From the NCBI RefSeq assembly GCF_000421525.1, contig NZ_ATXE01000001.1, positions 1,116,001 to 1,180,000 on the forward strand: a stretch of 64,000 nucleotides of DNA, read 5' to 3'. Positions 1 through 64,000 of the stretch are shown in pieces; the stretch's first letter is position 1; every line of letters starts with the position of its first letter. The stretch comes from Aestuariimicrobium kwangyangense DSM 21549. GTDB taxonomy: Bacteria > Actinomycetota > Actinomycetes > Propionibacteriales > Propionibacteriaceae. The position numbers were made by a program, and so were the translations under genes. Under the pieces are notes generated by a model, which saw nothing but the letters and a program-made list of their open reading frames with translations, was not told the origin of the DNA and made no database searches.

Positions 1-1
1 G

Positions 2-361
2 GTGGTGATGCTGCTGCTGGCCGTGCAGGCGGGACTGTGGCGGGGTGCTCGGCAGGCCACGTTGGCCGTCTCCGACGGCGGCTTGGTCCGGTTGGCGGGC
101 GGACCCTTCGCGGCGGCGACCGGATGGCAGGTCTCCTGGGCCGAGGTGACCCACGCCCAGGTGTTCGACACCGGGGCGGGTCCGATGCTGGTGGTCCAGG
201 TCGCCCATTCGCCCCGCCGGCACCTGTCCCGGTGGTGGGTCACGGGGGTCCCACGGACGATCCGCCGTCACTCCTACTGCTGCCAGCTCGAGCCGGCGGC
301 GGTGGGCACGATCAGGGTGCTGCTGCAGGGCCATGGCATCCCCGAACCGGTCAGCGCCTGA
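2..361 (+). CDS. Partial hypothetical membrane-associated protein (5' end outside window)
   Basis: The open frame runs in from the left edge and ends at a TGA at 359-361, so only the C-terminal ~119 residues are visible and the true start is not. The visible part begins with a short hydrophobic stretch (VMLLLAVQAGLW) that could be the end of a membrane segment. A soluble domain of alternating hydrophobic strands follows, with a Trp/Arg-rich turn (HLSRWWVTGVPRTIRRHSY), loosely like a PH-like domain that follows a membrane anchor. I do not recognise the family. It faces corA convergently across a ~100-bp spacer of tandem repeats. Confidence 0.5.
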   Translation: MVMLLLAVQAGLWRGARQATLAVSDGGLVRLAGGPFAAATGWQVSWAEVTHAQVFDTGAGPMLVVQVAHSPRRHLSRWWVTGVPRTIRRHSYCCQLEPAAVGTIRVLLQGHGIPEPVSA

Positions 362-439
362 ATCCCCCGGCTGCTTGAATCGCCCGGCAGCCTGAATAGC
401 CCGGCAAGCCTGAACTGCCCAGTAAGCCTGAATTCCAGG
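357..439. repeat. Imperfect 17-18 bp tandem repeats
   Basis: Four and a half imperfect copies of a unit close to CCTGAATAGCCCGGCAAG lie head to tail: 357-373, 374-390, 391-408, 409-426 and a partial copy to 439. The first copy overlaps the stop codon of the upstream partial gene. The array fills the convergent spacer before corA. There are no separating spacers, so it is not a CRISPR array. Confidence 0.6.
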
Positions 440-458
440 CGGCGGATCGCTGCCGACC

Positions 459-1634
459 TCAGATCCACTTGTTGTGACGGAAGAAGGCGAAGGCGGCGAT
501 CATGCTGGTGATCATCACCGCCAACACGACGAAGTAGCCGTACTGGGTGTGCAACTCGGGCATGTTGTCGAAGTTCATGCCGTAGATGGCGCCGATGGTG
601 GTGGGGATGGCGAACAGTGCCACCGCCGCCGAGATCTTGCGCATGTCCTGGTTGTCGGTCACCGAGGCCCGCGCGAGGGCTGCCTGCAGCAGGGTGGTGA
701 GCACGTCGTCGAACGAGGCGATCGACTCACGCGCCTCGGTCAGGTGGTCGGCAACCTCCCGGAAGTACGCTCGTCCGGCCACCGGCACCACCGGCAGGTC
801 GCGCGTGGCGAGGGCCTGCAGGGGCTGGGCGAGCGGCGAGACGCTCCGGCGGAACTCGATCAGTTCTCGCTTGAGTTGGTACACCCGATCGATGTCGCCG
901 CTGCCATTGCGGTCGAAGACGTCCTCCTCGATGTCGTCGATGTCCTCCTCGATGTCGGCCACCACCTGCACGTAGTCGTCGACCACCGTGTCGAGGATGC
1001 GGTAGAGGACGTAGTAGGAACCCCGGGCGAGGCGGCGGGGATCGGCCTCGAGGGTGGCGCGGAGGGTCCTCAGTGAGGTGTTCTGGCCCCGCCGCACCGT
1101 CATCACGAAGTTGTCCCCGACGAAGACCATGATCTGACCCGTGTCGACCACCTCGCTGGTCTCGGTCAGCTGGTCGTGCTCCACGTACGAGACGGTCGAG
1201 ATGACGGCGAAGAGGGTCTGCCCGAACACATCGAGCTTCGAACGGGTGTGGCCTTCGACCGCATCCTCGATGGCGAGGGTGTGCAGGTCGAACTGATGGG
1301 CGAAGCCAGCCATGTCGCCATCGGTGGGGTCACGCAGTCCCAGCCACACGAAACCGACTCCGGCCTTGGCCCGGTCGGAGGCGAACTGCAGGTCGGTGCA
1401 GTCCTGGCGCACCCCGTCCACGTACCAGGCCCACGCGACCACCGAGTCGGGGGTGGTGGCCCACCGGCGTGGATCGCGCCGACTGCCCTCGGTCGGCCTC
1501 TTGGGGGTCGGTCTCCTGGGCGTCGCTCGCTGGGATCGAAGGGGAGTCCCCAGCGCGTTCAGCGGACCGGGCAGCACGCGGCCGTGGCCAGGGGGATTGG
1601 CCCGCGACGGCGGACGGGACGGCTGCTCTGCCAT
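459..1634 (-). CDS. corA: CorA family magnesium/cobalt transporter
   Basis: CorA-type pentameric inner-membrane channel for Mg2+ (and Co2+) uptake. The 391-residue protein has a long acidic cytoplasmic N-terminal domain and two C-terminal membrane helices. The first helix ends in the family signature YGMNF (GMN at residues 352-354). The short loop after it is acidic (DNMPE), and the second helix ends in the basic tail FFRHNKWI. The N-terminal ~60 residues are Pro/Arg-rich and probably disordered, so translation might start slightly downstream. The gene follows pepP with one base between the pepP stop and this ATG, so the two are probably translationally coupled. Confidence 0.95.
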   Translation of the reverse strand: MAEQPSRPPSRANPPGHGRVLPGPLNALGTPLRSQRATPRRPTPKRPTEGSRRDPRRWATTPDSVVAWAWYVDGVRQDCTDLQFASDRAKAGVGFVWLGLRDPTDGDMAGFAHQFDLHTLAIEDAVEGHTRSKLDVFGQTLFAVISTVSYVEHDQLTETSEVVDTGQIMVFVGDNFVMTVRRGQNTSLRTLRATLEADPRRLARGSYYVLYRILDTVVDDYVQVVADIEEDIDDIEEDVFDRNGSGDIDRVYQLKRELIEFRRSVSPLAQPLQALATRDLPVVPVAGRAYFREVADHLTEARESIASFDDVLTTLLQAALARASVTDNQDMRKISAAVALFAIPTTIGAIYGMNFDNMPELHTQYGYFVVLAVMITSMIAAFAFFRHNKWI

Positions 1635-1635
1635 C

Positions 1636-3108
1636 TCAGTCCCGCCGCCCCAGCAGTCCGGCCATCCAGGCCTCCACGTCGTCGGCGGTGCGGGGCAGCA
1701 TGCCCGACAGGTTCTCGTTGCCGTCCTCGGTGATCAGGATGTCGTCCTCGATGCGCACCCCGATGCCCCGCAGTTCCTCGGGCACCAGCAGGTCGGTGGC
1801 CTTGAGGTAGATGCCGGGTTCGACCGTGATCACCATGCCCGGCCTGAGCACTCCCTCGCGGTAGTTCTCGGTCCGCGCCTGGGCGCAGTCGTGCACATCG
1901 ATGCCGAGGTGGTGCGAGGTGCCGTGCACCATCCAGCGGCGGTGGTGTCCGCCCTCGTCCCCCAGGGACTCCTGGGCGGTCACCGGCAGCAGGCCCCACT
2001 GCTCGAGGTACTTCGCGACCACGGCGATGGCTGCCTTGTGGACGTCACCGAAGGTGGCTCCCGGCTGCGCCGCAGCGATGCCTGCCTCCTGTGCCTCGAG
2101 GACGGCGTCGTAGACCCGCCGTTGGGCGGGGCTGAACCGTCCGTTGATGGGAAGTGTGCGCGTGATGTCGGCGGTGTAGAGGCTGTCGAGTTCGACGCCT
2201 GCGTCGAGCAGCAGCAGGTCACCGTCGGCGACATCACCGTCGTTGCCGATCCAGTGCAGGGTGTTGGCGTGGTCGCCGGCCGCGGCGATGGTGTCGTAGC
2301 CGACGGCGTTGCCCTGGTGGCGTGCGTGCAGCCCGAAGATGCCCTCGACCCAGCGTTCCCCCCGCCCCCGCCTGACCGCCTCGGGCAGGTCGCGGACGAC
2401 GGCCTCGAAGCCGACCGCGGTCGCGGCGCAGGCCGCCCTCATCTGGTCGGCCTCGTAGGCGTCCTTGACCAGCCGCAACTCCGACAGGGCGACGCTGAGT
2501 TCCTCGTCCAGGGTGGTCGCCTCTGCCACCGTGCCGCGGATCTGGTCGACCTGCGCGGTCACCTGTGAGTCGGCCTCGCGCAGCACCCTGATCTGGGTGG
2601 TGTCCGCGTTCTTCTCCAGGTGGGTGGTCAACTCCGAGATCGGGGCGCAGTGCAGACCCGTGAGCGCGGCCATCTCGTCCAGGGAGTCACGCTGGCCGAC
2701 CCACATCTCCCCGTAGCGGGCGTCGGCGTAGAACTGGCGGTCGGTGCGCGGGGCACGGGGCTGGAAGAACAAGGTGGCCTCGTGGCCGGCGTCCGAGGGC
2801 TCCAGCACGAGCACTGCGTCGGGCTCGCGATCGGTGCCCAGCCCGGTCAGGTGGGCGAATCCGGAGTGGGGGCGGTAGCGGTAGTCGGTGTCGTTGGACC
2901 GCACCTTGAGGCCACCCGCCGGGATCACGAGCCGCGCGTCGGGGAACTGTTCCCCCAGCGCCTCCCGGCGGGCCTTCGCCCACTCGGCCGCTGGCAAGGG
3001 GTCCGGCAGGTCGGTGGGGTAGGGCTCCCACGACTCGGGGATGAACGCCTTGAACGACTCCGAGAAGGGGGACTGTCGGTTGGGGAGCTTCTGCTGGGGT
3101 TCGCTCAT
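1636..3108 (-). CDS. pepP: Xaa-Pro aminopeptidase, M24B family
   Basis: Cytoplasmic metallopeptidase that removes N-terminal residues preceding proline. The protein is 490 residues from the chosen ATG (MSEPQQK), which has a GAGAGAG Shine-Dalgarno-like stretch five bases upstream. An alternative start nine codons earlier at 3135 lacks this. The N-terminal half is the aminopeptidase P N-domain. The C-terminal pita-bread domain carries the dinuclear metal ligands in order: DAGVELDSLYTADITRT (two Asp), the His of HGTSHHLGIDVHD, the Glu of VEPGIYL and the Glu of GVRIEDD. It is the first gene of a two-gene unit with corA. It is divergent from the acyltransferase gene, with a ~100-bp shared promoter region. 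Confidence 0.94.
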   Translation of the reverse strand: MSEPQQKLPNRQSPFSESFKAFIPESWEPYPTDLPDPLPAAEWAKARREALGEQFPDARLVIPAGGLKVRSNDTDYRYRPHSGFAHLTGLGTDREPDAVLVLEPSDAGHEATLFFQPRAPRTDRQFYADARYGEMWVGQRDSLDEMAALTGLHCAPISELTTHLEKNADTTQIRVLREADSQVTAQVDQIRGTVAEATTLDEELSVALSELRLVKDAYEADQMRAACAATAVGFEAVVRDLPEAVRRGRGERWVEGIFGLHARHQGNAVGYDTIAAAGDHANTLHWIGNDGDVADGDLLLLDAGVELDSLYTADITRTLPINGRFSPAQRRVYDAVLEAQEAGIAAAQPGATFGDVHKAAIAVVAKYLEQWGLLPVTAQESLGDEGGHHRRWMVHGTSHHLGIDVHDCAQARTENYREGVLRPGMVITVEPGIYLKATDLLVPEELRGIGVRIEDDILITEDGNENLSGMLPRTADDVEAWMAGLLGRRD

Positions 3109-3209
3109 GTCATCTCTCTCGTCGTCATCGATCACCCGGGATGTTCAGGCATGTCGGGCCCATCCTAGGACGCCCCACCGTCGGGTCCGGTGGCGGTAGG
3201 TTCGGGCCC

Positions 3210-4178
3210 ATGGATGTTGCCTCCCGCTTGGCCCAGATCGATCTGGACGAACGCCTGACCCAACTCGGCGTGCACGACAAGGACCGCGCCGGGATCGCCG
3301 CGATGGTGCGGCACGTCCAGGCTGACGCCGACGATCGTGCGACGGTGCAGTCCCTGGTCGACGAGGTGTTGCTGCCGCAGATCGGGCACTGGTTCGACTA
3401 CGACCAGGGCCCCGGCTTCCCCGACTCGACCAAGCAGCACCCGCTGGGTGCGGGCGCGCTGCCTGCCGTGGCGCTGATCGCCGTCTCCGACGACGTGCAC
3501 ACCGCCCATCTGGCCCGAGGCATCGACCCGGCCCTGTCGTGGCGTTCACTCAGTGACTTCGGGCACCAAGTGGCCAAGCACCGCTGGGTGTATGGCCAGG
3601 TGGGGCTGCACAACCAGAACTGGTTGCGCAACATCTTCTGCGACGGTTTCCTGTGGCTCGACCGGCTGGAGTTCGAACTCAGCCGCTGGACGGTCGACGG
3701 CAAGCCCGAGGCGATCGTCAACGTGCACATCCCCGACGCCGGGCCGCTCAATCCCGCCGTCGTCGCCAGCGACTTCGCGCGGGCGGGTGCCCTGTTCGAG
3801 AAGTACTACCCCGAAGTCGGACCGCTGCGGCTGTACGGATGCCACTCGTGGTTGCTCGACCCGGTGCTCCCCACCCTGGTGCCCGGCTCGAACATCGCTG
3901 CCTTCCAGTCGCTGTGGGACCTGGGCGAGACCAGCCCGGGCGACCGCGACGCCTACTACTTCGCCTTCAACATCGAGCCCGAGTCGGGCCGCGAGTTGCC
4001 CTACGGGCTGGACGAGCTGCCGACTGAGTCGCGTCTGCACCGGGCGATGGTCGACCACTGGCGATCCGGTGGCCACTTCACCGACGTGAGGGGAACGACT
4101 CCCATCGCCCGCTACGCACAGCCCGAGGACGAGGCCAGCGACGCCGGGCACGGCGGTGGTGCCGCCGTCAGCGACTGA
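3210..4178 (+). CDS. GNAT-like acyltransferase domain protein
   Basis: A 322-residue soluble protein with no signal peptide. It resembles the actinobacterial two-part family annotated as acyltransferase domain-containing protein, with a helical N-terminal domain (to ~130) and a GNAT-like C-terminal domain. Conserved-looking blocks are HWFDYDQGPG, KHRWVYGQVGLHNQNWLR and LYGCHSWLLDPVL, the last typical of the C-terminal half. The substrate is unknown. The ATG at 3210 was chosen because the 23 upstream codons of the open frame look like non-coding promoter sequence. Family assignment is from recalled motifs, not a search. Confidence 0.75.
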   Translation: MDVASRLAQIDLDERLTQLGVHDKDRAGIAAMVRHVQADADDRATVQSLVDEVLLPQIGHWFDYDQGPGFPDSTKQHPLGAGALPAVALIAVSDDVHTAHLARGIDPALSWRSLSDFGHQVAKHRWVYGQVGLHNQNWLRNIFCDGFLWLDRLEFELSRWTVDGKPEAIVNVHIPDAGPLNPAVVASDFARAGALFEKYYPEVGPLRLYGCHSWLLDPVLPTLVPGSNIAAFQSLWDLGETSPGDRDAYYFAFNIEPESGRELPYGLDELPTESRLHRAMVDHWRSGGHFTDVRGTTPIARYAQPEDEASDAGHGGGAAVSD

Positions 4179-4231
4179 GGGTTCGCCCCAGCCCCGACGG
4201 GCCGGGGAGGTGCCGGCCGGGGGTGTCCGGT

Positions 4232-6118
<1,887 letters not shown>

Positions 6119-6216
6119 GCGCGCATGATGTCACGCGGCTCTCGGTCTTCGCTGCCGGGGGACCTCCGTCACCGGGCAGGGCTGGTCGGGCCACGATCGG
6201 GAGACCGGCGGTGGGC

Positions 6217-7512
6217 TCAGGACTCCTCGGGAACCCGCTCGGCGAGGATCGGGTCGGGTTGGTAGTCGGGTTGGCGTCCGTGCCAGCCGGGGGCGTAGCG
6301 CGGCAGCACCGCGAACAACCACGCCCCACCGGCCAGGGTGAGGCCACCGGTGGCGGCGGCGGCCACCAGCACCCCGGCGGCAGCAGTCACCGCCGCCACG
6401 ACGGCGGGGCCCAGCAGTACGCCGGCGCCGGTGATCGAGTTGTAGAGGCCCATGTGGGCTGCCCGGCGGAACGCCGGGGTGAGGTCGACCGAGAGGGTCT
6501 TGACGATGCCCGAGCCCAGCGAGTTGCCGAACGAGATCACCAACCGAGCGATCACGTACCAGGCGACCGCTCCCCACACGATGGCCCCGAGGCTGTCGAC
6601 CAGCGCAATGAGCACGAACCCCACGCCCAACCCCAGGCAGCACAGACCACCCATCACCGCCCGTCCCCAGCGGTCGAGCAGCACGCCCGCCGGCAGGAAC
6701 AGCACGATCTCCAGGGCCATGCCGAGGGCGAAGACCAAGGAGATGTCGCGAGGGTTCAGGCCGATGTGTTGGCCCACCAGGGGCAGCAGCACCGAGACGT
6801 TGAGCCGGGCGATGATCAGTCCCGTCAGGCCGACGCCGACGATCAGGATGGCCCGGACGACATGCCCGTACAGCCCGCCCTTGGTACCGGTGACAGCGGT
6901 GGTGGGCACCGCCCGTCGTCCGCTGGAGGGAACGAGGAAGACCAGCACCATGGCTGCTGCGGTGGCCATCAGCACGATCCGCAGCGCGTACGAGCCCTGG
7001 AAGCCGGCGATGGCGTAGGCGCCAGCACCCAGCGAGGGGCCGACCACACCGCCGACGCGCATCATGCCGCCGAAGAAGTTCATGGCCCGTCCGCGCAGGT
7101 GGTGGGGGAGTTCGGCGCCGAGGTAGGTCTGGCGCCCGAGATCCCACACCTCACCGGCGATGCCGTCGACCACCAGCAGCAGCACCAACAGGCTGCGAGT
7201 GGCGGCGCTCGGGCCCGCATCCAGGATGGCGATGCCCGCCAGCGACGAGGCGATCACCAGCACCGCCGCCAGGATCATGGCGGGCCGCTCGCCCGTGCGC
7301 TCCATCATCACCCCGAGCGGGATGGGGCCGACGATCGCCATCAGCCCGATGATCGAGATGAGCAGCGCCGAGGCAGCGGGGGAGTAGCCGAGCTGGATGG
7401 CGATCAGCGGCAACATCGGCATCAGTGCCTGACCACCGGCGGCCGACAACATGCTGGGCACGTACACCGGAAGGGCCAGTCGCTTGAGCAACGGGCCTGC
7501 GGGGTCTGCCAT
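6217..7512 (-). CDS. MFS transporter
   Basis: A 431-residue major facilitator protein with about twelve hydrophobic segments. It has the loop-2/3-type motif MMERTGERPAM after the second helix and the loop-8/9-like LLDRWGRAVMGG. The start at 7512 was chosen because AAGGA lies eight bases upstream; the open frame extends 14 codons further without a suitable ribosome site. The substrate cannot be read from sequence. It lies upstream of amylosucrase and behind an 18-bp operator-like palindrome, which suggests a sugar-responsive unit, perhaps sucrose-related. It could equally be an exporter, as its closest general resemblance is to drug-efflux-type MFS proteins. Confidence 0.85.
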   Translation of the reverse strand: MADPAGPLLKRLALPVYVPSMLSAAGGQALMPMLPLIAIQLGYSPAASALLISIIGLMAIVGPIPLGVMMERTGERPAMILAAVLVIASSLAGIAILDAGPSAATRSLLVLLLVVDGIAGEVWDLGRQTYLGAELPHHLRGRAMNFFGGMMRVGGVVGPSLGAGAYAIAGFQGSYALRIVLMATAAAMVLVFLVPSSGRRAVPTTAVTGTKGGLYGHVVRAILIVGVGLTGLIIARLNVSVLLPLVGQHIGLNPRDISLVFALGMALEIVLFLPAGVLLDRWGRAVMGGLCCLGLGVGFVLIALVDSLGAIVWGAVAWYVIARLVISFGNSLGSGIVKTLSVDLTPAFRRAAHMGLYNSITGAGVLLGPAVVAAVTAAAGVLVAAAATGGLTLAGGAWLFAVLPRYAPGWHGRQPDYQPDPILAERVPEES

Positions 7513-7540
7513 GGGCACCATCCTTGCACGAGGGCGCAGA

Positions 7541-7558
7541 TGTCTTGACGTCAAGACA
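7541..7558. promoter_or_regulatory. Perfect palindromic operator upstream of the MFS/amylosucrase genes
   Basis: TGTCTTGACGTCAAGACA is an uninterrupted 18-bp perfect palindrome 29 bp upstream of the MFS ATG. It lies in the divergent spacer shared with the zinc-ribbon gene. Its core TTGACGTCAA is identical to that of the palindrome in front of the lac operon at 41638-41653. This suggests a LacI-family (or GntR-type) repressor site. Confidence 0.7.
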
Positions 7559-7637
7559 AGCGTGACGGACGAGGGCAGCGCGCGGTCGCGGTACAGTCGT
7601 CCGACACCTCAAGATTGCCGCGGAAGGACCCCCTGAG

Positions 7638-8378
7638 ATGCTCGCCGACCCCGCTGACCAGCTGCGCCTGCTCGACCTCGCCGCGATCGATGCGCAGGTG
7701 CTGCAGAACGAGCACCGCCGCGCGCACCTGCCAGAACTGGCCCAACTCAACGAGCTCGCCGTCGAACGCCGCTCGGTGGACGAGGAACTGGTGGCCGCGG
7801 AGGCCCGCCTCTCCGACGCCGAGGCCGACCAGGAGCGGGTCGAGGGTGATCTCAACCCGGCCCGCCAGCGACTCGAGCGCAACCAGCAACGCATCGACTC
7901 CGGTGCCATCACCGATCCGAAGGCCCTGCGTGGCCTCGTCGACGAGACCGAGCACCTCAAGGGACGCATCGCCAAGCTCGAGGACGACGAGCTCGAGGTG
8001 ATGCAGATGATCGAGGACCTCACCTCTGAACGTGACGCCATCGCCGCCCGCAAGGAGCAGGTGAACGGCCGCGCTCGCCTCGTGATCGGCAAGCGGAACG
8101 CCGCCATGGCACAACTGGACGACCAGCGCTCGGCCCTGACCGCCGAGCGCGAGAACCAGGCGCGTGTCATCCCCGATGCGCTGCTCGCCGAGTACGACCT
8201 GCTGCGCGCCAAGCACGGCAGTGGGGCGGCCGCGCTCGAGCGGGGTCGCTGCACCGGTTGCCGCCTCGAGATCAATGAGGCCGACCTGCGGTCCTTCCGC
8301 AAGGCCGCACCCGATCAGGTGCTGCACTGCGAGGAATGTGGACGCATCCTGGTGCGGACGGGTCAGTCCTTCTCCTGA
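7638..8378 (+). CDS. Coiled-coil protein with C4 zinc ribbon (CT398-like)
   Basis: A 246-residue cytoplasmic protein. Residues ~15-185 are charged heptad-rich helix, predicted as a long antiparallel coiled coil. The C-terminus carries a C4 zinc ribbon with CTGCRLE and, 25 residues on, HCEECGRIL. This matches the widespread actinobacterial family related to Chlamydia CT398, whose molecular role is not firmly known. The ATG is preceded by GGAAGGACC-type sequence at a suitable distance. It is transcribed divergently from the MFS gene. Confidence 0.85.
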   Translation: MLADPADQLRLLDLAAIDAQVLQNEHRRAHLPELAQLNELAVERRSVDEELVAAEARLSDAEADQERVEGDLNPARQRLERNQQRIDSGAITDPKALRGLVDETEHLKGRIAKLEDDELEVMQMIEDLTSERDAIAARKEQVNGRARLVIGKRNAAMAQLDDQRSALTAERENQARVIPDALLAEYDLLRAKHGSGAAALERGRCTGCRLEINEADLRSFRKAAPDQVLHCEECGRILVRTGQSFS

Positions 8379-8437
8379 GTTTCTGGCCGCTGGGTTCGGC
8401 TGCCCTCGGCGTTTCGATGCCTCGGGTCTCGGTCGGC

Positions 8438-8520
8438 AATCGTGCGGATCGTGTCGTCTGGTGCCAGAAGTGGTGCCGTGGGCGCAACAATCGCCGCCAC
8501 GGCACACGATCGGCACGATT
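8438..8520 (-). repeat. 83-bp dispersed element, copy A (reverse orientation)
   Basis: The 83-bp element is bounded by 17-bp terminal inverted repeats (AATCGTGCGGATCGTGT against the complement of ACACGATCGGCACGATT, one mismatch). Copies at 9744-9826 and 20613-20695 have exactly the same length. The 12-bp core GGCGATTGTTGC sits at element positions 26-37 in all three; here it reads on the minus strand at 8484-8495. It has no coding capacity. It lies between the zinc-ribbon gene and the DUF559 gene. Confidence 0.9.
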
Positions 8521-8752
8521 CGGCCGGGGCAGTGATCGGGTCCGGGCGGTCCGGCTGGATACCCGCGCCAAGCCTCGGCCGTGGCTGCGCCGGGCCAGGC
8601 TGGGTACCGCGCTCGGCGGCTGCGCCAAGGCCTCGCCCACAGCGGCGAGCGCACGGTGAGGTTTTCCACAGCCGTTCGCGATGGCGCAAGAGTTGTCCAC
8701 AGGTCGGCGGAAGGCCGGGCGCCATGCCCGCATCTGCAGCCATCGTCGATCC
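8521..8752. other. Intergenic region with two DnaA-box-like motifs
   Basis: This 230-bp non-coding stretch follows repeat copy A and precedes the DUF559 gene. It holds two nonamers close to the DnaA box TTATCCACA: TTTTCCACA at 8662-8670 and TTGTCCACA at 8693-8701. They are in the same orientation and start 31 bp apart, about three helical turns. Such motifs also recur upstream of actinobacterial nuclease-like genes, so origin function is not implied. I saw nothing else in the stretch. Confidence 0.5.
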
Positions 8753-9724
8753 GTGCGCCCACGATCACCAGACCTCGACCACGTACTCCGGCAGGAACAC
8801 GGCTGTCTCCGGGTGCGTGACCATCCCGCGCTGAGGGGCCAGGTCGCGCGTGCCGTCGCCCGGGGCGAACTCCTCCGAGTGTTCCCCGGCGTGGTGCTGG
8901 CGGCCGGGATCGCCCATGACCCGGAGCACGTGATGGTCGCGCTCCGCCTGTGGGAACCGAGGGCGGTCCTGCTCGGGCGCAGCGCCGCCCACCTCTTCCG
9001 TCCGGGACTGGTGGGGCTCACCGGCGTCGGTGCCTCGGTCGTCAGGCTGCCTCGCCACGCTGCCCCGCCGGAGGTCACGCTCCACGCGATCCAGTGGCCC
9101 GACCCACTGGTGTGGGGTGCCGGGCCCTGGTGGTTCCAGACACCGGCAGCGGCCGCACTGTGGGCGGCCCAGCACGGCGACTGGGCTCTGCTGACCGAAG
9201 GACTCAGGACCAATGCCTTCTCGGTGCCCCGCCTGTTGGAGGCGCGTGACCTGGCCCCGTTAGGCCTGCGCAAGGCGTGGAGGCAGGTGATGGTGCGTGC
9301 CGGGCGCGGGCCGTGGTCGCCCGCCGAACTCGACCTGCACGACTTCTACCGGCGTGCCGGACTGCGAGGCTGGAAGGCCAATCATCGCCTCGACTTCCCG
9401 ACCGGGGGCCACTGCTTCCTCGACTCGGCCTTTGTCGAATCACGGGTGGGCGTCGAGGTCGACAGCCGGGAACACCACTCCGCTCCGGCCGCGGTCGAGG
9501 CGGGCTGGATCCGCCACAACCGGGTTGAGTCGACGGGGTGGCGACTGCTGCACGTCTCCCCACGCCGCATCCTCAGCGATCCGGAGGGAATCCTGGCCGA
9601 ACTCATCCCGCTCCTCAGCCCCAGAGAACTCGGACGACTGGGGGTAGCACGCCGGCGGAGGGCGGGGACCGGCCCAGCCCAACCGCTGCGGCGCCCCCTC
9701 GGATGGGGTGACCTCACGGCGTGA
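8753..9724 (+). CDS. AbiEi-like winged-helix / DUF559 endonuclease-like protein
   Basis: A 323-residue protein of the common actinobacterial type with an AbiEi-antitoxin-like N-terminus and a DUF559 (Vsr/PD-(D/E)XK-like) C-terminus. The N-terminus reads DLDHVLRQEHGCLRVRD, then the winged-helix-like ARGELLRVFPGVVLAAG. The C-terminus (~200-300) shows RLDFPTGGHCFLDSAFVESRVGVEVDS-type strands with Asp and Glu-x-Asp, then NRVESTGWRLLHVSPRRIL. No toxin gene is adjacent. The GTG at 8753 was chosen because it places the N-terminus where relatives begin; the frame is open from 8681. Inverted copies of the 83-bp element lie on both sides, hinting at mobilisation. The function is unproven. Confidence 0.65.
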   Translation: MRPRSPDLDHVLRQEHGCLRVRDHPALRGQVARAVARGELLRVFPGVVLAAGIAHDPEHVMVALRLWEPRAVLLGRSAAHLFRPGLVGLTGVGASVVRLPRHAAPPEVTLHAIQWPDPLVWGAGPWWFQTPAAAALWAAQHGDWALLTEGLRTNAFSVPRLLEARDLAPLGLRKAWRQVMVRAGRGPWSPAELDLHDFYRRAGLRGWKANHRLDFPTGGHCFLDSAFVESRVGVEVDSREHHSAPAAVEAGWIRHNRVESTGWRLLHVSPRRILSDPEGILAELIPLLSPRELGRLGVARRRRAGTGPAQPLRRPLGWGDLTA

Positions 9725-9743
9725 CCCATGATCTCGCCCCGCC

Positions 9744-9826
9744 AATCGTGCGGATCGTGTGCGCTGATGGCGATTGTTGCTCGCCAGTGGCCACCATTGC
9801 CACCACAGCACACATCTCGCACGATT
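9744..9826 (+). repeat. 83-bp dispersed element, copy B
   Basis: Same 83-bp length as copies A and C, with AATCGTGCGGATCGTGT at the left end and CGCACGATT closing the right end. The conserved core GGCGATTGTTGC is at 9769-9780. It is inverted relative to copy A, so the two bracket the DUF559 gene. The copy begins 20 bp after that gene's stop. Confidence 0.9.
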
Positions 9827-9976
9827 GGGTGCCGAGCCATTCGCCGAGGGTGCACGGCGGGCGACCCGGCCGCCCCGGATTGGCACGGTTGCTCCCCGTG
9901 CGAGCCCCGGGCGCGCAAGACTGGCCGAGGGGTCCGCGGCTGCGGGCACCGGACGACCAGTGACCAGGAGGGCTTC

Positions 9977-11422
9977 ATGCCGGTTCGCCACTTGCGTGCG
10001 GACGAGGGATTCCCCGCCGCCATCAAGACAGGCTTCGATCGACTCTGTGACGAGATCGGGGCGCCCCTGGAGTTCCCCGCCGAGGTGGTCGCCGAGGCCG
10101 AGCGGGTGGCGTCGGCCGGCTACGACTCCAGCCGCACCTACGACGACCTGACCGACGTGCCCTTCGTCACCATCGACCCGGAAGGGTCGATGGACCTCGA
10201 CCAGGCCATGTACATCGAGAAGGCGAAGCAGGGCTACACGGTGCTCTACGCCATCGCCGACGTCGCCGCCTGGGTGGCTCCGGGCGGGCCGATCGACGCC
10301 GAGGCCCACCGTCGAGGGCAGACCCTGTACGCGCCCAACCGACGGTTCCCCCTGCATCCACCCGTGCTGAGCGAGGCGGCCGCATCGCTGCTCGCCGACG
10401 GCAGACCCCGCCCGGCCATCGTGTGGCGGCTCGACCTCGACGCCCACGGTCAGGTCACCGCCACGGCAGTGACCCGGGCACTCGTGGTCAGCCGGGAGCG
10501 ACTGGACTATCCCACCGAGCAGGCCAAGCTCGACAACGGCCAGGCCGGGCCCGTGATGCAGTTGCTGCGAGAGGTGGGTGATCTGCGTCAGCAGTTGGAG
10601 GTCGAGCGCGGCGGTGTCTCCCTCAATCTGCCCGAGCAGGTCGTCGACACCTCCCAGTCGGGCGGCTGGCGACTCACGCACCGCTCCAGCCTGCCCAACG
10701 AGAACTGGAACGCGCAGATCTCACTGATGACGGGGATGGCCGCCGCCCAGGTGATGCTCGAGGCCGGGGTCGGCATCCTGCGCACACTGCCGCCGCCCGA
10801 CCGCGAGGTCGTCCGCCAGCTCCGGGCCGTCGCGCACACCCTCAAGCTGCCCTGGCCCGAGTCGATGTCCTATGCGGAGTTCGTCGGCGCGCTCGACGTC
10901 ACCAACCCGGTGGCGCAGGCGATGATGATGAGCTGCGTCCGGTTGTTCCGCGGCGCCGGTTACACCGTCATCAAGGACGGCCTGGCGGCCGACCAACTCG
11001 TCCACGGGGCGCTGGCGGCCAACTATGCCCACACCACCGCACCCCTGCGACGGCTCGTCGACCGTTACGTGCTCGAGGTCTGCGTGGCCCTCTCGGCGGG
11101 CCAGCCCGTGCCCGAGTGGGCGCTGGCGGCACTGCCGTCCCTGCCGGACGAGATGGCCGAGTCTGATCGTCGGGCCAAGGCCTTCGAGCGCGGCATCACC
11201 GATCTGGTCGAGGCCCTCGTGCTCTCCGACAAGGTCGGGCAGGTGTTCACGGGAGTGGTGATCCAGGTGGATGACAAGCGCGAGGACCAAGGCATCGTCT
11301 CGATCGTCGAGCCGGCCATCGAGGCTCGTGTCAGCGGCGATCTCGAACTGGGTGACGAGGCGCGGGTGCGGCTGGTCAAGGCCGATCCGGTGGAGGGCAA
11401 GGTCGGCTTCGAGGTGGCCTGA
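9977..11422 (+). CDS. RNB-domain ribonuclease (RNase II/R family)
   Basis: A 481-residue 3'-to-5' exoribonuclease of the short actinobacterial RNase II/R type. The catalytic RNB domain begins around residue 60 with FVTIDPEGSMDLDQAM, the Asp-rich metal-binding motif. Later RNB blocks include YAIADVAAWV, ANRRFPLHP-type and the C-terminal YAHTTAPLRRLVDRYV. The last ~60 residues form an S1/OB-like RNA-binding strand set (FTGVVIQVDD...). N-terminal cold-shock domains of full-length RNase R are absent. The ATG at 9977 has CAGGAGGG seven bases upstream; the frame is open further back but through repeat copy B, so it is not coding there. Confidence 0.88.
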   Translation: MPVRHLRADEGFPAAIKTGFDRLCDEIGAPLEFPAEVVAEAERVASAGYDSSRTYDDLTDVPFVTIDPEGSMDLDQAMYIEKAKQGYTVLYAIADVAAWVAPGGPIDAEAHRRGQTLYAPNRRFPLHPPVLSEAAASLLADGRPRPAIVWRLDLDAHGQVTATAVTRALVVSRERLDYPTEQAKLDNGQAGPVMQLLREVGDLRQQLEVERGGVSLNLPEQVVDTSQSGGWRLTHRSSLPNENWNAQISLMTGMAAAQVMLEAGVGILRTLPPPDREVVRQLRAVAHTLKLPWPESMSYAEFVGALDVTNPVAQAMMMSCVRLFRGAGYTVIKDGLAADQLVHGALAANYAHTTAPLRRLVDRYVLEVCVALSAGQPVPEWALAALPSLPDEMAESDRRAKAFERGITDLVEALVLSDKVGQVFTGVVIQVDDKREDQGIVSIVEPAIEARVSGDLELGDEARVRLVKADPVEGKVGFEVA

Positions 11423-11449
11423 CCGTCAGCGGTGCTGACCACCGGTGCA

Positions 11450-11498
11450 CCCGAGCGCCAGCGGGACTGACCCCACAGTCGGCCCGAGCGCCAGCGGG
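11450..11498. repeat. Direct repeat upstream of the RNase P RNA gene
   Basis: The 16-mer CCCGAGCGCCAGCGGG occurs exactly at 11450-11465 and again at 11483-11498, a 33-bp period. It sits between the ribonuclease stop and the start of rnpB. Each copy has CCCG/CGGG ends and could form a short hairpin, but no T-tract follows. Confidence 0.6.
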
Positions 11499-11524
11499 CG
11501 TCACCGGCACTACACTGGTGCGAC

Positions 11525-11886
11525 GGACGAGTTGGCCGGGTGATCGCGGCAGGAAACTGTCGAGGAAAGTCCGGGCTCCTCAGAGCAGGGTGGTGGGTAA
11601 CACCCACCCGGGGTGACCCGCGGGACAGTGCCACAGAGAACAGACCGCCAACTTCGGTTGGTCAGGGTGAAACGGTGGTGTAAGAGACCACCAGCACTCC
11701 AGGTGACTGGAGTGGCTCGGTAAACCCCACCCGGAGCAAGACCAGACAGAACGTGTTCGAGGGCTGCTCGCCCGAGCGTTCGGGTAGGTTGCACCACTTC
11801 GGTGGAAGGCGGTTGGCAACAGCCGTCGCAGATGGATGATCACCGCGCTTCGGCGTACAGAACCCGGCTTACAGGCCAACTCGTCC
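11525..11886 (+). ncRNA. rnpB: RNase P RNA component
   Basis: Catalytic RNA subunit of RNase P, which trims tRNA 5' ends. P1 is a perfect 13-bp helix between GGACGAGTTGGCC (11525) and GGCCAACTCGTCC (ending 11886). Universally conserved blocks are present: GAGGAAAGTCCGGGCTC near the 5' end, the ACAGAGAACAGACCGCC region, GGTAAACCCCACC, and the 3' CGGCTTACAGGCC. The ~362-nt length fits class A. The ends are inferred from P1 pairing. It is read in the same direction as the upstream ribonuclease gene, 102 bp away. Confidence 0.95.
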
Positions 11887-11944
11887 CCATCATCCCCAGC
11901 GCCACGCGGGGCCAGCGCGCTCGCGGGGCGACCGGGAACGAATT

Positions 11945-11972
11945 CGCCTCACCCTCGGTCGAGGGTGAGGCG
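11945..11972 (+). terminator. Terminator-like hairpin after rnpB
   Basis: CGCCTCACCCTC - GGTC - GAGGGTGAGGCG forms a perfect 12-bp stem with a 4-nt loop, 58 nt beyond the mapped end of RNase P RNA. There is no strong U-tract, but position and stem strength fit a 3' boundary. Confidence 0.6.
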
Positions 11973-11977
11973 GTGTG

Positions 11978-12081
11978 GCGGGTCACTCTTCTCACTCGTC
12001 CCAGCGAGACCGTCTCAGTACAACGGGGGAGGTCGGTCCCTTGCTCGGGGGGAACGGGACGATGCCTGAAGAGTGACCCGC
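11978..12081 (+). ncRNA. Candidate structured RNA element of unknown type
   Basis: A 104-nt region is closed by a perfect 14-bp inverted repeat (GCGGGTCACTCTTC at 11978-11991, GAAGAGTGACCCGC at 12068-12081). An internal loop follows, then a second 6-bp helix (CGTCCC/GGGACG). Inside, ACCG/CGGT and AGC/GCT pairings are possible around a G-rich apical part. No reading frame fits. It lies five bases after the rnpB terminator-like hairpin. The rest of the gap to 12231 holds nothing I recognise. The strand is uncertain because the stem is symmetric. Confidence 0.45.
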
Positions 12082-12231
12082 AGATGGAACGCTACTGGTG
12101 GCCCAGCCGGGGCGCTCGCGACCCTCCCACCGACACACGGCGATTTCGATGTGCAGTTCGTCACATCACGCCGACCCCGGCAAGAGCATCGCGGTTCCTC
12201 GCAGGAGGGGTGACGCGCGCCTCCCCCGAAC

Positions 12232-13128
12232 TCAGGGCAGCACGGGCGCGGGCCCGTTGGGGGCCGGGGTCATCCCCTCCATCGGGAGCGTCAGCACCTC
12301 GGCTCCGTCCGGGGTGACCACGATCGTCTGTTCGAACTGCGCCACCCTCGAGCCGTCGTTGGTGACGACGGTCCAGTTGTCGTCCCACTGGTGGTTCTTG
12401 GCCGACCCCATCGCCAGCATCGGCTCGATGGTGAACGTCATCCCCACCTCGATGGGGGTGTCGAGGCGCGGTTCGTCGTAGTGGAGCACCACCAGACCCG
12501 AGTGGAAGGCCGTGTGCACTCCGTGGCCGGTGTACTCACGCACTGATTCGTAGCCGAAGCGCGAGGCGTAGGACTCGATCACCCGTCCGATCACCGACAA
12601 CGGACGACCGGGCTTGACCGCGCGGATACCGCGGTTCATGGCCTCCTGCGTGCGCTCGGTCAGGAGGCGGGAGGCCTCGTCCACCTCACCGCAGTAGAAG
12701 GTGGCGCAGTTGTCGCCGTGCACACCGTTCTTGTAGGCCGTGACGTCGATCTTCACCAAGTCGCCGTCCTCGAGCGGACGGGCGTCGGGGATGCCATGAC
12801 AGATCACCTCGTTGACCGAGGTGCACGAGGACTTGGGGAAACCCCGGTAGCCCAGGGTCGAGGGGTAGGCGCCGTGGTCGAGCATGAACTCATGGGCCAC
12901 CTTGTCGAGTTGGTCGGTGGTCACCCCGGGGGCGATCGCCTTGGCCGCCTCGTGCATGGCCTGGCACGCGATCCGCGATGACTCCCGCATGAGTTCGATC
13001 GTCTCCGCCGACTGCACATGGCTACCCGTGTACGGTGAAGGAGCCCGTTTGCCCACGTAGTGGGGGCGTGCAATCGAACCGGGAACGGGTCGCTCAGAAC
13101 TGATCGGGTGGGCCACAACAGGATTCAC
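12232..13128 (-). CDS. map: Type I methionine aminopeptidase
   Basis: Removes initiator methionine from nascent proteins. The 298-residue protein has the actinobacterial extension ([20 protein letters not shown]3-binding-like and Pro-rich), followed by the pita-bread fold. Metal ligands in order: Asp in [14 protein letters not shown] (two), His in GHGVHTAFH, Glu in TIEPMLAMG, and the final Glu in AQFEQTIVV. The GTG at 13128 (VNPVVAHP) was chosen by similarity to mycobacterial MapB-type N-termini; the open frame extends 14 codons further. It is divergent from a small acidic protein gene, with ~50 bp between. Confidence 0.93.
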
Positions 13129-13181
13129 CCGCCCGATTCTACGACCCCGGCCCGAGCCCGTGCCGAGCAAGGAGTCGTGAG

Positions 13182-13406
13182 GTGTCCGACCAGTACTACT
13201 ACTGTCTGGTGCACAAGACCGTCGAGGTGGCCGAGGGCTGCAAGGCCGAGGACCGGCTCGGCCCCTACCCGTCGCGGGCCGAGGCCCAGCAGGCGCTCGC
13301 CCACGTGGCCGAACGCAACGAGGCCTGGGACAACGACCCTCGCTGGAACGACGACGAGGACGACGACGGCGACGACAAACAGGGTTGGGGCCCGTTCAAG
13401 TCCTGA
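13182..13406 (+). CDS. Small acidic conserved protein
   Basis: A 74-residue soluble protein starting with GTG at 13182. It begins [19 protein letters not shown]. It then has a [21 protein letters not shown] helix, as in SPOR/HMA-like small actinobacterial proteins, and an acidic tail ([16 protein letters not shown]). Proteins of this type occur across Actinobacteria next to map or metal-related genes. I know of no established function. Codon usage and the Asp-rich tail argue that it is a real gene. Confidence 0.7.
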
Positions 13407-13456
13407 CCATCCGGTCGACCACCCGCTGACATCGGCGTCGAAAGGTGGTCTGACGA

Positions 13457-14338
13457 TCAGTCGACCTTGATGCTGGCCATCGAACGGTCGACCTCGGCCT
13501 GGGTGGCGGAGTCGTCGATGGTCGCCGAGTTGACGTAGACCCCGACCGACTCCGGGTTGCCCGTGTCGACGACGACGACGTCGACCACGTCACCCTTGAT
13601 GTCGGGGCCCTGGTCGCCGACGAAGATCTCGGAGCGCAGGTGGTAGGCCTGATGGCCGTCGATGGTGATGGCCTCGCTGACCACGTCGGTGCGTCCGGTG
13701 AACCCGCGGTAGTAGCCCGAGCTGGCGAAGCAGCTCATCATCACCCGGGCGGCCGGCTCGGGGGCCTCGAAACCGTCCGCCACGCGCAGGGCACCGACGG
13801 CGTTCACGCTCACCCACGTGCTGGTGATCTGCTTGAGTTCCGATGAGGTGTCATACATCCACGGCAGGCTGAAACCGCCCGACTCCCAGCCGAGCGACAC
13901 CACCGAGATGCTGCCGCCGGTCAGTCGTCCGTTCTGGGCACTCTTGCCGCTGTCGCCGCCGCCCTCGGGGCAGGCGACGTCCACGCCACCCGACGACTCC
14001 GGGTTGGTGGGTGAGGGGGTCTGGGTGGGGGTGGAGGTCTCGTCCCACTGCGAGACGGTGGGCGTGGACGAATTGGTGTCCTCGGCGATGGTGGTGTTGC
14101 GTCCGCCCAGGCCGCGGACCACGAGGAAACCCACCAGGGCCACGACCAGCACTCCCACGACCAGCAGCACCCACCGTCCGGCACCCCCCGACCGACGTGG
14201 CGGGGGCGCCTGCCCACCGCCTGGTGGCGGGGTCTGGGCGGGGTTGGCGGTCGTCTGCTGGCTCCATTGCGCGCCGTCCCAGAAGCGGAACTGGCCGGGT
14301 TGTCCGGACGGATCTGGGTACCAGCCTGGCTGCGACAT
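13457..14338 (-). CDS. DUF2510-domain membrane protein, paralog 1
   Basis: A 293-residue protein with an N-terminal DUF2510 module (QPGWYPDPSGQPGQFRFWDG, residues 3-22), a Pro/Gly-rich linker and one membrane helix at ~56-74. A ~220-residue extracytoplasmic domain follows. The external part begins with a Thr/Ser-rich stretch containing NSSTPTVSQWDETSTPT. It shares this architecture and that block with the next gene upstream (14374-15267), so the pair arose by tandem duplication. DUF2510 proteins are actinobacterial and their role is unknown. The ATG is directly followed by the family motif, making the start secure. Confidence 0.82.
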   Translation of the reverse strand: MSQPGWYPDPSGQPGQFRFWDGAQWSQQTTANPAQTPPPGGGQAPPPRRSGGAGRWVLLVVGVLVVALVGFLVVRGLGGRNTTIAEDTNSSTPTVSQWDETSTPTQTPSPTNPESSGGVDVACPEGGGDSGKSAQNGRLTGGSISVVSLGWESGGFSLPWMYDTSSELKQITSTWVSVNAVGALRVADGFEAPEPAARVMMSCFASSGYYRGFTGRTDVVSEAITIDGHQAYHLRSEIFVGDQGPDIKGDVVDVVVVDTGNPESVGVYVNSATIDDSATQAEVDRSMASIKVD

Positions 14339-14373
14339 GCGCCCAGTCTAGGAGGCGGTCGGGATCAGGCCCG

Positions 14374-15267
14374 TCACCCCACGACCCGGATCGTGGTCGC
14401 CGCCAGGTCGACGGGCTGCTGGAACTCAGGGCGATCGATGGGGGCCATTCCCCGGAAGAAGGCCAGCTTCCCGGGTCGTCCGACGTCGAGCACGATGATG
14501 TCGAGGGTGTCGCCCTTCACCTCGGCGTAGTAGTCGTCGCGCACCTCGCCGCGCAGTCGCCACCCGGAGCGTCCGTCGACCGTGATCGCCTGCTGGCTGA
14601 GCACGGTGTGCCCGAGGTAGCCCGGGTAGTACTGGGACGAGGCCTCGCAGCTGAGGATGCGTGCGGCGGCCGTGCGCGGATCGTCACTGAAATCGGCCGT
14701 GTCGACCTGCCCGATGGTGATCCCGGCGATCCAGGACTTGAACACCGGCACCGTCTGCCCGGCTTGGTCGTCGGCCCAGTCCACGCTCGGCCGGGTCGTG
14801 ACGGTCCAGCCTTGGACCGGCACGTACGAGATGCCACCGCCGGTGAGGCGTCCGGCCTCGACTCCGCTCTGGTTGGCTTCGAGCACGACCGGGCAGGTGC
14901 GCTGGGTGCCGCCCGAGCCGTCGGGTCGTGAGGGCTCGGCCGTCGGGGTCGAGGTCTCGTCCCACTGCGAGATGGTGGGGGTGGACGAGTTGGTGTCCTC
15001 CTCCACCCGGTCGGAACGGGACCACCCCCGGACCACCAGGGCCAGGGACACGCCCACGACGACCACACCGACCAGCAGGAACCATGCCCACCGCCGGGGA
15101 GGACGACCCTGCGGCGGACCTCCCGGGGTGGTGCGGGTCGGGCCCTGCCCGCCCGGGTTCGGCGTCCCCGAGGACGGGACGGTGTCACCCGCCCACGCCG
15201 ACCCGTCCCACCAGCGCAGGTGACCGGGTCGTCCCGACGGGTCTGGATACCATCCCGGTTGCGCCAT
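14374..15267 (-). CDS. DUF2510-domain membrane protein, paralog 2
   Basis: A 297-residue paralog of the neighbouring gene. It has DUF2510 (QPGWYPDPSGRPGHLRWWDG, residues 3-22), a Pro/Gly linker, a membrane helix at ~60-79, then the shared block NSSTPTISQWDETSTPT and an external domain. The external domains are clearly related but diverged, for example SCFASSGYYRGF against SCEASSQYYPGY. The 35-bp spacing suggests one transcript with paralog 1. The ATG at 15267 was preferred to an in-frame GTG two codons earlier because it places the motif at the same distance as in paralog 1. Confidence 0.82.
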   Translation of the reverse strand: MAQPGWYPDPSGRPGHLRWWDGSAWAGDTVPSSGTPNPGGQGPTRTTPGGPPQGRPPRRWAWFLLVGVVVVGVSLALVVRGWSRSDRVEEDTNSSTPTISQWDETSTPTAEPSRPDGSGGTQRTCPVVLEANQSGVEAGRLTGGGISYVPVQGWTVTTRPSVDWADDQAGQTVPVFKSWIAGITIGQVDTADFSDDPRTAAARILSCEASSQYYPGYLGHTVLSQQAITVDGRSGWRLRGEVRDDYYAEVKGDTLDIIVLDVGRPGKLAFFRGMAPIDRPEFQQPVDLAATTIRVVG

Positions 15268-15336
15268 GGGCACAGTGTAGGCAGCGGGTACGGGTATGCC
15301 CTGGGTGCCGGACCAGCCGTCGTGGGGCGGCGGACC

Positions 15337-15352
15337 GTAACGCAGTTGTTAC
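15337..15352. promoter_or_regulatory. Possible GlnR-type half-box upstream of glnA2
   Basis: GTAAC-n6-GTTAC lies 23 bp upstream of the glnA2 ATG. It resembles one a-site/b-site pair of the actinobacterial GlnR box (GTnAC-n6-GnAAC), but the second half is a mirror image rather than the usual GAAAC form. It is weaker evidence than the four-site box at glnA1. Confidence 0.35.
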
Positions 15353-15375
15353 ACGCGAGAGGGCAGACTGAGGCC

Positions 15376-16710
15376 ATGGACAGGCAGACCGAGTTCGTGC
15401 TGCGCGCTATGGAGGAGCGGGACATCCGCTTCGTGCGCCTGTGGTTCACCGACGTGCTGGGCTCGCTCAAGTCCGTCGCGATCGCCCCGGCCGAACTCGA
15501 GGGAGCCTTCGCCGACGGGATCGGCTTCGACGGCTCGGCGATCGAGGGCTACGCCCGGGTCTACGAGTCCGACATGACGGCCAAGCCCGACGCGAGCACC
15601 TTCACTCACCTGCCGTGGCGCCAGCAGCGCCGGGGCACCGCCCGCATGTTCTGCGACATCGCCCTGCCCGACGGATCCCCGAGCTACGCCGACCCGAGGT
15701 ATGTGCTGAAGCGGGCCATGAAGAAGGCCTCCGACATGGGGTTCAGCTTCTACACCCATCCTGAGATCGAGTTCTTCCTGCTCAAGGACACCGCCCCCGG
15801 CGAGCCGATCGAGCCACTCGACATGGGCGGCTACTTCGACCACACCACCCTGGGACGAGGAACCGACTTCCGCCGCGACGTCATCGAGATGCTCGAGCAG
15901 ATGGGGATCTCGGTCGAGTTCAGCCACCACGAGGCCGCGCCCGGGCAGCACGAGATCGACCTGCGCTACGCCGACGCGCTCACCATGGCCGACAACATCA
16001 TGACCTTCCGCACCGTGGTCCGTGAGGTGGCCGTCGCCTCGGGCATCCGCGCCACCTTCATGCCCAAGCCCTTCTCGGACCACGCCGGCTCGGGCATGCA
16101 CACCCACCTGAGCCTGTTCGAGGGTGACACCAACGCCTTCTACGACGCCGCCGACGAGGCGCGACTGTCGAAGACCGGACGACACTTCGTCGCCGGCCTG
16201 CTGCACCACGCCAAGGAGATCACCGCGATCACCAACCAGTGGGTGAACTCCTACAAGCGCCTGGTCGGTGGATCCGAGGCACCCAGCTACGTGTGCTGGG
16301 GACGAAGCAACCGGTCCGCGCTGGTGCGGGTGCCGATGTTCAACCAGGAGAAGCCGTCGTCGGCCCGGGTGGAACTGCGTTCCCTCGATTCTGCCTGCAA
16401 CCCCTACCTCGCCTACGCGCTGATCCTGGCGGCCGGACTGTCGGGCATCGAGAACGAGTTCGAACTGCCCGACGAGGCCGCCGACGACGTCTGGCAGCTC
16501 ACCGACCGGGAGCGGTCCGCGATGGGCATCGATGAACTGCCCCGCAATCTCGACGAGGCCATCCGCGCCATGGAGCAGTCCGAACTGGTCGCCGACACGC
16601 TCGGCAGCCACGTCTTCGACTTCTTCCTGCGCAACAAGCGGGCGGAGTTCGAGGAGTACCGCAGCCAGGTCACCCCGTTCGAAGTGGCCAAATACCTGCC
16701 CCTGCTCTGA
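15376..16710 (+). CDS. glnA2: Type I glutamine synthetase, GlnA2-like
   Basis: Cytoplasmic glutamate-ammonia ligase homolog, 444 residues, close to the length of actinobacterial GlnA2. Visible features: GFDGSAIEGYARVYESDM near the N-terminus, the ATP/Mg site EIEFFL, the loop PGQHEIDLRYADAL, KPFSDHAGSGMHTHLSL, and NRSALVRVP. The region equivalent to the adenylylation loop reads DVWQLTDRERSAM with Trp in place of the tyrosine found in GlnA1 (DLYELPPEE), so GlnE control is unlikely. It is followed by an SCP-like gene on the other strand and then glnE, a conserved actinobacterial arrangement. Confidence 0.93.
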   Translation: MDRQTEFVLRAMEERDIRFVRLWFTDVLGSLKSVAIAPAELEGAFADGIGFDGSAIEGYARVYESDMTAKPDASTFTHLPWRQQRRGTARMFCDIALPDGSPSYADPRYVLKRAMKKASDMGFSFYTHPEIEFFLLKDTAPGEPIEPLDMGGYFDHTTLGRGTDFRRDVIEMLEQMGISVEFSHHEAAPGQHEIDLRYADALTMADNIMTFRTVVREVAVASGIRATFMPKPFSDHAGSGMHTHLSLFEGDTNAFYDAADEARLSKTGRHFVAGLLHHAKEITAITNQWVNSYKRLVGGSEAPSYVCWGRSNRSALVRVPMFNQEKPSSARVELRSLDSACNPYLAYALILAAGLSGIENEFELPDEAADDVWQLTDRERSAMGIDELPRNLDEAIRAMEQSELVADTLGSHVFDFFLRNKRAEFEEYRSQVTPFEVAKYLPLL

Positions 16711-16725
16711 GCGCGTGGGGCCGAC

Positions 16726-17517
16726 TCAGAGCAGCTGACGTCGTCCGAGGTCGATGACCGGCAACATCGCTTCGAAGGCGTTGACGTGGGCGCCCGACGC
16801 GTAGGTCTCGGCCACCCGCTCGTCCCAGCGACGTAGTCCCGTGGTCAACTCGAGGAACAGTTCGACCGGCAGTTCGATCACGTTCGGCGGGGTGCCCCGT
16901 GTGTGCACCGGACCCTCGCCGAGGGCGTCCAGTTGCACGGCAGCGGCGGGTGGCACCCTCACCTCGAGAGTGGCCCCCGGGTGCCGTTCCCCGAGCGCGA
17001 TCGCGAGCGCACGGGTCGCCTCCGTCAGGGCGATGGCTGGGGCGGGGCAGCCGTGGCGCAACGACACCGAGACGGCGTCGACGAGCGAGCCGCGCAGGTA
17101 GTCGATCAGCCGGGCGACGCCGAACAGGGTGTCGACCGCGGCCGGCAGCTTGGGATGGTCGAGTTCTGTGACGACATCGGCGAGCAGTCGTCGCGCCTGA
17201 TGGGTCAGGCTGGCGGCCGAGTCGCGTCCCAGCACCGACTCCGAGACCTCGGCGAGGGCCTGCTCGGCCAGGGCGCGGTGACGGAGGTGGGTGCCCCAGC
17301 TCTCGGGACGGGTGGTGGTGGGGGACCCGAGGGTCTGCAGGGCATCGGTCAGCAGCACCATCCCGCGACCGGCGCGGTCACGCAGGTGGCGTTCGTCGCT
17401 CGCCGCCGACCGCGTGGTGACCTCCTTGGTCTGCGGGACGAGGGCCTCGAGTTCGGCCACGAAGGCAGAGATGACCCGCCGCAGGGCCTGGTCCTGTCTT
17501 GCTGCCACGATGGTCAC
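16726..17517 (-). CDS. Sterol-carrier-like (bacterial SCP ortholog) family protein
   Basis: A 263-residue soluble protein. The N-terminal ~150 residues are helical and Arg-rich, like a DinB/MDMPI-type bundle. The C-terminal ~90 residues match the bacterial SCP-ortholog domain, with the diagnostic VHTRGTPPNVIELPVELFLEL followed by TGLRRWDERV. Proteins of this type are common in Actinobacteria. Ligand and role are not established. It lies convergent to glnA2 and divergent from glnE, whose GTG is 95 bp away. Confidence 0.75.
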   Translation of the reverse strand: MTIVAARQDQALRRVISAFVAELEALVPQTKEVTTRSAASDERHLRDRAGRGMVLLTDALQTLGSPTTTRPESWGTHLRHRALAEQALAEVSESVLGRDSAASLTHQARRLLADVVTELDHPKLPAAVDTLFGVARLIDYLRGSLVDAVSVSLRHGCPAPAIALTEATRALAIALGERHPGATLEVRVPPAAAVQLDALGEGPVHTRGTPPNVIELPVELFLELTTGLRRWDERVAETYASGAHVNAFEAMLPVIDLGRRQLL

Positions 17518-17611
17518 CTCGACGACACTAGGAGGCGCGGGTGGCCCGAAGTTGTCTCACGGGTTACCGGCACCCAAACGACTGCCAACCGCTTGAGCAT
17601 AGGCTCTTGAC

Positions 17612-20575
17612 GTGACCCGCCTCTCGACCACACCAGGCGAGCTGGCACGCCGGGGCTTCCTCGACGCCACCCGCTCCGCGAAACTCGTCCGGTCGCTGAC
17701 CGAACTGATCGGGCACCAGCCGCCGGTCTGGCTGGCAGACGGACGGTGGCTCGACCTGTTCGACCGGGTGGCCGATCCCGACCTCGCGCTGGAGGAACTG
17801 ACCCGGCTGCTGCCGGCCGCCCCCGAGCTGCGACCGCGACTCGCCCAGAACCAGGAGTGGGCGCAGCGGTTGGTGCTGGTGCTCGGGGGAAGCAGCGCCC
17901 TGGCCCAACACCTCGTCCAACACCCCGAGGACGTCGAGGTGCTGGAGCCCACCCCCGAACGGGTGCCCGCGCCCGACATCGCCGCCGACCTGATGGAACG
18001 GTGCACCGTCGAGGGATGGAGCCAGCTCGAAGCGGTCGACGCGCTGAAGCGGGCGAACAAGCGCCACCTGCTGCGCATCAGCGCCCGCGACCTCGCCCAC
18101 CCCGACCCGCAGGGCGTGCTGCCCGACATCGCGGCCGAACTGGCCGACCTCGCCGACGCCGTGCTGCAGGCAACCCTGGTGCTCGCCCAGCGGGAGGTGC
18201 CGGGCCACGAGGCCACCCGGATGGCCGTGATCGGGCTGGGCAAGGCCGGGGCCCAGGAACTCAACTACATCTCCGACGTCGACGTGCTCTTCGTGGCCGA
18301 ACCGGGTGTCGACCCGGCGACCGGTGAACCCGCAACCAGCGACCAGGCCGTCCAACTGGCGACCAGGGTCGCGGCTGCGATGACCCGGATCTGTTCGTCC
18401 CACACGGCAGCCGGCTCGATCTGGCAGTTGGACGCGGGGCTTCGTCCCGAGGGCAAGGCCGGGGCACTCGTGCGCACGCTGGGGTCGATGCGCAGCTACT
18501 ACGAGAAGTGGGCCTCCAACTGGGAGTTCCAGGCCATGTTGAAGGCACGCGTGGTCGCCGGCGACGCCGAGGTCGGGCAGGGGTTCCTCGACATCGTGCA
18601 GCCGCTGGTGTGGCGGGCCGCCGAACGCGAACACTTCCTCGCCGAGACCCAGGCGATGCGACAGCGGGTGATCCGCACCATCCCGGCCAAGGAGGCAGAC
18701 CGGGAGATCAAGCTGTCGTCGGGAGGGCTGCGCGACACCGAGTTCACCGTGCAATTGCTGCAGTTGGTGCACGGACGAGCCGACGACCGGCTGCGCGCCC
18801 GAGCGACGCTCACTGCCCTGCAGGAACTGGTCGACCACGGCTACATCGGACGCCGCGACGGTGTCGAACTGGGCACGGCCTACCGATTCCAGAGGCTCCT
18901 CGAGCACCGGGTGCAGCTGTTCAGGATGCGCCGCACCCACCTCCTGCCCAGCGATCCCGATGGTCTGCGACGGCTGGGGCGGGGCATCGGGCTGCGCGGC
19001 GGCGACGAGGTGATGACCCAGTTCAGGCAGTCTGCCCAGAAGGTGCTGAGGCTGCACCAGCGCATCTTCTACTCCCCCCTGGTCGAGGCCGCCACCCGGA
19101 TCAGTTCGCAGGAGTTGGCACTCACCCCCCAGGCGGCGCGTGACCGGCTGCGGGTGCTCGGGTTCTCCGACCCCGACGCCGCCCTGCGCCACATCCAGGC
19201 ACTGACCAGTGGGTTGAACCGTGGCGCCGAGATCCAGCGGCAGTTGATGCCGGCGATGTTGGGCTGGTTCGCCGAGGCTCCCTCCCCGGACGCCGGCATG
19301 CTGGCGTTCAGGCAGGTGAGCGAGTCCTTGGGCAACACTCCCTGGTACCTGCGCACCCTCCGCGACTCGGGGCAGACCGCCCATCGGCTGGCCACCATCC
19401 TGTCGAGTTCCCGCTACGTGGTCGACCTGCTGAAGCGGGACCCCGAGGCCGTGCAGATCATGGCCTCCGATGCCGAACTGGTGCCCCGTGACCTGGCGCA
19501 GGTGCGCGCCTCGATGCGCGCTGCCGTCCAGCGACATGACCAGGTCGACGGTGCCGTCAGGGCGGTGCGCGCCCAGCGTCGGCGGGAACTCTTCCGCATC
19601 TGCGTGGCCGACCTGCTCGGCCGGATCGACCTGGCCACGCTCGGTCGCGCGCTCAGTGAGCTCACCAGCGCCACCATCGACGTCACCCTCGAGGCCATCG
19701 CCCGCGACGTGCCCGAGGCACCCACCCTGGGCGTGATCGCCATGGGACGGTGGGGCGGGCGGGAGCAGAGCTACGGCTCGGATGCCGACGCCATCTTCGT
19801 CCACGCCGACTCCGACGACCCCGAGGCGGGCTCGAAGGCGACCGCCATGGTGGCGCGGTTGCGTCAGGCGCTCGGGTCGGCTGGTCCCGACCCTGCCCTG
19901 CCCATCGATGCCGACCTGCGTCCGGAGGGCAAGGGGGGCCCGATGGTGAGGTCGGTCTCGTCGACGATCGCCTACTACGGACGATGGGCCGACACCTGGG
20001 AGGCGCAGGCACTCCTGCGAGCCGACCACGGCGCCGGCGATCCCGCGGCGGTGGCCGCGGTGCTCGACTCGGTGGCTGGCCTGCGTTGGCCCGAGGGTGG
20101 CCTGAACCGCCTGCAGTTGGCGGAGATCCGGAAACTCAAGGCGCGCATGGAGACCGAACGCATGCCGCGGGGACAGGATCCCGGCCGCAACGTGAAACTC
20201 GGCCGTGGCGGACTCAGCGACGTGGAGTGGACCGTGCAGGTGTTGCAGTTGCAGCACGCCCACGAGTGCCCCGACCTGCGCACGACCTCGACGGTGGCTG
20301 CCCTCGACCGGTTGTCGCAGCTGCGCATCCTCGATCCGTTGGACTCTCAGAAGCTGCTGCAGAGCTGGGAACTCGCCAGCCGCCTGCGCAACGCCATCGT
20401 GCTGACCAAGGCGCGCCGCAGCGACGCCATCCCCACCGATGCACGTGACCTGGCCGCCATGTCGCACCTGCTGGGGAGGGGATTCGGCCAGGCCTCGGAG
20501 TTGTTGGAGGAGTGGAGCCGGGCCTCTCGACGCTCGGCTCGGGTCACGGATCGGCTGTTCTGGGGGCGCGGTTAG
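17612..20575 (+). CDS. glnE: Bifunctional glutamine synthetase adenylyltransferase/adenylyl-removing enzyme
   Basis: Adds AMP to, and removes it from, the regulatory tyrosine of type I glutamine synthetase. The 987-residue protein has the expected duplicated nucleotidyltransferase layout. The N-terminal adenylyl-removing half has GLGKAGAQELNYISDVD (Asp pair). The C-terminal adenylyltransferase half has AMGRWGGREQSYGSDAD. Each is followed by a helical PII-uridylyltransferase-like bundle containing the signatures KLSSGGLRDTEFTVQLLQL and KLGRGGLSDVEWTVQVLQL. Translation starts at GTG 17612. The likely target in this window is GlnA1 (37305-38726). Confidence 0.95.
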   Translation: MTRLSTTPGELARRGFLDATRSAKLVRSLTELIGHQPPVWLADGRWLDLFDRVADPDLALEELTRLLPAAPELRPRLAQNQEWAQRLVLVLGGSSALAQHLVQHPEDVEVLEPTPERVPAPDIAADLMERCTVEGWSQLEAVDALKRANKRHLLRISARDLAHPDPQGVLPDIAAELADLADAVLQATLVLAQREVPGHEATRMAVIGLGKAGAQELNYISDVDVLFVAEPGVDPATGEPATSDQAVQLATRVAAAMTRICSSHTAAGSIWQLDAGLRPEGKAGALVRTLGSMRSYYEKWASNWEFQAMLKARVVAGDAEVGQGFLDIVQPLVWRAAEREHFLAETQAMRQRVIRTIPAKEADREIKLSSGGLRDTEFTVQLLQLVHGRADDRLRARATLTALQELVDHGYIGRRDGVELGTAYRFQRLLEHRVQLFRMRRTHLLPSDPDGLRRLGRGIGLRGGDEVMTQFRQSAQKVLRLHQRIFYSPLVEAATRISSQELALTPQAARDRLRVLGFSDPDAALRHIQALTSGLNRGAEIQRQLMPAMLGWFAEAPSPDAGMLAFRQVSESLGNTPWYLRTLRDSGQTAHRLATILSSSRYVVDLLKRDPEAVQIMASDAELVPRDLAQVRASMRAAVQRHDQVDGAVRAVRAQRRRELFRICVADLLGRIDLATLGRALSELTSATIDVTLEAIARDVPEAPTLGVIAMGRWGGREQSYGSDADAIFVHADSDDPEAGSKATAMVARLRQALGSAGPDPALPIDADLRPEGKGGPMVRSVSSTIAYYGRWADTWEAQALLRADHGAGDPAAVAAVLDSVAGLRWPEGGLNRLQLAEIRKLKARMETERMPRGQDPGRNVKLGRGGLSDVEWTVQVLQLQHAHECPDLRTTSTVAALDRLSQLRILDPLDSQKLLQSWELASRLRNAIVLTKARRSDAIPTDARDLAAMSHLLGRGFGQASELLEEWSRASRRSARVTDRLFWGRG

Positions 20576-20612
20576 GCGGGACCGGCCCGATGACCCGCAT
20601 GACCGGAGGGTG

Positions 20613-20695
20613 AATCGTGCCGATCGTGTCGGCTGACGGCGATTGTTGCTGCCACAGCCGCACGACTGGTGCCAGAGCACACAATCGGCACGATT
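20613..20695 (+). repeat. 83-bp dispersed element, copy C
   Basis: Ends AATCGTGCCGATCGTGT and ACACAATCGGCACGATT are inverted repeats (one mismatch). The length is again exactly 83 bp, and the core GGCGATTGTTGC is at 20638-20649 (element positions 26-37). It lies 37 bp after glnE and 131 bp beyond the 3' end of the patatin gene of the candidate defence operon. The remaining spacer to 20825 shows nothing else clear. Confidence 0.9.
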
Positions 20696-20825
20696 GAGCC
20701 CCGAGCTCTGAGCCTCTGAGCCCGGTTCTGGGTGACCCGAGGATTCGGCCAGCGCCGGGGTGTCGGACGCGCCAGACCCAAGGTGAACCCGGGAATCGGA
20801 TGCCCCAGGCTCCGGATGACCCAGG

Positions 20826-22700
20826 TCAGGTGCGGAGCACGTGCCGCAGGCGAGGCACCGGGCGCGGATTCCCCTCACCGGTGGCCGGATAGTTGTCGGC
20901 CCGCCACGCGCGGGCCAGTGCCACCAGCTGGTCGAACTCCTCACGGGTGAGCGTCTCCTGCCGGTGGGAGGAGAACTTGTAGCTCCCCTGCCAGGGGTCG
21001 GGCAGCGGGTCGTGGGGCTGCTGCAGTTGTTCGAGTACCTCCGACAGGGAGCTCATGGCGGTGCGGAACCTGATCCAGCGGTGGGCCTCCAGGTCGAACT
21101 CGAGCAGCCGCCGCCCCGCCTCGTCACCGCGCGACGACAGCGCGGCGATGATCTCGGCCGGCATGGCCAGGTTGAGGCCCCCCTCGCCCTGGTGCATGGC
21201 CACCTCGACGATCCGGTCACGGAACCCTGGCACCTCGGTCTGCAGCTGGTCCGACCAGTCCTGCCAGGTGCGCTTCATGCCCGCGAACAGACCGATCACC
21301 GAGGTGATCGGCAGACTGCGCACCAGCCGCTGACCGGTCTGGGGCATCTGGTAGACGTCGGAGTCGGGGAAGTCCGGGTGCTCGTTGGCGAGGTTGATGC
21401 CGAAGGTGGGTCGGCGCGGCATCAGCCGGTCGAAGAACTGCATGGGGAAGTTGTTGGCGATGCCACCGTCGGAGAACCACCCCACCACCAACGACCGCTT
21501 GCCCTCGGCGCGGGCGAAGTCGATGTAGTGCAGCGGCACCGCGCAGATCAGCACCGGGAAGCTCAGCGAGAGCCGTGCCAGCATCACCACGGGCAGGTCG
21601 GGGGAGTCCGGCAACTTCAGCACCTGGGTGCCCGGATGTCGCGGGCATTCCATCGGGATGGGACCAGGCCCTTGGGGAACCTGCGAGGCCGGCCGAGCCG
21701 TGGCGCGCAGGTGCTTGGTGACCGAGACCGGGAAGTACTCGGCGAGGCAGTCGGGGCAGAAGTGGAAGATGTCGCTGGTGAAGGGCAACTGGTAGGGCCT
21801 GCCCTGGTCGAGGCAGGTGGTGGTGGTGGTCAGCGTCACCCGCGGGTCGAAGGCGCTCCACTCGGCCGGGCTGGCGTTCGGTTTGTCGCGCAGGCTCCGG
21901 TGCACCTCCACGGCTTCCGGCCCCCACAGGTCGCCCAGGGTGAGCGGACGACCATCCGCGGGTAGCCCGGCCGTCTGGTTGATGGTGCGGGTCATCCAGT
22001 CGGTCAGCGGCAGGGTCTGCCCGCTGGGGTCGTGGCCGTTCACCAGCCCGAACCCGCTGCGATTCATCACCCTCGCCGTGTCACGCACCATCCGCCACAC
22101 GGCCAGACCGATCCCGACCAGCACCACGACCGCGAGCACCACCAGCGCCAGCAGCAGGGGCGAGAGCCACGACCAGACGCCGCCCCTCTCGCCGGTGAGC
22201 ACTCCCGACGAGGCGAGCACGAGCAGCACGGCTGCCACCAGCGTGGCGAGGACCGGAACCCAGAACCACCTGCGGTTCGCGGCAATGGCAGCCTTCACGC
22301 TGTGCTGCACCTTGCCGGAGGTGGTGGGTTGGGCCAGCGCCCCCAGCACCAGCTCGAAGGCGGCCCGGGTGCTGGGCATCGGCTGGAACAGTCCGAGCAG
22401 GTGGCCGCCGAGGAAGTCGGGCAGTTGCGCCAGCCTCGGGAACCCGGCGTCTGTACTCGTCAGCTGTGAGGGGGCGGTCGATCGTCCGTGTTCGGCGGCG
22501 GCGGCCAGGGCGGCCGCGATCGCCCCTGCCGAGGAACCGCCCAGTTGCCGCAGTCGGTGCCGGGTCGCCAATCGGCAGGCGGCCAAGGGGTAGACCACGC
22601 CAGAGGTGATGCCGCCCTTCATGATGATGTCGCATTCACGATCGGGCGCCGAGTAGGCGGCGGGGTCGCTCAGGTCGGTCGGCACGGGCTGCTGGGTCAT
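20826..22700 (-). CDS. Patatin-like phospholipase with inserted membrane helices
   Basis: A 624-residue patatin-fold lipase, predicted to hydrolyse membrane lipids. The oxyanion glycines are in MKGGITSG (residues 27-34), the nucleophile is Ser57 in GGSSAG, and the catalytic Asp is D411 in SDGG. Between nucleophile and Asp lies a large insert with two strong membrane helices (~145-166 and ~176-203), plus a possible zinc site (CPDC at 315-318, CPRH at 352-355). The ATG at 22700 has GAGGAG six bases upstream and overlaps the preceding HNH gene stop as ATGA, so it is the third gene of a coupled operon. By analogy with CBASS CapV, it may be a membrane-damaging effector. That role is inference. Confidence 0.85.
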   Translation of the reverse strand: MTQQPVPTDLSDPAAYSAPDRECDIIMKGGITSGVVYPLAACRLATRHRLRQLGGSSAGAIAAALAAAAEHGRSTAPSQLTSTDAGFPRLAQLPDFLGGHLLGLFQPMPSTRAAFELVLGALAQPTTSGKVQHSVKAAIAANRRWFWVPVLATLVAAVLLVLASSGVLTGERGGVWSWLSPLLLALVVLAVVVLVGIGLAVWRMVRDTARVMNRSGFGLVNGHDPSGQTLPLTDWMTRTINQTAGLPADGRPLTLGDLWGPEAVEVHRSLRDKPNASPAEWSAFDPRVTLTTTTTCLDQGRPYQLPFTSDIFHFCPDCLAEYFPVSVTKHLRATARPASQVPQGPGPIPMECPRHPGTQVLKLPDSPDLPVVMLARLSLSFPVLICAVPLHYIDFARAEGKRSLVVGWFSDGGIANNFPMQFFDRLMPRRPTFGINLANEHPDFPDSDVYQMPQTGQRLVRSLPITSVIGLFAGMKRTWQDWSDQLQTEVPGFRDRIVEVAMHQGEGGLNLAMPAEIIAALSSRGDEAGRRLLEFDLEAHRWIRFRTAMSSLSEVLEQLQQPHDPLPDPWQGSYKFSSHRQETLTREEFDQLVALARAWRADNYPATGEGNPRPVPRLRHVLRT

Positions 22701-23590
22701 GGTGACTCCTCGAGGTGGGTCCGCTTGAACTCGTCGACGACTTGCCGGCACATGGCCGAGTAGGGGGCGGTCGGGGCGCAGAAGGCCTCGAGTTCGCCCA
22801 GTTCGTGGGTGAACCTGTCCCTCAACGAGGCAGTGAGGCCCTGGGTCGAGATGTCCTCGAGCAGCCAGCGGATGGTGACGAGGTGGCTCCGCAGCAGTCG
22901 CAGCTGGGCCGCCCTCGCGGCCACCAGGCCCTGCCGCTGCAGCGCATAGACCTCGATCGAGGCGACCCCCATGGCGCTCGGTCCCGGACCGATGGTCGAC
23001 GGCCTGGCCTCGACCTCGCCGTCACGGATCGAGCCGGGCGCCTCCACGAAGTGGAGGTGCTGAGGGGGATCGTCCAGGTAGGGGTGCAGCAGCAGGCGGG
23101 GCTCGGCGTCCTCCTGGCCGGGCGCCGTGGCGCGCTTGGACTCGTCCGCCACGGGGAACTGGTTGGCCTTGCCGGCCGTGGCCCGCAGACCCAGGGGCAG
23201 TTCCTGCCTGCGGGGCCGGTTGCAGTCCGAGCAGGAGGGCAGCAGGTTCATCCAGGTGGACGCCAACCACCAGTACCCGGGAGCCTCGAGCTTGCGCACC
23301 GTGTGGCCGTCGACGATCCGCTCACGCACGACCTTCCCCTTGGGGCGGAAGTGCTCCACGTCGAGCGGTTGGGTGGCCCCGAAGTAGCTCTCGCAGTAGG
23401 CGCACTTGGCCGAGAAGGCCCCGGTCAGTTCGGCCCTGACGTCGTCACCCTTGTAGGCCGCGAAGGTGCCCGGCCAAGGCGTCGTCCCATGGGTCGGATC
23501 GGTGTACCAGGCCACCAACGAGTCCCGTTCCCGCTGGGTGCTGGCACTCGACAGACTGGCCGGGGCGGGAGGGCAGACGAGTCGGATCAT
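22697..23590 (-). CDS. HNH endonuclease, PtuB/retron-associated type
   Basis: A 297-residue HNH protein. The zinc-binding HNH core is KCAYCES (Cys63, Cys66), DVEHFRPKG (Glu79-His80), then YWWLASTWMNLLPSCSDCN (Cys120, Cys123, Asn124). This is the pattern of the Septu PtuB and retron-associated HNH family (TIGR02646-like). Downstream are ~170 mainly helical residues. The ATG at 23590 overlaps the stop of the HNH-AAA gene as ATGA, and its own stop overlaps the patatin start likewise. The longer open frame to 23641 was rejected. It would be the DNA- or RNA-cutting partner of the ATPase; the target is unknown. Confidence 0.86.
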   Translation of the reverse strand: MIRLVCPPAPASLSSASTQRERDSLVAWYTDPTHGTTPWPGTFAAYKGDDVRAELTGAFSAKCAYCESYFGATQPLDVEHFRPKGKVVRERIVDGHTVRKLEAPGYWWLASTWMNLLPSCSDCNRPRRQELPLGLRATAGKANQFPVADESKRATAPGQEDAEPRLLLHPYLDDPPQHLHFVEAPGSIRDGEVEARPSTIGPGPSAMGVASIEVYALQRQGLVAARAAQLRLLRSHLVTIRWLLEDISTQGLTASLRDRFTHELGELEAFCAPTAPYSAMCRQVVDEFKRTHLEESP

Positions 23591-25683
23591 GCCCCACCGC
23601 CGGGGGCGGCGGGGGTGGTCGGGGGCAGGGCCGATTCCCACAGGGAACGCAGTTGCGCCTTCACCTCACCGCGCAGGGCGACCTTGTCACCATTGGCCCG
23701 CCGCTCGGCGATGAACGAGTCGGCTGCCTGCAACACGAGTCGCTCCCGTTCACTGGTGCCGAGCTGGCGCAGCGACACCAGTTCGGAGTCGATGGCCGCC
23801 AGGGCGGCGTCCTGGTCGGGGGTGCGCGCCGGCACGGCCCGCAGCGCGTAGTACCTGCTGAACAACTCGTCGACGTGCGGGTCGCGGGTCGATCCCAGCC
23901 CGAAATGTTCGGAGGTGAGCAGTTGTTCGACGCTCAGACCCTTGACCGACGGCAGGTCGGTGATGGTGACGACGTCGCCGTCGGGATTGCGCAGGATGAC
24001 GCTCACCTCTCCGTCGCCCAGTCCGCGCAGGCAGAGGGGGTCGTGGGTGCTGACCAGGAACTGCATCCGCGGCAGCACCCGGCGAAGACCGTCGACGACC
24101 CGCATCCGCCACCGTGGGTGCAGGTGGGTTCCCAGTTCGTCGACGATCACGATGCCCTCGGCGGTCGAGGGTGAGGTCCACACCGAGAAGGCGGTGTCGA
24201 GGATGTCGCAGGCCAGCACCAGCATGCTCTGGAACCCGTCACTGAGCTCCTCGAAGGGTTCGCGGCTGCGGCCGAACCGCATCCACAGGGTGCCGTGGCG
24301 GTGATTGCGCTCCAACGAGGTCTGGTCATCGAGGGCGAGCAGCAACCGCATCGAGTCGGCGACCGCGGCAAAGGTGGCGTCGTCCAGCGCCGTCAGCCAC
24401 GGACCGGGGTCGACGAGGTCGTGGTTGGGGTCGAACAGGTTTGCCACGTTGCCGACCGACGAGGCCCGCTGCGCGCCTCCCCGGCCCCGCAAGCGCATCG
24501 CCCCGTAGGCGAGCACCACCACCTGGGGCTCCGGTGTTCCGCCGAACTCCGCCTCGCGGCTCGAGAAGGTCAACGTCACCGGCTCGGGCAGTCCCGTCAG
24601 CCACACCTTCACGTACCCGCTGCGGCAGCCCCGGCGGAGCATCGAGCTGGGGGAGATGCCCAGGGTGCGTTCCAACTCCCGTCGCTGGTCGGCGCCGACC
24701 AGGGTGAGGGCGACGGCCTTCAGGATGCTGGACTTGCCCGATCCGTTGTCGCCCAGCAACACCTCCCAGGGGGCCGTGGTGGTGCTCGAAGCGGTCAGGT
24801 CGAGTTCCAGATGTTTGATGGGACGCACGTTGTGCAGCTCGATGTGTTCCATCCAGCGGGTGGCGCTGTAGTAGTTCGACGGGGCCGAGTCGGGCGAGGC
24901 GACCACCTGCGCCACCGGCAGCGCGGAGGCCTGCCGGGCCGTCTGGGTCAGGTCGAATCCCACCCGGGCCTGCTGGCGCGTGCGGGTGTCGTCATTGACC
25001 AGCTGGATGCGCATGGCATGGAAGCTCTCGCCGTCATCGGGTACGTAGCCCACGGTGGCCAGTCCGGCGGTCACCTCGTTCCACACCTGGGCGCGGGCGG
25101 TGACCAGTGCCGACCTGTTCAGCCCCAGCACCTCGATGGTGGCGATCCCTCGCTCATCGGTGCTGGCGACCACACCGTCGGGTTGGAACACCAACACCTG
25201 TGAGGGGTTCTCGAGGTGGTCGCGGGGATTGATCAGCAGTGCGGCCTCGTCGGCCGGGGAGCCGCCCGGCTCCATCCGCGGACCGCGTACGGGGAACCTG
25301 GCGCCCTTGTGCTTGATGCAGTCGGTGCAGGCCAGCACGAGGTTGGTCCACTCGTAGGCCAGCCACCAGTAGTGGCGGGGACTGGTGAGGCCGTCACTGC
25401 CGAGCGCGTCGCGCGGTGGCCGCAGGTGGTCGACGTTGTCGATGCCTGCCGTGCCCAGCAGCGACTCGCAGTAGCCACACTTGCCCCGGAACATCCGCAC
25501 CAGTTCGTCCAGCACCTCAGGCGCCGCGAACAAGGTGGGGTCGGCTGCCGGACGAACCGCTGTGGCCGCAGAGCCCGACCGTCCCGAGGAGACCGACGGG
25601 TCGAGCAGGGCCGAGGCTTCGCGGACGCGCGCCGAAGTCGGGTCGAGGATCGGCGGTGCCGTCCCTGACTCAGCGAGAATCAT
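23587..25683 (-). CDS. HNH nuclease-AAA ATPase fusion protein (PtuB-PtuA-like)
   Basis: A 698-residue two-domain protein. Residues ~60-135 form an HNH domain: KCGYCES (Cys69, Cys72), VDHLRPP (Asp85-His86), YWWLAYEWTNLVLACTDC (Cys119, Cys122), HKGARFP. Residues ~280-600 form an ABC/OLD-like AAA ATPase with Walker A GDNGSGKSS (311-319), signature-like ELSDGFQSML (479-488), Walker B IVIVDELGTHLHP (511-523) and the STHDP His-switch (545-549). Septu normally encodes ATPase PtuA and HNH PtuB separately; here the two are fused and a second HNH protein follows. It is the first gene of the operon, with a GGGGAGG ribosome site and a promoter-like sequence just upstream. There is no reverse transcriptase or cyclase nearby. 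Confidence 0.88.
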   Translation of the reverse strand: MILAESGTAPPILDPTSARVREASALLDPSVSSGRSGSAATAVRPAADPTLFAAPEVLDELVRMFRGKCGYCESLLGTAGIDNVDHLRPPRDALGSDGLTSPRHYWWLAYEWTNLVLACTDCIKHKGARFPVRGPRMEPGGSPADEAALLINPRDHLENPSQVLVFQPDGVVASTDERGIATIEVLGLNRSALVTARAQVWNEVTAGLATVGYVPDDGESFHAMRIQLVNDDTRTRQQARVGFDLTQTARQASALPVAQVVASPDSAPSNYYSATRWMEHIELHNVRPIKHLELDLTASSTTTAPWEVLLGDNGSGKSSILKAVALTLVGADQRRELERTLGISPSSMLRRGCRSGYVKVWLTGLPEPVTLTFSSREAEFGGTPEPQVVVLAYGAMRLRGRGGAQRASSVGNVANLFDPNHDLVDPGPWLTALDDATFAAVADSMRLLLALDDQTSLERNHRHGTLWMRFGRSREPFEELSDGFQSMLVLACDILDTAFSVWTSPSTAEGIVIVDELGTHLHPRWRMRVVDGLRRVLPRMQFLVSTHDPLCLRGLGDGEVSVILRNPDGDVVTITDLPSVKGLSVEQLLTSEHFGLGSTRDPHVDELFSRYYALRAVPARTPDQDAALAAIDSELVSLRQLGTSERERLVLQAADSFIAERRANGDKVALRGEVKAQLRSLWESALPPTTPAAPGGGA

Positions 25684-25712
25684 GACCCCTCCCCACCCCT
25701 AGGGATGCTCGC

Positions 25713-25741
25713 AGTCTGTGCTCAGGCTGGGGGACTGTCAA
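25713..25741 (-). promoter_or_regulatory. Candidate promoter of the HNH-AAA/HNH/patatin operon
   Basis: On the minus strand, TTGACA (25741-25736) is followed after exactly 17 bases by CAGACT (25718-25713). Transcription would begin about 20-25 nt before the ATG at 25683. The -35 hexamer is perfect and the -10 is weak. Confidence 0.45.
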
Positions 25742-25768
25742 GGGGTTGGGCCTGTCAAGGGGGTGGGC
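25735..25768. repeat. Tandem 17-bp repeat at the operon promoter
   Basis: CTGTCAAGGGGTTGGGC (25735-25751) is immediately repeated as CTGTCAAGGGGGTGGGC (25752-25768), one mismatch. On the minus strand each copy supplies a TTGACA hexamer. The pair could be two -35 elements or two binding sites for a regulator. Confidence 0.6.
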
Positions 25769-25824
25769 CGGTGGGGCCCCGCCAGCCCCGTGAGTGGGTC
25801 CGCGGGGGAGCGGTGTGCGGTGGC

Positions 25825-28800
25825 TCAGTAGACCTCGAGTTGACGCAGCCGCGTGTCGGCGAGGGCGGTCACCCTGACTCCGCGGACCCCCACGTGTCGG
25901 AACAGATGGGCCTGGGTCTGGTTGGCCCACAGGGCTGCCCGCGGACGAACGGGTGTCTCGGCCCAAGCGGGGTGGGAACCGTCGGCCTCGGTGAGTACCT
26001 CGACGGCGAGGGGACAGGCCGTGAGGTCCTCGGTGGTGAACGTGATCACCTGTGTCGAGACGGGGTCGTCCCAGGTGATCTCGATGACGTCGCCCGCGGA
26101 GAGTTCCTCCACTTGGCCGCGATCATCGGTGAGGTCGGTGCCGAGGTCCCAGTCCTGCCCCGTGCGATGGCGGGAGACCCTGGCCCGGGCCGTCAGGTCG
26201 CCGGTCCATGCCTCGGGGAACCCGTCAGTGGTGCTGATCGATCGCGGCCGCGACCCTGCCGCCCACTGCGAAGGGTCGGCGCCCAGCTCGACCTCGACCA
26301 GCAGGTCGTGGTCGAACAGTGACAGCGGCAGGGTGACCTCGTCCCAGGGTTGGCCGTTCACCCGCACCGACTGGATGTGACGGTGCTCGACCCCGGACGC
26401 CCGCACCTCGATGCGCCGACCGTTGTCGCGGGTGAACGCCATCCGCCGGAACAGGGGGGCTGTGATCACGAACTCACCTGACCCCACCTGCAGCGGGTAG
26501 AAGCCGAAGGCGGCGAACAGCCACCACGCCGACATCTCGCCGTTGTCCTCGTCACCGGGGTAGCCCTGCCCGATCTCGGAACCGACGAACAGCCGCTCGA
26601 GGATCTCGCGGGTGAGCCACTGGGTGCGGTGGTGGTGGCCCGTGTGGGCGTACATGAAAGGCGAGTGATGGGCGGGCTGGTTCGACATGGCGATCATGCC
26701 GAGCCGCAGCGCGCGGGCCTCGACGCGTTCGTGCATGGTGGCCGGGTAGGAGCCAGCGGTCGCCTCGGAGGCCGTCTCGACGGTGGCCAACGCCTGGTCG
26801 AGCTTGGCCGCGAGACGCGCCTCGCCACCCAGGGCCGAGGCCAGCCCGGCCCCGTCGTGGGGCACCGAGAAGGCCATCCCCCAGCCATTGGTCTCGGTGT
26901 AGTCGTCCCCCCAGCGCTCGGGGTCGTAGTCGGTGGGCGCCCAGCGCCACGACCCGTCGGGTCTGCGTCCCTGCAGGAAACCGGTGCGGTCGTCGAACAA
27001 GGTCCGCCAGCCTAGGCTGCGGTGTGCGAACCAGACGGCGTTGGCCTCGAACTCCGCGCGCCGCTCGGGCAGGGACTCGTCCGCGGCAAGTCGCCTTGAC
27101 CAGAGCGCCAGCGCGGCATCGCAGTTCGCGTTCTCCATCGACCAGCTGAATCCCTCGTCGGTGTCGGTGTCGACGTGCCCCACGAAGCGGCCGCGGTCGA
27201 TGCCGACGCGACCCACGATCGTCCGTTCGCTGGCACAGGTCGCGTTGCGCAGGGCGGAGTCGTAGGCGGCCAGTTCGTCCTGGTCGATCGAGTGCGCGGC
27301 GGCATCGGCGAAGATGGCGTCGGACGAGGTGCCGACCATGCAGTCGACGTAGCCGGGGGCGCACCAGCGGGGCATCCAGCCCCCCTCGCGGTAGTGGGCC
27401 ACCTGACCCTCGAGCAGGTCCTGCGCACGGGTGGGGGTGAACAGGTGGTAGGCGGGCCAGCAGGTGCGGTAGGTGTCCCAGTAGCCGTTGTTGACGTACA
27501 TGCGACCCCGGACGACGGCCGCCCCGGTGCGATCGGGCAGGTGCCGGTGCAGGTGTTGCTTGACCGGCGAGGCGTGGGCCCACACGGGGGCCTGTGCGGT
27601 GCCGACGTTCTCGTGGTGCTCGTTGGGCCAGGCGTACAGCCGGGCCAGGTTCGACCAGGCGCTGGTGCGCTGGTCGAGGGTGCCGCCGTCGATCTCGAGC
27701 CGTCCGAGCAGGTCGGCCCACTGGGCGTGGGCCTGATCGAGGATCTCGTCGAAGCCCTGACCACCGATCTCGAGCGCCAGGTTGTGGCGAGCCTGCGCGG
27801 TCGAGATGAAGCTCATGGCCACCACCACCTCGAGTTCGTCACCATCGGTCAGGGTGAGCACCCGTGACTGGGGGCGGGGCAGGGGTACCCGCAGCGAGGT
27901 CGGGAAGGCTCGGGTGATCCGGCGACCCAGGATGGTGGGCAGTTCGGGCAGGCCCTCTCGTGACCACTGGCCCCGATGGGTCACGGGTTGCCTGGTCTCC
28001 CCGTAGACGTATCCCCTCAGGCCGGGCTCGGCGGGGTGGCGCAGGTCGATGTCGGAGTCGATGGCCGCGGTGAACGAGACCCGTCCGTCGGGCAGTTGCA
28101 CGACGTCGAGGCGGCCCGATCCGGGCAGGTCGAGCACGACTCCGCGCGGGCCTTTGCCCTGGAACCGGAAGCGGAAGGCACCGGCGTGTGAGGTGGGGGT
28201 CATCTCAGCCCGGATCGACCCCTGGCCGGCAGCTGAACCGCTGGGGGCGGGGTCGAGGTCGACGCGGTAGTGGTGGGGTCGGTCGAGTTCGTTCTCGTGG
28301 GCGAATCGCCGCTGGCGCTGGAAGGGGTTGACGTGTGCCTGGCCCTGCCAGGGCATCAGTTGGAAACCGAATCGGTCGGCGATCCACGGGCTGGGCTGGT
28401 GGCTGAAGCTGAGGGCCTGCAGCGCCGGACGAGGGTCGTCGTCGTAGTCGGACCCGGTCCAGCCGTACAACCAACGGGTGGTGCGGGCGTCGGTCACAGG
28501 GGTGAGGAAGTTGAACCCGTGCGGCACGCAGGTCAGGGGGAAGGTGTTGCCACGGCTCAAGGACTCGCCCGATCGTCCATGGGTGCCGCGGGTGGTGCGC
28601 ACCCGGGCGACGACGTCCGGTGACTCGACCGGTGTCGGCACCGGACCCACCACCTGCAGCCAGCCGCGACCCCCCGATCGCTCGCCGGCCACCAGGTCGA
28701 GGCGTACGGTACGCCCGGCCAGCGGAGACAGGTCCAGGTCGACCAGGTTCCACTGGTCGCTCCACAGCACACCTTCGTCATCGGGGACGAAGGGGAGTCC

Positions 28801-29106
28801 GTGCTGGTCGACGAGCCAGGTCTGCTCGCCGGCGTCGTCCAGGGCGCGCACTCCCACCAGCGTGGCCCGGTGCAGGGGGACGGGTTTGTCGTCGGGGGTG
28901 AAGCCGAGCTCGGGGTGCACCCCGATCCGGAAGACGGTGTCGCCGACCACGTCGAGGGCCTCGACCAGCGTCACACTGGTGCCAGGTCGGGGTTCGTAGC
29001 GGTGCACCTCGACCCCGGGGAAGAGCCCGGCGCGTGGTGGTGAACTGGCCGGGCGCTCGGGCCCCCGGTCGGGCGAGAAGGGGAGGGTCGCTTCGGTGCT
29101 GCTCAC
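25825..29106 (-). CDS. GH92 family glycosyl hydrolase, probable alpha-mannosidase
   Basis: A 1093-residue GH92-type enzyme. This family comprises calcium-dependent exo-alpha-mannosidases acting on N-glycans and other mannosides. The N-terminal ~190 residues are a carbohydrate-binding-like beta domain. The catalytic (alpha/alpha)6 part carries GYWDTYRTCWPAYHLF, TSSDAIFADAAAHS and the diagnostic GDEDNGEMSAWWLFAAFGFY. The C-terminal ~150 residues form another beta domain. No signal peptide is evident, so it may be cytoplasmic, which is unusual since many GH92 enzymes are exported. The gene lies ~140 bp upstream of the candidate defence operon on the same strand. Confidence 0.88.
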   Translation of the reverse strand: MSSTEATLPFSPDRGPERPASSPPRAGLFPGVEVHRYEPRPGTSVTLVEALDVVGDTVFRIGVHPELGFTPDDKPVPLHRATLVGVRALDDAGEQTWLVDQHGLPFVPDDEGVLWSDQWNLVDLDLSPLAGRTVRLDLVAGERSGGRGWLQVVGPVPTPVESPDVVARVRTTRGTHGRSGESLSRGNTFPLTCVPHGFNFLTPVTDARTTRWLYGWTGSDYDDDPRPALQALSFSHQPSPWIADRFGFQLMPWQGQAHVNPFQRQRRFAHENELDRPHHYRVDLDPAPSGSAAGQGSIRAEMTPTSHAGAFRFRFQGKGPRGVVLDLPGSGRLDVVQLPDGRVSFTAAIDSDIDLRHPAEPGLRGYVYGETRQPVTHRGQWSREGLPELPTILGRRITRAFPTSLRVPLPRPQSRVLTLTDGDELEVVVAMSFISTAQARHNLALEIGGQGFDEILDQAHAQWADLLGRLEIDGGTLDQRTSAWSNLARLYAWPNEHHENVGTAQAPVWAHASPVKQHLHRHLPDRTGAAVVRGRMYVNNGYWDTYRTCWPAYHLFTPTRAQDLLEGQVAHYREGGWMPRWCAPGYVDCMVGTSSDAIFADAAAHSIDQDELAAYDSALRNATCASERTIVGRVGIDRGRFVGHVDTDTDEGFSWSMENANCDAALALWSRRLAADESLPERRAEFEANAVWFAHRSLGWRTLFDDRTGFLQGRRPDGSWRWAPTDYDPERWGDDYTETNGWGMAFSVPHDGAGLASALGGEARLAAKLDQALATVETASEATAGSYPATMHERVEARALRLGMIAMSNQPAHHSPFMYAHTGHHHRTQWLTREILERLFVGSEIGQGYPGDEDNGEMSAWWLFAAFGFYPLQVGSGEFVITAPLFRRMAFTRDNGRRIEVRASGVEHRHIQSVRVNGQPWDEVTLPLSLFDHDLLVEVELGADPSQWAAGSRPRSISTTDGFPEAWTGDLTARARVSRHRTGQDWDLGTDLTDDRGQVEELSAGDVIEITWDDPVSTQVITFTTEDLTACPLAVEVLTEADGSHPAWAETPVRPRAALWANQTQAHLFRHVGVRGVRVTALADTRLRQLEVY

Positions 29107-29143
29107 CGGGGTGAGTCTAGGGGGCGTGAACTACGGTCGGACC

Positions 29144-29863
29144 ATGCCCGACCCGATCTTTGCCGACACCCGGCTGGCCCGTCTGTATGACGCCTTCGAC
29201 GGTTCGCGGATCGACCTCAACGCCTACCTGGCGATCATCCACGACCTCGGGGTTGGCACGCTGCTCGACGTCGGCTGCGGCACCGGCACCCTCGCGTTGC
29301 TCGCGACAGCCGTCGGTGTGACGGTGACGGGTGTCGACCCCGCTGCCGCTTCGGTCGAGGTCGCCCGCTCGAAGCCTCGCGCCGACGAGGTCCGCTGGCA
29401 CGTGGGCACCGCGGTCGACGCGCCCACCGAACAGGTCGACCTGGCCACCATGACCGGCAACGCCGCCCAGGTCTTCCTGACCGACGAGGCCTGGCTCGAG
29501 ACCCTGGTCGCCATCCGCGAGCGGCTGCGCCCCGGCGGCTGGTTCGTGTTCGAGACGCGCCGTCCGGAGGCCAGGGCGTGGGAGCAGTGGGCGGAGCCGC
29601 ACGAGGCGGGTCAGACCTTTCCCGGCCTCGGGCTGGTGGTGGAGCGGCGGACCTTCGTCCGGGTCGACCTCCCCCTGGTCACGTTCGGTGGCGAATACGA
29701 GTTCCCGGACGGCAGCACCGTACCCTCGGAGTCCACCCTGAGGTTCCGCGACGATGCCGAGAACAGGTCGCTGCTCGACCGGGCCGGCTTCGTGGTCGAC
29801 GAGCTGCGTCAGGCCCCCGACCGCCCCGGTCTGGAGTTCGTGTACCTGTGTCGGCCACGCTGA
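29144..29863 (+). CDS. Class I SAM-dependent methyltransferase
   Basis: A 239-residue methyltransferase with motif I LLDVGCGTGTLALLA (around residue 40-54), acidic motif II VTGVDPAAAS, and the RPGGWFVFETRR strand after motif III. It starts PDPIFADTRLARLYDAFDG, as in small-molecule methyltransferases of the ubiE/SAM family. The substrate is unknown. The ATG at 29144 was chosen over upstream in-frame starts that run into the divergent GH92 promoter region. It is convergent with larB. Confidence 0.8.
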   Translation: MPDPIFADTRLARLYDAFDGSRIDLNAYLAIIHDLGVGTLLDVGCGTGTLALLATAVGVTVTGVDPAAASVEVARSKPRADEVRWHVGTAVDAPTEQVDLATMTGNAAQVFLTDEAWLETLVAIRERLRPGGWFVFETRRPEARAWEQWAEPHEAGQTFPGLGLVVERRTFVRVDLPLVTFGGEYEFPDGSTVPSESTLRFRDDAENRSLLDRAGFVVDELRQAPDRPGLEFVYLCRPR

Positions 29864-29890
29864 ACGCTGGGGACCCTCAGCGGACGACGA

Positions 29891-30589
29891 TCAGCGCGGG
29901 CGGGTGATCTGGGCCGCCAGGTGACCGGCCCCGTAGCCGTTGTCGATGTTGACCACGCCCACTCCTGGAGCGCACGCGTTCAGCATCGTCAGCAGGGGAG
30001 CGAGGCCACCGAAGGCGGCGCCGTACCCCACCGAGGTGGGGACCGCGACCACGGGTGCCTCGACCAGTCCGGCGACCAGCCCGGGCAGGGCTCCGTCCAT
30101 ACCGGCGACCACCACCACGCAGCCGGCCGAGCGCAACTGGTCGGTGCGGGCCAGGGTGCGGTGCACACCGGCGATGCCGATGTCGACGATCAGCTGGGTG
30201 GGTCGTCCCAGGTAGCGGGCCGTGAGTTCGGCCTCACGTGCCACCGGCAGGTCGGAGGTGCCCGCGCAGGCCACGACCACCACCTCGCCGCTGGGTTCCG
30301 GGGGCTGGGCGGGCCAGGCCAGCAATTGCGCGACCGGGTCGTGGTGGGCGTCGGGCAGCACCTCGAGGATGGCCGCCGCCCGTGCCTCGTCCGCGCGGGT
30401 GAACAGTGTGACGTGGTCGGGATGGGAGGCGATCTCGCTGGCGATCACCCGCACCTGGTCGGGTGACTTGCCCGAGCAGTAGACGGCCTCGGGGTAGCCA
30501 CGGCGGCGAGCCCGGTCGTGGTCGAGGGTGGCGATGGCGTCGATCCCGCTGGTCGCGTCGTCGAGGGCGGTGGCGTTGGACTCAGGCAT
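29891..30589 (-). CDS. larB: Nickel-pincer cofactor biosynthesis protein LarB
   Basis: LarB carboxylates and hydrolyses nicotinic acid adenine dinucleotide, the first step of the nickel-pincer nucleotide pathway. The 232-residue protein has the PurE-like C-terminal domain with VVACAGTSDLPVAREAELTA, DIGIAGVHR and VVVAGMDGALPGLVAGL. The N-terminal region has the family's DHDRARRRGYPEAVYCSGKSP. Its start overlaps the larE stop by eight bases, so it is the last gene of larC-larE-larB. Confidence 0.92.
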   Translation of the reverse strand: MPESNATALDDATSGIDAIATLDHDRARRRGYPEAVYCSGKSPDQVRVIASEIASHPDHVTLFTRADEARAAAILEVLPDAHHDPVAQLLAWPAQPPEPSGEVVVVACAGTSDLPVAREAELTARYLGRPTQLIVDIGIAGVHRTLARTDQLRSAGCVVVVAGMDGALPGLVAGLVEAPVVAVPTSVGYGAAFGGLAPLLTMLNACAPGVGVVNIDNGYGAGHLAAQITRPR

Positions 30590-31421
30590 GGACGGCTCCG
30601 CGGGTGGTCAGCAGCTGCAGGGTGAAGGCCCCCGAGCGGATCCCGCCCAGGTCGACGGTCACCTGTCGGAAACCGAGCGCCTTCAGTTCCCGCTCGACGT
30701 GGGCGCGCAGGTCGTCGTCGGCGAAGCGGGCGATCTCGGCCGAGGGCACCTCGATGCGTGCCAGGTCACCGTGGTGGCGCAGGCGGCAATCGCTGAACCC
30801 CGCCTCGCGAAGGATCGTCTCGGCCCGGTCGATCTGCTGCAACTTCTCGGCGGTGACGGGCTGTCCGTGCGGGATGCGGCTCGACAGGCAGGGCGACGCG
30901 GGCTTGTCGGCCACCTCGAGCCCGTAGTGGCGGGCGATCTCACGCACCTGCTGCTTGCCCAGACCGGCCACGGCGAGCGGACGAAGCACCCGGTGGTTGG
31001 TGGCGGCCTGGGCCCCGGGGCGGTCGGGCCTGGTGGCATCGTCCGCGTTCTCTCCGTAGGCAACCGCCTCCAGCCCGTGACTGTCGACGACCTCGTCATC
31101 GATCGTGGTGAACAACTCGTCCTTGCAGAAGAAGCAGCGGTCGACGTCGTTCTTGGCGTAGTCGGGATTGGCGAGCTCGTCGGTCTCGAGTTCGATGACC
31201 CTGACACCGAGGTCGTTCGCGACCCGATGGGCGATCTCGCGTTCGCGGGTGGCCAACGACGCGGAGACCGCCAGCAGGGCGACCACCCGGTCGGTGCCCA
31301 GGGCCTCGGCAGCGATCGCCAGCAGCGTCGCGGAGTCGACCCCGCCGGAGTACGCGATGCCGAGTTTGGTGATCCCGGTCAGCTGGCGGGCGACGGCGTG
31401 GATGTCGGTGTCGACGCTCAT
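30582..31421 (-). CDS. larE: ATP-dependent sacrificial sulfur transferase LarE
   Basis: LarE adenylates the pyridinium dicarboxylate intermediate and donates sulfur. The 279-residue protein has the PP-loop AYSGGVDSATLLAIA near the N-terminus. It also has CFFCKDELF and the conserved Cys/Arg region KPASPCLSSRIPHGQ, where the sacrificial cysteine lies in this type. The ATG overlaps the larC stop as ATGA, indicating coupling. Confidence 0.93.
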   Translation of the reverse strand: MSVDTDIHAVARQLTGITKLGIAYSGGVDSATLLAIAAEALGTDRVVALLAVSASLATREREIAHRVANDLGVRVIELETDELANPDYAKNDVDRCFFCKDELFTTIDDEVVDSHGLEAVAYGENADDATRPDRPGAQAATNHRVLRPLAVAGLGKQQVREIARHYGLEVADKPASPCLSSRIPHGQPVTAEKLQQIDRAETILREAGFSDCRLRHHGDLARIEVPSAEIARFADDDLRAHVERELKALGFRQVTVDLGGIRSGAFTLQLLTTRGAVHA

Positions 31422-32977
31422 GGTCGACCCTCCTTCTCGATGACAGTGACGATTGGGACAGTGACGATGGGGACAGTGACGGTGGTGGTGACAGAGGGGC
31501 TGGTGGGGGTGTCGGGGTCGTGGTCCTCGGCCGGGGGTCGCCAGTCAGGAACCGTGGATGCGACCAACCTCGCGCAGGCTGCACTGGCCAACGAGGCGAT
31601 CTCGTACTCGCTGCGACCGGTGGCCCGCGAGATGGACGCCAGGTCGGCGAACTCGGGGGTGGCGTGCACCACCACGTTCCCCCGCACGGCGAGCTTGACG
31701 CGGCAGGGGTGTCCCAACACCTCGACGGAGCGGTGTTCGCGCGACAGCATCGATCGGACGAGGCTGTGCTCGCGCACCCCCAGGGTCGAGGTGTGGCTGA
31801 GGATCGTGTCGACCATGGCACCCCGGTCGTCCGCGTGGGCCAGCACGTGCAGGGTGTGCGCCGGTCGCCCCTTCTTCATCAGGATCGGGACGAGCCACGC
31901 GTCGCGCGCTCCGCGCGCCAACAAGGTGTCGAGCACCCCCGGCCACAGCCGTGGGTCGAGGTCGTCGATGTTGGCCTGCAGTTCGATCACCCGGTCGTGA
32001 TCGAGGTCGTCATCGCTGCCGACCTGTTCGCCGATCACCAGTCGAACCACATTGGGGTGGTCGGGGAAGTCCTTGCCACCGGCTCCGACACCGACCGCGC
32101 GGACCGTGGTCGCGGGCAACGAGGTGCAGCGCCTCGCCAGCGCTCGGACGATGGCCACGCCCGTCGGGGTCGCGAGTTCGCCGACCTGCCCGGGGGTGGT
32201 GACCGTCGCGGGGCGGTCGTGGGCCGGTAGCTGGTCGTGTCCACCATGGTCGTGGTCCTGCTCAGCACCGTGGTCGTCCGCACCGTGGTCGTCCCCACCG
32301 TGATGGTGCCCCGCGCCGTGGTGGTGGTCATGGTCGTGATGGTGGTCGTGACCATGGTGGTGGCCGTGCGAGTCGTGGTCGTGCGGGTGGCCTTGGTCGG
32401 CGGGGTCGGCGAGCGGCCGACCCCCCGGAACCGGTGAGACCTGCCAGCCGATCATCAACTGCGCGACCGCGGGAACGGGCACCGGGATGTCACCGTGGGC
32501 AGCGCGGACCCGTCCGGCGCCGACGGCGATGGGGGAGGCGTCGATCTCGGTCACCCCGAGGTCGGTGAGGGCCGCGCAGAAGCCGACCACATCAGCGATC
32601 GAGTCGAGGGCACCGACCTCGTGGAAGTGCACCTCGTCGATCGCGATGCCGTGCACGGTTGCCTCCGCCTCGGCCAGCCGTCCGAAGACGTGGTTCGCCC
32701 GCTCCCGGGTCCGCACGTCCAGGTCGGCCTCGGCGAGCATGGTCCGGATCGACGACCACTGCCGGTGCGGCGGGTTGTCGACCAGGACGTCCACATGGAG
32801 TTTCGTGCCCCGTTGCCCGCCGCGGACGACCCGGCTGGTGCGCAACCTGACCGCTCCCGGGATCACGGCATCCACTGCTGCCTGTACCGCCGCCGGGTCC
32901 GCCCCGGCGTCGAGCGCCGCCCCCAGCAGCATGTCGCCGGCGACCCCGGCCGTTGCATCAATCCATGCGCTCGTCAC
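31418..32977 (-). CDS. larC: Nickel insertion protein LarC, single uninterrupted frame
   Basis: LarC inserts nickel into the pincer nucleotide. The 519-residue protein starts AWIDATAGVAGDMLLGAALDAG and has the HFHEVGALDSIADVVG block. A ~55-residue His/Asp-rich stretch in the middle presumably binds or stores nickel. The C-terminal domain has LQANIDDLDPRLWPGVLDTLLARGA. In Lactobacillus plantarum larC is split and joined by programmed frameshifting; here it is one continuous frame. The extreme C-terminus carries three copies of a 15-bp repeat (31442-31486) encoding TVPIV-type residues. It is the first gene of the larC-larE-larB operon. Confidence 0.92.
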   Translation of the reverse strand: MTSAWIDATAGVAGDMLLGAALDAGADPAAVQAAVDAVIPGAVRLRTSRVVRGGQRGTKLHVDVLVDNPPHRQWSSIRTMLAEADLDVRTRERANHVFGRLAEAEATVHGIAIDEVHFHEVGALDSIADVVGFCAALTDLGVTEIDASPIAVGAGRVRAAHGDIPVPVPAVAQLMIGWQVSPVPGGRPLADPADQGHPHDHDSHGHHHGHDHHHDHDHHHGAGHHHGGDDHGADDHGAEQDHDHGGHDQLPAHDRPATVTTPGQVGELATPTGVAIVRALARRCTSLPATTVRAVGVGAGGKDFPDHPNVVRLVIGEQVGSDDDLDHDRVIELQANIDDLDPRLWPGVLDTLLARGARDAWLVPILMKKGRPAHTLHVLAHADDRGAMVDTILSHTSTLGVREHSLVRSMLSREHRSVEVLGHPCRVKLAVRGNVVVHATPEFADLASISRATGRSEYEIASLASAACARLVASTVPDWRPPAEDHDPDTPTSPSVTTTVTVPIVTVPIVTVIEKEGRP

Positions 32978-33077
32978 CCGTCCACCCTAGGCGGTCACGG
33001 CCGGTGACGCCGGGCACGCTCAGTCGGGATGGTTCCTCGTCCCCCGTGGCCCACCCGGGGTGGGGTTGTATGGACCC

Positions 33078-33758
33078 ATGGACCGAGCAGCGATCTGGAC
33101 CACCATCCACGACGAGCGCCGCGCCCTCGCGCGTGATCTCGACATCATCACCGACGAGGACTGGAACCGGGAGTCGTGGGCCCACGGCTGGACGATCGCC
33201 GACGTCGTCGCCCACCTGGTCGACTCGAACCGGACGTCCGCACTGGGTCACCTCCAGCGGATCCTCGCTGCCCGCGGCGACACCGATCGCGTCAACCAGG
33301 TCGGGGTCGAGCGCGAACGCCGGTTCCGGCACCAGGACCTCCTGGGTGCCTACCGCTCCACCATCCCGTTGAAGGCCTCGCCCGCGGGCGACCTGCGCTC
33401 CCGACTGGTCGAGGAGATCGCTCACGGCGAGGACATCCGGCGCGCCCTCGGGATCGTCCGGGACTACCCGCTGGCGGCCACCCTGCCGGCCCTTCAGTAC
33501 CTCGCGCACACGCGATCGGCCCGCACCGGGTCGGCCCACCGGTCGGCCCACACAGGATCGGTCCGGGGTGGGGGCAAGGGTCTCGCCCGCGGACTCAGAC
33601 TGGTCGCGAGCGATGCCGGCCTGAGCCACGGCCGCGGACCGGAGGTGCGGGGGTCAGCGCTGTCCTTGATGGTGGCCCTGTCGGGTCGTCGGGTGCACGA
33701 GACGGAGCTCTCCGGACCCGGACGCGCAGCACTGCTGGCACGGATCACACCCCGCTGA
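33078..33758 (+). CDS. Maleylpyruvate isomerase-like (DinB/MDMPI) family protein
   Basis: A 226-residue protein with an N-terminal MDMPI/DinB four-helix bundle: WAHGWTIADVVAHLVDSNRTSA with a candidate metal His, and later the EEIAHGEDIRRALG helix bearing another His. Actinobacterial members of this family are linked to mycothiol-dependent chemistry, but the substrate here is unknown. Residues ~146-160 are a low-complexity SARTGSAHRSAHTGS expansion. An in-frame GTG at 33060 is an alternative start. Confidence 0.75.
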   Translation: MDRAAIWTTIHDERRALARDLDIITDEDWNRESWAHGWTIADVVAHLVDSNRTSALGHLQRILAARGDTDRVNQVGVERERRFRHQDLLGAYRSTIPLKASPAGDLRSRLVEEIAHGEDIRRALGIVRDYPLAATLPALQYLAHTRSARTGSAHRSAHTGSVRGGGKGLARGLRLVASDAGLSHGRGPEVRGSALSLMVALSGRRVHETELSGPGRAALLARITPR

Positions 33759-33762
33759 GGGA

Positions 33763-34191
33763 TCAGTCGCAGGTGTCGCAGGTGCTGCTGGCGGGCAACT
33801 TCAGGTGGCAGCGGGGGCAGGTTCCGTAATCGACGAACACCGGTGCCTTGGGCTGGACACCAGTGGTGGCGCGGGTGACGGGGTGGTCGACGCCCCACAG
33901 GTGGGCGCCTCGGTCGCTGGGCCACACCTTGGCACCGGGGCCGACGGCATCGCGGGCCTCCTCCTCGGAGTGGAAGCCGTTCGTCCAGCCGTAGTAGATC
34001 TGCAGGGCGGGGCCATCGACACAACGATTGGCCTTGATGTAGCCCGATCGCTTGTCGAAGGTCGACACCCCCACGCGGCTGCAGAAGGCACGGATGAAGG
34101 GTTGGTTGCCGACCGGGATCTTCTGGTCGGCGAAGGCTCGGTCGAGGCTTGAATAGCGTCGGGCCAGTGGGTCGGACGATGGTGTGGCCAT
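33763..34191 (-). CDS. Small hypothetical protein with C-terminal zinc ribbon
   Basis: A 142-residue protein. The body has YYGWTNGFHSEEEARDAVG and GPGAKVWPSDRGAHLWGVDHPV. The C-terminus is CPRCHLKLPASSTCDTCD, a four-Cys zinc ribbon. I do not recognise the family. The ATG at 34191 was chosen because upstream codons of the open frame overlap the PPDK 3' region and are Ser/Arg-rich noise. It is convergent with the MDMPI-like gene, with four bases between stops, and downstream of PPDK on the same strand. Confidence 0.65.
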   Translation of the reverse strand: MATPSSDPLARRYSSLDRAFADQKIPVGNQPFIRAFCSRVGVSTFDKRSGYIKANRCVDGPALQIYYGWTNGFHSEEEARDAVGPGAKVWPSDRGAHLWGVDHPVTRATTGVQPKAPVFVDYGTCPRCHLKLPASSTCDTCD

Positions 34192-34327
34192 GGGCTCGCT
34201 CTCGTGGATGTCGCGAAGACGCAGGTCGCGAGTCCGTACCTGCCACCCTACGCGCACAACCGAGGGCCGACGGACGTGGGGTCCGCCGGCCCACGGCCAG
34301 TCAGCTCGGCCAGGCAGCTCGGGGTGC

Positions 34328-37048
34328 TCAGCTCGTGCCGACACCTTCCTTGAGGACGACGGCGCGTCCGGCCTCCAGTCGGGCGACCGGCACCCTGAAG
34401 GGCGAGCAGCTGACGTAGTCCAGGCCGACCCGGTGGAAGAAGTGGATCGACTCGGGGTCGCCACCGTGCTCACCACACACCCCGATCTTGAGGTCAGGTC
34501 GAGTCTCGCGACCCTTCTCCACCCCGATCCGGACGAGCTCGCCGACACCCAGGGCGTCCAAGGTCTCGAACGGGCTGATGGTCAGCACCCCGTTCTGCAT
34601 GTACTGGGGGAAGAAGGCCGTCTCGACGTCGTCGCGGGAGAAGCCCCACGTCGTCTGGGTCAGGTCGTTGGTACCGAACGAGAAGAACTCGGCCGTCTGA
34701 GCGATGCGGTTGGCGGTCAGGGCCGCCCGGGGCAGCTCGATCATGCAGCCGATCGGAATCTCCAGTTCCTGGTCGTTCGTCCGCGAGATCTCGGCGATGA
34801 TTCCCTCGGCCTGACGCCGGACGATCACCAGTTCGCGGTTGGATCCCACCAGCGGCACCATGATCTCGGGACGGGGGTCCTTGCCCTCGGCCCGCAGCCT
34901 CACGACAGCCTCGGCGATGGCGCGGATCTGCAGCGCGAACAGGCCGGGGATCTTCAGTCCCAGGCGAACCCCACGCAGGCCCAGCATCGGGTTCTGCTCG
35001 TGGATCGCCCGGACGGCGTCGCGCAGGGCCCGGGTGCGGTCGACCTCGGGGCCGGTCTCACCCTTCGCCTCGGCCAGGGCCACCTCGACCGTGAGGTCGG
35101 TGAGGTCGGGCAGGAACTCGTGCAGCGGCGGGTCGATCAGCCGGATGGTCGCCGGCAGGCCGTCCATGGCCGTCAACAGGTCGACGAAGTCCTCGATCTG
35201 GGCGGGCAGCAGTTCGGCCAGCGCGGCTTCACGCTGCTCGTCAGTGTCGGCGAGCACCACCCGCTCGATCTGCTGGCGGCGTTCGCCGAGGAACTGGTGC
35301 TCGGTGCGGCACAGACCGATGCCCTCGGCCCCCCGGTCACGAGCCCGGCGCGCGTCGGTGCCGGTGTCGGCATTGGCGCGGACCCGCAGACGGCGACGCT
35401 TGTCGGCATGGGTGAGCACCCGATCGACGGCGCGGATCAGCTGCTTGGTCTCGTCGTCACCGTCGGCATGGGCCTCGGCCGCTTCCAGGCCCTCGGAGAC
35501 GTAGGTCATGACGGGGGAGTCGACCACGCGCACGTCACCCAGGTAGACCTCGCCGGTCTTGCCGTCGATGGCCAGGGTGTCACCCTCGTGCACCACGTGC
35601 TCACCGACCCTGATCTGCTTGGCGGCGACGTCGACCACCAGGTCCTCGGCACCCACCACGGCACACTTGCCCATGCCTCGGGCCACCACGGCGGCGTGGG
35701 AGGTCTTGCCCCCGCGGGCCGTCAGGATGCCGGCCGCGGCGACCATGCCCGGCAGGTCCTCGGGTGAGGTCTCGCGCCTGACGAGGATGACGGACTTGCC
35801 ACTGGCCGCGGCGGCCTCGGCGCTGGCATTGTCGAATGCCACAGCACCCACGGCCGCGCCCGGGGAGGCGCCCATGCCGGTCGCCAGCAGCGTCCGGTCG
35901 GCGGACCGGTCGAACTGGGGGAAGAGCAGTTGGCTGAGCTGCTCGCCGGTGACCCGCTCGAGGGCCTCGTCCATGGTGATCAACTGCTCGTCGACCAGCT
36001 GGGTGGCGATCCGGAAGGCGGCACCGGCCGTGCGCTTGCCCACCCGTGTCTGCAGCATCCACAACCTGCCGCGTTCGATGGTGAACTCGATGTCGCACAG
36101 GTCGCGGTAATGGGTCTCGAGGCTGCGCATGGCGGCCCGCAGTTCGCGGTAGGCGCCGGCATCACGCTGCTTGAGGTCGGCCAGCGACAGCGTGTTGCGG
36201 ATACCCGCCACCACGTCCTCACCCTGCGCGTTCGGCAGGTAGTCGCCATACTCGCCGATGTGACCCGACGATGGATCGCGGGTGAAGCACACCCCCGTGC
36301 CGGAGGTTTCCCCGAGGTTGCCGAAGACCATGGCCTGCACGTTGACCGCGGTGCCGAGGTCGTCTGCGATGCGTTCACGGCGGCGGTACAACTGCGCCCG
36401 CTCGGTGTTCCAGCTGCGGAAGACGGCCTCGATGGCCATGTCGACCTGACGGCGTGGGGTCTGGGGGAACGGGTGACCCGTCTCGCGTTCGACGATCTGC
36501 TTGAACTCGGCGACCACCTGCTTGAGGTCGTCCGCGGTGAGATCGACGTCGGCGGTGACACCCGCGCTCTCCTTGTGGGCGTCGAGCACCGACGAGAACT
36601 TGTCGGCGTCGATGTCGAGCACGGTCTTGCCGAACATCTGGATCAGGCGGCGGTAGGAGTCCCAGGCGAAACGCTCGTCGCCGGCGAAGGAGGCCAGGGC
36701 GTGCACGGTGTCGTCGTTCAGGCCGACGTTCAGCACCGTCTCCATCATCCCGGGCATCGAGAACTTGGCCCCCGAGCGCACCGACAACAGCAGCGGTTCC
36801 TCGTAGTCGCCGAGAGTTCGTCCGATCAGGTCCTCGACATTGCGCAGCCGCTGGGTGACCTCCACCCGCACCTGGGGCGGCACGCGTCCCTCGGTCAGGT
36901 AGGCCCGGCAGGCCTCCGTGGTGATCGTGAAGCCCGGGGGCACCGGCAGCCCCAACTTGACCATCTCGGCGAGGTTGGCGCCCTTGCCACCGAGCAGGTC
37001 CTTCTGGTCGCGATCGCCCTCACTGAACATGTGGACGTACTGAATCAT
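34328..37048 (-). CDS. ppdK: Pyruvate, phosphate dikinase
   Basis: Interconverts pyruvate + ATP + Pi and PEP + AMP + PPi in the cytoplasm. It is important where pyrophosphate-linked glycolysis or gluconeogenesis operates. The 906-residue length is typical. The N-terminal ATP-grasp domain starts LLGGKGANLAEMVKLGLPVPPGF, with VRSGAKFSMPGMMETVLN. The phosphohistidine domain has the catalytic His in GGKTSHAAVVARGMGK. The C-terminal PEP-utiliser barrel has GTNDLTQTTWGFSRDD and the Cys in VCGEHGGDP. The ATG is preceded by AGGAGGC, a strong ribosome site. Confidence 0.96.
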   Translation of the reverse strand: MIQYVHMFSEGDRDQKDLLGGKGANLAEMVKLGLPVPPGFTITTEACRAYLTEGRVPPQVRVEVTQRLRNVEDLIGRTLGDYEEPLLLSVRSGAKFSMPGMMETVLNVGLNDDTVHALASFAGDERFAWDSYRRLIQMFGKTVLDIDADKFSSVLDAHKESAGVTADVDLTADDLKQVVAEFKQIVERETGHPFPQTPRRQVDMAIEAVFRSWNTERAQLYRRRERIADDLGTAVNVQAMVFGNLGETSGTGVCFTRDPSSGHIGEYGDYLPNAQGEDVVAGIRNTLSLADLKQRDAGAYRELRAAMRSLETHYRDLCDIEFTIERGRLWMLQTRVGKRTAGAAFRIATQLVDEQLITMDEALERVTGEQLSQLLFPQFDRSADRTLLATGMGASPGAAVGAVAFDNASAEAAAASGKSVILVRRETSPEDLPGMVAAAGILTARGGKTSHAAVVARGMGKCAVVGAEDLVVDVAAKQIRVGEHVVHEGDTLAIDGKTGEVYLGDVRVVDSPVMTYVSEGLEAAEAHADGDDETKQLIRAVDRVLTHADKRRRLRVRANADTGTDARRARDRGAEGIGLCRTEHQFLGERRQQIERVVLADTDEQREAALAELLPAQIEDFVDLLTAMDGLPATIRLIDPPLHEFLPDLTDLTVEVALAEAKGETGPEVDRTRALRDAVRAIHEQNPMLGLRGVRLGLKIPGLFALQIRAIAEAVVRLRAEGKDPRPEIMVPLVGSNRELVIVRRQAEGIIAEISRTNDQELEIPIGCMIELPRAALTANRIAQTAEFFSFGTNDLTQTTWGFSRDDVETAFFPQYMQNGVLTISPFETLDALGVGELVRIGVEKGRETRPDLKIGVCGEHGGDPESIHFFHRVGLDYVSCSPFRVPVARLEAGRAVVLKEGVGTS

Positions 37049-37249
37049 CGGATGCCTCCTAGGAGTGCGTCATTGCACGCCTTCACTGTGGCACTGGGCG
37101 AACAGGGTGTTCCGGTGGGGGGTCGAATAAGCCCTGTGCCCCGATCCGGTGTCCCGATGACCCCAAAGAGTCTCACGACCCGCTGCTGACCATCCGGAAG
37201 CCAGTTCGGGGCAGCAAAACGCGAGGGGATGCCCGAGGTGAAGAGGAAA

Positions 37250-37278
37250 GGCCCCGGTTCCTCGCGGAACCGGGGGCC
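37250..37278 (-). terminator. Terminator-like hairpin downstream of glnA
   Basis: GGCCCCGGTTCC - TCGC - GGAACCGGGGGCC forms a near-perfect 12-bp GC-rich stem beginning 27 bp past the glnA stop. On the minus strand it is followed by CTTTCC, a weak U-tract. The remaining spacer toward the PPDK start shows no other feature. Confidence 0.7.
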
Positions 37279-37304
37279 TCGTCCTCGATCAGTGGAGCAC
37301 AGGC

Positions 37305-38726
37305 TCAGATCGCGTAGTACAGGTCGAACTCGTAGGGGTGCGGGCGCAGCCGGATGGCGTCGATCTCGGCGCGCTTCAGTTCGACCCAGGTCTCGATCAG
37401 GTCGGAGGTGAAGACGTCACCGACGAGCAGGAACTCGTGGTCGGCCTCGAGGGCGTCGAGCACCTCGCCCAGCGAGGCGGGCACCTGGTCGACCTCGGCG
37501 TGCTCCTCGGGAGGCAGTTCGTAGAGGTCCTTGTCGATCGGGGCCGGCGGCTCGATCTTGTTCTGGATCCCGTCCAGGCCGGCCAGCAGCATGGCGGCGA
37601 AGGCCAGGTACGGGTTCGACGAGGGGTCGGGGCAGCGGAACTCGACGCGCTTGGCCTTCGGGTTCGACCCGGTGATCGGGATGCGCATGCAGGCCGAGCG
37701 GTTGCGCGAGGAGTAGACGAGGTTGACAGGGGCCTCGAAGCCGGGCACCAGACGGTGGTAGGAGTTCACCGAGGGGTTGGTGAACGCCAGCAGGGCCGGC
37801 GCGTGCTTGAGGATGCCGCCGATGTACCAGCGGGCCATGTCGGACAGACCGCCGTAGCCGTTCTCGTCGTAGAACAGGGGCTCGCCGCCGTTCCAGATGG
37901 AGCTGTGCACGTGCATGCCCGAACCGTTGTCGCCGAAGATCGGCTTCGGCATGAAGGTGGCCGTCTTGCCAGCCTCCCAGGCAGTGTTCTTGACGATGTA
38001 CTTGAACTTCATCACGTTGTCGGCCGAGGTCAACATGGTGTCGAAGCGCCAGTTGATCTCTGCCTGGCCGGCGGTGCCGACCTCGTGGTGGGCGCGCTCG
38101 ACGACCAGGCCGAGCGACTCCATGGTCTTGACGATCTGGTCGCGCAGGTCAGCGAAGTGGTCAACGGGCGAGACGGGGAAGTAGCCACCCTTGTACTTGA
38201 CCTTGTAGCCGCGGTTGCCACCGTCCTCGACGCGGCCGGTGTTCCAGGCACCCGCCTCGGAGTCGATCTCGTAGTGGGAGCCGTTGGCCTTGGTGTCGAA
38301 GCGCACGTCGTCGAAGACGTAGAACTCGGCCTCGGGTGCGAAGTAGGCGGTGTCGCCGATGCCGGTGCTGGCGAGGTAGGCCTCAGCCTTGCGGGCGATG
38401 TTGCGGGGGTCGCGGCTGTAGGGCTCCTTCGTCAGCGGGTCGTGCACGAAGAAGTTGACGACCAAGGTCTTGGCCACGCGGAAGGGATCGAGGTAGGCGG
38501 TGGTCGGGTCGGGCAGCAGCGCCATGTCCGACTCGTGGATCTTCTGGAAGCCGGTGATCGACGAACCGTCGAATGCGAGGCCGTCGGTGAACACTGCCTC
38601 GTCGAAAGCCCCGGCCGGCACGGTGAAGTGCTGCATCACACCGGGCAGGTCGCAGAAGCGAACGTCGACCATTTCGACGCCCTCGTCCTTGATGAACGCG
38701 AGCAGGTCGTCCTGTCCCTTGAACAT
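37305..38726 (-). CDS. glnA: Type I glutamine synthetase
   Basis: Main ammonia-assimilating glutamine synthetase, 473 residues, GSI-beta type. Visible motifs: [17 protein letters not shown], the EAEFYVFDD metal site, [13 protein letters not shown]-type loop, [18 protein letters not shown], and NRSACMRIP. The adenylylation tyrosine is present at Tyr402 in [10 protein letters not shown], so it is a probable GlnE substrate. The ATG at 38726 has GGAGGA nine bases upstream; the longer open frame to 38882 covers the promoter and was rejected. A four-site GlnR-type box lies 52-89 bp upstream. Confidence 0.96.
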
Positions 38727-38777
38727 GTCTTCCTCCATCTGGATGAACCCTTGTGTGCATGAACCTACGGAGCAGGT

Positions 38778-38815
38778 GTTGCTCATCAGTTGCGTCCATG
38801 TTTCGTTCGTGTAAC
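38778..38815 (-). promoter_or_regulatory. GlnR-type operator upstream of glnA
   Basis: On the minus strand the region reads GTTAC-n6-GAAAC-n6-GCAAC-n6-GCAAC, four pentamers each separated by exactly six bases. The first two match the actinobacterial GlnR consensus (GTnAC-n6-GAAAC) perfectly and the second two are close. This is the expected place for nitrogen-responsive control of glnA. No glnR gene is in the window. Confidence 0.7.
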
Positions 38816-38880
38816 AGCCCGGACGCCCCGCCCGGGGCCGTCGCGATCGCTCGGCCGACCGCCCCCGATAGGCTCCCACC

Positions 38881-39297
38881 ATGAGCGAGGAGACCTACCC
38901 CGGGCAGAGCCTCGGCCTGCCGCCGACGGGTCGTGGCTCGCTGGCGAGTTGGCGCTCCCGGGTCGCGGCCCTCATCGCGGACTGGGCGATCTCGATGCTG
39001 GTCGCCTACCTGCTCTTCGGTCTGGGCGCGCTGCGCGGTGCCGGCTGGCGCATGTGGACGCCGATGGGTGTCTTCTTCGTCGAGGCGAGTGTGTTCACCA
39101 CCTTCCTGGGGGGATCGCTGGGGCAGTTGGCCGCCCGGATCGGCGTCACCCAACTCGATCTGACACCCCTGCGCTGGTGGCAGGCGGTGAGCCGTGTGGC
39201 CATGAAGTGTCTGGTCATCCCGATGTTGATCGTCGGTGCCGAGCGGCGCGCCCTCGATGACCTGGTGCTCGGCACCGTGGTGGTGTCGCGCCGATGA
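38881..39297 (+). CDS. RDD family membrane protein
   Basis: A 138-residue inner-membrane protein of the RDD family (named for conserved Arg-Asp-Asp). After a short polar N-terminus it has [23 protein letters not shown] with the membrane Arg/Asp, then further hydrophobic segments around VFFVEASVF, and the [15 protein letters not shown] tail. RDD proteins next to glnA are common in Actinobacteria; the function is unknown. Its stop overlaps the glycosyltransferase start as ATGA. Confidence 0.85.
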
Positions 39298-40457
39298 GCG
39301 CTTTCGTGGTGGTGGTGGCCCGCGGGGTACCCGATGCATCGTCCCCGCTCCTGGGCAGGTTCGAGTTCGACCAGGCCCTGGCGCTCCAGCAGGCTGGCTG
39401 CCACGTCGTGGTCGCCGTGCTCGACTGCCGGTCACCGCGCCGTCGTCGGGCCGGTCTGCTCACCCCCTGGCGGGTGCGGCACTCGACCTTCGAGGGACTG
39501 CCGGTGGCCAGGATCGACATCGGTCTCGGCTCGCTGCCGGTGCGGGCCTTCGTCCCCCTGCTGGGTCGGGCCTGGCGGCGACTGTACGAAGCGGTGGTCG
39601 AACACCACGGACGACCCGATGTCGTCCACGCCCACTTCACGAGGTGGGCCGCCGGTGTGGTGCCCACCACCCTTCGCCTGCGCGACGGTGCCGACCAGCC
39701 CCTCGTCGTCGTCACCGAGCACAGTTCGAGGCTCCGCCGTGGCTCGGTCACGTCCGAGGACCGTGCCCTCGCTCGTCACGCCTACCGCGCCGACCGGGTG
39801 CTGGCGGTGTCGTCGGCGCTCGCCGAGGTGCTGGCCGCTGAGTTCGGCGTCACCGCCACGGTCGTCCCCGACCTCGTCGACGTCGATGCCTTCCAGCCGC
39901 ACCCCGCTCACCCCACGCACCCCGCGCAGCCCGCCGCGCCGACCCGACTGCTCAGCGTCGGCAACCTGATTCCCCGCAAGGGCATGGACCGACTGCTGCG
40001 GGCCTTCGCCGCTGCCTTCGCGACGTCCGACGCCGAACTCGTGATCGTCGGCCAGGGACCCGAGCGCGGTCACCTGGAGGAACTGGTGACGAGCTCGGGT
40101 GTCGGTGACCGGGTCAGGCTGACGGGGGGACTGGGTCGCGCCGAGTTGGCTGCCGAGTTCGCGGCCGCCGACGGGTTCGTCCTGTTCAGCGAGTGGGAGA
40201 CCTTCGGAGTGGTCTACGTCGAAGCGATGGCTGCCGGGTTGCCGGTACTGGCCACCCACTGCGGCGGCCCCGAGGACTTCGTGACCGACGACGTGGGCAT
40301 GTTCACCGGCACGACCCCGGAGGATGACGTGGCGGCGTTGAAGACCTTCGTCTCCCAACTGGACACCTTCGACCCGGCGGTCATCGCCGCCCTCGCCCGG
40401 GTGCGCTACGCCCCCGGTGCTGTGGCGGCCCGACTGCTCGAGATCTACCGCGGCTGA
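39294..40457 (+). CDS. GT4-type glycosyltransferase
   Basis: A 387-residue GT-B fold glycosyltransferase, group 1. The N-terminal domain has VVHAHFTRWAAGVVPTT and VVVTEHSSRLRRGS. The C-terminal nucleotide-sugar domain has LLSVGNLIPRKGMDRLLRAF, LVIVGQGPERGHLEEL and the EX7E-like FSEWETFGVVYVEAMAAGLPV. Donor and acceptor are unknown; a role in cell-surface glycolipid or polysaccharide synthesis is plausible. An HPAHPTHPAQPAAP low-complexity linker lies between the domains. It is coupled to the RDD gene by an ATGA overlap. Confidence 0.87.
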   Translation: MSAFVVVVARGVPDASSPLLGRFEFDQALALQQAGCHVVVAVLDCRSPRRRRAGLLTPWRVRHSTFEGLPVARIDIGLGSLPVRAFVPLLGRAWRRLYEAVVEHHGRPDVVHAHFTRWAAGVVPTTLRLRDGADQPLVVVTEHSSRLRRGSVTSEDRALARHAYRADRVLAVSSALAEVLAAEFGVTATVVPDLVDVDAFQPHPAHPTHPAQPAAPTRLLSVGNLIPRKGMDRLLRAFAAAFATSDAELVIVGQGPERGHLEELVTSSGVGDRVRLTGGLGRAELAAEFAAADGFVLFSEWETFGVVYVEAMAAGLPVLATHCGGPEDFVTDDVGMFTGTTPEDDVAALKTFVSQLDTFDPAVIAALARVRYAPGAVAARLLEIYRG

Positions 40458-40479
40458 CCCGTACCCGGCGAAGGCCCCG

Positions 40480-41529
40480 TCACCGGGGGGCGACCCGAGG
40501 GGGTGGTCCGGTCGATCCCCGCACCATCAGTTCCACGGGCACGACCACCCGCTGCAGGGGCGGTCGCTCACCTCGGGTCGAGGCCTCCAGTTGCTCGAGC
40601 AGCATGGCCACCGAATGCTGCCCGATGGCGTGGAAGTTCTGGTTCACCGTGGTCAGCGGCGGGTTCAGGTAGGCCGCCAGGTCGATGTCGTCGAAGCCCA
40701 CCACCGACACGTCGCCGGGAACAGACTTGCCCGCCCTCTGCAGTGCCCCGATCAGAGCGATGGCCGTCTCGTCGTTGGCGCAGAAGACGGCAGTCATGTC
40801 ATCGCGCTCCACCAGTCGGTGGCACGCGGCGATGCCCGAGGCCGCCGTCCAGTCGCCCGGCACCACCTCCGGGGGAGTGATGCCGTGCAGCAGCAGGGTG
40901 CGCCGCCACGCGGACGATCGGATCCGCGCCACCTCGGAGTCCTCGGGGCCGGAGACGTGATGGACGGTGGCGTGTCCCAGCCCCAACAGGTGTTCCACCG
41001 CCAGTCGGGTGCCCTCGACCTGGTCGGTCTCGACCGTCGAGTGGGGGCTGCCGGGCCAGGTGCCGTTGACCACCACCGGCATCCGTGCGGGCAGCGACAG
41101 CAGTTCGGGCTGCACGAGTTCGGCCCGGATCACGATGAGGGCGTCCATGGCCAGGTGGGGCAACCGCGTGACGGCGGAGTTCCATTCGTCGGTGGTGCCG
41201 GTCGCGACGTTGACGACGTTGACGGAGTAGCCGCGCTCCTGGGCGGCGTCCAGCACGCCGCGCATCGTCAGCACCTCACCGGTACGACTGAAGTCGTGGC
41301 CCAGCAACCCGATCGCGCCGAACGAGCCGCTGCGCAGGGCCCGGGCGGCACGGTTGGGGCTGTAGCCCAGTTGGTCCATCGCCTGCCGCACCCGCAGCTT
41401 GGTCGACTCGCGAACCTGACTCGACCCGGTCGCCACCCGTGACACCGTCTGCGCCGACACACCGGCCAGCCTGGCGACGTCCGTGATCGACGCACGTCCG
41501 CGCCGTGGGGTCTCGGACGCGGTGGACAT
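40480..41529 (-). CDS. LacI family transcriptional regulator of the lac operon
   Basis: A 349-residue LacI/GalR repressor. The helix-turn-helix SITDVARLAGVSAQTVSRV is at about residues 14-32. It is followed by a hinge (LGYSPNRAARALRSG) and a periplasmic-binding-protein-like sugar-sensing domain with VVGFDDIDLAAYLNPPLTTV. It is divergent from the ABC transporter/lacZ operon, with the TTGACGTCAA palindrome in between, so it most likely represses that operon and possibly itself. The ATG at 41529 was chosen because it places the HTH at the usual distance. Confidence 0.92.
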   Translation of the reverse strand: MSTASETPRRGRASITDVARLAGVSAQTVSRVATGSSQVRESTKLRVRQAMDQLGYSPNRAARALRSGSFGAIGLLGHDFSRTGEVLTMRGVLDAAQERGYSVNVVNVATGTTDEWNSAVTRLPHLAMDALIVIRAELVQPELLSLPARMPVVVNGTWPGSPHSTVETDQVEGTRLAVEHLLGLGHATVHHVSGPEDSEVARIRSSAWRRTLLLHGITPPEVVPGDWTAASGIAACHRLVERDDMTAVFCANDETAIALIGALQRAGKSVPGDVSVVGFDDIDLAAYLNPPLTTVNQNFHAIGQHSVAMLLEQLEASTRGERPPLQRVVVPVELMVRGSTGPPPRVAPR

Positions 41530-41637
41530 GAGCGGGAGTGTAGCTCCCGGGCCCGTCCTTGGTGACGTTGCCATCCGCAGATCACAGATCGGTCTCGAAA
41601 CCCGTGCCCCTCCCCAGTCCTGCCGGGGAGCGTTGCT

Positions 41638-41653
41638 ATGTTGACGTCAACAT
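41638..41653. promoter_or_regulatory. LacI-type operator of the ABC/lacZ operon
   Basis: ATGTTGACGTCAACAT is a 16-bp perfect palindrome between the divergent lacI-type gene and the binding-protein gene. A possible -10 (TATGTT, 41637-41642) overlaps its left end. The central TTGACGTCAA matches the palindrome at 7541-7558. Confidence 0.8.
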
Positions 41654-41755
41654 CACAGCATTCCTCGCATCGCTGCGCGGGTGGCTGATGGACGGGGACG
41701 ATGTCGCCCCCGGAAGGATCGAACCGCTCTGCGGACGAACGAAGGAGTTCGAGGA

Positions 41756-43066
41756 ATGAACATCAACCGGCGCTCGGTGCTCGGGCTGGGACTTGGGGCC
41801 GCTGCGGTGGCCACCCTGGCGGCGTGCAACTCCGGCGGCAAGAACGACCAGGCGGTGGCCGGCGACGTGCCCACCAGCGGCACCCTCACCGTGTGGTGCT
41901 GGGACCCGGCGTTCAACATCTACTCGATGAACGAGGCCGCGAAGATCTACCAGAAGGACCACCCCGACGTGAAGGTCAAGGTGGTCGAGACCCCATGGGA
42001 CGACATCCAGACCAAGCTGACGACGCTGGCACAGTCGGGCAAGCTCGACCAGCTGCCCGACATCTTCCTCTGCCAGAACAACGCCTTCCAGAAGAACGTC
42101 ATCAACTACGGTGACGCCTTCTCCGACCTCACCAAGGGTGGCGTGAAGTTCGACGAGTTCCCGCCCGCCGTGGTGGGCTACTCCACCGTCGACGGCGCCA
42201 ACTACGGCGTGCCCTTCGACAACGGCACCGCCGTGCAGGCCCTGCGCATCGACTACCTCGAGCAGGCCGGTCTGACGATGAAGGACTTCACCGACATCAG
42301 CTGGGCCGACTACATCGAGCGGGGCACCCAGCTGAAGGCCAAGACGGGCCACGCCCTGATCTCTGGCCAGTCGGGAAGCTCCGACCTGATCATGATGATG
42401 CTGCAGTCGGCCGGCGGCAGCCTGTTCGACGCCGACGGCAAGCCCACCATCGCCAAGAACGACATCCTGCTCAAGTCGATCGACGTGCTCAAGCAGCTGC
42501 AGAAGGCAGGTCTCTACGTCGAGGTGAACTCGTGGGACGAGTACATCCGCGGCTTCATCTCCGGCAACCACGCCTCGGCGCTCAACGGCGTCTGGATCCT
42601 GGGTTCCGTGCAGACCGCCAAGGACCAGTCGGGCAAGTGGGAGATCACCAATGTGCCCAAGCTCGACGGCATCGACAGCGCGACCAACTACACCGCCAAC
42701 GGTGGGTCCTCGTGGGCCGTCTCGGCCGGCAAGCAGCCGGCTCTGGCCAACGACTTCCTGAAGTCCACCTTCGCGGGGTCGACCCAGCTCTACGACACGA
42801 TCCTGCCGAAGGCCGGTGCGTTGGCGAACTGGATGCCCGCCGCGAAGTCGGACATCTACCAGGAGAAGCAGGCCTTCTTCAACAACACCGCCATCTACGC
42901 CCAGGTGGTCGACTACTCGGCCAAGGTGCCGAAGAACAACACCGGCGCCTACTACTACGAGGGTCGTGACGCCGCCAGTGTGGCGATGACCAAGATCCTC
43001 AAGGGTGCCGATCCGACGACCGCCCTCGACGAGGCCCAGAAGACCGTCGAGTTCGCGATGAAGTGA
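41756..43066 (+). CDS. Sugar ABC transporter substrate-binding lipoprotein
   Basis: A 436-residue family 1 extracellular solute-binding protein. It has a lipoprotein signal: basic NINRRS, a hydrophobic core, and lipobox LAAC with Cys24. It then has TLTVWCWDPAFNIYSMNEA and other periplasmic-binding-fold blocks. It would be anchored outside the membrane and deliver beta-galactosides (inferred from lacZ) to the two permeases that follow. The ATG has GAAGGAG a few bases upstream. A strong hairpin follows the stop, consistent with higher expression of the binding protein than of the permeases. Confidence 0.92.
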   Translation: MNINRRSVLGLGLGAAAVATLAACNSGGKNDQAVAGDVPTSGTLTVWCWDPAFNIYSMNEAAKIYQKDHPDVKVKVVETPWDDIQTKLTTLAQSGKLDQLPDIFLCQNNAFQKNVINYGDAFSDLTKGGVKFDEFPPAVVGYSTVDGANYGVPFDNGTAVQALRIDYLEQAGLTMKDFTDISWADYIERGTQLKAKTGHALISGQSGSSDLIMMMLQSAGGSLFDADGKPTIAKNDILLKSIDVLKQLQKAGLYVEVNSWDEYIRGFISGNHASALNGVWILGSVQTAKDQSGKWEITNVPKLDGIDSATNYTANGGSSWAVSAGKQPALANDFLKSTFAGSTQLYDTILPKAGALANWMPAAKSDIYQEKQAFFNNTAIYAQVVDYSAKVPKNNTGAYYYEGRDAASVAMTKILKGADPTTALDEAQKTVEFAMK

Positions 43067-43074
43067 TCGATCTC

Positions 43075-43102
43075 GTGACCGGGGGCTGCGGCCCCCGGTC
43101 AC
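43075..43102 (+). terminator. Intercistronic hairpin after the binding-protein gene
   Basis: GTGACCGGGGGC - TGCG - GCCCCCGGTCAC is a perfect 12-bp stem nine bases after the stop and 37 bp before the first permease start. There is no U-tract. It probably stabilises or partly terminates the message rather than ending it. Confidence 0.65.
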
Positions 43103-43139
43103 GTCCTCGTCCCTTCAGCCCCGACGAACGGAGTCACGC

Positions 43140-44087
43140 GTGACCACCACCACCGCAGCGCGGGCGGTTCCTTCCCCGCCGACAGACGAGGTCGGCAGGC
43201 GCAGGGGCCTGACCAGCGCCCGCCGCAAGAGCCTCACCGGCTGGACCTTCCTGGCCCCAGCCACCCTGCTGATCGTCCTGATGAGTTTCTGGCCCATGTT
43301 CGAGGCCTTCCTGCTGTCGTTCCGCACCGGACGAGGCACCCGCATGCGTTGGGCGGACCCCTGGTGGGCGAACTACACCCGCCTGTTCGACGACGGCATC
43401 TTCCACCAGACCCTGGCCAACACCTTCATGTACCTGATCGTGCAGGTGCCGGTGATGCTGGTGCTGGCCCTGGTGCTGGCGGTCCTGCTCAACGACCGCA
43501 CCATGAAGCTGCGCGGACTGTGGCGTACCGCCATCTTCCTGCCCTGCGCCGTCTCGCTGGTCTCGTACTCCATGGTGTTCCGCACCATGTTCTCGACCGA
43601 CGGGATGGTCAACGACGCCCTGCTGGCCCTGCACCTGACCGACCACCCCGTCAACTGGCTGGGCAACGCGGTCACGGCGCGCATGGTCATCGTGCTCGGT
43701 CTGCTGTGGCGCTGGACCGGCTACAACATGGTGTTCTACCTGGCGGCCCTGCAGAACATCGAGCCCTCGACCATCGAGGCTGCCAAGATCGACGGCGCCA
43801 GCGACTTCCGCGCCTTCTGGCACGTCACCGTGCCGCAGCTTCGTCCGATGATCCTGCTGACGGCGATCATGTCGACCAACGGCACCATCCAGTTGTTCGA
43901 CGAGTCCTGGGCGCTCACCGCGGGTGGCCCCGCGAACGGGTCGAAGACGATGTCGCACTACCTCTACGAACTCTCGTTCCAGAACAACCCCAACTTCGGG
44001 TACGCCTCGGCGGTGTCATACGTGATCCTGCTGCTCGTCGCCGTGCTCGCAGCCATTCAGATGAAGGTGGGTGACAAGCGTGACTAA
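43140..44087 (+). CDS. Sugar ABC transporter permease (MalF/LacF type)
   Basis: A 315-residue inner-membrane permease with six predicted helices. The first is at ~30-55 (WTFLAPATLLIVLMSFWPMF). The ABC-permease EAA loop reads EAAKIDGASDFRAFWHVTVPQL, the contact to the ATPase. It starts with GTG at 43140. It pairs with the following permease. The ATPase subunit is not encoded in the operon. Confidence 0.92.
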   Translation: MTTTTAARAVPSPPTDEVGRRRGLTSARRKSLTGWTFLAPATLLIVLMSFWPMFEAFLLSFRTGRGTRMRWADPWWANYTRLFDDGIFHQTLANTFMYLIVQVPVMLVLALVLAVLLNDRTMKLRGLWRTAIFLPCAVSLVSYSMVFRTMFSTDGMVNDALLALHLTDHPVNWLGNAVTARMVIVLGLLWRWTGYNMVFYLAALQNIEPSTIEAAKIDGASDFRAFWHVTVPQLRPMILLTAIMSTNGTIQLFDESWALTAGGPANGSKTMSHYLYELSFQNNPNFGYASAVSYVILLLVAVLAAIQMKVGDKRD

Positions 44088-44889
44088 GACACCTCTCCGC
44101 GTCGCCAAGTACGTGTTCCTGGCCCTGGCGGCCCTGTGTTCGCTGTTCCCGCTCTACTTCATGGTGGTCTCGGCCACCAACACCTCGGCCGACGTGATCG
44201 GTTCGAGGTTGACGCCGGGCGGAGCGCTGATGGACAACATCTCCAAGCTCACCACCCAGCAGAACGTCGGGGCGGCCATGGGCCAGTCGACCATCTACGC
44301 CGTCTCGAGCGCACTGCTCAGCCTGCTGGTCTGTTCGATCGCCGGATATGGCTTCGAGATCTACCACTCGAAGCACAAGGACAGGCTGATGGGCCTGCTG
44401 CTCTTGACCATGATGATCCCGTTCGCGGCCACCATGATCCCGTTGTTCCGCATGTTCGCGAACCTCAACATGGTCTCGACCCTGCCCGCCGTGGTCCTGC
44501 CCACCATCGCGACACCGTTCCTGATCCTGCTGTTCCGGCAGTCGGCTCGCAGCTTCCCCACCGAGATCATCGAGGCCGCCCGCCTCGACGGACTGAGTGA
44601 GCTGTCGATCTTCTTCCGGATGTTCCTGCCCACCATGCGTGCCACCTACGCCGCGGCCGCGGTGATCACGTTCATGGCCGCGTGGAACAACTTCCTGTGG
44701 CCCAAGGTGATCCTGGTCGACCAGACCTTCCGCACCATGCCGATGCTGGTGGCGAGCCTCACCTCGGGTTACGTCACCGACTACGGGGTGCTGATGCTCG
44801 CCGTGTTGTTGGCCTCCCTGCCCACCATGTTCCTCTTCCTCGTCCTTCAGCGGAGCTTCGCCGAAGGCATCACCGGAGCCGTCAAGTGA
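44080..44889 (+). CDS. Sugar ABC transporter permease (MalG/LacG type)
   Basis: A 269-residue permease with six predicted helices. The EAA loop is EAARLDGLSELSIFFRMFLPTM and the terminal segment ends ERSFAEGITGAVK-like, as in the MalG group. The GTG at 44080 is preferred because AAGGTGG lies nine bases upstream; an in-frame GTG three codons earlier is too close to that site. The start overlaps the previous gene by eight bases and the stop overlaps lacZ by four (GTGA). Confidence 0.92.
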   Translation: MTKTPLRVAKYVFLALAALCSLFPLYFMVVSATNTSADVIGSRLTPGGALMDNISKLTTQQNVGAAMGQSTIYAVSSALLSLLVCSIAGYGFEIYHSKHKDRLMGLLLLTMMIPFAATMIPLFRMFANLNMVSTLPAVVLPTIATPFLILLFRQSARSFPTEIIEAARLDGLSELSIFFRMFLPTMRATYAAAAVITFMAAWNNFLWPKVILVDQTFRTMPMLVASLTSGYVTDYGVLMLAVLLASLPTMFLFLVLQRSFAEGITGAVK

Positions 44890-47800
44890 CTTCTGAATCC
44901 CCCCGTTCCCACGACACCTCACCCACCACGCCCCTTGACATGGCGCGGCTCTCCGATCCCGGGTGGTTCGCCGAGTCGACGCTGGCGCCGCACTCCGACC
45001 ACCGCGTGTTCGCGTCGGCCGACGAGGCCCAACTGCAGCAGAGCTCGCTGGTGACCAGCCTCGACGGCGTGTGGAAGTTCCACTACGCCAAGAATCCCGC
45101 TGGTGCACCCAGCGGGTTCCAGGCGTCCGGGTACGACACCTCCAGCTGGGACGACATCGCCGTCCCCGGCCACATCCAGATGCAGGGCTACGACCGTCCG
45201 CAGTACGTCAACACCCAGTACCCCTGGGACGGGCACGAGACCCTCGAGCCCGGGCAGGCGCCGCAGCGTTTCAACCCGGTCGCCAGCTATGTCACCGAGG
45301 TGTCCTTGGACGAGCCGTTGGCCCCCGGGGAGCGGGTCTCCGTCACCTTCCATGGCGCGGAGAGTGGCCTGGCCGTCTGGTTGAACGGGCAGTGGATCGG
45401 ATGGTCCACAGACTCGTTCACCCCCTCGGAGTTCGACCTCACGCCGGCCTGGCATGAGGGCACCAACAAGCTCGCCGTACAGGTGTTCAAGTTCACCTCG
45501 CAGTCATGGCTCGAGGACCAGGACTTCTACCGCTTCTCGGGTCTCTTCCGCTCGGTGGAGCTCAACCGACGTCCGGTGGCCCACCTTCGCGACCTGGCGG
45601 TCACCACCGAACTGTCGGACTCCTTCGACCGGGCCACGGTCGTCGTCCGGCCCGACCTCGAGGGCGAGGGCAGCCTCGTGCTGACCCTCGAAGGGGTGGG
45701 TGAGCTCACCGACCAGGGTGACGGTCGGTGGTCGATCGTCGTCGAGCAGCCCCAGTTGTGGAGCGCCGAGCGTCCCCACCTGTACGACCTGACCGTGCAG
45801 GTGCTCGACCCCTCCGGAGCGGTGGTCGAGTACGTGCCCACCACCGTGGGCGTGCGTCGGTTCGAGATCGTCGATGCCCAGATGCTGATCAATGGCCAGC
45901 GGATCGTGTTCAACGGCGTCAACCGCCACGACTTCGGCCTCGACGGGCGCGCCGTCTCGCGTGAACAACTCGAGGCCGACGTGCTGTTGCTGAAACGCAA
46001 CAACGTCAACGCCGTGCGTACCAGCCACTACCCCAACACCAGCGCGCTGTACGAGCTGTGTGACCGGCACGGGCTCTATGTGATCGACGAGATGAACCTC
46101 GAGACCCACGGCCTGTGGGACGACATCAACCGCGGAGGACGCACCATCGAGCAGGCCGTGCCGGGGGACGACCCGCTGTGGCTTCCCCCGCTGAAGTTCC
46201 GGGCCGAGAACATGCTGCAGCGCGACAAGAACCACCCCAGCGTGCTCATCTGGTCGTGCGGCAACGAGTCCTTCGGGGGCAGCAACCTGCTGCAGGTCTC
46301 GCGCCTGTTCAAGGAACTCGACCCCACTCGTCCGGTGCACTACGAGGGTGTGCACTGGGACCCGCGTCTGCCGGAGACCACCGACATCACCAGTCAGATG
46401 TACACCCCGGCCGCGACGGTCGAGGAGTACCTCAAGGAGCACCGCGAGAAGCCCTTCATCCTGTGCGAGTACGCCCACTCGATGGGCAACTCGTTCGGTG
46501 CGGTCGACAAGTACGTCGACCTGGCGTGGCGCGAACCGCTGTTCCAGGGGTCGTTCATCTGGGACTTCGCCGACCAGGCCATCGCATTGACCGATCGGCA
46601 CGGCAAGGAGTTCTTCGGGTACGGCGGCGACTGTGGCGAGGCCCCGCACGACTCCGACTTCTCGGGCAACGGCATCGTCTTCGCCGACCGCACCCCGAAG
46701 CCTGCGCTGCAGGCCGTCAAGGCGCTGTACGCCCCGTTCGTGGTCGAGGTGTCGGAGGGGGAGTTCACCCTCACCAATCGCAACCTGTTCGTCGACTCCT
46801 CGCAGTTCGACATCGTGGTCAGCGTGTTGCGGGAGGGACGGGAGGTGGCTCGAGCCACCGTCGTCACTGCCGTCGCACCCCTGCAGAGTGAGACGTACCC
46901 GCTGCCGTTGGAGCTTCCCAGGGTCCCCGGTGAGTACGTGGTCGAGGTGTCGGTGAGGCTGCGTCAGGCCACCGGCTGGGCCGAGGCTGGTCACGAGATC
47001 GCGTTCGGCCAGGGCGTGCGGACCGTGGACGGTGCTCCGGCCCCGCGCCGCGGCGACGCCCCTGAGGTGGTGGCGGGCATCCACAACATCGGTGTGCGGG
47101 GGAAGCACTTCCTGGCGCTGTTCTCGCGGATCGGTGGGGGACTGTTGTCCTACCGCTACGGGCTCACCCCCGACGGCGGCCACGAACTGCTCGACAGCGT
47201 TCCTCGTCCGAACTTCTGGCACGCCCCCACCTCGAACGAGCGCGGCTGGGGCATGCCCTTCCGTGACGGCTGCTGGAAGCTGGCCTCTAGCCATGCTCGT
47301 CCCAAGGCAGGCTTGGACAACCCGAGCGTCGAGGTCGTGGACGACCGGGCTGTCGTGACCTACGTGTACGAGTTGCCGCTCGGGTCGGCAGCGGCAGGGG
47401 TGGGCGAGTGCACCGTGGCGTATGCCGTCGCGGGTGACGGGCACATCCGCGTGACCGTCGAACTCACCCCTCACGCCGACCTGCCGGACGCCCCGGAGTT
47501 CGGCATGCAGCTGACCACCAGTGCCGATTTCGACAGGCTGACCTGGTACGGCGACGGCCCCGACGAGACCCAGGTCGACCGTCGACAGGGTGCACGGTTG
47601 GGGGTGCACCGGGCGAAGGTTGCTGACCTGCTGACCCCGTACCTGCGTCCCCAGGAGGCGGGCAACCGCACCGGGGTGCGCTGGGCGACGGTGACCGACG
47701 TGCACGGACGAGGCCTGCGGCTCGACGCGGAGGTGCCGATGGAGCTGTCGGTGCTGCCGTGGACGCCGGCCCAGATCGAGGCGAGCGACCATCACGTCGA

Positions 47801-47957
47801 CCTGCCGCCCATCCAGCACACGGTCATTCGTCCGGCGTTGAAGCGTCGCGGAGTGGCCGGTGACGACTCGTGGGGGGCCATGACCCACCCCGAGTACCGA
47901 CTGCCCGCCGGAGAGAGGCTGAGCTTCACCTTCGGGTTCCAAGGGGTGCTGCGCTGA
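44886..47957 (+). CDS. lacZ: Beta-galactosidase, GH2 family
   Basis: A 1023-residue enzyme, essentially the length of E. coli LacZ, hydrolysing lactose and other beta-galactosides in the cytoplasm. The N-terminal sugar-binding part has YVNTQYPWDGHE. The catalytic barrel has the acid/base Glu461 in WSCGNESFGG and the nucleophile Glu528 in LCEYAHSMGN. The C-terminal beta-galactosidase small-chain domain has the MQLTTSADFDRLTWYGDGPDE-type block. It is the last gene of the operon and starts at GTG 44886, overlapping the permease stop. Its position identifies the transported sugar as a beta-galactoside. Confidence 0.94.
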   Translation: MTSESPRSHDTSPTTPLDMARLSDPGWFAESTLAPHSDHRVFASADEAQLQQSSLVTSLDGVWKFHYAKNPAGAPSGFQASGYDTSSWDDIAVPGHIQMQGYDRPQYVNTQYPWDGHETLEPGQAPQRFNPVASYVTEVSLDEPLAPGERVSVTFHGAESGLAVWLNGQWIGWSTDSFTPSEFDLTPAWHEGTNKLAVQVFKFTSQSWLEDQDFYRFSGLFRSVELNRRPVAHLRDLAVTTELSDSFDRATVVVRPDLEGEGSLVLTLEGVGELTDQGDGRWSIVVEQPQLWSAERPHLYDLTVQVLDPSGAVVEYVPTTVGVRRFEIVDAQMLINGQRIVFNGVNRHDFGLDGRAVSREQLEADVLLLKRNNVNAVRTSHYPNTSALYELCDRHGLYVIDEMNLETHGLWDDINRGGRTIEQAVPGDDPLWLPPLKFRAENMLQRDKNHPSVLIWSCGNESFGGSNLLQVSRLFKELDPTRPVHYEGVHWDPRLPETTDITSQMYTPAATVEEYLKEHREKPFILCEYAHSMGNSFGAVDKYVDLAWREPLFQGSFIWDFADQAIALTDRHGKEFFGYGGDCGEAPHDSDFSGNGIVFADRTPKPALQAVKALYAPFVVEVSEGEFTLTNRNLFVDSSQFDIVVSVLREGREVARATVVTAVAPLQSETYPLPLELPRVPGEYVVEVSVRLRQATGWAEAGHEIAFGQGVRTVDGAPAPRRGDAPEVVAGIHNIGVRGKHFLALFSRIGGGLLSYRYGLTPDGGHELLDSVPRPNFWHAPTSNERGWGMPFRDGCWKLASSHARPKAGLDNPSVEVVDDRAVVTYVYELPLGSAAAGVGECTVAYAVAGDGHIRVTVELTPHADLPDAPEFGMQLTTSADFDRLTWYGDGPDETQVDRRQGARLGVHRAKVADLLTPYLRPQEAGNRTGVRWATVTDVHGRGLRLDAEVPMELSVLPWTPAQIEASDHHVDLPPIQHTVIRPALKRRGVAGDDSWGAMTHPEYRLPAGERLSFTFGFQGVLR

Positions 47958-48005
47958 TCTGAGCCGGGTCGATCTGGCCCCGTTGGTGGCTGGTCGCCCG
48001 TGATG

Positions 48006-48076
48006 CATGTGGCTGGCGTTCCTCCGCTTGGCTGGTGTTCTGAACGCCAGCCATGCGGAGGAGCGCCAGCCACGTG
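48006..48076. repeat. 71-bp near-perfect palindrome downstream of lacZ
   Basis: GTGGCTGGCGTTCCTCCGC on the left pairs with GCGGAGGAGCGCCAGCCAC on the right. An inner arm TTGGCTGGTGTT pairs with AACGCCAGCCAT across a CTG loop. The motif GGCTGGCGTTC thus occurs four times, twice in each orientation, giving one long cruciform or hairpin with few mismatches. It may end the lac message from both sides or be a REP-like mobile palindrome. Confidence 0.8.
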
Positions 48077-48125
48077 TGCGTTTCGGGGGCAGATGCATGG
48101 GGGATGAGTGCTTGAGGCTTCATCA

Positions 48126-48201
48126 GTTGACCCGAGTCAACCATCGGCGTATCGTTGACGCCGGTCAACCTTTGACACGCATCAAATATTGATTCAATCA
48201 A
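48126..48201. promoter_or_regulatory. Array of four MarR-type operators
   Basis: Four successive inverted repeats precede the MFS gene: GTTGACCCGAGTCAAC (48126-48141), GTTGACGCCGGTCAAC (48154-48169), TTTGACACGCATCAAA (48171-48186) and TTGATTCAATCAA (48189-48201). The shared pattern is TTGAC-n4-GTCAA, close to MarR-family sites. The downstream MarR gene is the likely ligand-responsive repressor. Confidence 0.7.
48127..48155 (+). promoter_or_regulatory. Candidate promoter of the MFS/marR operon
   Basis: TTGACC (48127-48132) and TATCGT (48150-48155) are separated by exactly 17 bases. The first operator covers the -35 and the second touches the -10, as expected for repression. Confidence 0.5.
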
Positions 48202-48217
48202 CGAAAAGAAGAAGCCT

Positions 48218-49939
48218 GTGTCCCAGACATCCCCGGCGGCCGCCACCAGCGGTGCCCCCACCCCGGACAGTGACATCTCGGCGCCCATGAGCCACCGAGG
48301 TGTGCTCGAGGCGCTGACCGGCCTGTTGCTCGGCATGTTCGTCTCGATGCTCGCCTCGACCGTGGTGTCGAGTTCCCTGCCCGTGATCGTGCACGACCTG
48401 GCCGGGACTGAGCGGGACTACACCTGGGTGATCACCGCCATGCTGCTCACCAGCGCCATCAGCACCCCGGTCTGGGGCAAGCTGGCCGACCTGTTCAACC
48501 GCAAGGTGCTGTTCCAGATCGCCATCATCGTCTTCGTGCTCGCCAGCGCCACCGCCGGATTCGCGCAGAACCCGGGGATGATGATCGCTTCCCGCGCCGT
48601 GCAGGGCCTGGGAGCGGGCGGTCTTGCCGCGCTCAGCCAGGTGATCATGGCCGACATCATCAGCCCCCGCGACCGCGGGCGCTACATGGGCCTGTTCGGC
48701 GCGGTGATGGCCGTCTCCACCGTCGGCGGACCGCTGCTCGGCGGAGTCATCACCGACAGCCTGGGCTGGCGCTGGAACTTCTTCGTCGCCCTGCCCGTGG
48801 CCGTGCTGGCCCTGATCATGGTGCAGCTCACCCTGCACCTTCGTCCCAACCAGCAACGCAAGGTGAGCATCGACCACGCCGGCATCGTGCTGTTGGGGAC
48901 CAGCGTCTCCCTGCTTCTCATCTGGGTCACCAACGCGGGCCACGACTACGGCTGGTGGTCGTTCACGACCGCCTGGATGGTGGGCGGCGCCCTGATCGCT
49001 GCGATCGCCTTCGTGGTCGTCGAACTGCGCTCGTCCGAACCCCTCATCCCGCTCAGCCTGTTCCGCAGCCGCACCTTCTCGCTGTCGGTGCTGGCCTCGA
49101 TCGCCACCGGCATCGCCATGTTCGGTTCGTCGGTCTTCCTCAGCCAGTACATGCAGTTGGCCCGCGGAGCCAGCCCCACCATGGCGGGCGTCATGACCAT
49201 CCCGATGGTCGCCGGGCTGCTGCTCAGCTCGATGGTGGTCGGCCAGTTGATCAGCCGCTACGGCATCTGGAAGCCGTACGTGGTCGCCGGTTCTGTGTCC
49301 CTCATCGCCGGCCTCTACCTGCTGACGACGATCCACTACGACACCAACTTCTGGCTCGTCTCGATCTACATGTTCCTGATGGGTGCAGGCGTGGGCATGA
49401 CGATGCAGAACCTGGTGCTCGTGGTGCAGAACACCACCGGGGCCTCGTTGATCGGCGTCGCCAGTTCGGGGGTCACCTTCTTCCGCAGCCTCGGCGGCAC
49501 CATCGGTGTCTCGGTGATGGGAGCCGCCATGGCAACGCGGACCGCATCGTTGGCGCAATCGCGTCAGTCCGACATCGGGGTTGCCCTGAAGAGTCTGGGT
49601 GAGCAGGGCGGCTACTGGGCGCAGCAACTGGCCAGTGGCGCCGTGCCCCGGGTCTCCGAGATGCCTCCCGCCCTGCGGGTGGTCCTCGAGGACATCTACT
49701 CCGGCGGGATCACGCACTCCTTCTGGATCGCCGTGCCGGTGGCCGCGGTCAGTCTGGTGGCCGTGTTGTTGCTACCCAACGCCCCGCTGACACGGATGAC
49801 GGCCGCCGAGCGCCGTGACGCCGGCGAGCGGGACCTCGCCGTGGTCTCGGTTCCCCAGGGCATGGAGGTGCTCGACCATGAGGCGAGCCCCACCCCGGTG
49901 CTCGTCGAGGACGACGACTCTGACAGGCTGAAGGTGTGA
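48218..49939 (+). CDS. MFS drug exporter, DHA2-like 14-helix family
   Basis: A 573-residue proton-coupled efflux pump with about 14 hydrophobic segments, as in the EmrB/QacA group. It has VITAMLLTSAISTPVWGKLADLF after the first helices and the antiporter motif C-like MGLFGAVMAVSTVGGPLLGGV. It starts at GTG 48218 with AAAAGAAGAAG upstream. The C-terminal ~45 residues are a soluble acidic tail. It overlaps marR by four bases. Repression by the MarR protein and release by a toxic ligand is the expected control. Confidence 0.9.
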   Translation: MSQTSPAAATSGAPTPDSDISAPMSHRGVLEALTGLLLGMFVSMLASTVVSSSLPVIVHDLAGTERDYTWVITAMLLTSAISTPVWGKLADLFNRKVLFQIAIIVFVLASATAGFAQNPGMMIASRAVQGLGAGGLAALSQVIMADIISPRDRGRYMGLFGAVMAVSTVGGPLLGGVITDSLGWRWNFFVALPVAVLALIMVQLTLHLRPNQQRKVSIDHAGIVLLGTSVSLLLIWVTNAGHDYGWWSFTTAWMVGGALIAAIAFVVVELRSSEPLIPLSLFRSRTFSLSVLASIATGIAMFGSSVFLSQYMQLARGASPTMAGVMTIPMVAGLLLSSMVVGQLISRYGIWKPYVVAGSVSLIAGLYLLTTIHYDTNFWLVSIYMFLMGAGVGMTMQNLVLVVQNTTGASLIGVASSGVTFFRSLGGTIGVSVMGAAMATRTASLAQSRQSDIGVALKSLGEQGGYWAQQLASGAVPRVSEMPPALRVVLEDIYSGGITHSFWIAVPVAAVSLVAVLLLPNAPLTRMTAAERRDAGERDLAVVSVPQGMEVLDHEASPTPVLVEDDDSDRLKV

Positions 49940-50400
49940 ACACCCAGACCGCGGCGACGGGCGGCCGCGAACGCGCGGTCGCCCGACTCGAGGGCGCCAT
50001 GGAAGACCTCACCCGCCAGATCCGCACGTACTACGGCGTGGTCGCCCAACGGGTGGCGCCCGGACTGCAGCCAGCCACCTTCAAGGTGCTCACCACGATC
50101 GACCGGATGGCTCCCGTCTCGGTCTCCGCCCTGGCCGATGCCCTGCAGGCCGACAAGGGACAGATCAGTCGCGCGATCACCGAGCTCGAGGGACGAGGGC
50201 TGGTGCGCCGCGCCTTCGACCCGGGGGACGCGCGGGTGCGCATGATCGCCCCCACCGATGAGGCGAAGCAGAAGTTGGTCGAGGCCCGCAGTCCTTTCCA
50301 CCTGCTCCTGCAGGAAGCCCTCGAGGAGTGGGGGGTCGAGGAGGTCGACCAGTTCGCCGACCTGCTCGCCAAGCTCAGCGGGACGATCCGGGCTCGCTGA
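49936..50400 (+). CDS. MarR family transcriptional regulator
   Basis: A 154-residue winged-helix regulator. The recognition region reads VSVSALADALQADKGQISRAITELEGRGLVRR and the wing contains DPGDARVRMIAPTDE. It starts at GTG 49936 inside the MFS stop. It probably binds the four repeats upstream of the MFS gene and so autoregulates the operon. Its 3' end overlaps that of the convergent alkA by 26 bp. Confidence 0.9.
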   Translation: MNTQTAATGGRERAVARLEGAMEDLTRQIRTYYGVVAQRVAPGLQPATFKVLTTIDRMAPVSVSALADALQADKGQISRAITELEGRGLVRRAFDPGDARVRMIAPTDEAKQKLVEARSPFHLLLQEALEEWGVEEVDQFADLLAKLSGTIRAR

Positions 50401-51370
50401 GCGACGTCCCGGCGGGGTTCGGACGACCCCTCGGGGCGGGCACCTCTGGCCGTGGATGGGCCGACGCCCACAGTCGGCAGGCGGCATAACTTCGCCAGGG
50501 ATGCCACTGCGCCGAGGCACTGGCTGCGTCGAACCGGCCCCGTTCGTCGGTGAAACCCTCGGCCATCAGCAGGCGGCGCAACACGGCGTCGCTGGCCGGG
50601 AAGGCATTGACCTCGTGACCCACCCGGATGGCGAGGTAGTCCAAGGTCCAGGGCCCGACCCCTGTGACTGCACCGAGCTGGCCCCGGGACGGCACCGCCC
50701 CGGCGGCGGCCGCGAACAGTTCGGCGACGGCCCGGACCGTCCGAGCCCGGGCACCGGTGAGGCCGACGGTCTCGTGGACCTGCTCGACCGGAGCCTCGGC
50801 GATCACCGCCGGGTCAGGGAACGGGCGAAGATCACCGCCTCGGACCTCGGGCGAGTACCGCTGCACGAGGCGGCCGGTGAACAGTCGCGCCGCTGCCAGC
50901 GACACCTGCTGCCCGACCACGGTCATGCAGGTCGCCTGCCACGGATCGGCGAACCGCGTCACCCGTATCCCGGGCCGGTCTCGTACCTGCTCACGGAACA
51001 CAGGATGAGCTCCCAGCGCGCCGTCGATGGTGCCGAGGTCGGCGGCCAGGTCGAACCAGTCCGCGACCCGTGAGGTGATCTCCTGCGCCCATCGGTTCTC
51101 ATCGGGCCGGCTCGGGGCGTCCGCGGCGTCGCCCGACCCGTCGGCTCCGCTCTGGTCAGCGCCCAGCACCCAGGTGGCGCCACCGTCGTCCAGGATCACG
51201 CGGAGCGGTCGCCACCGACCGCCGACCCGGTGGAGTCGGGTGAAGCTGCCGTCGGCGAGGTCAACCCGGTCGACACCGGCGACACTGTGGGCGGCGAGCG
51301 TCCCCAGTGCGGCATGCCGGTCGAAGGCACCGTTCGCGGGCACCCGCCCCGTGAGCAGGGCAGAGGTCAT
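50375..51370 (-). CDS. alkA: DNA-3-methyladenine glycosylase II (AlkA type)
   Basis: Base-excision glycosylase removing alkylated purines. The 331-residue protein has an AlkA-like N-terminal domain and a HhH-GPD domain: DPWQATCMTVVGQQVSLAAA, then the helix-hairpin-helix LGAVTGVGPWTLDYLAIRV with catalytic Asp in FPASDAVLRRLL. There is no N-terminal Ada or AraC domain. It is the last gene of the alkylation-repair operon, two bases after alkB. Confidence 0.9.
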   Translation of the reverse strand: MTSALLTGRVPANGAFDRHAALGTLAAHSVAGVDRVDLADGSFTRLHRVGGRWRPLRVILDDGGATWVLGADQSGADGSGDAADAPSRPDENRWAQEITSRVADWFDLAADLGTIDGALGAHPVFREQVRDRPGIRVTRFADPWQATCMTVVGQQVSLAAARLFTGRLVQRYSPEVRGGDLRPFPDPAVIAEAPVEQVHETVGLTGARARTVRAVAELFAAAAGAVPSRGQLGAVTGVGPWTLDYLAIRVGHEVNAFPASDAVLRRLLMAEGFTDERGRFDAASASAQWHPWRSYAACRLWASAHPRPEVPAPRGRPNPAGTSLSEPGSSR

Positions 51371-51372
51371 GG

Positions 51373-52023
51373 TCAGCCGTCCAGCCCGGTCATGCGCAAC
51401 GTGATGTTGATCCGTCCTCGCTCGAGCCCGCACCCTTTCGGTGCCGTGCCGGGGTGCACCTTCGTGACGCCGTGGAAGGCCAGTCGGGAGGGCCCACCGA
51501 ACACGAACAGGTCACCGGAGGCCAGCAGCACGTCGTGATGGGGACGTTTGCGGTTCACCGCCGTGCCGATCCTGAAGGTGCAGGTGTCACCGATCGACAG
51601 CGAGACCACGGGAGCGGGGGAGCGTTCGTCCTTGTCCTGGTGCATGCCCATGCGGGCGTCGTCGTCATAGAAGTTCACCAGGGCGGTGTCGGGCTGGTAG
51701 CCGTCGCCGGCGCGGGGCTCACCCGTGGCATCGACCAGTGCCTTCTGGCCGAGGCGCACCAGCCAGTCGGGGAAGTCGAGCACCCTGTTGCCGTTCACGT
51801 CTACGGCCTCGCGGGTGTACGCATAGGGCCTCCAGTGCCACCCCAGACAGACCGTGCGCACGCTCATCTCGTGGCCCCGGACGGTGGCCGCCCTCGGCGG
51901 CACCGGGCCCGCCGTCCAGCGGTCGTACTGCCCCGCCAGCCAGCGTTGCTGGTCGAGCGTCAGCCAGCCCGGCACATGATGGGCCCCGTCAGGCAGGACG
52001 GGGCCCAGCAGGCTCTCGCTCAT
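51373..52023 (-). CDS. alkB: AlkB-type 2-oxoglutarate/Fe(II) dioxygenase
   Basis: Oxidatively demethylates 1-methyladenine and 3-methylcytosine in DNA. The 216-residue protein has the Fe ligands His-x-Asp in RMGMHQDKDE and the distal His in LAFHGVTKV. The 2-oxoglutarate Arg is in RINITLRMTG. NFYDDDARMGMH is the usual AlkB strand. The ATG at 52023 overlaps the ogt stop as ATGA. Confidence 0.93.
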   Translation of the reverse strand: MSESLLGPVLPDGAHHVPGWLTLDQQRWLAGQYDRWTAGPVPPRAATVRGHEMSVRTVCLGWHWRPYAYTREAVDVNGNRVLDFPDWLVRLGQKALVDATGEPRAGDGYQPDTALVNFYDDDARMGMHQDKDERSPAPVVSLSIGDTCTFRIGTAVNRKRPHHDVLLASGDLFVFGGPSRLAFHGVTKVHPGTAPKGCGLERGRINITLRMTGLDG

Positions 52024-52607
52024 CGGCGCTCCAGGTCGAGCAGCCATCGCTTGGCCTCGAGGCCACCGCGGTAACCGCCCAGCGAACCGTCGGTGCGCAG
52101 CACTCGGTGGCAGGGCACCACCACGGGAATCGGGTTCGTGGCGCAGGCGGTTCCGACGGCGCGCACCGCTGCCGGGTTGCCGACGTGCTCGGCCACCTGC
52201 TTGTAGGTCTCGGTGCGCCCGTGGCCGATGCTGGGAAGGTAGCGCTGCACCGTCTGTCTGAACCCCGACGACAGCGAGTGGTCGAGCTCCAGGTCGAACT
52301 CGTGTCGGGTGCCGCAGAAGTACTCATCGAGTTCGGACGCGGCCCGGTCGAGCCGGGCGGGGGCGGCGAGCACCCGTGGACCGAGCCGGTCCGCCAGGAC
52401 GGTGAGCACCGCGTCGAAGTCCTCGGTCGCGAAGGCGACCCGGACGAGCCCCCGGGCGGTGGCCGCCAGCAGCAGCGGACCCAGGGGGGAGTCCACGGTG
52501 CGGTAGGCCACCTCGATCATCTGGCGTCGATCGGCCTCGTCGGCCAGGCGGGCGAGCAGCCCGTCGAGTTCGTGGTCGACCGGGAAGAGGGTGCTGTCGA
52601 GGGTCAT
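52020..52607 (-). CDS. ogt: Methylated-DNA-protein cysteine methyltransferase
   Basis: Suicide repair protein transferring O6-alkyl groups from guanine to its own cysteine. The 195-residue protein has an N-terminal ribonuclease-like domain (RTVDSPLGPLLLAATARG) and a DNA-binding domain with TETYKQVAEHVGNPAAVRAVGTA. The active site is VVVPCHRVL, followed by GSLGGYRGGLEAKRWLLDLE. It is full length, unlike the shortened homolog two genes upstream. The start overlaps the sigma-factor stop (ATGA). Confidence 0.94.
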   Translation of the reverse strand: MTLDSTLFPVDHELDGLLARLADEADRRQMIEVAYRTVDSPLGPLLLAATARGLVRVAFATEDFDAVLTVLADRLGPRVLAAPARLDRAASELDEYFCGTRHEFDLELDHSLSSGFRQTVQRYLPSIGHGRTETYKQVAEHVGNPAAVRAVGTACATNPIPVVVPCHRVLRTDGSLGGYRGGLEAKRWLLDLERR

Positions 52608-53089
52608 GAGGTGCCTGTCTGGGGTAGCTGCGTCTGGCGCAGTCGTCGGATGCCGTCGGCAGCAGCACGGCGCACGGACTCAGGGCTGCCACCGATCAGC
52701 GCCGCTGTCTCCGCGTGTGGCAGACCACCGAGGTGGTGGTAGGCCACGGCCAGCCGTTGTCGTTCCGGAAGGGCTGCGACGGCCTGCCAGAGCAGGTGGT
52801 CGTGCTCTCCCGGATTGCCCCAGGACGACGTCTGTTCGGGCAGGGCCTCCGTGGGGACTGGTCGCCGCGCCCGGGCACGGGTGATGTCGATCGCCTTGCG
52901 CTGAGCCACCCGCACGAGCCATGCCTGCAGGTTGGTGCCGTCGTCGAGGGTCGGCCACACCTCGAGGGCGGCCAAGAAGGTTGCTGACCAGGCGTCCTCG
53001 GCGTCACCGCCGGGGCCGAGCACGGCGCGACAGACCCGCAGCACGGTGGGACCGTGCTCACGGACGGCGTGGTCGAAGGGCTGTCTCAT
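52604..53089 (-). CDS. ECF-like RNA polymerase sigma factor
   Basis: A 161-residue group IV sigma factor. Region 2 reads LGPGGDAEDAWSATFLAALEVWP, with an aromatic-rich melting segment. Region 4 reads LPERQRLAVAYHHLGGLPHAETAALIGGSPESVRRAA, an HTH. No anti-sigma gene is adjacent. It sits inside a run of DNA-alkylation repair genes with ATGA overlaps on both sides, so it probably directs the operon or wider alkylation response. The trigger is unknown. Confidence 0.85.
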   Translation of the reverse strand: MRQPFDHAVREHGPTVLRVCRAVLGPGGDAEDAWSATFLAALEVWPTLDDGTNLQAWLVRVAQRKAIDITRARARRPVPTEALPEQTSSWGNPGEHDHLLWQAVAALPERQRLAVAYHHLGGLPHAETAALIGGSPESVRRAAADGIRRLRQTQLPQTGTS

Positions 53090-53382
53090 GGGCCCTCAGA
53101 AGAGCGTGCTGCCGCGACGTCGGCGGGTTCCTCGAGCTCGAGCAGGAAGACCTTGCGGTCGATTCCCCCCGCGAAGCCGGTGAGCGAGCAATCCGCACCG
53201 ATCACGCGGTGGCACGGGATCGGGATGCCGATCGGGTTGCGTCCGACCGCGTGCCGGACCCGTTGGGCCTGTCGCCGGTCACCCAGCTCGGCGGCCACGG
53301 CCGCGACACTCGTGGCCTCGTCACCGTCGTCCGCGATCGTGAGCTCACCGATCGGCGAGTCGATCCGTGTGTGTCGCAGCAC
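53086..53382 (-). CDS. Shortened methylguanine methyltransferase homolog, internally deleted
   Basis: A 98-residue protein joining the N-terminal strand of an Ogt-type enzyme (TRIDSPIGELTIADDGDEA) directly to its recognition helix and active site (SVAAVAAELGDRRQAQRV, IPIPCHRVIG, SLTGFAGGIDRKVFLLELE). Compared with the full copy at 52020, about 85 residues of the middle are missing in frame. The reactive Cys is kept, unlike ATL proteins, which have Trp there. GTG at 53382 is the likely start: GGAGGTGATC, a perfect anti-16S match, lies eight bases upstream of it. An in-frame GTG at 53391 lies within that site. Confidence 0.75.
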   Translation of the reverse strand: MLRHTRIDSPIGELTIADDGDEATSVAAVAAELGDRRQAQRVRHAVGRNPIGIPIPCHRVIGADCSLTGFAGGIDRKVFLLELEEPADVAAARSSEGP

Positions 53383-53383
53383 G

Positions 53384-53395
53384 GCGATCACCTCC
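53384..53395 (-). promoter_or_regulatory. Perfect Shine-Dalgarno of the alkylation-repair operon
   Basis: GGAGGTGATC (minus strand, 53395-53386) complements the 16S 3' end over ten bases. With eight bases between GGAGG and GTG 53382, it decides the start of the first repair gene and predicts strong initiation. Confidence 0.65.
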
Positions 53396-53456
53396 TCACC
53401 CCAGTAGACGCCACAGCTCCGTCAATTGTGAGGTCTGGGTCCGCAGGTTCCGCCCG

Positions 53457-55286
53457 TCAGGATGCAGCGCTCTCGAGTTCCTCGCCCAGCTCCATCCAGC
53501 GCTCCTCGAGGGAGCTCAGTTCCGCCTCGTGGGCGGTGATCTTCTGCATGGCCACGCCCAGGCCCACGTAGTCGGTCGGGTCATGGTCGGCGAGGGCGGT
53601 CCTGGCGCTGTCGATCAGCTGGTGGAGTCGCCCCATCCGGCGCTCCATGGCGACCAACTCCTTCTGGGCGGCTCGCAACTCTGCTCCCGACAGTCCAGGG
53701 CGGGTCGACTCGTTCGGGCCCGCGTCGGCCGCGGGACGAGTGGCCGTCCCCGCGGTGCCGGCGCGACGACGTTCGAGGTACTCGTCGACACCCCCCGGCA
53801 GCAGGACGCACGACCCGTCACCCAGCAGCGCGTAGGTGACATCGCAGACGCGTTCGAGGAAGTAGCGGTCGTGACTGACCACGACCAGGGTTCCGGGCCA
53901 CGAGTCGAGGTGGTCCTCGATGACGTTGAGCGTGTCGATGTCGAGGTCGTTGGTCGGTTCGTCGAGGAAGAGCACGTTGGGCTCGGCCAGCAGCAGGCGC
54001 AGGAACTGCAGCCGGCGCCGCTCGCCGCCGGACAGCTCCCCGATGCGAGTGACCAGCTTCTGACCCGTGAAACCGAAGTCCTCCAGCAGGGTCGAGGCGG
54101 TCAGCTGCTTGCCGGTGGCATCGGTGGTCTCCTGCTTGAGCCGGTTGACCGAGTCGAGCACCCGCTCGCCGTCGTCCAGCTCACCGACGAGCTGGCTGAG
54201 ATGACCCAGCCGCAGCGTCTTGCCGTGTTTGACGCGTCCGCCCGTGGGCTGCTGCTCGCCGGCGAGCAGGCGCAACAGGGTCGACTTGCCGGCACCGTTG
54301 ACGCCGACCAGGCCGATCCGGTCACCGGGTCCGATCGACCAGTCGAGCTGGTCGAGCAGGACCCGACCGTCGGGCAGCACCACGCTGGCCCGGACGGCGT
54401 CGACCACGTCCTTGCCCAGTCGCGCCACCGCGAACTCCTGCAACTGCATGCGGTCGCGCGGAGCCGGGACGTCCTGGATCAGGGAGTTGGCCGCGTCGAT
54501 GCGGAACCGCGGCTTGCTGGTGCGAGCGGGCGGGCCGCGGCGCAACCACGCCAGTTCCTTGGTGGCCAGGTTCTTGCGGCGCTGTTCGGTGGCCTGCGCC
54601 TGCCGGTCACGCTCGACCCGCGCGAGCACGTACGCCGCGTAGCCGCCCTCGTAGGCGTCGACGCTGGCGTCGTGCACCTCCCAGATGCGGGTGCAGACCG
54701 AGTCGAGGAACCAGCGGTCGTGGCTGACGACCAGCATGGCGGTGCCTCGTTGCTGCAGGGTGCGCAGGTGCTGCGCCAACCAGGCGACGGCCTCGACGTC
54801 GAGGTGGTTGGTGGGCTCGTCCAGCACCAGCAGGTCGTGGTCGCCCAGCAGCATGGCGACGAGGGCCGCACGTCGACGCTCGCCACCCGACAGCGTCGCC
54901 AAGGGCTGGTCCAGCCCGATGCCGTCGAGCAGTTCGGTCACGACGGTGCGGCGGTAACTGTCGGCCGCCCAGACGTGGTCGGGCTCGCCGTGGACGATCA
55001 GGTCCCGCACGGTCGGCAGGTGCCCCGGTGTGGTCGGTGGCACCTCGACCTCTGCCTGGGTGAGCACACCGATGGAGACATTCCCGGTCTGGGTGATCCG
55101 TCCGGAATCCGGTTCGACCGTGCCGGTCAGCAGTCCGAGCAGGGTGGACTTGCCGTCCCCGTTGCGTCCGACGACACCGATGACGTCACCGGCACCGATG
55201 CCGAGCGACACCTCGTCCAGCAGGGTGCGGGTGCCGTAGGTCTTGGTGACCTTCTCGGCGTTGACCAGGTTGGGACCCGCCGCCAC
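53457..55286 (-). CDS. ABC-F family ATPase (Uup/EttA-like)
   Basis: A 609-residue soluble protein with two ABC domains and no membrane helices. The first has GRNGDGKSTLL and LSGGERRRAALVAMLL with LDEPTNHLD. The second has GVNGAGKSTLL and LSGGERRRLQFLRLLL with LDEPTNDLD. The interdomain linker is Arg-rich, and the C-terminal ~90 residues are a charged coiled coil, as in Uup. ABC-F proteins act on the ribosome, in translation or antibiotic protection. Which subgroup this is cannot be decided by eye. It lies two bases downstream of the DUF4191 gene. Confidence 0.9.
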   Translation of the reverse strand: MAAGPNLVNAEKVTKTYGTRTLLDEVSLGIGAGDVIGVVGRNGDGKSTLLGLLTGTVEPDSGRITQTGNVSIGVLTQAEVEVPPTTPGHLPTVRDLIVHGEPDHVWAADSYRRTVVTELLDGIGLDQPLATLSGGERRRAALVAMLLGDHDLLVLDEPTNHLDVEAVAWLAQHLRTLQQRGTAMLVVSHDRWFLDSVCTRIWEVHDASVDAYEGGYAAYVLARVERDRQAQATEQRRKNLATKELAWLRRGPPARTSKPRFRIDAANSLIQDVPAPRDRMQLQEFAVARLGKDVVDAVRASVVLPDGRVLLDQLDWSIGPGDRIGLVGVNGAGKSTLLRLLAGEQQPTGGRVKHGKTLRLGHLSQLVGELDDGERVLDSVNRLKQETTDATGKQLTASTLLEDFGFTGQKLVTRIGELSGGERRRLQFLRLLLAEPNVLFLDEPTNDLDIDTLNVIEDHLDSWPGTLVVVSHDRYFLERVCDVTYALLGDGSCVLLPGGVDEYLERRRAGTAGTATRPAADAGPNESTRPGLSGAELRAAQKELVAMERRMGRLHQLIDSARTALADHDPTDYVGLGVAMQKITAHEAELSSLEERWMELGEELESAAS

Positions 55287-55287
55287 C

Positions 55288-56046
55288 TCAGCGACCGCGC
55301 AGGGAGGAACGTGAGCCGCGGGTCGGCAACGGTCCCTTGGGGATCGGCAACTTGTTGCGCATGGTGTCGAGTGCCCGCAGTCGTGACTGCAGGTCGGCCA
55401 GGCGGGCGGCGTCCAAGGTCTTGGGCTGTTTCTTGAGGTGGTCCGCCAGCTTGTTGAGCGGAACCTGCCCGGGCTTGCTGCCCATCTGGATCGTGATGAC
55501 CTTGACCCCGTTGGTGGCCTGCTCGTGGCGGCGCACCTCGGTCGAGAGCAGCGACTTCAGCCGGTTCGGATCACCCTCGGCGATCAGGAACAGACCCGAC
55601 GGCCCGAGGGCCCGGTGAATGACGTCGAGCTGGCGGGTGCCGGTGATGGCGGGCGTGGTCGTCCACTTCTTCTTGTCGAGCATAGACAGGGCGACCTCGC
55701 CCGACCCGGCCTGGCCGTCGAAGCGGGCGTAGGTGGCCTTGCGCACCCGCCACAGCAGCACGAGCATCGCGGCCACCAGCCCGAACGAGATCCCCAGGAG
55801 CAGCCACATCCACCACGGCTGCACGATCAGGCCGACGACGAGGAAGACCACCAGGGCGACCAGGAAGGCACCGAGCAGCATCCAAGGCAGGGCCTTGTCG
55901 TACTCCTGGGTGCGCTTGTACGTCTCGGTCAACTGGCGGACGGTGCCCCAGTCGCGCGGATTGTCGGAGTGCTTGCGGCGCTCCTTCTCGGCCCGCGCCT
56001 GTTCCTTCTGCTTGCGTGCCAGTTCCTTGGCGGCTTCGGATGCCAT
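55288..56046 (-). CDS. DUF4191 membrane protein
   Basis: A 252-residue protein. It has a strongly basic and acidic N-terminus (ELARKQKEQARAEKERRKH), two adjacent membrane helices (~53-75 and ~77-98), and a ~150-residue cytoplasmic domain containing LGPSGLFLIAEGDPNRLKSLL. DUF4191 proteins follow lipA in most Actinobacteria; their role is unknown. The ATG at 56046 is two bases after the lipA stop, and the long open frame upstream overlaps lipA and was ignored. Confidence 0.88.
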   Translation of the reverse strand: MASEAAKELARKQKEQARAEKERRKHSDNPRDWGTVRQLTETYKRTQEYDKALPWMLLGAFLVALVVFLVVGLIVQPWWMWLLLGISFGLVAAMLVLLWRVRKATYARFDGQAGSGEVALSMLDKKKWTTTPAITGTRQLDVIHRALGPSGLFLIAEGDPNRLKSLLSTEVRRHEQATNGVKVITIQMGSKPGQVPLNKLADHLKKQPKTLDAARLADLQSRLRALDTMRNKLPIPKGPLPTRGSRSSLRGR

Positions 56047-56048
56047 GG

Positions 56049-56996
56049 TCAGACCTTCTGGGTGGTGAGCGCGTCGGCGCGGGTTTGCATCGCCTGACGG
56101 TACAACTTGCCCGCCCGGTACGACGAACGGACGAGGGGTCCCGAGAGCACACCGGAGTACCCGATCTGCAGGGCCTCCTGCTCGAGTTCCTTGAACTCCT
56201 CGGGGGTGACCCAACGGTCGATGGGGTGCAGGTGGGCGTTGGGGCGCAGGTACTGGGTGATCGTGATCAACTCGGTCCCAGCCTCGTACAGGTCGCGGAG
56301 CGCCTGGCTGATCTCGTCACGGGTCTCGCCCATGCCGAGGATCAGGTTCGACTTGGTGACCAGACCTGCCTCGCGGCTCATGGTCAGCACGTCGAGCGAG
56401 CGCTCGTAGCGGAAGCCCGGACGAATGCGCTTGAAGATGCGCGGCACGGTCTCGACGTTGTGCGCGAACACCTCGGGACGGGTCTCGAACAGCTGCTCGA
56501 GCAGTTCGCGGCGGCCCGAGAAGTCCGGGGCCAGCATCTCGACACCCACGCCGGGGTTGAGCTCGTGGATCTTGCGGATGGTCTCGGAGTAGAGCCAGAT
56601 GCCCTCGTCCTCGAGGTCGTCGCGGCAGACACCCGTCACCGTCGCGTAGCGCAGCCCCATGGTGCGCACCGACTCGGCCACGCGCAGGGGTTCGCCGGTG
56701 TCATAGCCCGAGGGCTTCTTCGACTCGATCTGGCAGAAGTCGCAGCGTCGCGTGCACGAGTCACCACCGATGAGGAAGGTGGCCTCGCGGTCCTCCCAGC
56801 ACTCGAAGATGTTGGGACACCCGGCCTCCTGACAGACGGTGTGCAGGTCTTCCTCGCGCACCAGTTTCTGCAGGTCCCGGTACTCCGGACCCATCCTCGC
56901 CGTGGTTTTGATCCACGGTGGCTTGCGCTCAATGGGGGTCTGGGCGTTCTTCACCTCGACCCGGAGCAGACGACGTCCTTCGGGTGCAACAGTCAC
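56049..56996 (-). CDS. lipA: Lipoyl synthase
   Basis: Radical-SAM enzyme inserting two sulfurs into protein-bound octanoyl groups. The 315-residue protein has the auxiliary cluster cysteines in [13 protein letters not shown] and the radical-SAM [10 protein letters not shown]. The C-terminal [11 protein letters not shown] contains the conserved Arg-Ser-Ser. GTG at 56996 gives the family N-terminus [20 protein letters not shown]. It lies 113 bp downstream of lipB on the same strand. Confidence 0.95.
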
Positions 56997-57109
56997 CTGA
57001 GGGAGTCTACTCGTGCGGGCGCTGGGGACGTACCCGGGTCGGGGGGCTCGGCTCACGGCGGAACCCTGCTGGCGTGGGGTTGGAACAGGTGAGCATCCCA
57101 AGGAACGCG

Positions 57110-57823
57110 TCAGCCGAAGATGCCAACCCCGGGTGTCCGCTCAAGGTCGGGGCTCATGCGGTACGGCTCGAAGGCCAACAACTCGGCCAGCAGGGGTTCG
57201 AGGCCGTCGGCTGTCTCGTCCAGACTCGGCACCGGGCCGGTGATCTCGTCGGCCAGCCTGCCCACCCCGGCGTCACTGATCCCGCAGGGAATGATGTTGC
57301 CGAAGTCCTGCAGTTCGTTGCTGAGGTTGAGCGCGAACCCGTGCAGGGTCGTCCGCTTGCTGACCCGGATGCCGATGGCGCAGATCTTGCGTTCGGGCTT
57401 GCCGTCGCCGGCGGCCAGCCAGACGCCCGTGCGTTCGGGGATGCGTCCCGAGACGACATCGAGGCCAGCCAGCCATCGGATCACGGCTTCCTCGACCCGG
57501 CGCACGTAGTCGACGACGCCGATGCCCTCGGTCAACTTCACGATGGGGTAACCGACCAGCTGTCCGGGCCCGTGCCAGGTGATCTTGCCCCCGCGGTCGA
57601 CGTCGACGACCGGGGTGCCGTCGAAGGGGCGCTCCTCGGGGAGGGTGCGTCGTCCCGCGGTGTAGACGGGCTCGTGCTGCACGTACAGGCACTGGTCAGG
57701 CACTTCGCCAGCCGCCACCAAGGCGTGCACCTCACGCTGGAAGTCCCATCCCTGGCGGTACTCGACCAGGCCGGGGAAGCGGTCGTGGTGGTCCCCGAAT
57801 CCGTGCCTCTGGAACTGGAGCAT
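57110..57823 (-). CDS. lipB: Lipoyl(octanoyl) transferase
   Basis: Moves octanoate from acyl carrier protein to lipoyl domains, feeding LipA. The 237-residue protein has [13 protein letters not shown], the [19 protein letters not shown] block, and the catalytic Lys and Cys pair in [11 protein letters not shown] and IIPCGISD. Its ATG shares one base with the uppP stop (TGATG). Targets encoded nearby include SucB. Confidence 0.95.
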
Positions 57824-58674
57824 CAGGCGGTGACCACCTTGGCGATGACCAACACCGCGAGCACGGCGGCGAGCACCACGCGGTAGATGATGAAGGCGGT
57901 GAAGGAGTTCTTCGAGACGTACCGCAGCAGCCAGGCGATCGAGGCGTAGGCGACGACGAAGCTGATCACGGTCGCGATCACGGTGTTCCCCCAGCCCACG
58001 GTGGTGGCGACCTGGTGGTAGTTCTCGGTGGCCTGCAGGCCACCGGCGGCGACCAGGGCAGGGATGCCGAGGAAGAACGAGAGTCGGGTGGCGGTCACCC
58101 GGTCGAACCCACGGAAGAGCCCGGCAGAGATGGTGGCGCCGGAGCGGGAGATGCCGGGAAAGACGGGCGAGAGTGCCTGGAAGAGGCCGATCACGATGGC
58201 GTCGACGATGGTGACGTCCGACATGCCGCGCAACGACTGGGGCTCACGCCTGGCGGCGTACCGGTCGGCCACCCACATCACGACCGACCACAGGGCCAGC
58301 GCAGCGATGATCACCCAGAGGTTGCGCATCGTGGTCTCGATCGCCCCCTGGAAGAGAAGGCCCACCACGGCCACGGGGATCGATCCGAGGATGACTCCCC
58401 AGCCGAGGCGGTAGTTCGGGTCGCGACGGGCCTCGGCGTTGGCGAGGCCCTTGCCCCAGGCGGCCGCGATGGCCACGATGTCCCTCCAGAAGTAGGCCAC
58501 CGCAGCGATGATGGCGCCCACCTGGATGATGGCGGTGAAGGCCGTCATGCCCACCGAGTCGATCTGGTACCCGAGCAGCTTCTCGACCACGTTGAGGTGG
58601 CCGGTGCTCGAGACGGGCAGGAACTCGGTGATCCCCTCGACGATGCCGAGCAGAATCGCATGCAACCAGTTCAC
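57823..58674 (-). CDS. uppP: Undecaprenyl-diphosphate phosphatase
   Basis: Integral membrane phosphatase recycling the cell-wall lipid carrier. The 283-residue protein has about eight helices. It has the two family signatures EGITEFLPVSSTGHL near the N-terminus (catalytic Glu) and PGISRSGATI in the middle (Arg/Ser). Its stop overlaps the lipB start by one base. It is also known as BacA and affects bacitracin tolerance. Confidence 0.95.
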   Translation of the reverse strand: MNWLHAILLGIVEGITEFLPVSSTGHLNVVEKLLGYQIDSVGMTAFTAIIQVGAIIAAVAYFWRDIVAIAAAWGKGLANAEARRDPNYRLGWGVILGSIPVAVVGLLFQGAIETTMRNLWVIIAALALWSVVMWVADRYAARREPQSLRGMSDVTIVDAIVIGLFQALSPVFPGISRSGATISAGLFRGFDRVTATRLSFFLGIPALVAAGGLQATENYHQVATTVGWGNTVIATVISFVVAYASIAWLLRYVSKNSFTAFIIYRVVLAAVLAVLVIAKVVTA

Positions 58675-58788
58675 AGGGTGACTTCCTCTCCGTTTGCCCC
58701 CGCACGAGGGCCGAGCTGAGCCTACTGCGCCGCGCAGCGGCAGGTCCGCCGTCCACCGGCGACGACACCGTGCACCCCCCGAAAACGG

Positions 58789-58820
58789 ACGAGGGGCCGA
58801 CCCTCAGGTCGGCCCCTCGT
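58789..58820 (-). terminator. Intrinsic terminator of sucB
   Basis: ACGAGGGGCCGACC - CTCA - GGTCGGCCCCTCGT is a perfect 14-bp stem. On the minus strand it is followed by CCGTTTTC, giving a short U-tract 18 bp past the sucB stop. Confidence 0.85.
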
Positions 58821-58837
58821 CGTAGTTGAACCAGCAA

Positions 58838-60715
58838 TCAGAGCTCGGCGGCGAAGTCGCCCTCTTCCAGACGAGCCTTGACGGCGCTCAGGAACCGGGC
58901 CGCCTCGGCACCGTCCACCAGTCGGTGGTCGTAGCTGAGCGACAGGAACATCATGTCGCGCACGGCGATGGTGTCGCCCATCACCTTGTCGGAGATGACC
59001 ACCGGACGCTTCACCAACGCACCGGTGCCGAGGATGGCGACCTGGGGCTGGTTGATGATCGGCGTGTCGAACAAGGTGCCGGCCGAGCCGTAGTTCGTGA
59101 TCGTGAACGTGCCACCGCCCAGCTCGTCCGGAGTGACCTTGCTGGCACGGGTGCGTGCAGCCAGATCACCGATCTTCTTGGCGATGCCGGCGAGGTTGAG
59201 GTCACCCGCATCCTTGATCACCGGGACGAGCAGGCCCTTCTCGGTGTCGACGGCGATGCCGATGTGTTCGGCGGCCGCATAGGTGATGGTGCCGGCGTCG
59301 GTGTCGATGGTGGCATTCACCTTCGGGAACTGCTTCAGCGCCTCGACCGCCGCCTTCGTGATGAACGGCAGGTACGACAGCGATGCGCCGTTGCGTGCCT
59401 TGAAGGCGTCCTTGTGCTGGGCCCGCAGCCGCGAGATGGCGGTCAGGTCGACCTCGACGGTGGCGGTCAGCTGCGCCGACACCTGCAACGACTCGACCAT
59501 GCGCTTGGCGATGGTGGCGCGCAGGCGCGAGATCTTCTCGGTGGTGCCGCGCTTGGCAGCTGCATCCGGCGAGACGGTCGTCGGACGAGGTGCCTCGGCA
59601 GCGGGGGCAGGCGCAGCGGCGGCCTGCTTGGCAGCCTCCGCAGCCTTCTGCTTGGCTTCCGCCGCGGCGATCACGTCCTGCTTGCGCACCCGGCCGCCCA
59701 CCCCGGTACCGGTGATCTCGGAGAGCTCGACGCCATGTTCGGCCGCCAGCTTGCGCACCAGGGGGGTGACATAGCCGGCACCCTCGCCCTCGGACGATGC
59801 CTCCGCCCGACGCGGGGTCTCCGCGGCAGGAGCAGCGGCGGCAGGTGCAGCGGGCGCGGGAGCAGCGGGCGCGGGAGCAGCGGGCGCCTTCGGCTCGGGG
59901 GCGGCGGGAGCCTTCGGCTCGGGTGCGGGGGCAGCCGCCTCGGGCTCGGGCGAAGTCTGAACAGCCTCTGGCTCAGGCTCGACGGCAGGCGGTGCGGCCT
60001 CGGGCTCGGGAGCAGCGGCGGGTGCGGCGGATGCATCGCCGATGATGGCGAGCACGGCGCCGACGTCGGCGGTCTCGTCCTCCTGCACGCGGATCTCGAG
60101 GATGGTTCCGGCCACGGGGGAGGGGATCTCGGTGTCGACCTTGTCGGTGGAGACCTCGACGATTGCCTCATCGACCTCGACGGTGTCACCCACCTCCTTG
60201 AGCCAGCGCGAGACGGTTCCCTCGGTGACGGACTCCCCGAGAGCGGGCAGCGTGACCTCTGTTCCCTGGGCGGGGCCCGACGAGGCCTGGGCCGGGGGGG
60301 CCTGCTGGGCTGCAGGAGCCTCTTCGGCGGCGGGCGCCGCCTGCTGAGCGGGCGCCGGCTCCTCGACCGGGGCGGTCTCCTCGACCGGAACCGAGTCCGA
60401 GGGGGGGACCGAGTCGGATGGGGCGTCCTCGGAAGCATCGCTCGAAGGAGCGGTCTGGTCGCTGCCGGGCGCCTCACTGGCGTCGCCGATCACTGCCAGC
60501 ACGGCGCCGACGTCGGCGGTCTCGTCCTCCTGCACGCGGATCTCGAGGATGGTTCCGGCCACGGGGGAGGGGATCTCGGTGTCGACCTTGTCGGTGGAGA
60601 CCTCGACGATTGCCTCATCGACCTCGACGGTGTCACCCACCTCCTTGAGCCAGCGCGAGACGGTTCCCTCGGTGACGGACTCTCCGAGAGCGGGAAGGGT
60701 GACTTCGGTCGCCAT
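58838..60715 (-). CDS. sucB: 2-oxoglutarate dehydrogenase E2, two lipoyl domains
   Basis: Dihydrolipoamide succinyltransferase (or a related 2-oxo acid dehydrogenase E2), 625 residues. There are two N-terminal lipoyl domains, each with the lipoylated Lys in [12 protein letters not shown], separated by Pro/Ala/Ser/Glu linkers. A peripheral-subunit-binding domain follows ([19 protein letters not shown]), then the catalytic domain ending in [14 protein letters not shown] with its active-site His. The two lipoyl-coding segments share 185 identical nucleotides. Lpd, encoded upstream, would be its E3 partner, and LipA/LipB its lipoylation machinery. Confidence 0.92.
60051..60235. repeat. 185-nt perfect direct repeat within sucB, copy 1
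   Basis: Identical to 60498-60682 base for base, 447 bp apart, flanked by mismatches. It encodes most of the second lipoyl domain. Identity at synonymous sites implies recent duplication or ongoing gene conversion. Confidence 0.9.
60498..60682. repeat. 185-nt perfect direct repeat within sucB, copy 2
   Basis: Partner of 60051-60235; encodes most of the first lipoyl domain. The first mismatch on the right is at 60683 (T against C at 60236). Confidence 0.9.
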
Positions 60716-60830
60716 GGGGCGTGCTCCTTTGCTCTTTCAGCGTTCCCGGTCAGCCTAGCCCCACCGGGTGCGGGCTGCAGGCCACGGGGGTGTGAGGCCC
60801 CCACCGGAACAATGCCTGCGTGTCGATTCG

Positions 60831-62222
60831 TCAGCGATGCACGTGCAACGGGGTACCGGCCAGGGCCAGGAGCGCCTCTCCGAAGGCCTCACCCTGCGTC
60901 GGATGGGCATGGATGAGCCCGGAGAAGTCGTCCGGGGTGGCCTCCCAGGCGACGCTGGCCTGTGCCTCGCCGATCAGCTCCGAGACACCCTGGCCCACCA
61001 TGGTGACGCCCACCACCGGGCCGTGGACCATGCGGATGACCTTCACGAAGCCTTGGGTGCCGAGGATCTGGGACCGACCGTTCCCGCCCAGGTTGTACTC
61101 GACCACCTCGACGGCGCCTCGTGCCTCGGCCTGCGCCTGGCTGATCCCCACCGTGGCGATCTCGGGGTTGGAGTACGTGACCCGCGGGATCAGGTGTTCC
61201 GGGACGAGCCTCGGACGGGTCGGCAGACGGCCTCCCAGGTGGGCGATCCGCTCGGCCACGAACATGCCGTGCGCGAATCCACGGTGGGCCAGCTGCAGTC
61301 CGGCCACCAGATCGCCGACGGCGAAGACGCCGGGTACGGCCGTCGCCAGGTTCTCGTCCACCACCACGTACTCACGGTCGAGGGCGACTCCGGCCTCGGC
61401 GAAGCCCATCCCGGACGAGACCGGGCCTCGACCCGGGGCGACGAGCATCACGTCGGCGCTCAGGGACGTGCCGTCGGCCAGTTCGACCGTGACCTGGTCG
61501 GTGGTGGCCTCGGCCGAGGCGACCCCGACTCCGGTGCGGACCCGGACGCCCCGCTTGGTGAGGGCGCGCTGGAGGGCCTTCGACACGGCCGGGTCCTCGG
61601 CCGGGACGAGCCGGTCCAGGGCCTCGACCAAGGTCACCTCGACGCCGAAGGATCGCCAGACCGAGGCCATCTCGACCCCGATCACGCCCCCGCCCAGGAC
61701 GATTGCCGTCCCCGGGAGCTCAGCCATCGACAGCGCGTGGTCGCTGGTCAGGATGCGGGTGCCGTCGATCGGCAGCCCGAGGGTGCGGGGCTTCGAGCCG
61801 GTGGCGAGCACGACGTTGCGGGCCCTCACCAACCGGCCGTCGACCTCGACGGCCAGACCCTCGGCATCCCGGACGAGACGTCCGAACCCGCTGACCAACT
61901 CGATGTCCCGGCTCCTCACCAGACCCTGCAGGCCCTGGTGCAGGCGGTCGACCACGGTCTGCTGCCAGGCGACGACCCCGGCAAGGTCGATGCCTTCGAG
62001 CGACGAGCGCACGCCCACCTTGCTTCCCTCGCGGGCGCTGTCGGCCACGTGGGCTGCGTGCAGTTGGGCCTTGGTGGGGATGCAGCCGCGGTGCAGGCAG
62101 GTGCCACCCAGCTTGTCGGCCTCGACCAGGGTGACCGTCAAGCCGAGTTGGGCGGCCCGCAGGGCGGCCGCGTAGCCGCCGGAGCCGCCGCCCAGCACGA
62201 CCAGGTCACGGAGCTCGTCCAT
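60831..62222 (-). CDS. lpdA: Dihydrolipoamide dehydrogenase
   Basis: FAD-dependent E3 subunit reoxidising lipoyl groups with NAD+. The 463-residue protein has the N-terminal FAD motif VVLGGGSGGYAAALRAAQLG, the redox disulfide GGTCLHRGCIPTK, and the NAD motif VLGGGVIGVEMASVW. It also has the FAD motif VFAVGDLVAG and the C-terminal His-Glu pair in HAHPTQGEAF. It lies two bases after pepA, and 115 bp upstream of sucB. Confidence 0.95.
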   Translation of the reverse strand: MDELRDLVVLGGGSGGYAAALRAAQLGLTVTLVEADKLGGTCLHRGCIPTKAQLHAAHVADSAREGSKVGVRSSLEGIDLAGVVAWQQTVVDRLHQGLQGLVRSRDIELVSGFGRLVRDAEGLAVEVDGRLVRARNVVLATGSKPRTLGLPIDGTRILTSDHALSMAELPGTAIVLGGGVIGVEMASVWRSFGVEVTLVEALDRLVPAEDPAVSKALQRALTKRGVRVRTGVGVASAEATTDQVTVELADGTSLSADVMLVAPGRGPVSSGMGFAEAGVALDREYVVVDENLATAVPGVFAVGDLVAGLQLAHRGFAHGMFVAERIAHLGGRLPTRPRLVPEHLIPRVTYSNPEIATVGISQAQAEARGAVEVVEYNLGGNGRSQILGTQGFVKVIRMVHGPVVGVTMVGQGVSELIGEAQASVAWEATPDDFSGLIHAHPTQGEAFGEALLALAGTPLHVHR

Positions 62223-62224
62223 CG

Positions 62225-63736
62225 TCAGCGTCCCAAGGAGGCGGCGAGAGCCACCAGCGTCGAGACGGCGGCACCGGTTCCGCCGGTGGACACGTGGCCG
62301 TAGGGCTCGTCGTCATTGAAGGCCGGTCCGGCGATGTCGAGGTGGGCCCACGGGATGGAGCCGCCCACGAAGCGATGCAGGAACGCCGCCGCCGTGAGCG
62401 CGCCACCGTAGCGGGGTCCGCCCGACTTCAGGTCGGCCACCTTCGAGTCGAGGCTCTTGCGCAGGTGCTGCGGGATCGGGAGCTGCCAGAACTCCTCACC
62501 GGCCGCCTCGGCGGCGTCGAGCACGGTCTCGGCCGTCTCGTGGTCGGAGGCCATCACTCCGGCCGTCCGCAGACCGAGCGCGATCATGCAGGCCCCGGTC
62601 AGTGTCGCCACGTCGACCAACAGGTCGGGGGAGTCCTGGCTGGCCCGCGCGAGGGCATCCGCCATCACCAGACGTCCCTCGGCGTCGGTGTTGACGTTCT
62701 CGACCGTCGTGCCGCCGAACATGGTGAGCACGTCCGAGGGGCGGTAGGCCGACCCGCTGGGCATGTTCTCGGCCATGGACGCGTACCCGATCACGTGCAC
62801 GGGCAACTGGAGTTCCGCGATCACCTTCACGGCTGCGATCACCGCGGCGGCGCCCGACATGTCGCACTTCATGGTGTACATGCCGTCAGCCGGCTTGATG
62901 TCCAGGCCGCCCGAGTCGAAGGTGATGCCCTTGCCGACCAGGGCGAGTGTCCGCTTGGCGCCGCGTGGCTTGTACTCCAGCCGGGTCAGCCGCGGTGCGC
63001 GGGACGACCCGCCACCGACGGCCAGGATGCCGCCGTAGCCCTGCTTGGTGAGTTCCTTCTCGTCCAGCACCTCGACCTGCACCGAGCGCAGGTGACCCAC
63101 GGCTGCGCGGGCCTCGGCTGCGAAGGTCTCGGGGTAGAGCAGGTTCGCGGGGGCATTGATCCAGTCCCGGGCGAGGGTGACACCGCCGGCCACGTGCTTG
63201 CCTCGGGTCACCGCGTCCTGAACCGCTCCGGTCGAGGCACCCACCACGATCTCGACGGCCCGGACACCCGGAGCACCCTGCTCGGAGGAGACCTTGTCGA
63301 AGGTGTAGCTGCCCAACAGGGCGCCCTCCGTCGCGGCCTGCACCAGTTCGGGGTCGGCCAGGTCGAGGGAGATGGCCACGGTCACGGCCGTGTCCTTGAC
63401 CAGCGAGGCCGCCCTGCGTACTGCCGCGCCGGCGGCGGCGCGGACCACCTGGGGGGTCACCTCGGGGTTGCCGAGGCCGACCGCGAGCAGTCGGGTCCCG
63501 CCCACCCGGGGCAACACCGTCACCGTGTTCTCCGTGCCGCTGCCACCCAGGTCGAGGACGAGCGTCGCCAGGTCACCGAACTGCTTCGAGGACGCCTTTG
63601 ACCAGGCGTCGGGGAGCCCCACGGGAACGGGCCCCCTGGTGCCGTCGGCCAGACCGACGACGAGCACGTCGACCTGTTTGGAGGGCTGCTTCACCACGCT
63701 GACCGAGGGAGCCTGGTGGGGGGCGAGAGCTGACAT
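62225..63736 (-). CDS. pepA: Leucyl aminopeptidase, M17 family
   Basis: Cytosolic metallopeptidase removing N-terminal residues from peptides. The 503-residue protein has a non-catalytic N-terminal domain and a catalytic C-terminal domain with GKGITFDSGGLDIKP (Lys and Asp ligands), MKCDMSGAAAV, and the diagnostic NTDAEGRLVMADAL. The ATG at 63736 has AAAGGA eight bases upstream; the frame is open to the window edge but overlaps the divergent gcvT promoter there, so that part is not coding. Confidence 0.94.
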   Translation of the reverse strand: MSALAPHQAPSVSVVKQPSKQVDVLVVGLADGTRGPVPVGLPDAWSKASSKQFGDLATLVLDLGGSGTENTVTVLPRVGGTRLLAVGLGNPEVTPQVVRAAAGAAVRRAASLVKDTAVTVAISLDLADPELVQAATEGALLGSYTFDKVSSEQGAPGVRAVEIVVGASTGAVQDAVTRGKHVAGGVTLARDWINAPANLLYPETFAAEARAAVGHLRSVQVEVLDEKELTKQGYGGILAVGGGSSRAPRLTRLEYKPRGAKRTLALVGKGITFDSGGLDIKPADGMYTMKCDMSGAAAVIAAVKVIAELQLPVHVIGYASMAENMPSGSAYRPSDVLTMFGGTTVENVNTDAEGRLVMADALARASQDSPDLLVDVATLTGACMIALGLRTAGVMASDHETAETVLDAAEAAGEEFWQLPIPQHLRKSLDSKVADLKSGGPRYGGALTAAAFLHRFVGGSIPWAHLDIAGPAFNDDEPYGHVSTGGTGAAVSTLVALAASLGR

Positions 63737-63877
63737 CGTCGTCCTTTCCGGCGGGTGGGCCATTCGTGGGTGGCCCGGTGCCAGAGGTCTGGGAGGGTTC
63801 TCCCAGCAGGCTAGCGGCTGGGCCCGCGGCGGGCATCCCCGGCGGCGGTGAAGCAGCCGCTGCGATAGCCTCGCCGC

Positions 63878-64000
63878 ATGCCCGAGTTGAAGCATTCGCC
63901 CCTGCACGACCGGCACGTCACCGCTGGCGCCAAGTTCGCCGAGTTCGGGGGCTGGGAGATGCCGTTGGAGTACCTCGGCGGCGGGGTGCTGGCCGAACAC
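63878..64000 (+). CDS. gcvT: Glycine cleavage system T protein, 5' part only
   Basis: The window ends inside this gene; 41 codons are visible, starting [19 protein letters not shown] and continuing [18 protein letters not shown]. That matches the N-terminus of aminomethyltransferase GcvT, which passes the methylene group of glycine to tetrahydrofolate. It is divergent from pepA. The 141-bp spacer has a CTGGGAG/CTCCCAG hairpin (63789-63806) but no recognisable glycine riboswitch. Confidence 0.88.

Follow-up and report, generated by a model that had tools for sequence, protein, structure and literature searches.

Fixed-length palindromic DNA elements associated with Vsr-like nuclease genes in Aestuariimicrobium kwangyangense and other Propionibacteriaceae

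Introduction

The origin and persistence of short palindromic repeats in bacteria is an open question. The best-known enzyme tied to such repeats is RAYT, and DDE and HUH enzymes are routes to short interspersed repeats in bacterial genomes. A locus of Aestuariimicrobium kwangyangense DSM 21549 bears on this question, since here a nuclease of another kind holds the position of RAYT. What are the 83-bp palindromic sequences that enclose this nuclease gene and recur elsewhere in the genome, and how are they related to the enzyme? The stretch of DNA that was analysed (64,000 nucleotides, 69% G+C; termed “the window”) corresponds to C1:1116001-1180000 of a 2.99 Mb genome in 5 contigs and harbours the following features:

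8438..8520, minus strand: 83-bp palindromic element, copy 1, upstream of the nuclease gene 8681-9724
8681..9724, plus strand: predicted nuclease gene with a weak AbiEi-like N-terminus and a Vsr-like MTES_1575/DUF559 C-terminus
9744..9826, plus strand: 83-bp palindromic element, copy 2, 19 bp past the end of the nuclease gene; right end degraded
20613..20695, plus strand: 83-bp palindromic element, copy 3, dispersed, 37 bp past the ORF 17612-20575

Architecture of the 83-bp element

The initial annotation had described the three copies as a family of exactly 83 bp, and they are indeed present as proposed, starting with AATCGTGC, finishing with GCACGATT and carrying GGCGATTGTTGC at positions 26-37. 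With up to one mismatch, this core occurs three times in the window versus 0.29 expected occurrences, and none of 100 shuffles reaches three. The genome-wide search by consensus and covariance model that had been suggested at the outset extended the family beyond the window to a total of 18 copies, every one of which is 83 bp long. The half-site AATCGTGCSRATCGTGT, allowing two mismatches, is found 34 times in the whole genome, and its reversed pattern not once. Among these half-sites, 32 combine to 16 pairs that span exactly 83 bp, and the remaining two belong to 83-bp copies with a degraded other end. A covariance model built from the 18 copies recovers all of them at 83 bp (74-96 bits on the better strand) and finds nothing further above 32 bits in the genome, and thus no decayed tail.

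The 17-bp inverted ends are conserved genome-wide, although they are not perfect in each copy, as illustrated by the degraded right end of 9744-9826. Mean pairwise identity among the 18 copies amounts to 93% and 88% in the two ends and to 56% in the interior, compared to 28% by chance. Since the copies were initially located via their ends, end conservation is somewhat over-stated, yet the model saw no decayed tail. The 12-bp core, which had been called fixed, is exact in only 4 of the 18 copies; what is loosely kept throughout the genome is GTTGC at positions 33-37. None of the copies contains an indel in spite of the diverged interior, which suggests that the length of the element is constrained. 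The palindrome may extend one base more, because a C precedes 16 and a G follows 15 of the 18 copies. By our gene calls all copies are intergenic, except for one that overlaps a weak ORF call.

The element forms an imperfect palindrome of two 37-bp arms, in which 75.5% of the paired cells across the 18 copies are standard pairs. Matching between arms of the same copy reaches 211 at positions 18-41, versus 235.6 +/- 8.6 for arms dealt among copies, and 138 versus 135.3 at positions 9-17. Arm covariation is 0.107 compared to 0.124 in shuffles, and 475 of 500 shuffles reach or exceed the observed pairing and covariation. Since the arms of a given copy do not co-vary, each arm is kept as DNA sequence, and selection for a hairpin is unsupported. 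A search of Rfam yielded no match at the elements, and an RNA hairpin was rejected on the basis of the arm shuffle and the pair counts. The earlier proposal of a conserved RNA- or DNA-binding site therefore loses its RNA part; the DNA site survives as a prediction, given that each conserved end behaves like a half-site of its own. Accordingly, the sequences themselves indicate that the 83-bp elements are paired inverted DNA half-sites and not an RNA hairpin.

Further palindrome families in the same genome

Weak 75-bp matches of the 83-bp covariance model led to a second family, which comprises ten copies, all of 75 bp, with the ends GATCCAGAACCGTGC and GCACGGTTCTGGATC; the last two copies score just 38-39 bits. 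Its ends differ from those of the 83-bp family and the inner core is similar. The 75-bp model additionally aligns in register, offset by four, to several members of the 83-bp family. Three copies of a third family lie within 4.6 kb of each other, and no other pair was present in the 414 kb of the genome that were searched.

C2:331114; C1:1039734, 248757, 1065462, 597666, 1347974, 1035544; C3:165855; C4:268693, 267589: 75-bp copies of the second family
L194:325-399, 3056-3130, 4797-4871 (C1:32324-36870): 75-bp copies of the third family with GTCCAGAA ends, surrounding another nuclease gene

The window also contains a pair of direct repeats (60033-60262 and 60480-60709) of 230 bp each, which are 96% identical and lie 447 bp apart from start to start.

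The predicted nuclease

The gene 8681-9724 is sandwiched by the 83-bp copies at 8438 and 9744; the initial annotation had overlooked that this ORF encodes a Vsr-like nuclease. In the same manner, the 75-bp copies at C4:267589 and 268693 flank a paralogous ORF, which is 43% identical to the window nuclease over 286 residues. Counted from the ATG at 8681 the window protein comprises 347 amino acids, and its true start is probably located within the first approximately 30 codons. In Pfam the protein matches MTES_1575 (7.6e-7), DUF559 (0.002) and AbiEi_4 (0.00023), all under the curated cut-offs. The paralogue matches DUF559 above the curated cut-off and AbiEi below it, and among 19 relatives at E <= 0.01, 18 match MTES_1575, 15 match DUF559 and two match AbiEi_4. 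Four residues are conserved in 48 aligned proteins, namely E216 (42/48), D248 (47/48), E259 (44/48) and H266 (42/48). The family of the window nuclease is thus predicted to possess a catalytic core of the Vsr type, in which acidic residues and a histidine are conserved.

A profile of the 19 relatives reaches the solved structures 3hrl, which is endonuclease-like (1.3e-7), and 3r3p, a mobile-intron protein (0.0071) that we take to be I-Bth0305I; the window protein as a single query matched no solved structure. EDxHD enzymes resemble Vsr. Structure prediction from the window protein alone gave an unusable model (pLDDT 38.5). Neither an intron nor an intein was seen at the two sandwiched nuclease genes. 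In viral contigs, 72 stretches fit a pattern for the nuclease and none was confirmed, and the best matches in defence and phage libraries reached just E values of 0.065 and 0.045, respectively.

Repeat-flanked nucleases in the Propionibacteriaceae

A two-protein profile (E <= 1e-8) matches in at least 102 of 147 Propionibacteriaceae genomes and at least six times in the genome of A. kwangyangense itself. The 48 loci inspected consist of 29 matches in other genomes, from which three duplicates were removed, another 20 retrieved by position and the two sandwiched genes of the own genome; five of the six own nuclease genes are among them. At each locus, the 600 bp left of the gene were compared with the 600 bp right of it, and the threshold of 20.2 was set at the highest score among 1688 cross-genus pairings of such flanks. 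Repeats that match across the gene exceed this score at 16 of the 48 nuclease loci, in 0 of the 1688 cross-genus pairings and at one of 130 ordinary genes of the own genome (score 43). At a score of 18, the corresponding numbers are 18 of 48, 7 of 1688 and 2 of 130. Genes for these nucleases are therefore associated with palindromes.

Repeat-flanked loci are found in genus groups g1 (4 of 6), g4 (4 of 4), g17 (4 of 5), g35 (2 of 2) and g27 (1 of 1). Given that only one of 22 loci in g14, none of seven in g19 and not the single locus in g6 are repeat-flanked, nucleases of this kind can occur in the absence of detectable repeats. On a tree of the 48 nucleases the label “repeat-flanked” requires 4 changes compared to 14.7 in shuffles; L179 and L194 were assigned manually to the 16, which brings the labelled set to 18, and the clustering is partly due to near relatives. 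With this proviso, the clustering fits an old association of nuclease and repeat, which was then lost or became undetectable in g14 and g19.

Half-site patterns were read off 18 loci, and at 13 of these both flanking elements are of equal length: 83, 75, 75, 71, 89 (three loci, two of which are orthologues), 79, 78, 76 and 64 bp, and core lengths of 54 and 43. At the other five loci, the two elements differ by one base (55/56) in one case and are unequal (109/120) in another, and three loci are not resolved on both sides. The end sequences differ between nucleases, except for close relatives (G063 and G129; G004 and G028; some similarity within g17).

The gene beside the element 20613-20695 adjoins a nuclease gene in other genera (compare L172). 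The same pattern is seen for the gene beside the element L068:9891-9973, which adjoins a nuclease gene at L198, L205 and L211. Considering all genes tested, 2 of 34 element-adjacent own genes versus 4 of 271 others share such a site (p = 0.14), and shared insertion sites are not established. At the locus shared by L198, L205 and L211, the nuclease stretch of L198 is 77-79% conserved between species compared to 83-91% for the flanks, suggesting that this stretch evolves fast.

Dispersed elements in other genera

In g17, the half-site that belongs to the G063/G129 nuclease pairs up into 16 elements in G063 (13 of 89 bp and three of 101 bp), 20 in G129 (13 of 89 bp, six of 101 bp and a doubtful one of 111 bp) and a single one in G136. 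The other five g17 species contain between zero and two isolated half-sites with two mismatches, which is about equal to the reversed pattern. Unpaired half-sites are also present in G063 (two with one mismatch) and G129 (several). Many of the 89-bp elements (e.g., L243, L246 and L249) carry a 14-bp palindrome, TTGGATCGATCCAA, which is exact in 8 of the 16 G063 elements. Since this palindrome is located off-centre on one side, the g17 elements may be directional. An 11% sample of G028 (398,020 bases) yielded five palindrome families with 4, 3, 2, 3 and 1 paired elements, and lengths of 76-77, 63-64, 65, 60 and 60, respectively; at loose settings, 2, 9, 24, 1 and 6 unpaired matches were obtained. 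Three of the five families are adjacent to a nuclease gene, and in one case the gene is flanked on either side.

At L256 (G063:C1:2729583-2731081), two g17 half-sites with one mismatch each face one another at a distance of approximately 1.5 kb. The gene between them is presumably transposase-like, and the arrangement perhaps represents an insertion sequence inside an element. At L272 (G129:C43:1939-8605), the interval between two 101-bp elements is approximately 3.75 kb longer in G129 than in G063, and a third such element lies near the edge. This extra stretch, which we assume to carry fatty-acid-type genes, possibly reflects cargo capture or recombination between repeats.

The strict 83-bp pattern occurs in none of 56 relatives. 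Its covariance model matches in 30 of 146 other genomes of the family at E <= 1, at best with 31.6 bits over 28 bp (G126), and the 75-bp model matches in 28 of 36 other genomes, at best with 26.8 bits; the matches of both models in other genomes are taken as chance. A search of wider genome contigs, from which the own genome was possibly left out, returned two matches to the 83-bp element, which span 73 and 70 bp and come from unrelated taxa, approximately the number estimated for chance, and viral contigs contained none.

Movement and inheritance

In the sister genome G001, the neighbouring genes are 31 bp apart, while in A. kwangyangense 1598 bp with a repeat-nuclease-repeat unit lie between them. 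In G060, two stretches of 1306 bp, each containing a 77-bp palindrome and a nuclease gene, are 99.3% identical and have unrelated flanks. The DNA around the site of the second unit is conserved in G117, where the unit is missing; the intergenic DNA there has diverged and contains similar motifs, and the junction is not readable. Recombination between repeats could therefore also explain the absence in G117.

The single elements speak against frequent movement. Of the 16 elements in G063, 14 have an intact counterpart at the corresponding position in G129, one has a diverged counterpart there, and one has been shortened by a deletion; no jump of a single element was seen between these two genomes. 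An apparent empty site at G063 2086368 was rejected, as it corresponds to a truncated element in G129, and a clean empty site was found for none of the dispersed single elements. Target duplications, which had been proposed as a sign of movement, are not evident either: among the 18 copies of the 83-bp family their length is 0 bp in 13 and 2-4 bp in five cases.

A proposed nuclease-repeat system and its alternatives

The repeat-flanked nucleases look like a little-known type of selfish repeat-and-enzyme system. We consider it probable that the 83-bp sequences are a dispersed bipartite DNA site composed of two inverted half-sites at fixed spacing, which the nuclease encoded by 8681-9724 recognises and has spread. 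The best reading is a REPIN/RAYT-like system built on a Vsr-like nuclease, the binding, cutting and spreading of which we infer. In the simplest model a nuclease dimer would bind both half-sites at their fixed spacing, and the enzyme would cut or nick DNA at the element or at similar targets. Repair or transposition could then leave new copies, either in trans as proposed for REPINs, or through a homing-like cut-and-copy process. Between such bursts copies would be inherited vertically, while their ends would be kept by selection or by ongoing recognition. Any detailed route of spreading deserves less confidence than recognition and spread as such.

A serious alternative, though an unlikely one, holds that the elements are fixed operator or cleavage/protection sites of a nuclease useful to the host (in regulation, or in defence by self-marking), which do not move and are kept by selection. 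The strong conservation of the ends without a decayed tail, the fixed spacing, the vertical inheritance between G063 and G129 and the conserved active-site residues would all be expected of such sites. However, end sequences and lengths turn over between species (0 of 56 relatives share the 83-bp pattern, and the best match elsewhere scores 31.6 bits compared to 74-96 bits), and this turnover is more typical of selfish repeats than of fixed sites; moreover, a nuclease unit is duplicated in G060. Stable hairpins, predicted in the 14 copies folded, would rather suit bidirectional transcription terminators or an RNA hairpin family, as would the placement between tandem genes, where 8 of 9 copies lie closer to the stop than to the next start, an uncontrolled count. 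Yet the arms lack compensatory changes, Rfam provides no match, and divergent gene pairs are not avoided (4 of 18 versus 46 of the 219 intergenic regions that lack an element, Fisher p = 1.0), which renders this explanation improbable.

The least probable explanation treats the elements as classical MITEs of a lost DDE transposon and the nuclease between two copies as an accidental passenger. Inverted ends, short size and dispersed intergenic positions are compatible with MITEs, and the elements had initially been termed MITE-like. This label is contradicted by the lack of target duplications, indels and decayed copies, as well as by the pairing of the half-sites, which leaves no distant pair of such ends to bound a larger transposon. 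In particular, an accidental passenger does not explain why related nuclease genes are enclosed by matched repeats, of differing sequence, in six genus groups. The search for a transposase with matching ends remained negative in this genome with regard to both a larger element and a Y1 enzyme.

Beyond the locus itself, the balance is even as to whether small Vsr-like nucleases, each with its own spread and still recognised palindromic sites of fixed length, constitute a distinct class of repeat systems, which would have radiated in the Propionibacteriaceae (several pairs per genome) and been lost in some genera. If true, this class would represent a further enzymatic route to short bacterial interspersed repeats. 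Among the open-access papers that our search listed, judged by title and the opening of the abstract, none linked palindromic repeats to DUF559, MTES_1575 or AbiEi; two that contain both “DUF559” and “palindromic” deal with different topics according to their titles. Dedicated enzymes that accompany interspersed palindromic repeats are known; in the present system the enzyme belongs to another class. The many natural pairs of nuclease and site, with constant spacing within a family, provide a ready set for testing recognition, cutting and spread, offer a testable role for genes known solely as DUF559 proteins and may supply nucleases that recognise very long sites.

Comparison with known systems

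REPINs are described in PMC3116915 as extragenic sequences with two inverted conserved ends and a variable middle, of which several types occur per genome, each beside its own single-copy enzyme gene, and transposition in trans is proposed for them. The 83-bp family shares the inverted conserved ends, the variable middle and the dispersed intergenic copies, and at 16 of 48 loci the enzyme gene is flanked by its own type of repeat, but a Vsr-like nuclease replaces RAYT. A REP-like or mobile element had been the nearest initial guess, as the copies are palindromes scattered between genes, two of which flank a predicted nuclease gene as REPINs flank RAYTs, although no Y1/RAYT enzyme accompanies them. 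The RAYT transposase domain Y1_Tnp (PF01797) has no match in the genome, while the identical search was positive in 5 of 14 control genomes, and RAYT was rejected on these grounds. Inspection of the aligned copies revealed no conserved GTAG or CGTC foot at the ends AATCGTGC. Also unlike REPINs, the length is fixed to the base in both families studied genome-wide (83 bp and 75 bp). With RAYT and tag absent, the 83-bp system is REPIN-like in anatomy and not a REPIN by membership.

GTAG- and CGTC-tagged REPs are portrayed by Di Nocera et al. 2013 (PMC3733652) as sequences of 20-40 bp with an unpaired tag, mainly from Proteobacteria, and the CGTC type as apparently devoid of a dedicated transposase. 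Measured against this description, the present elements are likewise palindromic repeats located mostly downstream of genes, but they exceed this length, lack the tag and are linked to a gene for a nuclease.

With respect to the enzyme, the closest parallel is offered by the Vsr-like EDxHD homing endonucleases, as the nuclease profile reaches 3r3p. According to PMC3943268, I-Bth0305I binds as a dimer to a target of nearly 60 bp, a size comparable to the paired sites described here. Unlike in these homing endonucleases, no intron or intein was seen, the N-terminus is weakly AbiEi-like and many dispersed sites are present per genome; the EDxHD motif itself is putative in the present family. Finally, the MTES_1575-type Vsr domain appears in PMC3710099 as a component of giant multidomain conflict-system proteins, which are proposed to act on invading DNA. 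The nucleases described here belong to the same domain family (PF18741), yet in contrast to those giant proteins, the domain is encoded by a small gene accompanied by its cognate repeats.
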